Below, one piece after another: positions 1 through 64,000 of a stretch of 64,000 nucleotides of DNA (position 1 is the stretch's first letter; every line of letters begins with the position of its first letter). The position numbers and the translations under genes were made by a program. A model generated the notes under the pieces. That model ran no database searches and was not told the DNA's origin. It saw only the letters and a program-made list of their open reading frames with translations. The stretch lies in assembly GCA_021229015.1 (NCBI GenBank), contig CM037794.1, positions 44,266,644 through 44,330,643 of the forward strand. The letters run 5' to 3'. The stretch is from Solen grandis (taxonomy: Eukaryota > Mollusca > Bivalvia > Adapedonta > Solenidae).

Positions 1-900
1 TTAAAAAAATTTTTTAATTAAAAATTTTTATTTTTTTTTAGGGACATTTTTACAAACAAAATAAAAATGATTTATTCTTGATAAATTTAGGGTTTTTGTA
101 GTTTTGTAAACGAAGGCTTTTATGCTGTAAAATTAAATTAAATCAATTTTTTTTTGAAAAAAATTTTCTTAAAATTTGCCAATTTTCATAATTATTAAAA
201 AGAAATGCTTTATCCATTCAACCGTTTGCTTTTTGGGTCTTCTAAAGTAAATAACAAATTTTAAATTTTGAAACCCCCATGTTCTTAGGTAATAAAAAAA
301 CTTAAAGAAAAAAAAATCCAAACTTCCCCTACAAATAATAATCTATTCATTTTTCAAAATCAAAAATTCGAAATAAATGTTAAGCGCAGGGGGGTAACAA
401 AAGTTTCGTTTTTCAGTATTAAGTTCCCCCCGTCTAAAAAGGAAATGTTTAAAAGATAAAATTTATGATAGATTCGATGAAATTTTTGTTTAGAGATTGA
501 AAGCCAAAAAAAAAAAAAAAAAAAACCCCAAAAATTTCCTAGCCTTGCCTTTTTTTTTTTATAATATTGCCCCCTGAAACTAATTGCCCCTTTAGTAAAA
601 AATTTCATGAAAATTTAAAAAAAAAAAAAGGATTTAAGCCAAAACCCCCCTTTAATTTAGTAAAATATTTTTAGGTTTTTTAATAATGCAATAGACGTTA
701 TTTATCAAAGCAAAGAAAGTTGTTTTTTAATTAAATGTTGAATATTGGATTCCCTAAACCTTTGCCTTTATAAAAATAAAAAGCAGGGATGCAAAATAAA
801 CAAATTCAGTGAAATTTTGGAAAATTCGGTCCAAATTTGGGGCCCAAAAGAAAAACTCTTTGAAAAAGATATAAAAAATCTATAAAATATTTTCAAATAT
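1..900 (+). repeat. Corrupted copy of the 53.74-54.84 kb repeat segment
   Basis: No gene is seen. Read loosely, the stretch follows 53,740-54,840 landmark by landmark: a 'ttcttaggt' block, a 'gttaagcgca' block followed by a G-run and 'gtaaca', 'ttcagtgaaattttg', and finally 'cattcccc' with 'ccttgcaacatatagat'. It differs by very many homopolymer expansions (long A, T, C and G runs) and small indels. From about 900 onward identity to the other copies jumps sharply. That abrupt change suggests poor consensus quality rather than age, which is inference. Short open frames here are meaningless. Confidence 0.7.
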
Positions 901-3590
901 TTTTTTTTTTCATTCCCCGGGGTCCTTGCAACATATAGATATTAACCCGTGGATATAAGAAATTATTTTGACCTCATGACGTCATATGACGTCAAATGAC
1001 GTTTCTTCTTAAAGAATAGAAAGAAGTCTTAGATTCTATATTCAGTGTAACAATCAGCTTTCTAACTAATCTGGTAGCGATTTTATACATATTTGAAATT
1101 TGACGTGAATGGTTCGAAATCTTGAATTCACCATAGAACCATAGAACTAGAATGTAAAAATATACACTCTGTGAAACTTGATGAAAATCGGTCCAGAAAT
1201 ACTGGCTGTTGATTGCGTGCAACCTTTTATGCACAATGTTACGTTTGACGTCATATGACGTCATAGGCAAAGAATAACCATTGAAATATAAATGTCAATA
1301 TCTGAGGTATATGCCTTTGAATTTTCATGGTCCTGGGACCTTTGCAATATATGAAAATATATGCGTAGAAAATAGAAATTTTGGACTGGATGACGTCATA
1401 TGACATCAAATGACGTTCATCTTAACAGAAGGTAAATGACTCTTAGAGACTTATATTCATTCCAAATATCAGCTTCCTTACTCTTCGGGAAGCGATTTTT
1501 TGATACATTTGAAACTTGAGGTCAATGGTTCGAATCTTGGATTCGCGATAGGATATTAGCCATTTCGAATTTGAAAAAATGGACACCAGATGCACAACTT
1601 AAACGTAACGTATTCATTCTGTGAAATTTTGATGTAAATCAGTCAAAAAATAATAGCTATAGACCGCATACAAACTTTTATAAACGACGTCAAGTTTGAC
1701 GTCAAGACACGCCAAAGGCAAATGAAAATCTATGATATGGAAAATCAACTATGTCAAGCATATGCTGTCAAATATTCAAGGTACTCGGACTTTTGCAACA
1801 AATAGAAATTAACACGCAGAAATAAGAAATTATTTTTCACTTTTTGACGTCATATGACGTCAAATGACGTTCATCCTCTTAGGATATATAACAGACTTAG
1901 AGTCTAATATTCAGTCCAAAAAGCATCTTTCTATCTTATCGGGAAGTGACTTTATAGGTATTTGAAATTTGACGTCAATGGTTCGAATATTTGATTCGCC
2001 ACTGAATCATTGTCTCTATTAAATTGGAAAAACGGACACCTGAATGCATAACTAGAAAGTACAAACAATTTTTAGACAACGTAAAGTTTGACGTCATATG
2101 ACGTCGTACAATCTTTTGAAAGGAGACGTCAATTTTGACGTCATGTGACGTCATAGTCATAAGACAATCAATGAAATGAAATATGCAGTATCTTAAATGT
2201 ATGCCTTTATTTTTCATTCCCCTGGGATCTTTGCCATATATAGAAATTAACGCTTTAGATATAAGAAATTATTTTTATCCGTTGACGTCATATGACGCCA
2301 GATGACGTTCATCCTCACAGAAAAGAAATAAGTCATAGAAACTAATAAATGTCAGCTTTCTAACTCACCTGGAAGCGATTTTAATACGTATCTGAACTTT
2401 GACGTCAATGGTTCGAATCTTGGATTCGCCATAGAACCTTGCCTTTATGAATTTGGAAAAACGGACACCTGGATATATAACTAAAACGTGGTATACACAT
2501 TTTGATGGAAAGCGGTCCAGAAATAATGGCTTTAGACCAAATACAAACTTTTTGTCGTAACGTCTAATCTGATGTTATTTGAAATCATATGAATATGGCA
2601 TTCATTGCATTCAAAAGTTCACCATTTGCTGCATATGCTTATTTATTTTCATGGTCCTTGAAACACTACAACATATATAAATTAACGCGTAAATATCAAA
2701 TATTCTGTTTGAACTTTTGACGTCATATGCCGTCGAATGACATTCATATTCACATAATGTAAAACACACTTGGAGACTTATAATCTGTCCAAATATTAGC
2801 TTTCTAACTCATCCAGAAGCGATTTTTAGGTGTTATTAATTTTACGTCAATGGTTCGAATCTTGGATTTGCCATATAACCTTTGTCTTTCGAATTTGGAG
2901 AGCGTAACATACACATTCTGTGAAATTTTGATGAAAATCGGTCCAGAAAAAATGGCTGTAGACCACATACAACCTTTTTAAGCGTCAAGTTTGACGTTAA
3001 GAAACGTCACAGGCAAAGGAAAATGATTGAAATGCAAAATATTCTACGTGAAGCATATGCTATTAAAATTTTTAGGTGCTCGAAGGTTTGCAACATATAG
3101 AAGTCAACACATAGAAATCAGAAATTATTTTTCACCTTATGACGTCATATGACGTCAAATGACGTTCATCTTCACAGAATGTAAAACACATTTGAAGACT
3201 AACAATATATCTAAAAATCATTCTCCGTAATTCATCTGGAAGCGAGTTTATAGGTATTTGAAATTTGACGTCAATAGTTCGAACTTTGGATTCACCATAA
3301 AAACTTTGACTTTTCGAATTTTGTAAAACGGATACCGGTATGCACAACTAGAACGTAACATAAATATTCTGTGATATTATGATGAAAATCGGTCCAGAAA
3401 TAATGGATGTAGTCCGCGAACAAACTTTTGTAGACAGCGTCAAGTATGACTTTATATGACGTCATAGGCATATAAAAATCATTGACGTCAAAATTTCATC
3501 ATCTGAAGTGAATTCCTTCAAATTGTCATAGTCCTGTGGCTCTTGCAACATATAGAAATTAAGGCGTAGAAAAGTAGAAAAGAATAATAA
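901..3590 (+). repeat. Tandem array of ~414-454 bp monomers with TGACGTCA palindromes (copy A)
   Basis: Six diverged direct monomers are anchored by the CRE-like block at about 977, 1391, 1845, 2283, 2718 and 3140, giving spacings of 414, 454, 438, 435 and 422. Each monomer carries 'tgacgtcatatgacgtca' or a near match, 'tcaatggttcgaatcttgg', 'aaaacggacacc' and 'atcggtccagaaataatgg', then a second palindrome near its middle (1246-1263; 2089-2106 with one mismatch). No coding capacity is evident; the small frames run across monomer boundaries. The same array is at about 54,480-57,480 and begins again at about 63,460. Confidence 0.9.
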
Positions 3591-4323
3591 GACCTAGACT
3601 TCTTTTGTTCTGAACAAAAGAAATGGCTTTCTGCACTGCAAACCATATCAAACCTGATCATTCTCTTTAACTATTCTTACATACACCATCTTCAAAAAAT
3701 TGAAGAAAATCCGTTCCGAAATCACAGCTGTAGAGTGCAAACTTATATAAATAGCATACGAAATCTGTGACGTCATATGACATAATTTAGATTTAAAAGT
3801 CAATGCATTCAAACGGGAATATGTGACTTTGTTTTCAGTTATGATTTCATAATACTAGCTTTTTTAGAACCATCTTTAAAAAGACTACAATACTACTCAA
3901 ACTTGTGTTCTACAAGGGGATGAAGTATCACTAGTCCTCTTTTTCATGTCAAAAAGATATACAAGGTTCCTTTCTTGCAAATCATTTAGTTATTATAGCA
4001 CAAGGAAAAACGGGTTTTAAGGAATTCTTATTTTTCATGTTACTTCCTTATATGATGTCCGATTTTAAAAACCTAGGTACCGTTAGAAAGATCTTCTGAA
4101 TTCAAACATTCACCTACTTAATGTTTAAACATATCAGTTAAGGATTTTGAGAATAGAAAGTTATTCCTCCAAAAGAAAAGCAATAATCGGCAAAAAGATG
4201 ATCATGTCAATTACTACCTTTCGACAAATAACTTGATAATTAATGGTCCGAGCATTAAGATCTGCATACCATTAGAAACGCATTGCATCATGCTATAATA
4301 ATGTTTCTTATGTTAACTTAAAC
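3591..4323 (+). repeat. Hairpin-led repeat block (copy A)
   Basis: The block opens with 'gacctagac' and a near-perfect hairpin at 3600-3622 (11-base arms TTCTTTTGTTC and GAACAAAAGAA around one base), then 'atggctttctgc'. It continues with a monomer ('tacttccttatatgatgtcc', 'ataacttgataattaatgg') that recurs at 57,870-58,250 and in tandem at 48,164-49,150. The copy at 57,512-58,246 is nearly identical. No gene is seen. A hairpin plus CTAG-like terminus is compatible with a Helentron-type non-autonomous element, but that is inference. Confidence 0.6.
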
Positions 4324-4671
4324 AAGAGGGCCAAGATGGCCATGTGTCGCTCACCTGAGTAAGATTGCTGTGTTAGGCTTGATGACGAAAAATGTGGCAT
4401 CTAAAGTGTTTACACATATTATCAGACATATGTAACAAATATGAGATAAAAATACATACCATTTTAATAGTTCATTTATTTGTTTTCTATGTTTAACGTC
4501 CATTTACACTATTTCAATACTTTTATTGACATCATGTATGCATGAAACAGAAATCCAATACTACTTAATAACTGTTATATTATTCCGTTGGAATGAACGA
4601 GGGGTGACCAGAAAATAGGCAAAACAAATGCTCTTAATACCCTATAATCACGAAATATCTATAGAATTTCA
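4324..4671 (+). repeat. Truncated dispersed repeat starting with a GGCC hairpin
   Basis: It begins 'caagagggccaagatggcc' (hairpin GGCCAAGATGGCC, 4329-4341) followed by 'gtcgctcacctgag', a start seen in dispersed mollusc repeats as I remember them. It matches 58,247-58,598 and stops abruptly near 4,671. From there copy A runs into unrelated sequence, while the 58.6-kb copy is fused to 'gacgtaagtcttctc'. It may be the left end of a family whose right end lies at 48,060-48,165. Confidence 0.5.
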
Positions 4672-5421
4672 CAGAAACAAAAAAAAAAATTCAATTTACA
4701 ACTTTAAAAGCTGTGGAAGCAATTTGGAATGAATTGTGGTTCTTGTAGTATTATCATCAACGTAAGGTAATATAAGTTGATTGAGTGTATATACTTACAC
4801 AAATTTACAGCAAGAACAATAACACGACAAAGAACTTAGTTTAGAACATCTTTCTGCGTATTTTCTTATCACCCCTCGTACTGTGTGTTTACAACAAGTC
4901 AAATAAGCTTGATAAATAGTATAATTGTTATGGTCCTAACAATAATTTGTCATGGATGCCAGGCAAATATAACTCTTAAGTAAGTTGCGAATGAGAACAA
5001 AGTAGCCACCATTGACATTCAAACAATATTGTTACAACTTAATTGTAAACACCATAAAAATCTGTTAGTATATATCATTATTATTTTGTCTGTTACACCG
5101 GCATTTAAAACATCATACTCATCATGTGTTATTAGCTAGATGTACAAGTGTTTAACTTGTTTGATTCGATTAGTAAAAAATACATTTTACTAGATCTACA
5201 TAAAAGTTATTCCAAGTTGAACGATTTTTTTATATATAATTTTGCATGAATGTAAACTGATTCTTTGTTCGAATGGAGAAGACGTTTCATAACCTTGGCG
5301 ACTCTTCCTTTGTTTGCATCTTCATAGAGTTACTTAAGTAATAAATGTTAAAACCATTTAGTTAAATAATTTTACATATTTACCTTAGTAAATGATACGG
5401 TAGTAATGTTTGCAAATTAAC
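4672..5421. other. Intergenic; includes C1q intron homology
   Basis: No gene is recognised. Near 5,280-5,340 the minus strand resembles the start of the intron of the intact C1q gene: 'acttaagtaactct' and 'gagtcgccaag' occur in both (compare 17,053-17,105). The duplicated C1q segment therefore extended past the exon. No matching C1q-domain exon is visible between here and 4,672. Confidence 0.5.
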
Positions 5422-5853
5422 CTGACAGATTCCGGTTAATATGTTGCATGAAATAAAACAGATTATGACGCAGTTCAGTAATCTGTCCTTTTTATCGACA
5501 GGCAATGTCAAAAATGTTGTCCTTTTGTTGCTCTACTAAGTTGGTAATTCTATGCCGCACAGTCTCTGTATCTTCTAAATTTTTCTTCTTATATCCATCA
5601 GCGTCACCGATTCCTTTTTTTGGCGTTTGATACTCCCGTTTTCATATCTGCTAGTGCTGTCGTACTTCATTTAGTAGCATGTGCCATTCAAGCTCCATTT
5701 TGATCAGCCTATGCAAAAGTTTTTTCTTCATACTCGTACTTATAGTACGCAGGCACCATAACTACCCAACCCAGTAGCATACAAAATGTAAGCAAGCAGA
5801 AAAAAGACATAATTGCAATATGAACTGCAGCATTTGCAGAGTTGCCTTTATAT
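5422..5853 (-). pseudogene. Broken first coding exon of a C1q-domain gene
   Basis: Read on the minus strand, a 'ctatttacag' acceptor is followed by a 5'-leader like that of the gene at 16.6 kb. An ATG follows (5810) that would encode a signal peptide like the intact one (MSFFCLLTFCMLLG). The coiled-coil region is then broken: an inserted A-run shifts the frame at the 'YEYEEK' position, TAG and TAA stops follow, and further small indels lie downstream. A donor-like CAG|GTTAAT ends the exon at 5422. No C1q-domain exon is seen downstream (lower coordinates). This is a disabled paralogue of the 16,620 gene. Confidence 0.75.
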
Positions 5854-5879
5854 CTGTAAATAGTGTGCTGAAATCTTGA

Positions 5880-6900
5880 TCACATGTTTGTTGAGCTATC
5901 AATATGTCTTTTAAGAAATAATTACTGCTTAAATATCATTGGTGTCCTGATCACGTGACTGAACATAAATTCCTCGAAGCATGAACCATTTGAGTCGATA
6001 AAAGATCATACTGCTTCGAGAATTCTTCCTTCAATATACATGACGTTATAACCACGTGAAAAAACATACATTTCTTGCTGTATGCATAACACCAATTTTA
6101 ATTCTATTTGTTCTGAAAGACTAAAAAATCATGATGCCGACTCGAAAGAAATCTTTTAGAAAAAAATAATTTTATTATTTTTCCCTTTAGTGACGTCATA
6201 ACCACGTGACATAGGATAAAATTCTGTAGAAAATATAAAGCCGACCTCTGGGCAAATATGTTGTCCAAATTTCATGATTCCAAAGTTAGAATCCCCGTTT
6301 TGCCATGATATCTTAATCGTTTTGGAATTGAAAGTTCAATGCTAGGGTGCACACCATCTTAACAGTGAAAATATCATAATAATCCAACCAGAGTGCGAAC
6401 AAGCTTTTAAAGTTGTCATCAAATATGACATCATTTGACATAATTGAAAATTAAAAAAAAAAATAATTTAAACATATAAATGTTTTTATCGCTGCATATT
6501 AATTTTCATTAAGATTTTCTAAAAATTCATGATTCTTAAGCGAAAACAATTTTTGAAAGAAATGATTTCTAATGACGTCATTACCACGTGATTTGAATGA
6601 TCATTTTTTAGAAAACAGAAAATAGACCTCTTGGCCGATAATTTTTCCAATGTTCATGCTTCTAACGCGTCAGGTGGCTTTGAAACATTAAAATATGTTT
6701 TACGACCAAAGCTCAAAACTCGATTTTGCCCTGAAATCTTAATCGTTTCGAAATTGGAAATTTCAATGCCAAGGTGCACATCTACATCCTAACATACACC
6801 TTCTGTAGAAATATCATGACAATTCGATCAGAATTAAAGGCTCCAGACTGTAAACAAATTTTTGAAGTTGACGTCAAATCTGACGTTAGTTTAGGTCATT
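5880..6900 (+). repeat. Tandem repeats with TGACGTCA and ACCACGTGA
   Basis: Roughly 380-bp diverged units are anchored on 'gacgttataaccacgtga' (about 6043), 'tgacgtcataaccacgtga' (about 6191) and 'tgacgtcattaccacgtga' (about 6574). Shared inner words include 'gaaattggaaatttcaatgc', 'ggtgcaca' and 'cttaatcgttt'. The plan (palindrome, 'tcatgattc' block, primer-like block, second TGACGTCA) parallels the arrays at 0.9-3.6 kb and 49.6-50.0 kb, so these look like distant members of one superfamily. Direct homology exists to 47,660-47,831. Confidence 0.65.
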
Positions 6901-7750
6901 GAAAATCAAAAATAATTGAATTTAAACATATTTTATCGAGCCGATTTAATTTTCATAGTGCATGGACATTGGCGACATCTTTAAATTAACTCATGAACTT
7001 GGTTTGAAAAAAAAAATAAAAAGAATAAATAAAATAAACCCTATACGTATTCTGCAGGTTTGCGGAAAGTAATTAACATCAATAACATTAAAAACGATTA
7101 CGGTAGGAATATTTTATGATCTAACGTAAACCAATATATTCCGCTCCAGAAAACCTAGAATTAGTCCAGTTATTCGGATTATCGCTCCTCCGACAATCGT
7201 AATTCTGTTATATTTTTATTGTATAAAGACTTATTTATTTATTATTTAGTTTTCACCTCATATATTTATTCTTTTTCTTTGGTTAAGATATCAAGCTAAC
7301 TTAATATCATATTTTAACGAAAGACAACTTTTGAGTTACATTTGTCATTATAAGAAAAGTAATTTGTCAAATTGCAAAGGCCGAGGATAGCAAATACTTT
7401 GGTACAATTTCAATTCAATTGTATATATATGTAGTAACCTTGATGTGTATCTCTATGATTTATATTTTATGAATTTTGTCTTTATTATGCGTTGTAGTAG
7501 AAATAGCATACATGTCAATCGTTCAAATTATGCCTTAAGTGCTTCGTGCACTGGTACAATAACATATAAATAAGAATAGGTAAATATTTTGTTTGTGTGT
7601 CTGTTAACTTAAAACTACACTATTTCGGGCATTTGGGGACTCTCACCGAAATGATATCGACATAGTGCTACCTCACTACGTCATCATCCCGTAGGCAAGT
7701 GGCATGAAACCGCACACAGTTGTATTTTCGTACTTAGGCCGTATTTTTTT
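6540..7750 (+). repeat. Inverted-repeat arm (partner 25,015-26,340)
   Basis: The reverse complement of 25,015-26,340 matches this stretch over about 1.2 kb. Shared landmarks are 'gacgtcaaatctgacgtta', 'gcaggtttgcggaaagtaa', 'caattcaattgtatatata' and 'gcggtttcatgccacttgcc' read across the two strands. Identity is moderate with many indels, so this is an old dispersed repeat or duplication. It contains the hairpin terminus 'tgcaggtttgcggaaag' (7054-7070). No gene is seen. Confidence 0.75.
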
Positions 7751-7841
7751 ATTCTATACATGTATGCATATTGACTGTTTTCGAGCATTACTTTATCCTA
7801 ATCATTCTCTAATCATTTGAATGCAATTCAATCTTAATAAA

Positions 7842-8621
7842 TACATAAGAACCTCGCCAAACCGAACATCATTAAACCGAATTCCTTGCCATTTCGAAGC
7901 TTATTTTCGGTCCCGAATTTCTCCCTTCTTATTTTAACTTAAAATAAAAAAAAATATCCGAATTACGCTATTTCGATTTTTTTTAGCTATTTCGAAGTAA
8001 AAATCCCGGCCCAGAGGTCGCAATTAATGTACATTTTTCAATTTTTATTTCGAAGTCAAATTTCATAAATTTTCGTGATATAATATCGTCGTTGATTTTG
8101 CGGAGGCACCTGGAGTGATGGCTCTGGCAAGTTTTTCACACCTTTTTTAGAGATTGGGTTTGGCAACGTGTGTCCCACCGGAAATGTTGATTACTGGTAA
8201 TCGATGTCTGACAGATTGCATAATATGCACGTCCCAGCAGATAAACCCAGGTGTCAGATCTTTAGTACATTCCATATCATCGCGTTCGTCACCGGCATGC
8301 GACGCTACCTGAAGCAGCAGTTCGACGGTAAAAAACATGTATCATTGCTTGACGTGGTAGAATGATTATGTTCATCAGAAGCATCAAAGTAGATCATGAT
8401 ATATTTTCATTAATTTTTACAACTTGCAAATAGTATATATGCACACCTAATAGGTGGTTTTCACGGAATAACGATTTCCACAATATGAACCGGTAATGAA
8501 AACGCAGACATGCACGCTCACAAACTGAAATTTCCATCGGATTTTTAATCCGATTTATCGTTATTTCGAAGTTTTCAGCTTGGTCCCAAGGACTTCGATT
8601 TAACGAGGTTCTAATGTATTA
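7842..8621. mobile_element. Non-autonomous Tigger/pogo-like DNA transposon (MITE)
   Basis: The left end 'acataagaacctcg' and right end 'cgaggttctaatgta' are imperfect terminal inverted repeats. Both subterminal regions are rich in 'ttcgaa'/'atttcgaag' words. The boundaries are TA-like, fitting TA target duplication. 'GAACCTCG' ends with TTCGAA-rich subtermini are typical of pogo/Tigger elements. A 63-codon frame on the minus strand (8147-8338) has no motif I recognise and is too short for a transposase, so the element is probably non-autonomous. Confidence 0.65.
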
Positions 8622-9364
8622 TAAATTGATACATCACACTCTTTTCATGCGTTCTGTTATTTACTTCATCGTTGCTTCATGAAACTCTTAGAATCCCCTT
8701 CTCTTTATTTCTCCCCCCCCCCTCTCTGTATATCAAAATTAAAATGTAAGTAGGTTATGTGTCAAATAACTACCTTACATTCTTTTACGGCAGCTGGTGA
8801 CTGCATAGTGTCAAAATGACAATTTCTATTGAAATGTAAACAATCGTAATAAGAACACCATGATAAAAAGCATATAATTTTAAGCATATACATAATCAAA
8901 TGATAATTCAATTGTAAAGCCTAAACTTGAAAATAACTTCTGAACCTATATTTACTTCCGTAAGGATTATTTACACTGTATGACGTCTTTCATTTTTATG
9001 TCTTGAAATGTTTCTGAATTTTGATAGTGCAGTTATAATTTAAGGGTATTCATGTAAATTTATTTATCAAATGTAAACCATTGTTCGAGTTTCCTTCGAC
9101 ACGATGATTCTTCACATGTTGGTACTGCATCAATTTTAAAAAAAGGGACAGAAAAACACACACACATTAAAAACGATAAGCAAAACAAACTTATTTATTA
9201 CATATTCAATCAATTACCGCTTCTCTTCTCTTTATCATTTCAATTAAAATGCACGCAATATATCTCTGAATTGCAACATTTGAAATTTACCTATAACAAC
9301 AAAAAATTGATATTCGTTAACATTTAAATTTCCCGATACTGCAATAGATATTTACTGTTTTCGT
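8622..9364. other. Intergenic, nothing recognised
   Basis: AT-rich sequence with a C10 run near 8712-8721 and a short CA tract near 9160. No open frame, RNA gene or repeat family could be supported. Confidence 0.5.
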
Positions 9365-9710
9365 TACAACCAGATCCGAGAGGGTTTATCAGTGGTCCTG
9401 TGAAGAACATTTCACGATAAGAATCTTTACGCAACATAATGAAGTTTGCCATATTCCTCCCCACATACTATGCCACTGGCAGCAAAACTTTGTTTCTTTG
9501 TGATACACAACTGGCGGTAAACAAATACAGGCAGGATACGGGGGCCGTTAATGTCCCCGTACTGTTGTCGTAGGCGTTCCCTTCGTTCAACAGATTGGTG
9601 GTGAAGATGTTTGTGTCGCCATTATCAGATTCGAGGGGTATAACATTACGGGCGTTGAAGGCCACCGTCGGGCTTATTGTGAGATCTACATTATAGACAT
9701 ATGACATGAC
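9365..9710 (-). pseudogene. C1q-domain exon with internal deletion
   Basis: The minus-strand translation carries the start of a C1q domain (VAFNAR, then NEGNAYDNSTGTLTAPVS and LYLFTA), closely matching exon 2 of the gene at 18,215. After 'KVLLPVA' the frame hits a stop. The sequence then rejoins homology at 'gaggaatatggcaaacttcat' and, after about 100 missing bases covering the Cys-containing middle of the domain, at 'cgtgaaatgttcttcac'. The terminal stop codon position reads GGA. The domain therefore cannot fold as a normal C1q. It pairs with the exon remnant at 10,414-10,580 in the right order and strand. Confidence 0.8.
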
Positions 9711-10413
9711 TCAAATTCCAATCGAAAAACAAATGAACGCAGATAAATACTTAGTTGATATTTAAGTTGCATGTATAAAAATCTAAACGTTTACACTAGA
9801 TACTAATGCTATTTATTTGGTCAGTCCATTTACATGTTTTTAATATTTGAAAAGTAAATATGCAAATAATTCTGTATTACTGCTTTCTCAATCCGTAGAA
9901 ATATAGCGTAAATATAAACGCAATCAGATAATACTGATACCGAGTTAACTAGCCAAGAAAATGACATTTATTTGTCATGGATGCCATACATTTTTTTTTC
10001 GAAATGGCGCCAAATTTGGTATCGATGTTCGCTCAATATAATCAAACAACAGCATTATCCTTTATCAAAATATATTCATATTTATTCTACACATACACAC
10101 ACATAGCCATTATCTATCATCATGCACTGACTGCAACAGTAGCATTTACAAACAAATGCGCATATGTGTTATTATCGAAATAAATAAGGATTCGGAAAAA
10201 AATATAATTAAACTATTAATACACACAAGAACATTCTAGTTTCTATAGGCTTCATATAGGGAATTAAAATGAAATCTTTTCGAGCAGAGGCGATTTAAAT
10301 AAAAGTAAATCTATCTATTACAAAGTAGCATTTTCAACTTGTCCCTTTGTACACACCTCTATATAGCTATAAATATGATGAGGGTATTTGTGAAGCAAAG
10401 TTGGTATATTTAC
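9711..10413. other. Intron of the C1q pseudogene
   Basis: This lies between the two decayed C1q exons on the minus strand. It is AT-rich with no recognised element. A 68-codon frame on the plus strand (9977-10183) has no visible domain. Confidence 0.4.
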
Positions 10414-10580
10414 CCGACATATTCCGGTTGATTTGTTGCGAGAAATCAATGAAACTATGGCGTTGTTCAATTATGTGCCCTTCTTGACCGCTGAAAATGC
10501 CCAAAGTGTCGTCCTCCTGTTGTTTTAAGAAGTTAATGATTGTAATCTGAACAGCGGCTTCTTCAGAGATGCTTTTATAT
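10414..10580 (-). pseudogene. C1q gene first exon with start codon and signal peptide deleted
   Basis: On the minus strand, the 'catttacag' acceptor and leader ('atataaaagc', 'gccgctgttcagattaca') match the intact gene. The ATG, signal peptide and most of the coiled coil are missing. Homology resumes in the exon's last third (DDTLGIFSGQEGHIIEQRH, SQQINRNMSG) and ends at a GTAAAT donor whose preceding CAG has become CGG. A longer open frame spans 10,367-10,879, but its upstream half is intron-side sequence and is not supported. The copy is dead, with exon 2 at 9,365-9,710. Confidence 0.75.
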
Positions 10581-11479
10581 CTGTAAATGACTTTAACATT
10601 TATATTGTCAATCACTTGGTCCATGGATAGCATGGAATTTTGCATAAGTAAACAATGGTCGAATGCCTTCAATGGCTCTCTATTATGAATATCCTTGTCG
10701 TTTCCTGTGATGAACCTATACAATTCTAAAAATAGGAAATACAATATAGCCACTGAAGCACGGAAATAGACCATGAAATCCAAAGTGCAAAGGTTATTTT
10801 CTTCTTGCCTTAAGGCTAAGAGATAATATAAGATAATGTTGTCATAGAAAGGAATAACGTCGCCCGGGAACAGGTTCAAACAAGTTCAGTTTTTAAGTGA
10901 CAAACTCAGAAATAATTAGATTCCCTTATTCCAAATAATCGATATAATTAGTTTTCTCCTCAAAATTTTAATCATTGTTTTGCCAAGTCTATGAAGGTAC
11001 AAATCGATCGTAAGGCATCGTACATCTGGGGAAATATATATTTACGAAATTCGATAGTTATCTAGAAAAATAAGATATATGTATGGGAACAACTGCAGTG
11101 GTACATGTAAAAACGATTTTACCGAGGCCATATTTAAAATTTTAAGCAAAGCACTGAAGGCACTGGAGTTGTATGCGTCTCAAATGAAAATTGGATTTGC
11201 GGGAATCAGCTTAATAAAAAATCATTCGAAACTTTACCAATATTATGGGTCAGTTTAATTAGTGATTGTTCTTTGTCCCAAGGATGAGATGTTTTTTTCT
11301 TATAATTTCCTATTCTGTTATTTGTGTCAAATATCCACTGAATGTTTATATTCATCCGTCACGAATGCTTGTAATAATGAATAAAAGCACATATCATATT
11401 CCTGCTAAAAGCGTTATACTTGACTGAAGTTATATTCCAAGAGTTTTGTTCCATGTATGTAATAACTTAAACTTTAGTT
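10581..11479. other. Flank of the C1q pseudogene, no gene seen
   Basis: The open frame continuing upstream of the decayed exon on the minus strand (to 10,879) is hydrophobic and has no recognised domain; it is probably chance. The rest is AT-rich with no feature supported. Confidence 0.4.
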
Positions 11480-13300
11480 TAACTGTATGCCAAAACACAT
11501 GTTTGTTTTGTCACGTGTGTATGACGTCATGCATACTAAAGCAAGAATTGTTGAAAAAATCATATAAAATCGCCAATTAGACCAATGAACTTAAAATTGT
11601 CAAAAATGTCTAAACTGAGTACGTTCATAAGGTCTTGTAAATTTCAAGTGATTACGTCATCAAACATGACATATATTAATGTTTGATGAAATGCCTGCTT
11701 GAAAATGTAAAAACAAATTTGTTCGGATTCTCGAATATCTTTTCTCTGGATTAATAGAACGTAAGCTGAACATGTTCTTGCAAAAGGATATTATAGGTTT
11801 TCTTTAGTCACTAAATTTTGACGTCGTTCAAATATAAACATCATTAATTTTAACTTGTATTCGCGCTCCAGTGCCATGAGTATTGATGCCCATCTTACGC
11901 ATAACTTGAGTAATTTATGTTGTGTCAATTGTTTAATACAACATTGATTTGTAATAAAAATATATTAAAAGATCATAAAATTGAATATATTAACTTTAAA
12001 AAAGTAATATTGCCGTACTTTAACATGCGCAAGAAGTTCAGAAAATTTCAAGTAATTACGTCATCAAACGTGACTTATTCATGTTTTTCGTATAAGGGCT
12101 AATGCAAGAAAATCTATTAAGTTGAAGAAAGAATTGAAAGCGTTCATTAGGTTGGTTGAGCAAAATCCGATTGTTCTTTTGCAGGAAAGAGTGCCATTGT
12201 TGAATAGTGAGTTGTGGTACGTTTTTGAGTAAATAAGTGCATTTACGACGAATTAATTAAATTATACAAGAGCTAGGGAAACTATACGGATAACTTATTT
12301 CATTTGCTATCACGGCTTTCCGAAAACCTGAAGAAAGTGACAAATAAATGTATATCTACCTATTGTTTTTTAAATATTTTCTAAAGGTTTACCTTTTTTT
12401 TTTTTAATCTGTAAAAATAAACCAATATATAGAGCAAATGAATTGATGAAATCTTCAAGACGTTTATAATGTTAATTACATAGAAATAAGAATTTATTTT
12501 CATGATTTTGCTTACACCTCTTCCTTTGTTTCTATCTATTTTAGCAAATGTAAAACTCAATCAATTTTAAGGTTGAAAGTAACAGATTTCATTTTTTTTT
12601 CTTTTTTACAATTTCAATTAAGTGGAAAATATTGCAATGAATATTTGTAAAGTAATATCCTTACAAAGAAATGGATATAAAATAAAGAATAAACAACTTT
12701 TAAAATCGGGGGCCGCCGTGTCCGAGCGGTTACAGTCGTGGACTTTAAATCTCTCAGCCCCTCACCGCTGTGGGTTCGAATCCCGGCAGGGACTTCGGAT
12801 TTTTCATGTAAGGAAGCCTTCCAGCTGGCTTGCGGTAGGTCGGTGGTTTTACCCGGGTACTTCTGCGTACTCGGGGTCTACCTCCACCTGTAATGAGCTG
12901 GACGTCGCTATATGATTGAAATACTATCGCAGCGAATATAAACCCCAATACAACAACAATACGTAAAATCGTTTGAATGAAGAAAAATTATTGAGTATAT
13001 TATTATCTTAAAATTTTCCTTTTTTTTCCTGCATGATAGTAAACGGTTGTGTAATTAAATAATATGCATATTTATGCTTTCTCAATATCTTCTTAAGAGG
13101 ATAAAAATAAAAAAAAGTTAGATTTAAAGCTTATTTTTGAACATAAGTATTTATTTATGATAATGATGATTTACGTATTAAATCTTGCATAATTAAGCAT
13201 CATTATTCCATTGCTTTGCATGAACTTATATATTTAATACCTTTGAAATAAGCAAATGGAATGCCGCTTCTTTTGTATCTTAAACAAACGACTTCTAGTA
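11480..13300 (+). repeat. Inverted-repeat arm (partner 46,078-47,740)
   Basis: The reverse complement of 46,078-47,740 matches over about 1.7 kb. Shared landmarks read across strands are 'atgacgtcatgcatactaaa', 'gccaattagaccaatgaac', 'catgtttttcgta', 'aaagagtgcc', 'gctatcacggctttccg' and 'catgatagtaaacggttg'. A SINE (12,708-12,961) sits inside this arm, and a different SINE fragment sits in the partner at another position. Both arms therefore pre-date those insertions. No gene is seen. Confidence 0.75.
12708..12961 (+). mobile_element. tRNA-derived SINE, near full length
   Basis: A tRNA(Leu/Ser-type)-like head 'ggggccgccgtgtccgagcg' includes an A-box-like word at about 12,719-12,729 and a B-box GGTTCGAATCC at 12,773-12,783. 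The body follows: 'ttcatgtaaggaagcc', 'ccagctggcttgcggtaggt', 'cggtggttttacccgggta', 'ctcggggtctacctccacct' and 'gacgtcgctatatg'. The tail is 'aaaccccaatacaacaacaa'. This head-body-tail plan is what I know of SINEs abundant in bivalves; I do not assign a named family. Fragments of the same body lie at 30,311, 35,868 and 46,636. It would be transcribed by Pol III. Confidence 0.85.
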
Positions 13301-13609
13301 TCAATTGTTGCAGTGGCATCAAAATTATATCATCCGATTATATACACCTGTTTTAGAGTAAATTGATATCAAATAAATTTCATGGTCATTTCTTATTATT
13401 ATCGGACAGAACAATTTGTATCCTTTCAATTTGTTTACGAATAGAAAACGGTTGTTGTATTTCCTTCTCTGTCGCTAATGTATATGTCAGATACACAAAT
13501 TAGACTGACTTGCTAATAAGACCAGGCTCGAATTCCACCAACAATACGAAGCGCTAAGTAATTCTTAAATTCTTTAACTAGGTAGATACACATTCCACCG
13601 TAACTGTTT
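13301..13609. other. Intergenic, nothing recognised
   Basis: AT-rich sequence between two repeat arms. A short 'ggctcgaattccacc' word could be a tRNA-like B-box remnant, but it is too weak to call. Confidence 0.4.
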
Positions 13610-13945
13610 TATGAAATATTCAAGTACATGACTAAGATGAAATTATTTATTACCTTAATAACTAATTATAATTGTTAAGAATTGAAATATTTGGTATTTT
13701 TATTAGAGAAACAAGACTTAAGAAATTTGCACTAAATTATTTAGGTTTTACTTGGCGCTAAAATTATTGGTCGAATTCGACACAGTTCGTAAGAATATAA
13801 AGTTGGCCTTCAAATGGGGTCTTTACTACACCTAATATCATTTAAGTAGTTTCTTTCTTGTCGCTCATTTTAAATATAAGGTAGTTCCGAATTTCGTTTG
13901 CTCGTTGTCTCGATAATGTGACTGTATGTTGAATTATCCAAACTT
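13610..13945 (+). repeat. Inverted-repeat arm (partner 24,660-24,990)
   Basis: The reverse complement of 24,660-24,990 matches across about 330 bp. Both carry, in opposite orientation, 'gaaatatttggtatttttat', 'gaccccatatgaaggc'-like, 'cttgtcgctcattttaaata' and 'cgaatttcgtttgctc'. Its partner lies directly beside the partner of the 6,540-7,750 arm, so the two 25-kb-side arms form one block whose homologues here are split. Confidence 0.75.
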
Positions 13946-13954
13946 CCTTCTATC

Positions 13955-14252
13955 AGCTAAAATGCACAAGATCTATGCCTCATTACTGTATCAGAACATG
14001 CTCTTCACATTATTTCATATGGAGTACAATCTCATACATACCTCATATAAAGACAACGTCCTTGTAAGGACCAACATTAGGAGACGTAAACCTTGCATTC
14101 CTCGAAATAATATTGACGTAGGTTTACTTAGAAAAATGATATGGAATGGAATATCAGTCCATGTCAGATTGTACTCCATATGAAATAATGTGAAGATCAT
14201 ATTTTGAAACAGTAATGAAGCATAGATCTGGTGCATTTCACGTAGCTAGTAA
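13955..14252. mobile_element. Foldback/MITE-like element with ~75-bp inverted termini
   Basis: The left arm (about 13,957-14,032) starts 'agctaaaatgcacaagatct' and contains 'ttcacattatttcatatgga'. The right arm (about 14,160-14,250) is its reverse complement with few changes, ending 'tgcatttcacgtagct'. The roughly 125-base centre is unique. The symmetry is so strong that nearly the same short peptide is encoded on both strands. This is the form of a foldback MITE; no transposase or certain target duplication is seen. Confidence 0.7.
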
Positions 14253-15724
14253 TTATCTTAATTAACTTGACATACGCGATCACTTGGCCACGGCGTCCTG
14301 TTTACATCCCCTCATTAAAATTTAATCTTAAATACAAAGAATTCGAGGAACCTCTGATCTACAGAAAAGGGAACTCTCATATTCAGGAAAATCTTTTCAG
14401 CATCAAGCATAGTACTTACGTTCTTTGAAGATTTATCTCCAATGTCAGTTTGTCTTCAAAGCCAGTCATGTACAAGGGAATAAGGTAGGTCATATAATTT
14501 CACTGTTTGAACCTCGGTGAAAAGACAAGTATAATAGAAACAAAGAAACACAACACAATCAAATAAAACAAGCACATCTGGATTCAATAGTTTCTGTGAT
14601 TAATTGCTTTTTAATGAAGAAGAAGGTGTGTCTGTTTCGGTTCTACTCACTTTAACTCTCAAACTAAAATGACTTGAGCGCCTGTTACTTATGTTCGTGT
14701 ATTAAGTGCGTATGCTACATGTAAAAACATGCGCTGAAAACGAAAATGTAAAAGAAAATGCATATACCATTTTGCTCGATTTTCTGCTACGTTTGTATAT
14801 CCATAGTTACCGTTTTCAATAATTAGCTAAAATCTACATCTCTCGTTAAAAGGATAAAAGAAGTAAAACATTTACAGTTGAAAACACGCATTATAAAAGT
14901 AACATCAGGATAGTTCAATAAATCCGAATATAGGGATAAAATATACTCAGGTTCCTTATTTTTATAATAAAGAGAAAAAAATGAAATATTTGGAAAAGGG
15001 GGAGAACATATCCATCATTTAAAAAAAATATTCATTTTTTATTTTTTACAGAAAATCCTTTCTTATTTTTTTCAATTTTCTTGGAAATATTATTGTATGA
15101 TTGCTTGAACAATATGTATATGTCACAGAGATCATTTTCGAGCTACTGATCCGTTTCTGTGGTCTAATGCATAACCAGAAAACAAAGTTTTAAAATTCAT
15201 TTCAAATTATTTTCATTGAAAAGGAAATGATATAGTTGCCCACATATATCTTTTACTAGCGTAGTACAGACATTGTGACAGCTTATATCCAAACATTTTG
15301 TGTATCCGAAATATGTTACACTTAACATATTCAAAACATAGCGAAGGTAAACTGTAACATTCGCCATCATAAAAATGCCAATATGGCCATCTGTTTCTTG
15401 TGATAAGCAGTCATTTACTCGAACTCCGAAAGGCATTGAGCCTCGAAAGAATGTTAATGCGTTCCATTTGCAATATTAACATCGGGTTGTAGCGAGCGCA
15501 AATAGAATTAGAGGTATGCTTTTGACTTTGAGAAAAAAAAACTTAAATAATACAAATAGTTATATTCAGTGTCACGTGAGATCATGCGAAACATTAGACA
15601 AAGTTTTTCTCATGTTAAAACACCACTGTTCTTTCAGAGACCAATTGTATGGTGTCGTGTTTAGACCAAAATGCACTCACTAAATAATGATTTTACCTTG
15701 AATTAAAAGAAATGTATATGTCGG
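14253..15724. other. Intergenic, nothing recognised
   Basis: AT-rich sequence. A 79-codon frame on the minus strand (15,197-15,436) shows no domain. No repeat or RNA gene could be supported. Confidence 0.4.
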
Positions 15725-16010
15725 CTTGTTTTTAACGTCCCAACAACAGCTTATCAGTCAGTTGAAGACGTTCACTACACGATGTCTCACTGCGATATTG
15801 CACCGAAGACAATAAACATGCTAGTAGACCAAGTCATAATATAATGAAATTGGGCCAACCAGTCCTAAAACAACACTTTTATGCTACGTGCAAAAACACA
15901 GTAAAGATATATCATTGCGATGTTCATGAATGATTATGACAGTGATTAAACCGACGACCTACAACGTACCGGTGACGTGACGTTTGCTCTAACGACTTGG
16001 TCACCAAAAC
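15725..16010 (-). mobile_element. Degenerate tRNA-derived SINE
   Basis: On the minus strand this follows the body of the SINE seen at 28,498. The 3' tail is near 'ttttaacgtccc', then come a 'ttggccc' block, an 'aaagtgtt' block, and a worn tRNA-like head near 15,960-16,005 ('ggtcaccaagtcgtt' as read on the plus strand complement). Heavily mutated. Confidence 0.5.
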
Positions 16011-16576
16011 TTTTTCAAGTCAAATTATCTCATTGACTAAGAATAGCTATTGTGATAAATGACTATATACTGTAATTATGTATCCAATCATCAATTTAGA
16101 AGACACAATTCGGCAAACTTATTCTACATAAATGTTTTTCCGGCTACATACGAGTAAGTTCTGTATGTTTAAATCACATTTAATTTCATTTAATTGGCAT
16201 ATGTAAATGTAGTCTCCGTCAATATGGCCTTTAATGTCATTGCAGAACACATTTGCACATATGTCAGTCTGTATCATGATAAGACAACTGACTCTTTCCT
16301 GATATTATGAGACACTCTTGGTTATGAGCTTGAAGAACATGTGTCAGAAGGCAAATCTCCCCCTTTTTTAAAAAAAAAATTTTATCTATTTAGCGAATGG
16401 TGGTAATATACTAAATCAACTACTCATCTACATCATAAATGTGTTCTATTTGATTGATTGCAGGATATTTCCTTTATTTTCAATTGTCAACGCAATCTTT
16501 AATACAAGAAAACTAGATTGGTGTCCGTAATATGTCTCCATACTTATAGCTCAAAATATCTACACACTATTTACAG
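16011..16576. other. Upstream region and presumed 5'-UTR intron of the C1q gene
   Basis: The 'actatttacag' at 16,566-16,576 is conserved before all three C1q first exons in the window. The leader exon therefore starts at 16,577 and the true promoter and first non-coding exon lie further upstream. I cannot locate them; no TATA box is convincing. Confidence 0.4.
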
Positions 16577-16619
16577 ATATAAAAGCAACTCTGAAGGAGC
16601 CGCTGTTCAGATTACAATC

Positions 16620-18624
16620 ATGGCTCTTTTCTGCGTGCTCACATTTTGTATGTTGCTGGGATGTGTGGTTATGGAGCCTGCGTGTTCCAGGTATGAGTAT
16701 GAAGAGAAACTTTTACATAAGCTGATCAAAATGGAATTTGAGTGGCGTGAGCTACAACACGACGTTAAGGCTTCACTTGAAAATATGAAAACGGAACTAT
16801 CAAACGCTAAACAGGAAATCAGTGGTGCTATTGAAGATGTTAAATACATTTTAGAAGATACAGAGGCTGAGCGGGCTAAAATCACCAACTTAGTAGAACA
16901 AAAGATGGACGACACTTTGGACATAGTCCGTGGTCAAGAAGGACAAATAACTGAACTGCGTCATGATCTGCTTGATTTTATGCAACAGATAAACCAGAAT
17001 CTTTCAGGTAAATATGTCAACATTCTTTAGCAAATTGACTATACATCTTTAACTTAAGTAACTCTTTCGAGATGTTAACAAGGAAAGAGTCGCCAAGACC
17101 AAGTTGTTCATATTATTTGGTCATGAATGTCTATTCTATAAAATGAAAAAAAAATGTTCAGTTTCATATATAAAGAATCATGCTTGGAATAACTAAGATT
17201 TAGATTAGTTACAATTCGTATATTTATTTTTTTTTTTCGAATGACACACGTTAAATCTTTATTCATGTAGCTGATAACACTTAAGCGTATAATGCTTTAA
17301 ATGCTACTGTCACATACAAACATGATGATGATAGCTAATAATAGTGTTGTATAGTGTTTGAAATTATGCTGTCAAATAATAGTGTTTAAATGCTAATGTC
17401 AATGATAGCGCCATTATTTTTATTCGCAACATACCTTAGAACATCCGTGACAAATTGATGTGATGTTACTATAGAAACCAAATTTCATTCCTTACGGCGT
17501 CCACAGCTCTAAAAGTTGGAAATCTTATTTAAATTTTCTAAATCTTTGTTTCTGTTAAATTCTATAGAGATTGGCGCAATTAAATAGAATTAAGAGAATA
17601 TTTCCGAGTATATTCTGTTCACCCCACGTACATTTCAACGAAATAATATAGCAGTAATTTAGTATTGATCACCAATTTTGACATGAAACTTGGCCTTTTT
17701 TCTTTTGAATGAATGTGACTGTTCCACAACCAACAATACATGTCAAGAAACTACTTTCTTGTATACATAAATATCCATCGCTTATAAGCCATTAGTAATC
17801 GAAAGTTGTTTATGCGTTAACTCATCCCTGTAATATGTGAAAATAGATGTCAAAATAAATGTTAATTGTTAAATTTGACGTGTAATACTATTGTATATCT
17901 CTCATACATACAAAATATTTAATGCAATGCAAATGGACGCTTAATAAAAAATAAATAAATAAAATGAATATATAATGAGCAAGTTATATATGTTTAGGTA
18001 TGAACACTTTAAATGCAAACGAACTAGAACTTATTTTTCTTTCGTTTGCCGTCTCATATTTGTTTGATTCATTTCATTATATGTTAAATAACATGCGTAA
18101 TTTAGATATTGGAACAACATCAAATTTTAAATCATCCGCGTTCTTTTTTTATTATTTATTTATTTATGGCTATTTAACTTCTCATTCTTTATCTTTTTGA
18201 TCTCTATTATTTAGACATGGAAACAACGATAGTAGCTTTCAATGCCCACGATGTTAAGCACCTTAATTCTGCTAAAGGTGACACAATCATCTTCACGACT
18301 AATCTGTTAAACGAAGGGAACGCCTACGACAACAGTACGGGGATATTCACGGCCCCGGTGTCCGGTCTGTATTTGTTTACCTTCCAGTTGTGCTCCAAGT
18401 ATAAACAAATCTTTGCCGCCAGTGTCATAATAGGGGCGAAGGAATATGGCAGACTTCATTCCTATGATGGAGGCGTTGGCCCCTGTAATTCGTGTCAAGC
18501 CACAGCGGTCATGCAGTCTGAAGATACGGCCCTTGTCCGGAATATTTACGGTAGTGGTGAAATGCTGTATAGAGATGATCATCGTGGAATGTTCTTCACT
18601 GGAACACTGATAAACAAGCTTTGA
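16620..18624 (+). CDS. Secreted coiled-coil C1q-domain-containing protein, two coding exons
   Basis: Exon A is 16,620-17,007 (acceptor-led leader from 16,577; donor CAG|GTAAAT) and exon B is 18,215-18,624 (acceptor TTATTTAG). The phase-1 junction joins cleanly to give 265 residues. Residues 1-23 form a signal peptide (MALFCVLTFCMLLGCVVM). Residues about 28-125 are charged, heptad-like coiled coil for trimerisation. Residues about 133-265 are a C1q domain with the family signature NEGNAYDNSTGIFTAPVSG at 162-180, then LYLFTF, and FFTGTLI near the end. There is no collagen repeat, as is usual for bivalve C1q-domain proteins. These are secreted, usually trimeric lectin-like recognition proteins; ligand unknown. 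ATG 16,620 is chosen because it opens the signal peptide. Two decayed relatives lie upstream on the opposite strand. This copy shows no break. Confidence 0.88.
17008..18214 (+). other. Intron of the C1q gene
   Basis: It starts GTAAAT and ends TTATTTAG. Its first 100 bases are shared with the flank of the decayed exon at 5,422, showing the duplication included the intron. It is otherwise AT-rich. A 66-codon frame near its 3' end is not supported. Confidence 0.75.
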
Positions 18625-18666
18625 TCTGGTTCAAACTGAAACAACAGTTTTGTTTTTTATCACTAC

Positions 18667-18672
18667 AATAAA
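18667..18672 (+). terminator. Polyadenylation signal of the C1q gene
   Basis: AATAAA lies 43 bases after the TGA stop, in 'cactacaataaagac'. It is the only canonical signal close downstream. Confidence 0.6.
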
Positions 18673-19058
18673 GACATTTAAATATTAACATGGTAACATT
18701 GTTGTTTTTATTCTTTGTAATCGGTGGACGTTTTTTAAACACATTCTTAACAAGATACAGAGAGAAGAAGCGGTAAAAATAGATATAAACAAACTCGAAT
18801 AGTAAACTTGTTGTATAGATATTAAGCGGCATATTTTCCGAAACATTTTCTTATTTAGAAATGCTGCATATAAAGCACCAGCATATGAAAACACATAAAG
18901 TCATATACATTACAAAACAAAACAATATTTGTATGAAGGAAGTCATCTAAGCTTAGAATGTCAAGTTCACAAAAATGGAATCGCAAAAGAAGCAAATATT
19001 GACATTGAAACTAATTACATGTCACAGCACCTATAACTCACAATAGGGGAGAATCATA
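18673..19058. other. Intergenic, nothing recognised
   Basis: AT-rich; short frames on the minus strand have no domain. Confidence 0.4.
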
Positions 19059-19285
19059 TGTAAGCGGCCGGGTAGCTCAGTCGGCAAAGCATTCGTCCTG
19101 TAAGCGAAAGGCCCCGGGTTCGAGATGCGATCAGGCTGCATATTTTTCTCACCCTGTGACATTTGGCGCCCAACGTGAGACTGTGGCATCTGTGCTAGGT
19201 ATGTCTAAGACACCTGCACATGATTATATTTACCGTGTAACTCCTAGAATTCAGGGACCAATTCCAAAATGGAGAGGGATAATGG
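19059..19285 (+). mobile_element. LTR-like terminus with tRNA-like unit, tRNA-Lys primer site and purine tract (TRIM relative)
   Basis: The terminus starts 'tgtaagcgg' and ends 'ccctgtgaca' at 19,161 (TG...CA). The sequence TGGCGCCCAACGTGAGAC at 19,164-19,181 closely matches the complement of the tRNA-Lys(CTT) 3' end as I know it. A roughly 100-base non-coding interior follows, ending 'gaattcagggacc' and the purine-rich 'atggagagggataat' (near 19,270-19,285). The same interior plan is at 37,983-38,104. No second terminus is seen on the right, so the element is truncated or the right LTR is lost. The terminus holds a tRNA-like sequence (separate entry). Confidence 0.65.
19064..19140 (+). promoter_or_regulatory. 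tRNA-like sequence with Pol III A/B boxes inside an LTR-like terminus
   Basis: The A-box-like TAGCTCAGTCGG starts at 19,074. The B-box-like GGTTCGAGATG is at 19,117-19,127, with the last two positions off consensus. An anticodon-type arm TTCGT/GCGAA encloses a seven-base loop. The 'gcggccgg' start pairs with the 'tcaggctgc' end with one mismatch. A T5 run follows at 19,143-19,147. Position 33 is not a clean U, so I do not call it a functional tRNA gene. Confidence 0.6.
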
Positions 19286-19659
19286 GCGCCAAGAGTATTT
19301 TTATGGCATTATATTGGGTATTCTAAGTTAAGGCTAAGACTTAGCTATGCAACGGCATAAAAATATGTGTTGAAATAAAGTATTCGAATATTTAACGGGG
19401 GGATAAATGAGTAAAAATATACACTAAGAACACTACTAAGTACATAAAATGAAGCACATAAGCATGGCTTGGAATTTAGAATAAAACAGAAATGCATATA
19501 ATGCCTACAATTAAAACAGAGCAGCATGGAAGCTGAAGCTGACAAAACATGATAAAAAAAAAGCAAAAGGTAAAGTATAACTTAAGAAACTACAAGCACA
19601 ATGATATATATGAGTTAATGCAAACAATTGAGGCAACTGAGAGAGAATGTACATAAACA

Positions 19660-20880
19660 CAAAAAATATAGGTCAATTGCACATGGAACATTTACAGGTT
19701 GGGCCAGTTCAGGTGCGCACCAGCCTCCGGAACTCCTTGAAGTTATCGACACATCTCAAGTCACTGAGGAGGCTGTTCAACACCCGGGCCGCCTCATACT
19801 TGAAAAAGTTCTTACCACAGGATGTTGTTCTAATGGTTGGCACCTTCACTGTATTTGAACTTTGAATACCTGAAGGATTAACTATTTTTAAAATATACAA
19901 TGTCATTAAGTTAAGATAGAGACATTTTGAATAAACATTTAAAAGATTATATTGGTAATTCCCCCATTCTGCTTAGGCTTTGCTTATTTCCTCTATCTCA
20001 AAGTTGTTTATAGGGTTAGTTAAAATCATTACAAGTAATTCTCGGGGCTTTATATTTTAGTTTCTCAAGTTCCTCTGCATTTGATATACATGTAATGCAA
20101 AAATGCCTCACCAGTGGACAATAATTTAACTTTGAGCGAATAAAAGGCTTGTAAATAAGATTTTTGTTTTCAGGACTTTAGAATTTACTGAGTCGTAAAA
20201 GCACATTGAGTTGCATGCCTTCTGTCTTACACATATTGGCAATCTGTTCATTAAAGTTTAGCATAAAACAATATCTACACCGAACAGTATAGCACTGCCT
20301 TCACATGGTATTTGAACATTGCCATTATTAAATGTAGGGGAGATAATATGTGTTTTGTGTCTACAGCAATGACTTGAAATTTATCAGTGTTTGTCTACAT
20401 TTGATTTAAATCGAATTACTTTCCGATTCTAAGACTGACTTTAAAATCGTACTGTCTGCATGGCAATAGATAGTATTATCGTCAGCATAGTTGTATAAAT
20501 CTGATTTTTCCATGAATGAAAAAATGTCATTTATAAAATTATTAAAGATCATAGGCCCTAAAATAGATCCTTGTGACATCCTTTTTGTTATTTCATGCCA
20601 TGTACTGTTTACTGTCCAAGTTTTTTTATTGTGTACAAGAGGGGCTGCACTGTCAGACAGCCCGTATGCGCGCAACTTTAGGACAACAAGATCGTACTGC
20701 AACGACATGGTCACCTTTATCCATGGCAATCTTCCAAAAACTCTATCACTCGTCTATTTCCGTCTTTCCATTATCAGTTTGTAACATAAAATTTCAATCA
20801 AATCACGATCAAGATCAGGCCTTCTCTTTACGAGGAGATCGGCTGGCACAAACGTCATGATGCCACCTCCTTTCCGCTGA
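19660..20880 (-). mobile_element. Decayed non-LTR retrotransposon (LINE), reverse-transcriptase half
   Basis: Minus-strand translation in pieces gives a reverse transcriptase: 'MSQGSILGPMIFNNFINDIF' then the catalytic YADD box (about 20,470-20,487), followed by 'NVLLRLSKF', 'YKPFIRSKLNYCPLV', 'EELEKLKYKA' and the C-terminal 'FKYEAARVLNSLLSDLR' with 'FKEFRRLVRT' near 19,720-19,830. The order is that of jockey/CR1-type LINE ORF2. Frameshifts and stops between the pieces show it is dead, and the 5' part (endonuclease) is missing. The 107-codon frame at 20,406-20,729 is one surviving fragment. Confidence 0.88.
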
Positions 20881-21118
20881 GAATTCCAATCTATTTAATG
20901 TGACTTCAAAATGTGGTTTCTGTATGGTCACCAGATTTTTCGTTGCTATTAAGACGTTTTATTATATTGAATATATCAAATATTGAATTAACAAAAAATA
21001 AATCCCTTTGTTTGTGATTTCATTTATTTAAAACATACTCGGAAAAAATGAAAAACAAAACCTCAGTAAACAACTATAATAAATACCTGATCACTATTAC
21101 GCATTAAATGTATAGGTA
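20881..21118. other. Intergenic
   Basis: AT-rich DNA between the LINE remnant and an AT microsatellite; nothing supported. Confidence 0.4.
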
Positions 21119-21120
21119 AT

Positions 21121-21192
<72 letters not shown>
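21119..21192. repeat. (CA)n(TA)n microsatellite
   Basis: A short CA run is followed by over 30 uninterrupted TA units. Confidence 0.95.
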
Positions 21193-21194
<2 letters not shown>

Positions 21195-21571
21195 AACAAT
21201 TGATAAAACACATGGCTGGAACTTGCTCACTATGTACTTTTGTAAAGTCTTAACGTGAATGGCAAAATAGGATTTAATCAGTCTTTCAGCAGTAAAAGCA
21301 AATGTTAATTATCAGTTTCTGATTTCACATGCATGTGATAATTATATATTTTTGTTAAGAAAAAACAAAATGTTTACTGCATTAAATTTTTCCGACAAAA
21401 CCGCTGAAGAATTTGGAGAATATCTCTCTGTGATATCATCCTTCAGTACGACTAGACAATGTTTCAGCTCGAAAGAATGTTATCTTATCATCAAACAAAC
21501 ATTGTATAAACTGCCTATCGAATTTATAAACTTTGCTTTATACTCATTCGTGATTTTTTTCTATACTTTAA

Positions 21572-21656
21572 AAGTTTATCCTGCTCGGCTTAGACAATAT
21601 CTAAACTGCTTGCCAAGGCTTGCGGTTTACTTTTCTAAGCCTCGCAGGATAAACTT
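21572..21656. repeat. Strong hairpin with 23-base arms
   Basis: The left arm at 21,572-21,594 ('aagtttatcctgctcggctt' plus 3 bases) and the right arm at 21,634-21,656 are inverted copies with two mismatches, around a loop of about 39 bases. It lies inside an otherwise unrecognised 123-codon frame (21,352-21,723) that I do not support as a gene. Confidence 0.7.
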
Positions 21657-21965
21657 ATCTTTATTCAACACTAACCTAATATTCTCTGTGTATGTACTCG
21701 TAGAAACCAAAATGTTTACGTAAATAAATGTCAACAGGATATATTTGTTTAAATATTACATACAATTTAAAGTTGTAATAATATAAATGAAATCGTGAGG
21801 ATATTATTGCAGGCGCAATAAATGATTTCGTTGGATACGAGTCATCAAGTGTATTGTTCCGACCGAACATTTGATAAAACTATTGGATAATTTACAAACC
21901 ACAATGTTTGCCGCAATCTTAATCTGAGGTTTATACGTCCATGATCGCTTGCTGTCATTCGGTGG

Positions 21966-22190
21966 GAAAATATATTTGTTTGTTTGTTGGGTAATTGTTC
22001 CACCGACAGTATTTCAGTCATTTGGAGACAGTCACACTGCAATACAACGCCGTAGAGATGTAGTATGATACCACACCCGGTCACATTATCCTGACACCGA
22101 GCCAACAAACCATGCAACTGTACACTTGTATGCCGAGCGCCAAGCAAGGAAGCTATCACAGTATCTTTTTTTACGGCTTTGGTAGCAAAA
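21966..22190 (-). mobile_element. tRNA-derived SINE body, 5'-truncated
   Basis: On the plus strand it reads, in inverted order, 'gttccaccgacagtatttca', 'gtcatttggaga', 'gtatgataccacacccggtc', 'acaccgagccaacaaacc' and 'gagcgccaagcaaggaagct'. This is the reverse complement of the SINE at 28,498-28,775. The tRNA-like head is missing. A 'gtttgtttgtt' tail marks its 3' end at the low-coordinate side. Confidence 0.8.
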
Positions 22191-22199
22191 TACAAATCC

Positions 22200-24659
22200 A
22201 CGAAAAGCTACTGCAACATTATTATCCTTTAATTATATACATTTAAAAATTCAAGAGCCAAGAAGTAAATTTGCACATGTTTTAATGAGTTCATCAAGTT
22301 TTCTCAAGAAAGTGACGTTAAGATAAAGATATTGTATTGGTCTCTGACTAATACGGATTTTTAATCTGTTGAGTTGTATTTGCGCCTCGTGTTTTGCGTG
22401 TATTTGAGCCAGAAAATGTATAGGTATATAAAAAGATGTTTTTTGAAATACCATTTGTGTCTATAGTAACAGTTACTACCGTAAATTATTATAACAATAA
22501 AAAGACAGTGATGTTGATGATTATGGTCAAATTACGTAAAACGCTAATGCCATATATCTATCCATATAGTTTCGCTGTCTGAAGTCAAATGCGACAATCG
22601 CTGAAGATTGCGATAGAGTTTGGCGCATGGACCGGGAAAAATCATTAGCATGTTTATCAGATATTTCCTTCACAAATCAAAGTAATAGGTAGTTACACTT
22701 TGAAATCATAAAAGCGTCGGCCCATCGGCCTGCAGTCCCGACCCATATCAGATAGCGCCTAACATATTTCTTCTTGGTTGGTTTCATCATAATTATAATG
22801 TTGAATTTAAATTTCTTTACGGTCTACACGAGATTTGTGTGCCATTTAAAGTTAAAAACACCAATATTCATCACGTCATAAACGGGTAGCACAACAATGG
22901 CACGTGTGATCGATCTTGAATGGTCGCGATATTTTTTTATATATAAAACATTTTTTATCCTTTCCCAAAGAAATCTATTTTCATTTCTAGTATCTCTTTT
23001 TCAGACCAAAAATTCATTTTTAATGTTTACCTTGATACGGACATGTATCCACTGAACTTGTTTCTTTAACTTAATTTGTTTTGAGATTGAAATCATTCGA
23101 TAATAACACTGAAATGCTATAAAGCTATTTGCTGTTTTCGACATTCACAATTTTACAAAATGTTTATAACAACTAAAAAAGATAAACTCAAATTTTGGAC
23201 TATATTTAAACATAAAAACAAGACATTAATGATATGTTCGAATGTTTTTGGAAATCATTGAAATAATCGGTCATCTGTTAAATATCTGATAACAAACACA
23301 TACATTACATGCATTATTAGTCCAATTATTAACTTACACATGAAAGAAAATTTCTTTAAGGTACTTATTTCATTAAGATTACTCCGTGATAAATATATTA
23401 TATCACATACAACAGGAGTGATGAAATATTTTACTTTAAATTAATTAAATGAAAAAAATCAACAACAAAAAAAAACTCTAATACATTAGTCCAATTATTA
23501 TCTTACACATTGAAAAAAATATATGAGGTGCACACACAAATGAATTGATAAATACAGAGAGTAAAATTGCGATAATCCAACTAGTGATTCAACGAGCATC
23601 GGGTCTAGTTCAAGGTCATTCGAAATTTTGGAAGGAAACATATATTGTTTTAGGTTATCACAGTGTATTATCATTAATATCATTATTATTTTCTTTGCTA
23701 TTAATTAGATCTACCATTGTGATTATTTTATTATTTTCATTTTGTTGCTGTTATTTTTGCTATTATTATCAGAATTATCATCAGATTTCTATAGAATCAC
23801 GATCACCATCAGCAGTACCATCAGCACTCACTATTGTGGATGATTTTACGTATATTCAGGAAATGCACCATTTAGTGTTACAAAATTCTTATTCTATGAA
23901 TATATAAACGATATATATAATTTAATTTCCAGTCAATGATTTAATTTTTTAATTTTAATTTTTGTATTTGTATATGCTGCAATACTCGTATAACTGTTCT
24001 TATAATCTCGACATATAAAAACAAGATTAAATTTCAACTTTTCCTTCTGAGCAGTTCTGAAGTCGGATCGGTACTTTACACCTTAGAATATTATGAGAGA
24101 TGTTTCGTCCCAAACATACTTCGTACAGACAGTCTTCAGTTTTGCAGTCAAGCACGCTGCCACTGGACTATGTAATCGGCAATTTAAATATGGGGGAGAT
24201 CAATACGTAGTGAGATTGCATAACCATGCGGAGGGTTGTCTTCCTTACCAATAGACAAGATTAGAGCACTCCCGAAATCAATCAATTTATAATGTTAATT
24301 GTGTGAATATAACAAATAAAACGGGAGAACATGCAATGAATTAATAAATAAATATTTGAAATAAAATAAATAAAAAGAGGAAAATGTATACTTCAGTACA
24401 TGTTTACCAATAAATACGAAATGCAACATTAGGAACTGATTTTATTGGTATGCTTTCAATATGATAAACCTGACAAGGTTTAATCGAAGCATGTTTGTAA
24501 AAGCTGTTTTATCTTATTTTTAGGGATATTATAGAATTACATTTGTTATGTTTTACCTCGCACCGTCAGTAGAGTCATTTGGAGACAACGTGTACTTAAG
24601 AATATTCGTAATCTCTTCTATATAACAAGCAAGAGACAAATTAAGTTTGGATAATACAA
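22200..24659. other. Long AT-rich stretch without a recognised gene
   Basis: No domain-bearing frame is present. A possible worn tRNA-like SINE head on the minus strand lies near 24,145-24,185 ('ggcagcgtgcttgactgcaa'). The 120-codon frame at 23,545-23,907 is low-complexity and hydrophobic and is not supported. Confidence 0.45.
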
Positions 24660-24990
24660 AATACACTCACATTATCGAGACTAGGAGCAAACGAAATTCG
24701 GAACTACCTTATATTTAAAATGAGCGACAAGAAAGAAATTAATTAAATGATTTTAGGTGTAGTAAAGACCCCATATGAAGGCTAACTTTAAATTCATACG
24801 AACTGTGTCGAATTTCACCAATAATTCTTAGCGGCGCTAAGTAAAACCTAAATAGTTAAGTGGAAATTTCAAAGTCTTGTTTCTCTAATAAAAATACCAA
24901 ATATTTCAATTCTTATCAATTATTATTAGTTATTAAGGCAATAATTAATTTCAGCTTAGTCATGTACTTGAATATTTTATAAAATAGTTT
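24660..24990 (-). repeat. Inverted-repeat arm (partner 13,610-13,945)
   Basis: Reverse-complement match to 13,610-13,945, starting 'cacattatcgagact' and ending 'catgtacttgaatatttt'. It is contiguous with the next arm. Confidence 0.75.
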
Positions 24991-25014
24991 GATGCATAAA
25001 TATATAGAATATAA

Positions 25015-26340
25015 AATACGGCCTAGGTACGAAATTTGTTTATTTCGTTCTATTACCAGACACGACGTTCAAAAGTGGATAAAATGACACTAGTATATTT
25101 CCCTTGTGTTTGACGTTAAATATACATATGAGAAAAGGGAAATTCCTGGACAGGATGTCTCATTTTCAGGAAAATACAACTGTGTGCGGTTTCATGCCAC
25201 TTGCCTACGGGATAATGGCACAGTGAGGCAGCACTATGTCGATATCATTTCGATGAGAGTCCACAAATGCCCGAAATAGTGTTAATAAAAACACAAACAA
25301 AAAATTACCTATGCTTATTTATATGTTATTGTACAAGTGCACAAAGCACTTTAGTCATAATTTGAACTATTAACACATATGCTATTTCTACTATTACTAC
25401 GCATTATTAAGACAAAATCCATGAAATATGAATCATAGAGCTACACATCATGGTTACTACATATATATACAATTGAATTGAAATGCTACCAAAGTATTTG
25501 CTATCCTTGGCCTTTGCAATTTGACAAATTACCCTTTTTATAATGACCAATGTAACTCAAGTGTTGGCTTTCGTTTAAATATGATATTTAGTTAGCTTGA
25601 TGTCTTAACCAAAGAAAAAGAATATATATATGAGGTGGCAACTAAATAATAGATAAATAATTCTTTATACAATAAAAATTATAACAGAATTACGATTGTC
25701 GGAAAAGCGATAATCCTAATAACGGGACTAATTCTAAGTCTTCCCGAAGTTCTGGAGCGGGAGTATATTGATTTATGTTAGATAATAAAAATATTGCTAC
25801 CGTTATCGTTATGAATGTTATTCATGTTAATTACTTTCCGCAAACCTGCAGAAAACGTATAGGGCATATTTTATTTATTCTTATCACTCTTTTTTTCTCA
25901 AACCAAGTTCATGAGTCAATTTCAATATGTCCAAGCACTATGAAAATAAAATCGCCTCAAAAAATATGTTTAAACTCAATTATTTTTGATTTTCAATGAC
26001 CTCAACTAACGTCAGATTTGACGTCAACTTCAAACATTTATTTGTAGTCTAGAGACTTTATTTTTGGTCAGATTTTCATTATATTTTCACAGAAGGTGCA
26101 TGTTAGGATGATGTTAGGATGAAGATGTGCACCTTGGCATTGACATTTCCAATTTCGAAAAGATTAAGATTTCAGGGTAAAACCGAGTTTTGAACTTTGG
26201 TCGAAAAACATATTTTTATGTTTCAAAGCCACATAACGCGTTAGAAGCATGAACATTGGTAAAACTGTAGGCCAAAAGGTCTATTTTCTGTTTTCTGAAA
26301 AATGTTCATTCAAATCACGTGGTTATGATGTCATTAAAAT
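25015..26340 (-). repeat. Inverted-repeat arm (partner 6,540-7,750)
   Basis: Reverse-complement match to 6,540-7,750, including 'ctttccgcaaacctgcaga', 'aactaacgtcagatttgacg' and 'aaatacaactgtgtgcggtt'. Diverged, with no gene. A 113-codon frame at 26,249-26,590 overlaps its end and is not supported. Confidence 0.75.
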
Positions 26341-26955
26341 CATTTCTTTCAAAAATTGTTTTCAATGGTATCTCATCTCATTTTATTTTAAATTCCTATT
26401 ATTTTATTTTATTTCATCTATTTTAACTTATTTTGAAATTCCGATATTTACTACAACGCCTGAATGCAATTCTTATATGAAGGGGATTGTTTGTTACAAA
26501 ACAAACGCCATCGGTTCTCCTCGGCAATCTCCGGACAAATCCGAAAGATGTTTCGGTGAAAAAACAGTGGTGATTCGAATGCATACATAAAATAGTCGGA
26601 TTATGTATTTACCTGAAAACACTCTGCCATGCAGCTAAAAACGCTATCTGGTAAGAAATTTCGAGTGCCATACGTTTTCCGTACCATATTTAAATAAAAT
26701 CCTGTTTACCGGGTCATTCTTAATTTATAACTATATATGCTCGTTCTCTAATTATCGAAAAAAAAATTGTCAGGTCTATTTCTGAAGTTTATGATGACCA
26801 GAAAACAAAACACGATATATTTCTGGTCTTACTTTCACTGGGTTTGGAATTTCTAGCTGAACTGCTCATTGTTCTGACCTTGATCTGGTGGGAAAAAGAA
26901 GCAAGCGAATCAGAATGGAAATTGAAACAAAATCTACGGAGGGCTGTGTCGGAAA
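26341..26955. other. Intergenic / uncertain LINE-flanking sequence
   Basis: No gene is recognised. A frame starting at 26,844 runs into the LINE remnant below; its first half has no domain I recognise. Confidence 0.35.
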
Positions 26956-26959
26956 CGAG

Positions 26960-27412
26960 ATCGGTCTTTCCGGCAAAAAAAAAAAATGATTATGGGGTCG
27001 AGATAGAATGCCAACTGTACAAAGATATCAGACAGGACTGATTTTACTAAAATAATAGCAATTAATCCAGAGTTTGTCTTATATAATGATAATGCTAGGT
27101 TTTATTATATCCTCTCAGATTATAAAATCGTTAAACACAGTACCAATGCTTGTATTTAGTGACCTTAATATTCTTAAATGTTTTATGTTTTATGATATAA
27201 TCATTGTACTTCGGAGATCCATATGCTGATGCTTATAGTTTTATTAATTTCTATAGGTCTCTCATAACTCATACTGAGTTTTTTGTGGGGTTGTTTTTTT
27301 GCATGTTTTTTATTACTTTTATCCTATTTACCCCTATTAATATAAATATGTAATAACATGTACAAGAGTGAGACTCAAATAAAATATATGTTCTGTTCTG
27401 TTCTGTTCTGTT
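26960..27412 (+). mobile_element. 5'-truncated LINE 3' end with (TTCTG)4 tail
   Basis: The translation 'GVEIECQLYKDIRQD', then after a one-base frame shift 'FTKIIAINPEFVLYNDNARF' and 'YYILSDYK', resembles the C-terminal end of LINE ORF2 proteins (a CxLYxDIR block followed by an F-x-YLMS-like block). A UTR follows ('gagtgagactcaaataaaat'), ending in four TTCTG units at about 27,391-27,412. A short-unit tail at a fixed 3' end is typical of target-primed insertion. It abuts the minus-strand coding-like segment and supplies the last ~25 codons of that open frame in antisense. Confidence 0.6.
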
Positions 27413-27414
27413 AA

Positions 27415-27978
27415 TACCATGTCGCCAATGAGGTTGTTTAAATCTCGCTGTGCGAGAAGTGACGCAAGAACAGAATCACTGATACCAAAATATAATCGCC
27501 ATTGGCAGTAAATTCTTCCACCAAGTCTCCTTAACTGATTTGGATTTAATCTAAGCCGCGTATCTGTACCTCGTGATATTGATCGGGATCTAGGTATTCT
27601 TGAGCCCGGAAATCCGGCTGTCCTGGTTCTCGTTTCAGTAGAAAATACGGGTGAAAGAGAACCGGGAGTTATTAGACAGCGCTCTTCGCATTTACACATA
27701 CAGTTGACCACACACGTGCGCCCCGGGCAGTTTCCGTTGCATCTAACAGAACCAGCAGGATTCATGCCTGGAGGTAACCTCTGACAACGGAGAACCAGAG
27801 TAGGGCTACAAACTGGGAGAGAGCCGGGACGTATCCTTGGAAACGGTTGTCTTCTTGAATTGAAAACTGGTGTGATGAGATTGTCGCTTCTTGAAAGCTG
27901 ACTTGACAGAACGAAACTGACCAAGGGTCTCCGCATGTTTGATGACGTCACACCGGTGTCTGTCATGTCACGTGTCAT
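27415..27978 (-). CDS. Unrecognised Cys- and Arg-rich open frame (candidate exon)
   Basis: An open frame runs from ATG at 27,978 for about 188 residues before it meets the antisense LINE tail; the frame then stays open by chance to 27,337. It is clearly GC-richer than its surroundings. It carries a cysteine cluster (Cys 80, 84, 89, 93, 95, 97 and 101, plus 57, 65 and 158), then an Arg/Ser-rich stretch (about 117-152) and a more ordinary helix-like end (GISDSVLASLLAQRDLNN). No signal peptide or known domain is seen. A GT donor at 'catg|gtatta' near 27,418 is possible, so this may be an exon. An AATAAA on the minus strand lies at 27,309-27,314. I do not recognise the family. Confidence 0.4.
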
Positions 27979-28026
27979 ACCGTGGGTTTGAGTCCTACCG
28001 TTTCTACTATTAGAGTTTGCCCGCAA

Positions 28027-28380
28027 TTTCTATACAATCAGTGAGCCCGAAATGTCAAATTCCTGGTCGATTTAATTTGTTAAGAGTTCAGGATTTTGCG
28101 TAATTGAGATTTATTTTTTTAAGAGTTAACGGCGAACTGCGCATGTCATTATTTCAAATTATGTTACTTCACCGATTCCTTCACACGAGATGTGCACACT
28201 GGCACATGTTTACGTCATTTGTAAACATTTAGTAAATTTGTTTATATACACATTAACACAAGAATGAGAAGCTTCGGAAATACCTCCGCAAAATGATGAT
28301 TACCAGCTTAATCCAAACGGACTCCTAAGGAAAGAATAAGATGCTAAAATAAATATTAAAATACAAGGCTAGTCTGTCTG
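28027..28380. other. Upstream flank of the Cys-rich frame
   Basis: Nothing was recognised; no promoter motif could be fixed. Confidence 0.35.
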
Positions 28381-28450
28381 TTTGATTATTAAGTTTAACG
28401 TCCCACTGACAGTATTTCAATCATTTGGAGACTATGTCTACTCGAACAGA
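28381..28450 (-). mobile_element. SINE 3' fragment, inverted relative to the next SINE
   Basis: 'ttaacgtcccactgacagta' and 'caatcatttggagac' are the reverse complement of the end of the SINE at 28,498-28,775, so two SINE pieces face each other. Confidence 0.75.
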
Positions 28451-28497
28451 TGTTTTTTGTGCGATACAACACATAAAACGAAAAAATCGCCTTTTTT

Positions 28498-28775
28498 CAC
28501 GGAATCGGGAGGTCGTGGGTTCGATTACCGGCCGCGACATACCAAAGACGTAAACAATAGTACTTTTATAGCTTCCTTAATTGGCGCTCAGAATATAAGG
28601 TTATCTCAATAGCTGGTTGGCCTGGTGTCTGGAAAATGGGACTGGGTGTGGTACCATACCACATGTCTATGGCGTAATACTGCAGTGTGGCAGCAATATG
28701 TCTGTCTAAAGTGGACATCGTCTCTAAATGACTGAAATACTGTCGGTGGGACGTTAAACCTTAACAAACAAACGC
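28498..28775 (+). mobile_element. tRNA-derived SINE, near complete 3' part
   Basis: A B-box-like GGTTCGATTAC (28,518-28,528) in a tRNA-like head is followed by 'ggccgcgacataccaaagac', 'cttccttaattggcgctcag', 'ggttggcctggtgtctgg', 'ggtaccataccacatg', 'ctgcagtgtggcagca' and 'tgactgaaatactgtcggtg'. The tail is 'ggacgttaaacc' with 'aacaaacaaac'. This body is a pattern I know as very common in bivalve genomes. Other copies in the window are at 15,725, 21,966, 29,085, 44,525 and 44,985. The 5' A-box part of the head is degraded. Confidence 0.85.
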
Positions 28776-29084
28776 ATTTTTGTCGTACTATAGGAGTTAT
28801 GTGATGTCATAGAATAAACATCAATTGTGTACCATGTATATACTCGTATCGGGAAATACACAGTCATGTCTCTCTCCTTTTATGTTTATTTAGTATGTTC
28901 TGTCAATCGTGTTAGATTGTTAAATCTATATAATAGTTAATTGTAGTCATGCCACAAGATAAAGTGTGCTTAGGTTTGTTGTACTGGATATGATCAACAC
29001 TACTCAAGATTTTATTTTGCAGGATGTATTTTTCATCCTAGCCTATTTATTTGAATGACCCAATGACAAAAGTAAAGAAGCTAT

Positions 29085-29300
29085 TTTTGGGTTCGATTCC
29101 AGGCCGCAACAAGCCAAAGTCGTAAGAAAATGTACTGGTGACTCCCTGCTTGGCGCTCAGCAATATACAAATGTAATTCCAGGACAGGTTGGCCCGTTGT
29201 CAGAAAACTATGTCATGCCACACTTCCACGGTGCGATACTGTAGTGTGGCAGCACTATATCATCCTAATGTAGACTGCAAAATGACTTTCAGTGAATTTC
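29085..29300 (+). mobile_element. Partial tRNA-derived SINE
   Basis: The same body as at 28,498: 'gggttcgattccaggccgca', 'cctgcttggcgctcagcaat', 'caggttggcccgttgtcag' and 'atactgtagtgtggcagcac'. It breaks off before the tail. Confidence 0.8.
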
Positions 29301-30999
29301 TTATTCCTTTACGTCATCTTTCTAATAAAAAATTGGTTGATATTGTTATGGCTACGACGATACGAATTTCTTTTTCGATGAGTTAATTCTACAGGGTCAC
29401 CGGAAGTGAACTTCCAATTGCATAGTTTTGTTTGAGTGACTTGTACTTATCAAACTGGATTTTTACTTAAAACAGTACAACTTTTTATGTTCACTTCTTT
29501 TTTATATGTTATTAGCTTGTATCATTTAAAAGCGTTTTTATTGACTGAATGACGACCGAGATACTCGTCTTCTCATATTTTTAGGGTTTCGAGACGTTAG
29601 CGATGGCTAAAACAGTCACAACATTTGTGCTTTGCTCCGCCGAGTTAATGCCATTGCTTTAAATATAATATACTTTATTGTCAGGCTATTAGTTCAATGT
29701 TCAATTAATAGAACGTGACCTTTCATTAGCATTTAATCATCACATAGTTATAAATGAAAAAGGTCACGGTCATCAGAGGTGATATAGACTGACAGTTTAA
29801 TCAAAACATCGGGTGACCCGACCATGGATTTTGACTGCAGACCGTATACCTTTAAATAAGGTTTAAAAATCAGAAAATACAAATAACATGTTTTCCTCAG
29901 TTATATACACATTTTATTTCCCTCCCTCCCAAAGTTTCAGGAGCATTAATGCTTTTTTCCGTCTATAGACTGTTACTCTTAAGAAATGAGAGAGTGTCCC
30001 TCAGTTCCAAATCACCACATTACACTATGCTTTATATGTTTGACATAGCAGGGTGACACACGAGACACAAGATACATGTACTTTTGTGTTTATTTAATCA
30101 CTTGACTATAACTTTGAACACCCAAGCTCCTGGCGCATTTTACGGAATGGGCTTTCTCGGTATTTGAAATTGATATTCAACGTTTTAAAGTCGTCATAAA
30201 AATAATGTGGCTGATGTTTATGGTATTTTGGAATATTTTGAAGACCATAGTCACCAATTCCGTATGTCGAGGTAGACCACCTTTCAAATAAAATACAGAA
30301 TGTTCATATGGTGGTAGGTCGGTGGTTCTACTCGGATGCCTCCGTGCATTCCACTCTAAAGTGGACATCGAGGTAGACATCGATTACACAGACTGATTTA
30401 CCAGCTGACCGGTACATGCAGTGGTACCCATCATGTTTATCAGTGTCCAGTACATGTGACTAGTGCATAGATAAAGTGGCAATATTGGTTTGATCCCTGG
30501 TAATGTATGAGAAAATGTAGGTTGCCCGTCCCGGCTATTGCGCTAAGTCCGCGTACCCCGGTCTTCTGACACAATAAGGACCATGCCCAGTGTTCTCGAA
30601 AATAAATGGTATTTGGGTATGATTTTCATACTTATACTCAAACTAACTTTCAATAGGGATTTATGTATTATACTAAAGTTTGAGCCTGAGATCGTGCTTA
30701 TGATTCTCGAGGACATGGGGCCATATTCAACGGCTGTTTAAATAAATGTAGGCGATCCCTTTTAGCGCGACCGACCGTTACAAGGCGGTAACAGTTGTCA
30801 GTAATTCTCTATTTTTTGTAATGTCCTGTCTCCGTGTTGTTGTTGTTTATCCTTTATATTCACCTTTTCATATATATGGACTATCTCATAGGATCTCTCT
30901 GTACTTCCTTATTCGATAACATCTTTTAAAAATAGGGCACCTCTCTTTCTCTCTCTTTTTCTCCATGTATTTTTAACTAGAGTCAACTACTCATTTTTG
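29301..30999. other. Intergenic with repeat fragments
   Basis: No gene. A small hairpin lies at about 29,713-29,767 (arms 'cgtgaccttt'/'aaaggtcacg'). A fragment of the other SINE family lies at 30,311-30,375. Near 30,520-30,790 a moderately GC-rich patch has no recognised identity. Confidence 0.45.
30311..30375 (+). mobile_element. SINE body fragment
   Basis: 'ggtaggtcggtggttctact', 'cggatgcctccgtgca' and 'gtggacatcg' match the body of the SINE at 12,708 but without head or tail. Confidence 0.6.
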
Positions 31000-32520
31000 C
31001 ATAATTTTAAAAATATTTGGACAGTTTTAAGAAGAACAATAACTTTTTATTAATATATATTTGTCATATTTGTTTACTTACAGAAATAAATGAAAATCAT
31101 GATAACAAAGCATCAACAAATCTTCAAATAACATATTTTGATATCCTACTCATTAGAATTATAAAATTGATAACACTTTTTTTATCAGGAAGTAATCAAA
31201 ATAACTTGTCTAAATTATATCCATGATCAGTGAATATTCTGGTAATTTCTTTTACATCAAAACATCAATATCTCTGACATATAATTAAACATAGTTTTAG
31301 CATTAAATAACACATATTTATAGCTGCAACAATACAAGAATTATTCAAGCTGGTGAATGATTATCGATAAATTACAATTGTTCAAATAATATTTTATGAT
31401 ATGCTGGTCATTTGAAAATGGAATACATTTTTTTTCTTTCAGGAAAGTTTCTAAAGAATTCGTCTAAATTATATTCCTGATCAGTGAATATTCATATAAT
31501 TAGTTTTACATTCTTATCAAAACATCATTATATCAAACATATAACGAAACATATATTTTAACATTAAATGGCACTTTGCATATTCATATATAGCTGCAAC
31601 ATTACAGAACAGGTATTCAAGCAAACATGTATAACAGTAATTCCATCTTATACTATATTCCTTAAAATTTGTCTGAAAACATGGTAATACATACACGTGA
31701 TTTGTTATTTGGAAAGTAGTTGAAATATACATGATTTCTTTAACAGTAATGTTGATAACAAATGCTTTCATTATACACTACACATACAAAAGGAAATAAG
31801 GTTTGGAAAAAAAAAAGAACAAAATTAATGTCTTAAATAATACATTAAATCAAAACATGTATCTATTCATATACAAAATCAATGTAATTTGCATCATACA
31901 TAAAATGTAAAGTATCAACACATTTTCCATTTATACTATTTTTTAGTAAGCTACATTTCAGATTTGCACAATTGATCATATTTCTTGAATATTTATATAT
32001 AAACATTGCACCCATATTCATTGAAATCACTTAAATTTAACACAATACACTAAAATCAAATAACAAAATGTATCATAGGATTAATTGATGTTTACAATGT
32101 ACTTTATATATGTCAGATTGAATATAATTCATTTTAACGTGATAATGAAATAGCACTTTTTACAATCATAGCTTCTTAATCATCAATACAAATATGTTAA
32201 CATACAAAGTCAATGAATTGTACATCATTTACAAAAGTAAAGTATCAAACAGCCTCCATTATAATAACGTTGCTTTTAGTGAGCTGCATTTCAGAGTGAC
32301 CCAAATGATCGTATTTCCTACATTGAATTATTTTAGATGAACCAACTCTTTTAAATTATACCCATAGTAAGTAAATAGGCACACGGTTTATTCCTTATAA
32401 TATAATTTTAAAATTCTGACACAGCAATACATTAACATACAAACATACTTCATGTTTGTACAAAATATACAATGTATGATTATTTCATAATTAATTTTTA
32501 CATTGTAATTAAAGAAAATT
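31000..32520. repeat. Degenerate long-period tandem repeat, AT-rich
   Basis: Words recur with spacing of roughly 250-340 bases: 'gtctaaattatatccatgat' at about 31,208 and a variant at 31,463; 'tagctgcaaca' at 31,321 and 31,593; and 'agtaagctacatttcag' at 31,947 with 'agtgagctgcatttcag' at 32,278. No coding capacity. Confidence 0.5.
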
Positions 32521-33333
32521 ATAATTATACCACGAGAAGCATTTTCATCCTCTGAAGGATATTCAGATATTCAGGCATATAGAGCAGATCTCACCGCCTG
32601 ACGTTTCAAAGAAAGCAAACACATTTTCAAGGTATTCAACAATTATTCTCATTAGACTTGTTGTTTTTGGGCACTAATTTGTGTAAAGTTATTTTACAGT
32701 GCTATAATGCATTTTTTTAAATATAATGAATGTATCAAAGATGTAAGTTGGGAATTCTTGTGGAAATTGGTTGAAAGAACATAAGACTTAAATGCCAGTC
32801 TTGCACTGTCACCGAAAGATTTTCTGTCGACCACGTAATGATTGGCATTCGCCGTCTGAAATAAAGTGTAAACAAGGATCATGGCAACATTCTTAGGCTA
32901 CAGCATGTAATGGCATCATAATTGTGATACTATCAATACTAATACTGTTAGATAACTCTTGACAAATTAAATGCAAATGTCCCTTTTCTGAATTTTTGTT
33001 ACAGTTTTGCACTCAATATACTATCTTTCTTATATCTCAGTAATCAGGTAGGTGGACTGACATGATACTTCAAAAAGGTGTTCGGGAATGTCAGAGCATC
33101 AAGCTAGATTAATAGTTCATGACGTGTTGTGTGTGTAAATTATGTACCCTTTTGAAACTATAAATGTTAAATAAAGATTTGCATAAAAGTTGATTTGGTT
33201 AAAACAAACTAATAATCGACAAAATAGTCGAGCGTAATGTCATGCTCTTATTTCCACACGAATTTTCCCCTGAAATACTTTTCCACTATTAAAACTACAA
33301 CCACTGATACTGCTGCCATCACAACCTTTACCA
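32521..33333. other. Intergenic, nothing recognised
   Basis: AT-rich; only short chance frames. Confidence 0.4.
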
Positions 33334-33545
33334 CTTCTACCATTACATCTACACAAACTAAGAAACCATCACTACTATTAATACCCCACACTCACTGATG
33401 ATACCACTACTGCTTAAACAATAACTACTGCTACTTCTACCATTACATCTACACAAACTAAGAAACATCACTACTATTAATACCCCACACTCACTGATGA
33501 TACCACTACTGCTTAAACAATAACTACTACTACTTCTTCCATTAC
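33334..33545. repeat. ~100-bp tandem duplication rich in ACT/CAT
   Basis: 'cttctaccattacatctaca' starts at 33,334 and 33,434 with nearly identical following sequence. A third, partial unit starts near 33,533. Confidence 0.85.
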
Positions 33546-34446
33546 AATAACTAAAATTAAGTATTAACTATCCATTTTTTAAAAATACATTAAAGGTTTT
33601 TTTTTTTAAAAAAATTAAGTACTTTAGACTTTAACTAATAGATATATATGAATTAAAAATAGGGCATCACCATGCTTGTTTTAGAGATTGAGCTTATGAA
33701 AGAACATCACTATCTGCTTAAATTCATTGAAAAAATATGAAATAAAAAATAAGAATTAAATCGTTTCTAAATACTGTAAAAGCATATTTAAATGATATTT
33801 ATAAAATAGTTTTATCACCATTTGTAACTTATAATGTATTCTATAAGTTACAGATAGAAGTACTGTCAAATATGCATTGAAAATAAAAAACGGGCATAAA
33901 ATCTCAATTGTGCCCGGACCAAAATGTATACAAAAACTATCCCAAAACTGTGTATTTCAAATAATATAATATTTCTTCTTTTTTTTTTTCAAATGTTGCT
34001 TATGTTTTTTCAGAGTCAGTTTTCTGATACAATTGCTTTATGATAATGTAAAAATATATACCTCACCCGATTTGTTTTTTAACTTAAACTGATTTTTCTA
34101 TTGGCATTTATTCCAGAATTGCATAAAACACTCAAATGAACTTTCTAATATCATTCTACTTAAAATAAATGAGAAATTAAAAAATTTAACCAAAATAAAA
34201 TCAGCCGTAACCACTAAAACTACATTTAATGACCTAAATAGTTTAACCATCTGATCATTTGCTAACCCCGCCACTACCACAAATAATACTAACGTTACTA
34301 TTACTGCTAAAATCATTAAAACCAAGTACAACCATTATTTCTACTACTTACATTTTACTGTTACTAGAACTACTATAATTAAAATAACCACTCCTACTTC
34401 CATCACTAAATATACTATCTATTGATACGGTTTCTTATATTACTTT

Positions 34447-34976
34447 TTGGTTCAATATCCGCCAGTGGCCACAATTACTAAAATTACAACAACGACATTT
34501 ACTACTACTACTACAACCTCTACATTTATTACAAAAAATATATATGAAAAAACAGATAACAACAAGCTTCTACAATTACTAATAAACAGTCAAAGTAATA
34601 GTACTTCTACAACAACAACCACTATTACTACTATTAAGACATCTACTACCATTACAACAACAACAACAACTAATACTACTATTAAAACATATACTTCTAC
34701 TACCATTACAACAACAACCACTATTACTACTATTAAAACATCTACTTCTACTACCATAACAACAAAAACAAAAACCACTATTACTACTATTAAAACATGT
34801 ACTACTTCTACTATCATTACAACAACAACCACTCTTACTTCTATTAAAACATCTACTACCTCTACTACCATTACAACAACAACAGCCACTATTACTACTA
34901 TTAAAACATCTACTTCTACTACCATTACAACAACAAGAAATGTTTACTACTACTACTACTGCTGATGTGATAACTA
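34447..34976 (+). repeat. ACT/ACA-rich minisatellite (Thr-rich chance frame)
   Basis: Roughly 55-60-base units are built on 'accactattactactattaa' and 'catctacttctactaccatt'. They keep a 172-codon frame open that reads almost only Thr, Ile and Ser, and an equally open Val-rich frame on the other strand. Both follow from the trinucleotide composition. There is no signal peptide and no domain. Confidence 0.85.
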
Positions 34977-35019
34977 CTACATTTACTTAATTGATAATCC
35001 ATTAAATCTATTTGGAAAG

Positions 35020-35260
35020 GCATCATACATCAAAATACATCTATGTCATCACCATCAAAATACATCATCATCATCATCATCATTATCAAAATACATAATA
35101 ACCATTACCACCATCATCAAAATACATCAGTATCATCATCATAATCATCCTTATCATCGATTTCAAAATACATTATCAGATCATCTAATAAATCATCATA
35201 ACAAAATGCATGGATATAATCATCATTATCATCATAAAATCGAAATAAATTATCAAAAGA
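35020..35260. repeat. ATC/CAT-rich low-complexity tract
   Basis: Interrupted 'catcatcat' runs are mixed with 'aaaatacat' words. Confidence 0.85.
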
Positions 35261-35742
35261 TGGAGAAGAAGAAAAAAATGCCTTCAGTTGTTTTTAATCA
35301 AATAATGAGTAGATCTATCAGTAAAAATGGAATAATAAATACAAAAACAGAAATCTAAAATTCTAAAAATAAAAAATCTAAAAAAAAAAGAAATAAAGCA
35401 ATAAACAAGCCATGACGGAATGTGGAGACTCATAATAAAATATCTTCTCGAATAAATAATGTATATAATATAATGACAATGATGTTAAATCAGCCTATTT
35501 ATAAAGACATTAAAACGTGACTTCTTTCAAGTCTATTACTTTGAAATCATCACATAATTAATCAATATAATTTCCGGTGTTGTTATACATTTAGAATAGT
35601 CTAATATATTGTTATGAAAAGCATATTTTATAAAATATAAAGTAATTTTGAGTAGCATAGATAGGTAAAAATAAGCAATAAATATTTGCTAAATCAAGAT
35701 GGCGGCTTCCGACTGATAAAGATACATGTACGGTAACTAGAT
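35261..35742. other. Downstream flank of the B-box gene, nothing recognised
   Basis: A-rich intergenic sequence with no feature I can support. Confidence 0.4.
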
Positions 35743-35746
35743 TGAA

Positions 35747-35817
<71 letters not shown>

Positions 35818-35819
35818 AG
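35743..35819. repeat. (AAAT)n microsatellite
   Basis: About 18 uninterrupted AAAT units. A tract of similar length is at 45,996-46,074. Confidence 0.95.
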
Positions 35820-35867
35820 ATGAATTCATAAACAAATAAAATGCTTTAATATGAAGTTAAAAAATGT

Positions 35868-35932
35868 TGGCTTGTGGTAGAACGGTGGTTCTACCCGGGT
35901 ACCTCTGTGTACTCGGGGTCTTCCTCCACCTG
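35868..35932 (+). mobile_element. SINE body fragment
   Basis: 'ggcttgtggtagaacggtgg', 'ttctacccgggtacctct' and 'tactcggggtcttcctccac' match the SINE at 12,708, ending in an A-run. It lies just beyond the 3' end of the B-box gene. Confidence 0.75.
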
Positions 35933-35992
35933 AAAAAAAAAAGAACATTCAAGATGGCGGCTGTGATATAAACATGAAGTAAAGTCTTACGT

Positions 35993-37705
35993 TCAGTTCT
36001 CTGTCAGCTGGAATTCCTGCACGTGATCACTCCATCTACCGCCCACGTACATTCGGTCTCCCTTGGGACTGAGGCCGATGGCCTCGGGCTGCTTACACAA
36101 ACCGTCTTCATCCCCCAGGATCTGTGTGGACCGGTCACCTGTAGCGGTCACAAGATGGACGGTTCCATTAACAAAACAGACAAACACTGTCCCCGCCCTG
36201 TCCACTGTAACACCGCGGGGTGTGTCCAGTCCCTTCAACTTGGTCATCACTGAATAGTCACGTATACTAATACTGGTCAGCGTGCCTTTCCCATTGTCAG
36301 AAACATATAAGATCCCGGAACAAGGACTGACCGCGAGGTACCATGGTTCATAAAACTGTTGAGCCCCGCCATGATCTGTCTGGAGTCTCCACAGGACTTG
36401 TCCGTCCAGGTCCAGAATCTCAACTTTCCCCTCGTATTTCCCCGGCCGGCCATAACTCACCGCGAGTTTTCTGTCCTGAGTGACCTTGATTCCCCGACAC
36501 CGACCTTTAACAGAGATGACCTTGTCCGTGTCCGTGATCTGGTCATTGGTCACACTGATGTAACGGAGGCTACTGGCACCAGGCATGGTAACGATGAGGT
36601 CACGAGTTGCTGATTCCTCGGTGACGTCACGGGGCACGAGCGCCGTGTCCCAGGGAGGGAAGGGGAGGCGGATCCGAGATACGATCTGGTTACGTTTTGT
36701 GTCGACAAGTTTGACAGAATCGTTCCTGAAGTCACAGAGGACGACTTTGTCCTGATCCAGAACACAGATACCTGTGATAATACATGTCTTGTCTGACTTA
36801 CTTCTCACTTGTATATTCCTCACGTGTTTTACCTTCATGTCATGTCGGCGGACGTGCAGCTTCCCAAGGGTTTTAAATGAAGACTGCACGTTCTGTACTT
36901 GCACGTCCGGCTCAAATCTGTACCGCGTGACCCTGTTCTTTGAATGTATTGACTCGATCTCTGACTGAAACTCCGCCATTTTCTTCTCAGTTTTTTTCAT
37001 AGCGACAAAGAGTTTATTATTTTGGTTTTTATTTAATTTTTCATCGAGTTCTGCAGAAAGATTCTGCAGGTCGGTTTCCATGGTTACACAACTCCTGGAT
37101 ATATTGTCCATAACTGATATGTCGCTTACGGCTATTTGATCAATTTCTCGCACAATAGTCAGTTCCAGTTTATCAAAGAATCTTACTAATTCCTCCTTCA
37201 TTTGCCGAACCTGCGACCTCGTCTCCTCTTTAAGTTGTTCAATGGCGGCCTTGTTTACGTCTGCTGTTTCTTTGTTTTTCCTCACTCGCTCAATCAATTC
37301 CGACATGTTATCACGGAGATAGGAAAACTCCCGACTGTTTCCGATGTCTTTCGTCTCGTCTAGAATGAAACATACACCACAATTTCCATGATTTAAAGTC
37401 ACACACACAGAACAGAGAATGTCTTTGTGTTTCTTACAGTAATGCTCCAACAAGCGACCATGTTTCTTGCATTGTTCAGTTAAGGGGTCAGTTGGTATAA
37501 CTTTCTCCTTTGGCATGGACACTTGATCTAACATCACGTGGTCTCTCCATATTAATGGGACACAGTGAACTTTAAAACAACTCTCGCACAAGTGATGTTT
37601 ACAAGTGTCGCAGAAGCCTTGTGCAGATCTGGATTTTCCGCCAACACTACAAGGATAACAGAGGAGAGGATCACATTCCTCGGACAGATTTGTGGCTTCA
37701 GCCAT
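35993..37705 (-). CDS. TRIM-like B-box / coiled-coil / beta-propeller protein without RING
   Basis: 570 residues from ATG 37,705, with no internal stop and higher GC than its surroundings. A first B-box-like zinc module uses Cys16, Cys19, Cys32, Cys35, Cys40, Cys43 and His47. A second B-box uses Cys79, His82, Cys90, His93, Cys98, Cys101, His106 and Cys109. A long charged coiled coil follows (about 130-255), then propeller-like repeats from about 300: ITGICVLDQDKVVLCDF at 310-326, EPWYLAVSPCSGILYVSD at 453-470, TPRGVTVDRAGTVFVCFVNG at 495-514 and PEAIGLSPKGDRMYVGG at 540-556. This order is that of TRIM/NHL-type proteins (cytoplasmic, often ubiquitin- or RNA-linked). With no RING, E3 activity cannot be assumed. 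The open frame runs 70 codons further upstream, but that part crosses a splice acceptor (37,776) and an antisense LTR, so this ATG is preferred. Substrate unknown. Confidence 0.9.
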   Translation of the reverse strand: MAEATNLSEECDPLLCYPCSVGGKSRSAQGFCDTCKHHLCESCFKVHCVPLIWRDHVMLDQVSMPKEKVIPTDPLTEQCKKHGRLLEHYCKKHKDILCSVCVTLNHGNCGVCFILDETKDIGNSREFSYLRDNMSELIERVRKNKETADVNKAAIEQLKEETRSQVRQMKEELVRFFDKLELTIVREIDQIAVSDISVMDNISRSCVTMETDLQNLSAELDEKLNKNQNNKLFVAMKKTEKKMAEFQSEIESIHSKNRVTRYRFEPDVQVQNVQSSFKTLGKLHVRRHDMKVKHVRNIQVRSKSDKTCIITGICVLDQDKVVLCDFRNDSVKLVDTKRNQIVSRIRLPFPPWDTALVPRDVTEESATRDLIVTMPGASSLRYISVTNDQITDTDKVISVKGRCRGIKVTQDRKLAVSYGRPGKYEGKVEILDLDGQVLWRLQTDHGGAQQFYEPWYLAVSPCSGILYVSDNGKGTLTSISIRDYSVMTKLKGLDTPRGVTVDRAGTVFVCFVNGTVHLVTATGDRSTQILGDEDGLCKQPEAIGLSPKGDRMYVGGRWSDHVQEFQLTEN

Positions 37706-37775
37706 GGTTACGTCTTTGTTGAAGATGGTCAGACGTCGATATCCGGTAGCCGGGAACACGTCAGAACGCACAGTG

Positions 37776-37800
37776 TCTGTTAAAAGAAATGAAAAAAACT
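37776..37800 (-). other. Splice acceptor before the coding exon of the B-box gene
   Basis: On the minus strand 'tttcatttcttttaacag' precedes 'acactgtgcg', a pyrimidine-rich acceptor 70 bases before the ATG. It implies a 5'-UTR intron and explains why the open frame upstream of 37,776 is not coding. Confidence 0.6.
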
Positions 37801-37832
37801 TCAAATATACAAAAAAACAAAGCGAAACTTGA

Positions 37833-37982
37833 TGTAGCCGGGTACAGGTATTTGGTGATAAATCAATAGGCAAATTAAGCCACGAGTGTCTCGATAGCTC
37901 AGTGGTAGAGCGCAAGAACGGTAGTCATGAGGCCCTGGGTTCGAGTCCCTGTCGGGACATGATTTTTTCACCACCTGTTACA
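37833..37982 (+). repeat. Left LTR of the miniature element
   Basis: 150 bases, TG...CA. Its second half is a tRNA-like sequence; a T6 run lies 14 bases before the end. Confidence 0.85.
37888..37960 (+). promoter_or_regulatory. tRNA-like Pol III unit inside the left LTR
   Basis: A seven-pair acceptor stem GTCTCGA/TCGGGAC, a D-arm, A-box TAGCTCAGTGG (37,895-37,905), a T-arm and a perfect B-box GGTTCGAGTCC (37,938-37,948) are present. The anticodon stem has one mismatch in this LTR and none in the right LTR. The seven-base loop ACGGTAG lacks U33, so decoding function is unlikely. T6 at 37,963-37,968 could stop Pol III. Confidence 0.75.
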
Positions 37983-37984
37983 TT

Positions 37985-37997
37985 TGGCGCCAAACGT
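37985..37997 (+). other. Primer-binding-type site
   Basis: TGGCGCCAAACGT starts two bases after the left LTR. The relative at 19,164 has TGGCGCCCAACGTGAGAC, close to the complement of the tRNA-Lys(CTT) 3' end. The match here is shorter and one base off. Confidence 0.65.
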
Positions 37998-38092
37998 AAA
38001 TACCTACTGTTTGATATAGCTACTGCTTCGGCACCTCAAGAACTTTTCACAATGTTCTTTGTCTCAGAGAATTCGGGACGAATTCTAAATTT

Positions 38093-38104
38093 GGAGGGGG
38101 AATA
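38093..38104 (+). other. Polypurine tract
   Basis: GGAGGGGGAATA directly before the right LTR, the position expected for plus-strand priming. Confidence 0.65.
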
Positions 38105-38252
38105 TGTAGCCGGGTACAGGTATTTGGTGATAAATCAATAGGCAATAAGACATGAGTGTCTCAATATCTCAGTGGTAGAGCGCAGGAACGGTAGTCCTGA
38201 GGCCCTGGGTTCGAGTCCCGGTCGAGCCATGGTTTTTTCACCACCTGTTACA
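38105..38252 (+). repeat. Right LTR of the miniature element
   Basis: 148 bases; same ends as the left LTR. Its tRNA-like unit (38,158-38,230) has an intact B-box (38,208-38,218), an A-box with a G-to-T change and a weaker acceptor stem. Confidence 0.85.
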
Positions 38253-39010
38253 TAACGATAATTGCCATTTTCTTCAGCTCAAAATAGGTCCAAATCTAAA
38301 ATATTTTGTGGAGAGTATATGAACAAAAATTTAGTTCGTGAAGAGATCTTTGTAGTTGTGTTTAGATTTTGAAGATCGGACTTCATTTGGCAGCAGTACA
38401 AAGTTTGGTACTTTATCGAAAAATCGTAAATAAATTTTGGTTCAAACTCGCGATTTCTTCCGTGTTCATTCTCTAAGCAATCACTTTTTAACTTAACCAG
38501 TGTTCTTTCCTAAATACGGGCAAGAAGGTTAACAAATGTTATCAGCCTATTATATATTGAGTTTTCCCCATGAATATTAAAAAAAGAAGAAGAAAAAAAT
38601 ATCGCACTTCATTTCTTATCTTCAAACTTTATATTTTCATTTTTTAACACACTCTCTCGATCAAATTCGATTAAGGCTGTTATCATCAAATAAGGTCAGG
38701 AGATATCCCTTTGTAATACAGAAAACGATTGTTTTGTATTAAGTTTCTTCTTATTCCAAACTTTCTGACAACGTATTTCACTTTTATATGTTAATAATGT
38801 TTGAATAAAGTTAATATCAATCAATAATGTCTGCAGTTGAAACCAGTACTCTTACTAGTTAAGTTAAAAGCGAAAACCGAGATGCCGCTTTGCGGTTCTA
38901 GTTAACATATGTTACTTGTCAGTACTTTTGAGAAACAAATTAATTAATTAATTAATTGTAACCCAGTGTTGTCAAAGAAGAACAATGAATGTCGATGATA
39001 TGAATACTTA
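38253..39010. other. Intergenic, nothing recognised
   Basis: AT-rich; a short (ATTA)n tract lies near 38,938-38,957. Confidence 0.45.
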
Positions 39011-39016
39011 AATTAA

Positions 39017-39490
39017 AGTTTGTTTATTCCATTTAACAAGCGAAAAACATTTTATGACATAAGTTTTAGTACTGTAGGTCAAAGGCTTTGGAATCAACTT
39101 CCATTGACCATCAGACAGTCGACATCCTTGGACGTGTTTAAGAAACTCACTATGTTAAGGACTTTTACAAACTGTTTTAATTGCGGTACTTTTCATAATT
39201 TATACTGACTTTATATTGGAATAAATACCACATTTTATTATTTAAATAGTATAGTATATTTATATTTTTTTAAATACATCTTTAAAATATGTTAAAAAAT
39301 TTTTTTAATTTTTCATGATTTTTTTCCTATTATTATTATCTGCTTAATTAAATATATATTTATTTATGTAAATATTTCAAGTTGTGTTGTATATGTCTTA
39401 TGGATTTTATATTTATGCATAAAATGTACAACGCCATTGAATATGTATTCATCATAGAAATAGGCGTTTAACCAAATTAAACAGTTTCAG
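39017..39490 (+). mobile_element. 5'-truncated LINE 3' end
   Basis: The frame to 39,208 reads 'PFNKRKTFYDISFSTVGQRL', 'WNQLPLTIRQSTSLDVFKK', the conserved C-terminus of jockey/CR1-type LINE ORF2 (FSxxGPRLWNxLP...F), followed by TGA. About 280 bases of 3' UTR follow, ending 'cagtttcagtttcag' exactly where the GTGA array begins. It is from a different LINE lineage than the one at 19,660. Confidence 0.8.
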
Positions 39491-39495
39491 TTTCA

Positions 39496-40377
39496 GGTGA
39501 GTGAGTGAGTGAGTGAGTGAGTGAGTGAGTGAGTGAGTGAGTGAGTGAGTGAGTGAGTGAGTGAGTGAGTGAGTGAGTGAGTGAGTGAGTGAGTGAGTGA
39601 GTGAGTGAGTTGAGTGAGTGAGTGAGTGAGTGAGTGAGTGAGTGAGTGAGTGAGTGAGTGGTAGTGAGTGAGGAGTGAGTGATGGTGAGTGAGTGAGTGA
39701 GTGAGTGAGTGGTGAGTGAGTGAGTGAGTGAGTGAGTGAGTGAGTGTGAGTGAGTGAGTGAGTGAGTGAGTGAGTGAGTGAGTGAGTGAGTGAGTGAGTG
39801 AGTGAGTGAGTGAGTGAGTGAGTGAGTGAGTGAGTGAGTGAGTGAGTGAGTGAGTGAGTGAGTGAGTGAGTGAGTGAGTGAGTGAGTGAGTGAGTGAGTG
39901 AGTGAGTGAGTGAGTGAGTGAGTGAGTGAGTGAGTGAGTGAGTGAGTGAGTGAGTGAGTGAGTGAGTGAGTGAGTGAGTGAGTGAGTGAGTGAGTGAGTG
40001 AGTGAGTGAGTGAGTGAGTGGTGAGTGAGTGAGTGAGTGAGTGAGTGAGTGAGTGAGTGAGTGAGTGAGTGAGTGAGTGAGTGAGTGAGTGAGTGAGTGA
40101 GTGAGTGAGTGAGTGAGTGAGTGAGTGAGTGAGTGAGTGAGTGAGTGAGTGAGTGAGTGAGTGATGGGGAGTGAGTGGTGAGTGAGTGAGTGAGTGAGTG
40201 AGTGAGTGAGTGAGTGAGTGAGTGAGTGAGTGAGTGATGAGTGAGTGAGTGAGTGAGTGATGATGTAGTGAGTGATGTGGTGAGTGAGTGAGTGAGTGAG
40301 TGATGTGAGTGAGTGAGTGAGTGGTGAGTGAGTGAGTGAGTGATGTGAGTGAGTGAGTGAGTGGATGTGAGTGAGTA
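39496..40377 (+). repeat. Long (GTGA)n array, ~880 bp
   Basis: More than 200 tetranucleotide units with scattered one- or two-base slips, denser toward the right end. It starts at the last base of the LINE 3' UTR, so it may be an expanded retroelement tail. Its true length is uncertain in any assembly. Confidence 0.95.
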
Positions 40378-40864
40378 TGAATTTATACTCTCACGAGTGA
40401 AGGAGGATGTATTTTAAATGATATTTCAGAGTTCCAAATAACGTGCGTATCGGTGTAATTTACCCATCAAAATTAATTAGAAACGCATTCGGATATAATT
40501 TTATATATTTGATGCGTATGTTTAAGCACACTCCTATTTGATTACGCAAGGAATAAAAAATCATAGCGTTATTGTCTTTGCGGTTTCTACTTGAAAAACG
40601 AATTGACTGGGTTCCGATCAGAATCTGCTAATTTTAGAAACCAAAACTGATCTACAGCAACACCTGCATCGTCTAGGCGCTTGGTAAATATACACCTAAT
40701 GGATTAGCTTTATGGACGCAAACGTTTATCTAGTCTGAAATAACTTATCCTTATTTACTCTCTTCAAACTAATTCAGACACGAAAGTAGTCAATATTGGA
40801 TTATTCAAAACTGAAAATCTACAATTTCTTTGTTACAACCGCATCCATATCAACGAAGTCGAAG
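40378..40864. other. Intergenic flank
   Basis: Nothing recognised between the GTGA array and the next open frame. Confidence 0.4.
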
Positions 40865-41266
40865 ATGAGCCCATTCATCGACGAAATCATCAAAACGGTA
40901 ATTAAAAAGAAAAAAATGGCTCACATTAATGTTAATAGTTCAACTCTGGAGAATTGGCAAAAGGCGCTTCCGTGGTTGCGTATAAATATAATAGAGACTG
41001 AAAACGAAGTGCAGATGAAATTTGCAACATGTGAAAAGTTTATCTGGGCAAATGATGGAGCTGCTATTATTAAAAAGTCAGCACTTGAAAGGTACATAAG
41101 TTGTAATACTTTTGTAAATGCCGTAGTGTTAAAAGAAAAAAAAATATATTTCGCCATTCTCTGTCCATTTCGTGTATTCCGTGATTTGCGAAATGGACGT
41201 CATTTAATTGAGATGCTATCGGCAAAGTCAATAAATATCACAAATGTAAAGTGTTCTCTAGGTTAA
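40865..41266 (+). CDS. Unrecognised 133-residue open frame
   Basis: ATG 40,865 opens MSPFIDEIIKTVIKKKKMAH, ending at TAA 41,266. The composition is mixed and protein-like (a WQKALPWLRI block, two FxxC pairs, a CPFRVFRDLRNGRHL block), unlike the low-complexity frames nearby. The frame is also open for 23 codons upstream without an ATG, so an upstream exon is possible. I recognise no domain, signal peptide or membrane segment. It could be a single-exon orphan, a transposon remnant or chance. Confidence 0.3.
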   Translation: MSPFIDEIIKTVIKKKKMAHINVNSSTLENWQKALPWLRINIIETENEVQMKFATCEKFIWANDGAAIIKKSALERYISCNTFVNAVVLKEKKIYFAILCPFRVFRDLRNGRHLIEMLSAKSINITNVKCSLG

Positions 41267-41969
41267 AGGAAAAGTATTGATATAATCATACATTTATATT
41301 AAAATCACAGCTAAATAATGCCGTAATTGGAAATTCAAAAGTTCATTTCTCTATTTTCGGTCCATTTCGTCAGAGTGGGAAATACTTATCAATGTGCGTA
41401 TTCGACTGGGGGTTTGTTGACTTTTTTTTTCGTAACAAGTTTTCATTCGACTGTTGGAGCGATAAGATTGTAACGTCAGAGCGTTAAGCACTTGCTCAAC
41501 AAAGAAAATTCTCCGTTGATAATCTCTAAATGATTTTCAATATTAAAAACTAGTACATATAAATGATCTTTGAAAAGAATATATATATGTTGCTTACTCA
41601 AATAACTCATCGTATATCTTAGCTTAACAGAACTTTATGAAGTTGTAAATCTAAATCTAACTATTTAGCATCATCCGTTAAAGTATAACTTGAAAACATT
41701 CTGTGTAGGTATTATTATATAAAAATAGAATAATGTCACGTGTCTTGAGAAAAATGTCAAGGATATCCAATTTTATCAATTCAGCTTGATTAGTGGGTTC
41801 CGTGTACCATAAAAACTTATAAATTATAGGATGCACAAGGTGAAAGACATACTTTTTCACATCTTTATGTTTTTAACTTCTGAGCGACAGCAATGCATTT
41901 ATCTATCCGCTTGGGCATAACTAATAAATAACTTAAATTTCTTCTTTGCGGATTAAACTTTGCGGACCA
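41267..41969. other. Intergenic, nothing recognised
   Basis: AT-rich sequence; no supported feature. Confidence 0.4.
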
Positions 41970-42445
41970 CATCTGATGTTATATCACACAAAGTCACATC
42001 ATCCTGGTACAGGGTCCACACATTATGTGATATCACACAATATATATATTTGGTATGATACCACAGTTAAATCATCCTGACACAGTGCCCACACATTATG
42101 TGATATCACACAATAGATCTGGTATGATACCACAGTCACATCATCCTGACAGGGCCCACACATTATGATATCATAAAATAGATATATGGTATGATACCAC
42201 AGTCACATCATCTGACACAGGGCCGACACATTATGATATCACACAATAGATCTGGTATGATACCACAGTCACATCATCCTGACACAGGGCCCACACATTA
42301 TGTGATATCACACAATAATCATCTGGTATGATACCAAACTAAGTCACATCATCCCGATACAGGGTCCACAAATACTTTGATATCACACCATAGACATCTG
42401 ATATGATACCACACAAAGCCACATCATCCTGATTCAGGGCCCAGA
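41970..42445. repeat. ~70-bp minisatellite built from a SINE-like segment
   Basis: Six to seven units carry 'gtcacatcatcctgacacag', 'ggcccacacattatg', 'tgatatcacacaata' and 'tggtatgataccaca'. The 'ggtatgataccaca' and 'catcctgacac' words are the minus-strand body words of the SINE at 21,966 and 44,525, so a SINE piece seems to have been amplified in tandem. Confidence 0.85.
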
Positions 42446-43640
42446 CATTCTGTGTTAACAATTTTAGGATCTAGTGGTGGTTTTGAAAGAGTGAGGTTTC
42501 AGTTCTGCTATTTTTTTCTGTATGTGCACAAATGGTGTATTTTTATTTTACTTTCTTCCAAAAATACAACGAGTTTAAAATATTATCATGCAAAGTTCCT
42601 TCTGCTGAAATTTGAACCAAACGTACTAGTGATAAGTCCACATATGTGTACCCATAATTTCAATGTGTCAACACCGGTCTGAATGAATGCCAGCTAGTGA
42701 CGTCACAGTCTCTATTTATAGATTGCCCATAATTTATGATATCGATTTGGCGATATCCCCTACAGGCGTGACAACCAGTACCAAAAGTATAATGTCGCAG
42801 CGAGCGGCTCGGGGCTAACTGTTGAAAAACTTCACAAAACCAGGCCACCATGGATTTTAATCAATGTTCCTTCAGTATGTAAAAAATATCGAATAATACA
42901 TTTCACAAGCTTCACTGTCCTTTTTTGTTATTAGCGTACTTCACAGAAATGTTCTTAATAGCAATACAAAAAGTCAAAATAAACATTTAATACTCAGATT
43001 ATGTGTGTGCATTAACGTGTAAGCCTCGTTATGCAGTAAGAAATACTTCTGATACCCTAGATGGCTACTTTGACCAAACATCTACTTACCTTATGGATCA
43101 TATGAACTATTCCTTTCCTTTTGAATGTATGGAATTATAAACATCCCATCCAACAATGTTTACATGGCGCTGTGTTTGTCCTCAATAAGTGTGTAAAACA
43201 GTAGAATAAACACACTGCGATTACTTTGTTAGTTTGTATAAGACTAAACTGCCGCGTAAGATATCATTCTCGGGATCTCCCCGTCAGGCTAGAACATGAC
43301 TGTACTATTTCGTTTCCGAAAAGCTACTTTCTTTTTCGCTACCATGAAGTAACCCGTTAAAAGCGAAAGCACTGTATCAATGTTTACCGATACTCCAATA
43401 TACAGCGTTTATTCACCAAACACTATAGCTGGTGCGTGTATAGCTATATAGTACATACACAAAGACCTGAGTGTATACATGCCCTGCTGTACGAAGAAAT
43501 ACACAAACAGTGAACACATTTAAGATTATATTTATGTTCCTTGAGACTACATGATATAATCAAGAAGGCGGAGCCCAAGCGTCTATGTCGTGTAGTTAAA
43601 ACCAATCATGAACTAATCTGTTTGGCGCAGGCTGTTTTCT
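42446..43640. other. Intergenic; short block shared with the 53.2-kb repeat
   Basis: No gene. At 42,735-42,800 the minus strand ('gagccgctcgctgcgacat', 'ggttgtcacgcct') resembles 53,255-53,320 and 62,218-62,280. The rest is unremarkable. Confidence 0.45.
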
Positions 43641-43675
43641 CTCACATATACGTGACCAGGAATCGAACACAGAGG
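43641..43675 (-). mobile_element. tRNA-like SINE head remnant
   Basis: On the minus strand 'gtgttcgattcctggtcacg' holds a B-box-like word beside a SINE-type junction; the body is not clear. It directly borders the minisatellite. Confidence 0.4.
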
Positions 43676-43684
43676 CACTGGTTA

Positions 43685-44140
43685 GAGGCGAGGTGGCTTG
43701 AAGTCAGCGGTCTGGCAGCCTAGTATCCTGGTGGCGTGAAGTCAGCGGTCTGGCAGTCTAGCATCCTGGAGGCCTGAAGTCAGCAGTCTGGCAGTCTGGG
43801 GGCATGGAATCGAAGTCAGCTGGGCCGGGTTAAAGTCAGTGGTCTGGCAACCTAGCATCCTGGTGGGTCAGTGGTCTGGCAGTCTAGCAGTCTGGTGGCC
43901 TGAAGTCAGCGGTGTGGCAGTCTGGAGGCATGAAAAAGTCAACGGTCTGGTAGCCTAGTGCATGGCGGCGTGAAGTTGGTAGCCCAGCAACCTGGTGAAG
44001 TCAGCGGTCTGGTGGCCTAGTGGCATGGCGGCGTGAAGTTAGTGGTCTGGTAGCATAGCCTGGCAGCGTGAAGTCAGCGGTCTGGTAGTCTAGTGACATG
44101 GGGGCTTTTAGTCAGCGGTCTGGCAGCCTAGTGGCATATT
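43685..44140 (+). repeat. GC-rich ~38-bp minisatellite
   Basis: About a dozen imperfect units carry 'gaagtcagcggtctggcagc' and 'ctagtatcctggtggcgt'. Unit length varies because of small deletions. Base composition is strikingly GC-rich against the surrounding AT-rich DNA. Confidence 0.9.
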
Positions 44141-44524
44141 TTCTGTACATTTTAATCTATATTTCTAAAGATAAAATGATAATAATAAGATTCGCTCATA
44201 TTCTCTATGGGAATCTCTAAACCAAACGGCCAACAACGGATTAATTTGGTAAAATGGCATACATCATTGCGTAGAGGAAATATTTAGACCCGCTGTTTGT
44301 AAATGATACATACACATGTTATTAAAATATTCTAAACTGGCTTACTTTGTTTAAGTTGTGCTTCAAAAACTCGTGCGTCGTCTTTGAAACTTTACATCAA
44401 AATTAAACTTTTTTTCCAGATCGAGATGAGTAGTATCGATAAGAGAACGGGGCAGATGTCAGTTTCAAGTATTTAATGATCGTGTAGGAGTCAAGTGCGG
44501 TATTTTAGCGGTCGGGAAGACTTG

Positions 44525-44835
44525 CTTGTTTGTTAGTTGGGTTTTGTGTTCTCCAATTTATATTTCAGTTATTTGGAAACTAAGTCTACTTGAAATATTT
44601 ATTTATTGTACTGACACACTGCAGTATGACGCAGGACACGTGTGGCATGATACCACATCCGGTGATATTATCCTAACACCGGTCCAAGCAACCCTATAAC
44701 TACCCTGTATAGATATTAAGCATCAAACGGGGAACTCCTATTGCAATTTGTCTCGACGTCGGTATATCGCTATCGGATACCGAATCAACGACCTACAGCT
44801 TCCAAGGTACGTAGAAATTATAAACTTTCGGTCAC
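44525..44835 (-). mobile_element. tRNA-derived SINE
   Basis: Reverse complement of the 28,498 family: tail 'gcttgtttgttagttgggtt', then 'ttatttggaaac', 'ctgcagtatgacgcag', 'gtgtggcatgataccacatc' and 'ctaacaccggtccaagcaac', reaching a worn head near 44,800. Confidence 0.75.
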
Positions 44836-44984
44836 CGGGGACAGTGTTGTACATGTTCGTCGAGCTTGGTCGGGGTATTTTTTGTGATCATGTTTGATAG
44901 TGTTAAATTAATCCGGTGTGGTAATATCCATTTAAATCAAGACAATCAGCATTATTTGATCTGGAGGGTTATTGACGAAGATAG

Positions 44985-45156
44985 CAAATGGTATATAGCA
45001 TGATACCATAACCAGTAACATTATCCTGACACCTGGCCAACCAGTCCTGAACTACCCTTATATGCTTATCACCAATCAGAACCACTTGTTTAGTATGTCG
45101 CGGTCGGGATTTGAACCCGAGGCGGACGCTCCAACCACTCGATCACCGGGGACGGG
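44985..45156 (-). mobile_element. tRNA-derived SINE, 5' part with tRNA-like head
   Basis: Minus strand: the head 'gtccccggtgatcgagtggt' contains an A-box-like word and the B-box-like GGTTCAAATCC (about 45,106-45,117), then 'ccgaccgcgacatac', then the body to 'gtatcatgctat'. It lacks the 3' half. It gives the best-preserved head of this SINE family in the window. Confidence 0.8.
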
Positions 45157-45993
45157 TCTAAAAGCTTAATAATTATATAAGACTTCTCACAAAAATTTCT
45201 GAATATATATTTATAAAGAAGGCTTTAATTTATTGTCAATGACATAAAATAATTTCGGAGAAATAACATGTTTCTCTAAAAGAAAACCCGTTTTCAGAAA
45301 GATTCCCCTCATGTAGAAAATACGTTCGTTGTACACTTTTTTTAGTAATTTCTTTATCAGAAGATTTATCACTAAAAAATTATAAATAAAAAATATAAAA
45401 AAATACTGAGAAAAAAAACGAAATTGTATTACATTTTTTTGTTTAGAAAAAGCTACATTTATTTTCATTAGTTACTTATTATTTTTTAATATATTTATAT
45501 TTATTTAATACAGATTTCAAAAGAAAATTCTGTCATATGTTGTTCATTACTTTAAATGAATAACAAAATGTGCCGAGATAAAATAGAATGTGTTTAGACC
45601 TTATAGCCCTCGACATTTTATTTTCAGTCTTGCGTGTAGCAACACACAAGCGACGGTGTTGTAATATTGAGTTGCTGTTTGTTAAAAAAAGGACACACTG
45701 ATTTTACTCAGAGAAGCCTTTTAACAATTAAAACAACGTTAGAAAGCGCTCATGAGTAACAGGTCAAGCATAGCTGAAATGCTAAATTATGTGAGTGACT
45801 CTCATCTACCTACGAACGAATACCTCGATGTAGGTGGCATAAGAACTAGGAATGTACTAGGTGCCGCACCGGGTCGCCCTATGTAGCAAGTTTCGTTAAG
45901 TGAGTGTCCTGTACTTCTTCAGCTTAATTTGGCCACTAGAAGCTATATCAACCACTTTCACTAGTCATATCTATTTGTTTTTGTCTTTTTCTT

Positions 45994-45995
<2 letters not shown>
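45157..45995. other. Intergenic, nothing recognised
   Basis: A patch at about 45,820-45,930 is moderately GC-rich ('gtgccgcaccgggtcgccct') but has no identity I can name. Confidence 0.4.
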
Positions 45996-46073
<78 letters not shown>

Positions 46074-46074
46074 C
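45996..46074. repeat. (AAAT)n microsatellite
   Basis: About 19 units. It sits at the edge of the 46,078 inverted-repeat arm. Confidence 0.95.
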
Positions 46075-46077
46075 TAG

Positions 46078-47740
46078 AAGTCGTTTGTTTAAGATACAAA
46101 CGAATCGACTTTCCGCTTGTTTATTTCAAAGGTATTGAATATGTAAGTCAATACAAAGAAATGGAATAATGATGCATAATAATGTCAGATTTAATACGGA
46201 ACTCATCATTATCATAAATACATACTTATGTTCAAAAATAAGTTTTAAATATTTTTTTCATTTTTACCCCTTTAAAAAGATATTGAGAAAGCATTAATAT
46301 GGATCTTATTTGATTACGCAACCGTTTACTATCATGCGGAAAAAAACAGGAACATTTTAAGATAATACTATCCCCAAGATTTCTTTCTTTCATTATTCAA
46401 TCGATTTTAAAAGTTTTTTTTTATTCTTTATTTAATATTTATTTCTTCGTAAGTATATGACTTAACAAATATTCTTTGTAATATGATCCGCATAATGGAA
46501 ATTATAAAAAAGAAAATTTGCAACAATAGACTGAAACAGAGGCAGACGTGTAAGCAAAATCATGGAAATAATTTCTTATTTCTATGTAATTATAAACGTT
46601 ATAAATGTCTTGACTTGACTTGACTTGACTAGTTGAGTTTACCGTCGCTTCGAGAGTGTTTCAGTCATATAGCGACGTCCAGCTAATAACAGGTGGAGGA
46701 AGACCCCGAATGCACGGAGGCATCCGGGTAGAACCACCGACCTACCGCTATAAACGTCTTGAAACTTTAAACCATTCATTTGCTTTATATACATGTCTTT
46801 GTTTATTTTTACATATTTAAAGAAGAAACCGTTAAACATTTAGAAAACATAAAAAATCGAAAGGTAGATAGGTAGATATACATGTATTTTTCATTTTCTT
46901 CAGTTTTGCGGAAAGTCGTGATAGCAAATGCAATAAGTTATCCGTAAAGGTTTTCTGGCTCTAGTATAATTATAGTAATTTATCGTAAATGCGACTCATT
47001 TACTCAAAAACGTATCAAAATTCACTATTAAACGAAGGCACTCTTTCCTGCAAAAGAATAATCGGATCTTGCTCAACCAACCCAATGCCCGCATTCATTT
47101 CTTTCTTCAAATATTAGATTTTCATGAATTAGCCCTTTTACGAAAAACATGAATAAGTCATGTTTGATAACGAAATCACTTGAAATTTTCTGGACTTTTT
47201 GCGCATGTTAAGGTACGGCAATATTACTTATTTAAAGTTAATATATCCAATCTTATGATCTTTTAAATATATTTAGCTTACAAATCAATGTTGTCATAAA
47301 CAAGTGACACAACCTAAATTCATTAAGGTATGCTTAAGATTTGCATCAATACTTGTGACGCTGGAGCGCGAATACAAATTGAAATAAACGAGTTTTATAT
47401 TTCAGCGACGTCAACATCAAGTGACTAAAGAAAAATAACTTTCTTTTGCAAGGACATCTTCAGCTTAGGTCTTATAATTCACAAAACATATCTTCGAGAA
47501 TGCGAACAGGTTTGTTTTCACATTTTCAAGTAGGCATTCCATCAGAATATGCTTGATGGCGTAATCACTTTAAATTTTCAGGACCTAATGAAGTTCATTG
47601 GTCTAATTGGCGATTTTATATGAATTTTTTTTTTAAATAATTCTTGCTTTAGTATGCATGACGTCATAACCAGGTGACAAAACAAACATTTCTTGCAGTA
47701 TTCATCACTTCAATTTTAACTCTATCAATTCTGAAGATTT
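46078..47740 (-). repeat. Inverted-repeat arm (partner 11,480-13,300)
   Basis: Reverse-complement match to 11,480-13,300, split by a SINE fragment (46,636-46,752) and a (TTGAC)4 run at about 46,606-46,629. From 47,660 it adjoins sequence directly homologous to 6,040-6,220 ('gacgttataaccacgt'). Confidence 0.75.
46636..46752 (-). mobile_element. SINE body fragment
   Basis: Minus strand: 'ggtaggtcggtggttctacc' and 'cggggtcttcctccacctg' with 'gacgtcgctatatgac', the body of the SINE at 12,708, lacking the tRNA-like head. Confidence 0.8.
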
Positions 47741-47831
47741 AATTAAGATTGATAAAAATTCATGATACCAGAGCGAACGAAATCTTTAAAAAGAAATGGT
47801 TTTTGTCTTTTTGATGACGTTATAACCACGT

Positions 47832-47931
47832 NNNNNNNNNNNNNNNNNNNNNNNNNNNNNNNNNNNNNNNNNNNNNNNNNNNNNNNNNNNNNNNNNNNNN
47901 NNNNNNNNNNNNNNNNNNNNNNNNNNNNNNN
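47832..47931. other. Assembly gap, exactly 100 N
   Basis: A run of 100 N, the usual placeholder for a gap of unknown length. Sequence on its right starts with homopolymer-rich, low-quality-looking DNA. Confidence 0.98.
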
Positions 47932-48165
47932 TTTTTCAATAAAAAAGGGGAAAATTTTTCCCTCCTAAACCGTTTTGCCATAATCGAATTGCCTAAATTT
48001 TATGGTAATAAACATTGTTATAAAGTTTGAATATATTGCTTAAGAAATGAAATGCTATGTCAAACAAACAAAAACGATTGACACGGACAGACGGACGGAC
48101 AACGGACATTCATCGATTCTTACAGCTCATTCTGAGCACATGTGCTCAGTGAGCTAAAATTAATA
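47932..48165 (+). repeat. Right end of a dispersed repeat with an 18-bp palindrome
   Basis: 'gacacggacagacggacgga' is followed by the perfect palindrome CTGAGCACATGTGCTCAG (48,132-48,149) and 'tgagctaaaa'. It probably ends a family whose left end is like 4,324; pairing the two is inference. Confidence 0.5.
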
Positions 48166-49150
48166 GTTTTCTTAGAAAAAAAGCAATAAAGTGATTAGAC
48201 TAACGCAGAAGTGCATGAAAGAACCGTATAAAATTCTTATTTCTCATCTAACTTCCTTATATTAATCCAATTTTTAAAAAAAAAAGGCCTTTATATTTCC
48301 AGCATTTCAATGTTTCATGTTTCAACTGTCCTGTTACGTGTTCTGAGATATAGAAATTATTTTTCAAGGGAAACGGCAAAAATCGGCAAAGCGATGTTCA
48401 TGTCTATTATTGCCCTTCGCCAAATAACTTTATAATTAATGGTCCGATCATTAAAATCTGCATACCATTAGAACCGCAATTGTATCACGCTAATAACACT
48501 GTTCTTTATGTTATTTTCAGAAAAAGTTTCTTCGAAAAAAGCAATCAAGTGATCGGACTTACTGCAGAAATGCATGAAAGAACGGTAAAATTTCTTTATT
48601 TCTCATCTAACTTCTTTATATGTCCAATTTTAAAAAGAAAGGCCAATATATTTCCATAATTTCACGTGTTTCATAGTTTCCACTTTTCTGTTACTGTTCG
48701 GAGATATAGAAAGTTATTTTTCAAGGAAACGCAAAAAATCGGCAAAACGATGTTCATGTCTATTATTGTCTTTCGACAAATAACTTTATAATTTATGGTC
48801 CGATCATTAAAATCTGCTTATCATTAAAACCGCATTACATCATGCAAAAAATTGTTCTTTACGTTATTTAAAAAAAAATTAATAGTTTCTTCGAAAAAAG
48901 CAATCAGATGATCGGGACTTACTGCAGGAGTGCAGAAAAAACGGTTTTACTGAATTATATTTTTCATGTAACTTCCTTATATTACGTCCCAATTTTAATT
49001 TCCCACAATTCACTAGCTACATAATTGTTTATCTTTAAACACTTTATAGATACGGGGGGGTTAAACCTTGAGCATAACGGCAAAAATCGGGGATAAATAT
49101 GTTCATATCGTTTTGTTTTTTTCCATATAACTTAATGCATATTAGGTCAA
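48164..49150 (+). repeat. ~355-bp tandem repeat, three units
   Basis: Units start 'atagttttcttag' (48,164), 'tttcttcgaaaaaag' (about 48,529) and again at about 48,885. Each contains 'agtgcatgaaagaac'-like, 'ttatttctcatctaactt', 'ggcaaaatcggcaaa'-like and 'ggtccgatcattaaaatctg'. The unit also occurs singly at 3,930-4,320 and 57,870-58,250. A poly-A-rich tract follows at about 49,167-49,203. Confidence 0.8.
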
Positions 49151-50091
49151 TCATTAAAATTTAAAAAACAAAAAAAAACAAAAAAAAAAAAAAAAAAAAA
49201 AAACGGCCAGGCATTGATCTACAAATTATATTCAAGCTCTTATTAACAAAAATCAATAATTATCGAGATATAAGTAGTTAAGTGCGCATAGGGTTGCAAC
49301 ATTGGTTTTCTGCAATAACTAAACCCGATTAAACCCCCCGATCTTCAAAAACTATATATCATCTGAAAACCTTTCAAAGCACTACAAATTATACACATAG
49401 GTCTATATCAAATATTTTTCGTTTTTGAGATATTTAAGGCCGAAGAAAAAACCGAAAATTAAACATGGTGACCTTGACCTTAGCTATCTTCCGGAAACGG
49501 AAGTGACTGATAAACAATAAAGGCTTTGTTGCTCCTTCGGTGAAAATTTTATGCAAATCGGTCAAAAACTTCACTGTCTTCCAGTGCTAAAAAAATCGTA
49601 TATTTTGGATAAAAAATTTGATAACGCGTCATGACGTCATTTTAGTTCATATGACGTAAGTCTTCTCAGAGCGGAAAGAAATCAATAGAACACATGTTCT
49701 GTCCAAATTTCATGTTTCTAGCTTATCTGAGTGATTCGTAATACTTCAATACATTTTCAGGTCCAAAGTTCGAAACTTGGTTCAGCAATAGATCCCTTGA
49801 TCTTTTCAAATATTCAAAATGTATATATTCCTACACAACAAGAACTTAATATATACATTCTGTGAAAAAAATAAGTACATCGGTCCAGAAATGACGGCTG
49901 TAGAGCGCGTACAAGCTTTTGTGCCTTTTTTCAGCCCTGACGTCATGTGACGTCACATGAAAAAAAATGTGACGATCAAAAGCGTCGAAGTCACTGTGTA
50001 TACTGTTAAAATTTCATGCTGCTAGCTCATCGGCAACCTGTTTTAAATTTGAACATCAAAAGGAAGAAAAAAAGTAGAAATAATAATAATA

Positions 50092-51940
50092 ACTAGATTT
50101 CGTTTGTCCCGAACAAACGATAGGGCTTTCTGCTCAATGACCTCAGTGTCATTGTGACCTGACATTTGACTCTATTACCTCAAAATCGTAGGTGTCACAG
50201 GCCGTGGCAATGTCTTTACGAAGTTTCACAGACAAGGATTATTTCTTCTCAAGTAATAAATAAAAAAGATTTTATATTTAGAGTCATTTTGATCCTGACC
50301 TTTGACGTAATGAACTCAAAATTAAAAACAGGATCGTGAACTGGCCATGGACTATGTCCCTAACAAGTTTTTCACAAATATAAGCTTATCATTCTCAAGG
50401 AATTCAGCGGACAATGATTTTTATATTAAATGGCACTGTTACCTAGTCTTTTGTTCGAATGACCTTAAAATCAATAGGGGTCTTCAACGACAATGAGTAA
50501 TTTCCCTACCAAGTTTCAAAACCCTATGCGTTTTCCTTCTCAATTTATTGTGCGAACAAGGATTTTACTCTAACTGTCAATGTGACCTTGACCTTTGACG
50601 TAATGACCTCAAAATCAATAATGATCATCCACTATCCATGTCAACCTCTCATCTAAGTATGAAGACAGCACACATATTAGTTATCAAGTTATTGAGTGGA
50701 CATTGATATTGCTAACGGACTAACAGATGGACAAGTGCCTTATCATGATTAGGGCATAAATAAAACTTGGTATCGTAAGAAAGCTCTTACAATATCAATT
50801 ATTTCACTTTCTTATATTTTCACCTATCTGTAACAGCTTCTTAGGTACAGATAACTAAAGGACCACTGCAAAAGTGCATGAATGAATCTTCTAAATTTTT
50901 ATTTTTCTTGTTACTTCATTAATGATGTCCACTTTCAAAAACCTGGGTACCGTTAGAAGGGTCTTCCAATTCAATAAATTTAACATGCTTATATATGGAT
51001 TTATATTTAATCACTTTAAAGATAAAGATAGTTATACCTATGAATCCTAGCCAATTCCTTAAAATTTTCAAGTCTATTAGAATGGCAAGAGATCACTCTT
51101 CAAATTATATTCATACCCTTATTTACAAAATTCAATGTTTCTTTGATATAAGCATTAAATGCACTTGGGTTTTTTCTGCCAAAACTCAACTGATCCAATC
51201 CCGATCATCAAAAACTAAATATCATCTGGAGGTCTTTCAAAGCTCTACAAATGATATCAATATGTCTCGATAGAATATTTATCCTTTTTGAGATATTAAA
51301 GTCAGAGAAAAAACAAAAATAACTGAAATATGACCTTGACCTCTGTGATTTTCCGGAAACAGATGTAACCATGTTCGACGGAACACAAGATTGCACATTA
51401 ATTGAAAGTTACATGTTACTCGTCAAAAAATAAGCCTGCAGGGCCTAAAAAAACGATTATTCAAATGCAAAATTTGATTATTATGTTTCTGACGTTAAAT
51501 GACGTTATAACGACGTCAGTTGTCATGAAAACAAATAAGATCTCAAGACACATATGCTATTTATTTGTTTAAATCTCATTTTTTGAGATAAAATCTCGAA
51601 CTTTTGGAATCTTGAAAAGTTTAGTAAGTATTCACATCTACATCCTAATGTACACTCCTGTGAAAATATCAACCGCCCGATTAGAAATGACAGCGGCAGA
51701 GCGCCAAGCAAATTTGGTAGCATTTTCGAATGTGACGTTGCATGACGTCATATGGAGATGAAAATTATTGCATTCAAAAGGGTCAAAGTCACGCTGATAA
51801 CTATTAAAATTACATTGGCTGGCTCATTTGCAACCTGTTTTAATTTGAACCTCAAACTGAGAAAAATTATAATAAGAAAAAAAAACAAAAAAACATAACA
51901 AACCCAACAGGACTTTCTGCTTGAGGCAGAAAGCCCTAGT
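50092..51940 (+). mobile_element. Candidate Helentron-type non-autonomous element with internal tandem repeats
   Basis: The left end is ACTAG followed by a hairpin (arms TCGTTTGT 50,100-50,107 and ACAAACGA 50,113-50,120) and AGGGCTTTCTGCTCAA. The right end is TTGAGGCAGAAAGCCCTAGT (51,921-51,940), the inverted form of the left subterminus, itself preceded by CTTTCTGC so that it can fold. The interior holds about four ~140-base direct repeats around 'tgaccttgacctttgacgta' and 'atgacctcaaaatcaa' (50,150-50,720). No protein is encoded. Subterminal inverted repeats, an end hairpin and a tandem core fit Helentron-associated elements known in bivalves; family placement is inference. Confidence 0.55.
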
Positions 51941-54479
51941 AAGAAGAATAAACATAACAAACCCTATACGTTTTTCCGCAGTTTGCGGAAAGCCATAATG
52001 ATGTAGCTGTTTCAGTGTACTGATTTAGACAGATAAAATGCATACCATTGTACACCTTGTAATAACGATTGAAAAGGGGACTGAATAGAATGACATTCAA
52101 TGATATGCACACAGACGAGAACTTTATCATACAAATTTGCCATTTTTCAAACAAAACCTTGACCTGACGATTGGCGCGAGATTAAACCTACAAATACAAT
52201 GCATAATAAAAATCTCGTATAACTTGAATAATAATACTTGCTTTGGTCTTTTTTTCAATGTGTTTTCACTGCTTCGTTGCCCTATAGAGGATGAATACAC
52301 TGTATCGTAATGTATATCAAGATAACCCCACGTATATTCATGATCATGTAAATTTCCTGTTCAGTTTTAATATATATATCTAGAGTGACGCTTTTAATGG
52401 ATTTGAATATTAAACCTATAATAATAACGACCAAACCTTATAATCAAATTTTTAATCCAATCCCCTGATAAAAGTATCTGTAAAATAATGCATTGTGTCC
52501 TTGGTTGTTATCTTGATGCGCTTCTATATTAATGATAATTCAAAACTTTGAGGAAAAACAGTTTATTTTATTTGCACATTTCTTTTTGTTCCATTAAAAG
52601 TGGATGCAGTGGTGCAATGGTAATGTGCTCGAATGTGATCATGAATGTTTTGGTTTCTTTTGAACACCGTTGGGACAAAAGTTGTCATGACCTTCACAAA
52701 CGCAAAGTACTGGTCCAACCCAGAAATGTCGAGATGGATTAGTATAAGTTGTAGAAACTTGCTTCTCGATCGAGGTAAAATAGATAAGTTAACAAGTTAA
52801 AGTAAATGATATCCCCAGTAGTACTTTAATCTCCAATTTATTCAATAATAAGATTATATATTTTGTCATGTCATAAAAAAATGATCGGGTACAGGTAAAT
52901 TTCCTGTCATTTCTATTTTTGTGTCCTTGCACGCTGCGAATACTTGTGTGTGCATACTTTGAAATTGATTGCATAATTTGTTTGTACCACTGGCGAGAAT
53001 TTTTTATCAATAATGCCTTTATTGCGTTTTGTAACCTGGTCTCCATTGAAGTCCCTGGAGATTACAAATATGCACACACTATGTGAATATGTGAATACAT
53101 TGCCCGATATGAATAATGTCCGTTACTGTCTGCCGTCTAGCTTTGCAAAGTCCATTCATTGTTTATTGACTATTAAACTACTCTATGTTTGCACCATCGA
53201 TTTATTTGCCCAATGTCTATACAGTAGTTCTAGTACATGTATTAGTCCAAACAATGAGCCGCTCGGTGCGACATGCTTTTTTTTAGGTACGGTTGTCACG
53301 CCTCTGTGCCTTATGTCAAAACCAGCTAAAACTGAGTGGAGATCAGAATCGGTGACTTGATATTCTTTTCGTTAATAACACATGCACGCATTTCACGCAT
53401 TTGTGTCAAAAAACATTCAATAAACACTAAATTTTAAAAGAAATCAAACTTTTGCAATAATAAACAAAATCCGATTAATCCACGCCTTCTGCTTGCAGTG
53501 AAAAAATCACACATGCGCACTTCAAGTGGTGTAGTTATAGAAGAATATCATATGTCAGGGATAGTGTACCGAACACCTCCACCTCTCTCTCTCTCCTCTC
53601 TCTCTCTCAGCATTTCTTTTCGATCATCAGCTGATGAAAATAAACAAGAACGATTTGAGAATATATAAATTGATTAATTTATTGTATGTTGATTCCTTAT
53701 TAATAATAACATTTTGTTAATTTCAATTCAATTTATATTTTATTTATTGACGGAGACATAATCACAAAACAGAAATAAACAATAGATTTCATTCGTTGAT
53801 ACAATTATAGGGTTTTTCTGCTAGCTTTGTCAAACGTAAAGCTTTATATCGCAATGTCAAAATTAACTTAACATCAATTCTTATTTTGACATAATTTTCT
53901 TACAAGTTGACCAATTTCAGTAATCTAGTTACCAAAAGAAATGTCTTGAATATCCATTCAATCCGATTGCAATAGTTTGGGTCTATCATAAAGTAACATA
54001 CACGAATATGTTAATTGCATTAACCCCATGATTCTTAGGTCAATCGTAAAACTTAAAGAATCAAAAGAACTACCAAACATGCCCTACAAATAAATATCAT
54101 ATTCATATTTTCGAAAATCAAACATATTCGAAACATAAACTGTTAAGCGCACTGGGGGTAACAGAATTTCGTTTTCAGCCATATCTCAACTGATTCAACC
54201 CCGACATCAAAAGCTGAAATGTCTTTCAAAGCACTACAAATTATATGTATAGCATCTCGATAGTAAATTATCGTGTTAGAGATATGTAAGGCCAAAGAAA
54301 AAACAAAACAAAAAACCGCTAATTGACCTATGACCTTGACCGTTTGCTTATTTCAGTAATATTGCCCCATAGGATCTAATGCTGCACCCTTCAGTCAAAA
54401 TTCATGCAAATTAAACAAAAAATAAGGACTATAGGCCGTAAAACCCGTTTAATTTCAGTACAAATAGGTGTTTAGGACT
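51941..54479. other. Repeat-unit DNA without a recognised gene
   Basis: It contains the hairpin terminus with arms TTTCCGC/GCGGAAA near 51,973-51,993 and a CT-rich microsatellite at about 53,583-53,609. Several 60-115-codon frames here lack domains and are disrupted by single-base differences in the second copy. Confidence 0.5.
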
Positions 54480-57400
54480 TGTAACGTCACTGAGGACATA
54501 TGACGTTCATCTTATCAGAATGCAAAGAATACGTACTGACTTATATTCATCTAAATATCAGCCTTCTAACTCACATGGAAGCGATGTTATGCGTATTTGA
54601 AATTTGACGTCAATGGTTCGAATATGGATTCACCATAGAACCTTTGCCTTTATAAATATGGAAAAACGGACACTGGATGCAAAACTAGAACGTAACATTC
54701 AGTGAAATTTTGATGAACTTCGTCCAAATATAATGGCTGTAGACCGCGTAAAATATTTTGTAGACAACGTCAAGTTTGACGTTATATGACGTCATGGGCA
54801 TAAGAAAATCAATGATATGAAATATAAATATCTTAAATATATGCCATTTTTTTTTCATTCCCCTGGATCCTTGCAACATATAGAATTAACCCGTGGAATA
54901 AGAAATTATTTTGACCTCATGACGTCAATGACGTCAAATACGTTTCTTCTTAAAGAATAAAAGAAGTCTTAGATACTATATTCATGTAACAATCAGCTTT
55001 CTAACTCATCTGGTAGCGATTTTATACATATTTGAAATTTGAACGTGAATGGTTCGAATCTTGAATTCACCATAGAACCATAGAACTAGAAATGTAAAAT
55101 ATACACTCTGTGAAAACTTGATGAAAATCGGTCCAGAAATACTGGCTGCTGATTGCGTGCAACCTTTTATACACAATGTTACGTTTGACGTCATATGACG
55201 TCATATGCAAAGAATAACCATTGAAATAATAATGTCAATATCTAGAGGTATATGCCTTTGAATTTCATGTCCGGGACCTTTGCAATATATGAAAATATAC
55301 CGTAGAAAATAAAATTTTGGACCGATGACGTCATATGACATCAAATGACGTTCATCTAACAGAAGGTAAATGACTCTTAGAGACTTATATTCATTCCAAA
55401 TATCAGCTTCCTTACTCTTCGGAAGCGATTTTTTATACATTTGAAACTTGAGGTCAATGGTTCGAATCTTGGATTTGCGATAGGATATTAGCCATTTCGA
55501 ATTTTAAAAAAATGGACACCAGGATGCACAACTTAAACGTAACGTATTCATTCTGGTAAATTTCGATGAGAATCAGTCAAAAAATAATAGCTATAGACCG
55601 CATACAAACTTTTATAAACGACGTCAAGTTTTGACGTCAAGACACGCCAAAGGCAAATGAAAATCTATGATATGGAAATCAACTATGTCAAGCATATGCT
55701 GTCAAAATTCATGGTACTCGACTTTTGCAACAAAATAGAAATTAACACGCAGAAATAAGAAATTATTTTTCACTTTTTGACGTCATATGACGTCAAATGA
55801 CGTTCATCCCTTAGGATAAAATAACAGACTTAGAGTCTAATATTCATCCAAAAACACTTTCTATCTTATCTGGAAGTGACTTTATAGGTATTTTGAAATT
55901 TGACGTCAATGGTTCGAATATTTGATTCGCCACTGAATCATTGTCCTCTATTAAATTGGAAAAACGGACACCTGAATGCATAACTAGAAAGTACAAACAA
56001 TTTTTAGAAACGTAAAGTTTGACGTCATATGACGTCGTACAATCTTTTGTAGAGAACGTCAATTTTGACATCATGTGACTCATAGTCATAAGAAAATCAA
56101 TGAAATGAAATATGCAGTATCTTAAATGTATGCCTTTATTTTTCATTCCCCCCGGGATCTTTGCCATATATAGAAATTAACGCGTAGATAAAGAAATTCT
56201 TTTTATCCTTGACGTCATATGACGCCAAATGACGTTCATCCTCACAGAAAAGAAATAAGTCATAGAAACTAATAAATGTCAGCTTTCTAACTCACCTGGA
56301 AGCGATTTTAATACGTATCTGAACTTTGACGTCAATGGTTCGAATCTTGGATTCGCCATAGAACCTTTGCCTTTATGAATTGGAAAAACGGACACCTGGA
56401 TATAAACTAAAACGTGTATACACATTTGATGGAAATCGGTCCAGAAATAATGGCTTTAGAACCAAATACAAACTTTTTGTCGTGACGTCAATCTGATGTA
56501 TTTGAAATCATATGAATAAAGGCATCATTGCATTCAAAAGTTCACCATTTGCTGCATATGCTTATTTATTTTCATGGTCCTTGAAACACTACAACATATA
56601 TAAATTAACGCTAAATATCAAATATTCTGTTGAACTTTTGACGTCAATGCCGTCGAATGACATTCATATTCACATAATTAAAACACACTGGAGACTAATA
56701 ATCTGTCCAAATATTAGCTTCTAACTCATCTAGAAGCGATTTTTAGGTGTTATTAATTTTACGTCAATGGTTCGAATCTTGGATTTGCCATATAACCTTT
56801 GTCTTTCGAATTTGGAAAAAAACAGGATGCACAACAAGAGAGAAACATACACAATCTGTGAAATATTGATGAAAAACGGTACAGAAAAAATGGCATGTAG
56901 ACCACATACAACCTTTTAAAGCGACAAGTTATACGTTAAGAAACGTCACAGCAAAGGAAAATGATTGAAATGCAAAATATTCTACTGAAGCATATCTATA
57001 AAATTTCTAGGTGCTCGAAGGTTGCAACATATAGAAGTCAACACATAGAAATCAAAATTATTTTCACCTTATGACGTCCATATACGTCAAATGACGTTCA
57101 CTTCACAGAATGTAAAACACATTTGAAGACTAACAATAATCTAAAAATCATTCCCGTAATTCATCTGGAAGCCCAGTTATAGTATTTGAAATTTGACGTC
57201 AATAGTTCGAACTTTGGATTCACCATAAAAACTTTGCCTTTTCGAATTTTGTAAAACGATACCGTATGCACAACTAAAACGTAACATAAAAATTCTGTGA
57301 TATTATGATGAAAATCGTCCAGAAATAATGGATTAGTCCGCGAACAAACTTTTGTAGACACGCAAGTATGACTTTATATGACGTCATAGGCATATAAAAA

Positions 57401-57480
57401 TCATTGACGCAAAATTTCATCATCTGAAGTGAATTCCTTCAAATTGTCATGGTCCTGTGGCTCTTGCAACATATAGAAAT
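54480..57480 (+). repeat. TGACGTCA tandem array (copy B)
   Basis: The same monomers as 901-3,590, with block positions near 54,500, 54,919, 55,325, 55,778, 56,211, 56,639 and 57,070. Compared with both other copies this one has many isolated single-base deletions, including inside palindromes, which looks like consensus error. No coding capacity. Confidence 0.85.
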
Positions 57481-57511
57481 GAAGGCGTAGAAAAGTAGAA
57501 AAGAATAATAA

Positions 57512-58600
57512 GACCTAGACTTCTTTTGTTCTGAACAAAAGAAATGGCTTTCTGCACTGCAAACCATATCAAACCTGATCATTCTCTTTAACTATTCTTA
57601 CATACACCATCTTCAAAAAATTGAAGAAAATCCGTTCCGAAATCACAGCTGTAGAGTGCAAACTTATATAAATAGCATACGAAATCTGTGACGTCATATG
57701 ACATAATTTAGATTTAAAAGTCAATGCATTCAAACGGGAATATGTGACTTTGTTTTCAGTTATGATTTCATAATACTAGCTTTTTTAGAACCATCTTTAA
57801 AAAGACTACAATACTACTCAAACTTGTGTTCTACAAGGGGATGAAGTATCACTAGTCCTCTTTTTCATGTCAAAAAGATATACAAGGTTCCTTTCTTGCA
57901 AATCATTTAGTTATTATAGCACAAGGAAAAACGGGTTTTAAGGAATTCTTATTTTTCATGTTACTTCCTTATATGATGTCCGATTTTAAAAACCTAGGTA
58001 CCGTTAGAAAGATCTTCTGAATTCAAACATTCACCTACTTAATGTTTAAACATATCAGTTAAGGATTTTGAGAAATAGAAAGTTATTCCTCCAAAAGAAA
58101 AGCAATAATCGGCAAAAAGATGATCATGTCAATTACTACCTTTCGACAAATAACTTGATAATTAATGGTCCGAGCATTAAGATCTGCATACCATTAGAAA
58201 CGCATTGCATCATGCTATAATAATGTTTCTTATGTTAACTTAAACAAGAGGGCCAAGATGGCCATGTGTCGCTCACCTGAGTAAGATTGCTGTGTTAGGC
58301 ATGATGACGAAAAATGTGGCATCTAAAGTGTTTACACATATTATCAGACATATGTAACAAATATGAGATAAAAATACATACCATTTTAATAGTTCATTTA
58401 TTTGTTTTCTATGTTTAACGTCCATTTACACTATTTCAATACTTTTATTGACATCATGTATGCATGAAACAGAAATCCAATACTACTTAATAACTGTTAT
58501 ATTATTCCGTTGGAATGAACGAGGGATGACCAGAAAATAGGCAAAATAAATGCTCTTAATACCCTATAATCACGAAATATCTATAGAATTTCACAGAAAA
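57512..58600 (+). repeat. Hairpin-led block and truncated GGCC repeat (copy B)
   Basis: Near-identical to 3,591-4,671 (hairpin 57,521-57,543). It ends at the duplication junction, where 'atttcacagaaa' meets 'agacgtaagtc'. Confidence 0.8.
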
Positions 58601-61600
58601 GACGTAAGTCTTCTCAGAGCGGAAAGAAATCAATTGAACACATGTTCTGTCCAAATTTCATGTTTCTAGCTTATCTGAGTGCTTCGTAATACTTCAATAC
58701 ATTTTCAGGTCCAAAGTTCAAAACTTGGTTCAGCAATAGATCCTTGATCTTTTCAAATATTGCAAAATGTATATATTCCTACACAACAATAACTTAATAT
58801 ATACATTCTGTGAAAAAAGTAAGTACATCGGTCCTGAAATGACGGCTGTAGAGCGCGTACAAGCTTTTGTACCTTTTTTTCAGCCCTGACGTCATGTGAC
58901 GTCACATAAAAAAAATGTGACGATCAAAAGCGCCGAAGTCACTGTGTATACTGTTAAAATTTCATGCTGCTAGCTCATCGGCAACCTGTTTAAATTTGAA
59001 CATCAAAAGGAAGAAAAAAAGTAGAATAATAATAATAACTAGATTTCGTTTGTCCCGAACAAACGATAGGGCTTTCTGCTCAAATGACCTCAGTGTCATT
59101 GTGACCTTGACATTTGACTCTATTACCTCAAAATCGTAGGTGTCACAGGCCGTGGGCAATGTCTTTACGAAGTTTCACAGACATAGGATTATTTCTTCTC
59201 AAGTAATAAATAAAAAAGATTTTATATTTAGAGTCATTTTGATCCTGACCTTTGACGTAATGACCTCAAAATTAAAAACAGGATCGTGAACTGGCCATGG
59301 ACTATGTCCCTAACAAGTTTCACAAAATAAGCTTATTCATTTCAAGGAATTCAGCGGACAATGATTTTTATATTAAATGGCACTGTACCTAGTCTTTTGT
59401 CGAATGCCTTAAAATCAATAGGGGTCTTCAACTGACAATGAGTAATTTCCCTACCAAGTTTCAAAACCCTATGCGTTTTCCTTCTCAATTTATTGTGCGA
59501 ACAAGGATTTTACTCTAACTGTCAATGTGACCTTGACCTTTGACGTAATGACCTCAAAATCAATAATGATCATCCACTATCCATGTCAACCTCTCATCTA
59601 AGTATGAAGACAGCACACATATTAGTTATCAAGTTATTGAGTGGACATTGATATTGCTAACGGACTAACAGATGGACAAGTGCCTTATCATGATTAGGGC
59701 ATATAATAAAACTTGGTATCGTAAGAAAGCTCTTACAATATCAATTATTTCACTTTCTTATTATTTTCACCTATCTGTAACAGCATCTTAGGTACAGATA
59801 ACTAAAGGACCACTGCAAAAGTGCATGAATGAATCTTCTAAATTTTTATTTTTCTTGTTACTTCATTAATGATGTCCACTTTCAAAAACCTGGGTACCGT
59901 TAGAAGGGTCTTCCAATTCAATAAATTTAACATGCTTATATATGGATGTATATTTAATCACTTTAAAGATAAAGATAGTTATACCTATGAATCCTGAGCC
60001 AATTCTTAAAATTTCAAGTCTATTAGAATGGCAAGAGATCACTCTTCAAATTATATTCATACCCTTATTTACAAAATTCAATGTTTCTTTTGATATAAGC
60101 AGTTAAATGCACTTGGGTTTTTTCTGCCAAAACTCAACTGATCCAATCCCGATCATCAAAAACTAAATATCATCTGGGAGGTCTTTCAAAGCTCTACAAA
60201 TGATATCAATAGTGTCTCGATAGAATATTTATCCTTTTTGAGATATTAAAGTCAGAAGAAAAAACAAAAATAACTGAAATATGACCTTGACCTCTGTGAT
60301 TTTCCGGAAACAGATGTAACCATGTTCGACGGAACACAAGATTGCACATTAATTGAAAGTTACATGTTACTCGTCAAAAAATAAAGCCTGCAGGGCCTAA
60401 AAAAACGATTATTTCAAATGCAAAATTGATTATTATGTTCTGACGTTAAATGACGTTATACGACGTCAGTTGTCATGAAATACAAATAAGATCTCAAGAC
60501 ACATATGCTATTTATTTGTTTAAATCTCATTTTTTGAGATAAAATCTCGAACTTTTGGAATCTTGAAAAGTTTAGTAAGTATTCACATCTACATCCTAAT
60601 GTACACTTCCTGTGAAAATATCAGACCGCCCGGATTAGAAATGACAGCGGCAGAGCGCCAAGCAAATTTGGTAGCATTTTTCGAATGTGACGTTGCATGA
60701 CGTCATATGGAGATGAAAATTATTGCATTCAAAAGGGTCAAAGTCACGCTGATAACTATTAAAATTACATGTGGCTGGCTCATTTGCAACCTGTTTTAAT
60801 TTGAACCTCAAACTGAGAAAAAATTATAATAAGAAAAAAAAAACAAAAAAACATAACAAACCCATAACAAACTGCTTGAGGCAGAAAGCCCTAGTAAGAA
60901 GAATAAACATAACAAACCCTATACGTTTTCCGCAGGTTTGCGGAAAGCCATAATGATGTAGCTGTTTCAGTGTACTGATTTAGACAGATAAAATGCATAC
61001 CATTGTACACCTTGTAATAACGATTGAAAAGGGGACTGAATAGAATGACATTCAATGATATGCACACAGACGAGAACTTTATTCATACAAAGTTTGCCAT
61101 TTTTCAAACAAAACCTTGACCTGACGATTGGCGCGAGATTAAACCTACAAATACATGCATAATAAAAATCTCGTATAACTTGAATAATAATACTTGCTTT
61201 GGTCTTTTTTTCAATGTGTTTCACTGCTTCGTTGCCCTATAGAGGATGAATACACTGGTATCGTAATGTATATCAAGATAACCCGCACGTATTTCATGAT
61301 CATGTAAATTTCCTGTTCAGTTTAATATATTAATATCTTAGAGTGACGCTTTAATGGATTTGAATATTAAACCTATAATAATAACGACCAAACCTTATAA
61401 TCAAATTTTTAATCCAATCCCCTGATAAAAGTATCTGTAAAATAATGCATTGTGTCCTGTGGTTGTTATCTTGATGCTGCTTCTATATTAATGATAATTC
61501 AAAACTTTGAGGAAAAACAGTTTATTTTATTTGCACATTTCTTTTTGTTCCATTAAAAGTGGATGCAGTGGGTGCAATGGTAATGTGCTCGAATGTGATC

Positions 61601-62549
61601 ATGAATGTTTTGGTTTCTTTTGAACACCGTTGGGACAAAAGTTGTCATGACCTTCACAAACGCAAAGTACTGGTCCAACCCAGGAAATGTCGAGATGGAT
61701 TAGTATAAGTTGTAAGAAACTTGCTTCTCGATCGAGGTAAAATAGATAAGTTAACAAGTTAAAGTAAATGATATCCCCAGTAGTACTTTATCTCCAATTT
61801 ATTCAATAATAAGATTATATATTTTGTCATGTCATAAAAAAATGATCGGGTACAGGTAAATTTCCTGTCATTTCTATTTTTGTGTCCTTGCACGCTGCGA
61901 ATACTTGTGTGTGCATACTTTGAAATTGATTGCATAATTTGTTTGTACCACTGGCGAGAATTTTTATCAATAATGCCTTTATTGCGTTTTGTAACCTGGT
62001 CTCCATTGAAGTCCCTGGAGATTACAAATATGCACACACTATGTGAATATGTGAATACATTGCCCCGATATGAATAATGTCCGTTACTGTCTGCCGTCTA
62101 GCTTTGCAAAGTCCATTCATTGTTTATTGACATATTAAACTACTCTAGTGTTTGCACGCATCGATTTATTTGCCCAATGTCTATACAGTAGTTCTAGTAC
62201 ATGTATTAGTCCAAACAATGAGCCGCTCGGTGCGACATGCTTTTTTTAGGTACAGGTTGTCACGCCTCTGTGCCTCATGTCAAAACCAGCTAAAACTGAG
62301 TGGAGATCAGAATCGGTGACTTGATATTTTTTCGTTAATAACACATGGCACGCATTTCACGCATTTGTGTCAAAAAACATTCAATAAACACTAAATTTTA
62401 AAAGAAATCAAACTTTTGCAATAATAAACAAAATCCGATTAATCCACGCCTTCTGCTTGCAGTGAAAAAATTCACACATGGCGCACTTCAAGTGGTGTAG
62501 TTATAGAAGAATATCAGTATGTCAGGGATAGTGTACCGAACACCTCCAC

Positions 62550-62581
<32 letters not shown>

Positions 62582-64000
62582 TTCTTTTCGATCAGTCAGC
62601 TGATGAAATAAACAAGAACGATTTGAGAATATATAAATTGATTAATTTATTGTATGTTGATTCCTTATTAATAATAACATTTTGTTAATTTCAATTCAAT
62701 TTATATTTTATTTATTGACGGAGACATAATTTACAAAACAGAAATAAACAATAGATTTCATTCGTTGATACGAATTATAGGGTTTTCTGCTAGCTTTGTC
62801 AAACGTAAGAGCTTTATATCGCATGTCAAAATTAACTTAACATCAATTCTTATTTTGACATAATTTTCTTACAAGTTGACCAATTTCAGTAATCTAGTTA
62901 CCAAAAGAAATGTCTTGAATATCCATTCAATCCGATTGCAATAGTTTGGGTCTATCATAAAGTAACATACACGAATATTGTTAATTGCATTACCCCATGA
63001 TTCTTAGGTCAATCGTAAAACTTAAAGAATCAAAAGAACTACCAAACATTGCCCTACAAATAATAATCATATTCATATTTTCGAAAATCAAACATATTCG
63101 AAACATAAACTGTTAAGCGCACTGGGGGTAACAGAAGTTTCGTTTTTCAGCCATATCTCAACTGATTCAACCCCGATCATCAAAAGCTGAAATGTCTTTC
63201 AAAGCACTACAAATTATATGTATAGCATCTCGATAGTAAATTATCGTGTTAGAGATATGTAAGGCCAAAGAAAAAACAAAACAAAAAACCGCTAATTGAC
63301 CTATGACCTTGACCGTTGCTTATTTCTAGTAATATTGCCCCATAGGATCTAATGCTGCACCCTTCAGTCAAAATTTCATGCAAATTAAACAAAAAATAAG
63401 GACTATAGGCCGTAAAACCCGTTTAATTTCAGTACAAATAGGTGTTTAGGACTTGTAACGTCACATGAGGACATATGACGTTCATCTTATCAGAATGCAA
63501 AGAATACGTACTGACTTATATTCAGTCTAAATATCAGCCTTCTAACTCACATGGAAGCGATGTTATGCGTATTTGAAATTTGACGTCAATGGTTCGAATA
63601 TTGGATTCACCATAGAACCTTTGCCTTTATAAATATGGAAAAACGGACACTGGGATGCAAAACTAGAACGTAACATTCAGTGAAATTTTGAAATATAATG
63701 GCTGTAGACCGCGTAAAATATTTTGTAGACAACGTCAAGTTTGACGTTATATGACGTCATGGGCATAAGAAAATCAATGATATGAAATATAAAGTATCTT
63801 AAATATATGCCATTTTTTTTTCATTCCCCTGGGATCCTTGCAACATATAGATATTAACCCGTGGATATAAGAAATTATTTTGACCTCATGACGTCATATG
63901 ACGTCAAATGACGTTTCTTCTTAAAGAATAGAAAGAAGTCTTAGATATATATTAGGTAACAATCAGCTTTCTAACTCATCTGGTAGCGATTTTATACATA
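58601..64000 (+). repeat. Unit 2 of the ~8.95-kb tandem duplication (cut by window end)
   Basis: It matches 49,653-55,030. Most differences are one-base indels. The copy of the Helentron-like element is 59,038-60,895, where part of the right hairpin is lost. A cleaner CT microsatellite is at 62,551-62,577. The TGACGTCA array restarts near 63,460 with the 18-bp palindrome intact at 63,889-63,906. Confidence 0.9.
59038..60895 (+). mobile_element. Second copy of the candidate Helentron-type element
   Basis: ACTAG left end at 59,038 with the same hairpin; right end TTGAGGCAGAAAGCCCTAGT at 60,876-60,895. The 'ctttctgc' stem half seen at 51,913 is replaced here by 'cataacaaactgc', so the right-end fold is weakened. 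Confidence 0.55.

Follow-up and report, generated by a model that had tools for sequence, protein, structure and literature searches.

A probable Helenus element of Solen grandis and hybrid insertions that name a candidate partner lineage

Results and Discussion

The 420 bp unit at positions 37833..38252 of the Solen grandis window (the whole stretch of DNA analysed, 64,000 nucleotides) is very probably a Helenus element, that is, a TRIM whose LTRs contain a tRNA-like unit and that moves by LTR-type mobilisation. It is an old, diverged or recombinant copy of a recently mobile family, here called family A. The Helenus class itself is known; the production of its genomic RNA and the element that mobilises it are the questions addressed here, by means of hybrid insertions and of a T-run conserved near the LTR end. 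The main new result is a group of loci at which Helenus A is fused with a second LTR lineage, G, and by which one testable partner lineage is named from sequence alone.

Helenus elements were described by Kojima (2024, PMC10886601) as TRIMs of less than 1000 bp with a tRNA-like unit in the LTR, a primer-binding site (PBS) and a polypurine tract (PPT). That study covers 51 families in five orders of Pteriomorphia, with up to about a thousand LTR copies; the target site duplication (TSD) of animal Helenus is 4 bp, tRNA-Lys is among the bivalve primers, and a Thr-like tRNA is present in some bivalve families. The element analysed here has two LTRs, a short non-coding interior, a length below 1000 bp (420 bp in the target and 419 bp in the copies L002-L008), tRNA-like A and B boxes in the LTRs and a PPT before the 3' LTR. 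The primer site next to the 5' LTR is positioned as expected and is conserved among copies, and the 4-bp TSD is found in the family, not at the target. Family A is either new or an unmatched copy of a described family, since it is placed in Helenus by its anatomy and not by a sequence match to published families. The original prediction of an animal TRIM with a tRNA-like LTR was right as to identity; the class is not new, having been published in 2024 as Helenus/TRIMp3, bivalves included. Its observation was confirmed and its interpretation is partly supported.

Structure of the element

The target has the order LTR-interior-LTR and all its features are on the plus strand. Sequence reading and repeat comparison place the 5' LTR at 37833..37982 (150 bp, TG...CA) and the 3' LTR at 38105..38252 (148 bp). 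Both open with TGTAG and close with TTACA, and the pair differs by 10 substitutions and 2 gapped positions. Comparison of the copies gives a non-coding interior of 122 bp at 37983..38104 (123 bp in L002-L008). The 150/148-bp repeats and the 122-bp interior that had been proposed were thus borne out by sequence comparison, and the predicted primer-type site was found two bases inside the left LTR as TGGCGCCAAACG (37985..37996, sequence reading). All seven copies L002-L008 have TGGCGCCCAACGT at this site, one base apart from the target, and an LTR end followed by the target's variant was found at 3 places genome-wide by pattern search. The purine tract at the right LTR is also present (GGAGGGGGAA, 38093..38102, by eye), but it does not lie directly before the LTR as had been stated; two bases, TA, intervene.

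Each LTR contains a tRNA-like unit, which ARAGORN calls tRNA-Thr(ggt) in both cases. The unit of the 5' LTR spans 37887..37960, with the A-box at 37895-37905 and the B-box at 37938-37948 by alignment, and the unit of the 3' LTR spans 38157..38230, with the B-box at 38208-38218. Their scores with the Rfam tRNA model are 52.3 and 39.9 bits, respectively, against a gathering score of 29 bits. The B-box GGTTCGAGTCC is perfect in both LTRs, while the A-box reads TAGCTCAGTGG in the left LTR and TATCTCAGTGG in the right, so that the right unit is damaged at this box. By sequence reading, a terminator-like T6 run follows at 37963..37968, 14 nt short of the 5' LTR end, and another at 38233..38238 in the 3' LTR. 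The predicted succession of tRNA-like unit, perfect B-box and T6 in each LTR is therefore present.

No target duplication was found in the flanks of the target. The copy is located approximately 130 bp upstream of the ATG of a minus-strand gene (35996-37705) coding for an NHL repeat (Pfam) and, by eye, for B-box-like cysteines. Between the copy and the ATG, near 37780-37800, is a splice-acceptor-like tract, and the target is therefore possibly in a 5' UTR intron. A database comparison of the neighbouring gene gave two distant matches, at 27-28% identity. A (GTGA)n tandem repeat of about 222 copies occupies positions 39497-40376 of the window.

Family A in the genome

A search of the genome with the 420-bp query gave 42 matches, 41 of them (the target included) near full-length with 95-100% identity; as 40 candidates were scored, the genome holds at least this number. 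When up to 3 mismatches are allowed, the terminal 29 bases of the LTR are found 649 times, compared with 0 for the reversed-pattern control; this count takes in the related lineage C, which has the same string. The seven best-scoring matches, L002-L008, are 419 bp each, have identical LTR pairs and a common 123-bp interior, and six of them are bounded by a perfect 4-bp TSD, while the seventh is located within a tandem array. The identical LTR pairs and the TSDs indicate that family A was recently active. LTR pairs without any difference were found at 9 loci in total (L002-L008, L019 and L031).

The LTR sites were surveyed in a sample of 100 exact sites listed in contig order, which is biased towards exact LTR ends on contigs C1-C4. 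Sequence was obtained for 71 of these sites (61 loci); 22 further sites form 11 pairs on the same strand at a distance of about 270 bases, which were counted as full elements by this spacing alone, and 7 were left out. The 61 sequenced loci comprise 23 of lineage C and 38 of family A. Simple full elements account for 18 of the 38 family-A loci but represent 16 distinct insertions, the flanks of L021 and L054 being found again at L045 and L055. A perfect 4-bp TSD is present in 13 of the 16 (L053 and L071 by eye). Six of the 38 loci are solo LTRs, four of them with a TSD (L068 by eye), and one (L075) is a truncated element. L037 consists of an LTR and 18 bases of the primer site, beyond which the DNA is unrelated. 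At L068 an inverted element was considered and rejected in favour of a solo LTR with the TSD TCAT near an older inverted LTR. The pairs L021/L045 and L054/L055, with the same insertion and flanks at two places, are duplicated segments or uncollapsed haplotypes. In L024 and L052 the start of the 5' LTR was apparently swapped for a short inverted copy of itself (GGCTACG).

The recurrence of the whole unit with 4-bp TSDs agrees with the claim of a TRIM-type LTR element with a tRNA-like, putative Pol III promoter in each LTR. Each new copy may seed such a promoter, as the original prediction proposed.

Other lineages and the conserved T-run

The window contains a second, decayed Helenus-like element of lineage B (19020..19283, plus strand), recognised by sequence comparison and Rfam. 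Its LTR spans 19020-19161, and the tRNA-like unit at 19066-19138 scores 26.9 bits, below the Rfam gathering score of 29. The LTR is followed by the primer site TGGCGCCCAACG and then by the interior; no 3' LTR was found for this copy. The site TGGCGCCCAACG is, we presume, complementary to tRNA-Lys. Lineage C has an LTR of about 155 bp and an interior of about 135 bp. In all seven loci with surroundings compared (L047-L049, L051, L056, L060 and L061) it is embedded in a larger repeat whose inverted ends are about 380 bp long; L013 and others are alike. Lineage C seems to be a fixed passenger of this multi-kilobase repeat and would have spread with it. Lineage D has an LTR of 141 bp with a B-box and T4, and the layout is common to B, C and D. 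No match to the Rfam tRNA model at E 0.1 was obtained for the units of lineage D or for the lineage B unit at the locus L063.

The pattern of a B-box, the LTR end CA, two bases and TGGCGCCCAACG occurs 486 times genome-wide (control 0). Among the 68 B-box/primer-site strings shown, 65 have a run of T4 or longer that ends 11-15 bases short of the LTR end; the three misses are two lineage D copies and one string unlike a B-box LTR. When a T-run 11-18 bases short of the LTR end is included in the pattern, 471 occurrences are found (control 0), the ratio to 486 being approximate because slightly different gap ranges apply in the two patterns. Many of the 486 LTR ends are copies of the same families, and the number of independent lineages is therefore small. 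The presence in one genome of several Helenus lineages, with the T-run kept near the LTR end in about 471 of 486 cases, is new relative to the literature.

The tRNA-like unit

Sixteen tRNA-like units from lineages A, B and C score 46-56 bits with Rfam, and four more score 26.9-39.9 bits. Compensated changes were counted in an alignment of 12 units by five measures with 500 shuffles; lineage D was excluded since the arm boundaries are unclear. Cloverleaf pairs are kept in 89.6% compared with 79.6 in the shuffles, double-change cells number 27 compared with 12.4 +/- 2.8, and the covariation score was reached by no shuffle. The two other measures were not clearly in excess: 8 pairs with a double change against 6.1 in the shuffles (reached by 48 of 500), and 22 pair types against 21.3 (reached by 217 of 500). 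Much of the covariation signal corresponds to the difference between B and A/C, which may therefore have separate tRNA origins.

Two other explanations of these repeats have to be weighed. The high covariance scores and the compensated stem changes are what would be seen if the units were conserved for a function as tRNA (Thr) or as tRNA decoys. Against this, the alignment gives the family A unit a GGT anticodon with C at position 33, and the Thr isoacceptors of eukaryotes normally use AGT. A functional tRNA was also judged unlikely by Kojima (PMC10886601), and we regard this explanation as very improbable. The other explanation is that two independent tRNA-SINE insertions happen to surround a spacer. 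A single repeat does resemble a tRNA-headed SINE (SINE2), whose head has tRNA-like A and B boxes as the Helenus LTRs have. Such SINEs are moved by non-LTR retrotransposons and have no LTR, PBS or PPT. Here the repeat-spacer-repeat unit recurs at 41 places or more with the same spacer and a single TSD around the whole, and the primer site and the purine tract are at the expected borders. Independent SINEs with unrelated spacers, which the original prediction had named as the finding that would overturn it, are ruled out by this genome-wide recurrence, and their probability is practically nil. Cassandra of plants (PMC7215508) is likewise described as a TRIM, with LTRs that contain a promoter and a terminator for Pol III, and forms tandem arrays, which also occur in family A, but its LTR carries 5S RNA where that of family A carries the tRNA-like unit. 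Rfam found no 5S RNA in the Helenus LTRs and listed tRNA instead. The bivalve element biv-TRIM, to the extent of the text available (PMC6934838), also forms tandem arrays, but its terminal repeats are 202-218 bp and its interior 77-80 bp, compared with 148-150 and 122-123 bp here; it is described without an unambiguous PBS, and no tRNA-like unit in its LTR is reported in that text.

Hybrid and inverted elements

Of the 38 family-A loci with sequence, twelve are hybrids or inverted elements, and four of these twelve have a TSD. Seven loci are hybrids with other lineages (L027, L036, L038, L046, L058, L059 and L063) and five are inverted A-A elements (L041, L044, L050, L062 and L078). The joint is at or in the primer site in nine of the twelve by eye, the exceptions being L050, L062 and L078. 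The locus L041 consists of an A LTR, the primer site and an inverted A LTR that starts in the T-run (TSD TACA); L044 of an A LTR, a partial primer site and, in inverted orientation, the first 14 bases of the LTR (TSD CTAA, by eye); and L062 of an LTR, the interior and an inverted LTR (TSD TAAT). L046 has the layout A-Bi-B-Ai-A, and the letters of its first LTR switch from A to B at the T-run (by eye). The composite L038 (1382-2982) contains, between A LTRs, inverted lineage D sequence and a frame coding for a C2H2 zinc finger, with a single TSD TATG outside, and is a possible gene capture. A TSD was sought and not found at L058, L050 and L046, and the flanks of L063 are inverted, not repeated.

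In L038 and L063 the A LTR is followed by TGGCGCCCAACGTGGGGC, a line that the family A interior matches for only 13 bases. The plus-strand strong-stop DNA of retroviruses copies 18 bases of the primer tRNA, and by analogy these joints may be strong-stop ends. The reading of the 18-base joints as copied primer tRNA is weakened by the interiors of lineages B and C, which continue in nearly the same letters (TGGCGCCCAACGTGGGAC; GTGGGGC in the B interior of L063), so that copying from B or C is an equal reading of both joints. The ends of L027 and L037 read GTGGGAC. Two primer sites joined as a palindrome were found at 6 distinct places, the joint being 38 bases long in each (control 0), and these could be copies of one event. 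The hybrids could also derive in part from recombination between genomic copies at the common 15 bases. Keyword searches of one open library, for inverted or strong-stop hybrids and for later Helenus work, found nothing closer, which does not prove its absence.

The G lineage as candidate partner

At L059 Pfam detects the domains Integrase_H2C2 (64.8 bits) and rve (56 bits) in one frame. This frame is followed by a 495-bp LTR called G, directly after it by the Helenus A interior, and then by the A LTR. G is a TGTAG...GTTACA stretch without a B-box and is taken as an LTR; these termini are common to G and Helenus A. At L027/L043 (89% identical) and again at L010 (two pieces, 88% and 80%) the primer site is where a Helenus LTR and an inverted G LTR are joined, and on the G side of the L027 and L010 joints the primer site is off by a base or two. 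With up to 3 mismatches allowed, 27 places have the G LTR end with the TGGCGYCCMACG site (control 0). The L059, L027 and L010 fusions make up three of these; one further string was read, and the remaining places are known by pattern match alone. The three fusion loci make the G lineage the best candidate for the partner of Helenus A. Kojima named Gypsy as the likely partner from primer-site similarity in bivalves (PMC10886601), whereas the evidence here is hybrid insertions with one LTR lineage. G would be Gypsy-like, judging from the integrase domains at one locus and from Kojima's argument. The frame upstream of L024, considered as a Gypsy integrase end, was dropped as no Pfam family matched.

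Transcription and proposed mechanism

In PMC10886601, the tRNA-like unit is suggested to serve in making the template RNA, Pol III is favoured, and the word "terminator" is used once, for Cassandra. From the features described above, we consider transcription of the Helenus genomic RNA by Pol III somewhat probable. The RNA would start in the 5' LTR region, close to the tRNA-like unit, read through the first T-run and end at the T-run of the 3' LTR. The T6 of the 5' LTR should stop Pol III, and read-through must therefore be assumed. This is also what speaks for the less probable explanation that Pol II makes the genomic RNA and the tRNA-like unit either gives a separate Pol III RNA of about 90 nt that stops at T6 or serves no purpose, since T6 inside the 5' LTR would end Pol III before the primer site; TATAAAA at positions 12-18 of the lineage D LTR is, in addition, a possible Pol II signal. 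However, no AATAAA was found in the family A LTR, several lineages retain the T-run close to the LTR end, and the joints of L041 and L046 lie in the T-run, as expected of an RNA end there. These joints favour an RNA 3' end at the T-run, but they are few, two in number, and A/T runs can be recombination spots.

If Pol III makes the genomic RNA, it would be packaged together with the RNA of a Gypsy-like element, a tRNA (probably tRNA-Lys) would prime reverse transcription at the primer site, and the resulting DNA would be integrated with a 4-bp TSD. We tentatively propose, as a possibility that falls short of being probable, that the read-through RNA has its R/U5 border at the T-run and an oligo-U 3' end for the first strand transfer. 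The Helenus lineages and their partner would swap templates in a Gypsy-like particle, and plus-strand strong-stop DNAs (LTR with copied primer site) could anneal end to end to give inverted U3-to-U3 hybrids that the integrase would still insert. With template swap and strong-stop annealing in a shared particle, the genome would hold a record of the RNAs packaged together. An RNA end that can be tested is given by the conserved T-run. The inverted insertions flanked by TSDs suggest that side products of reverse transcription, once integrated, can reveal the RNAs that share a particle.
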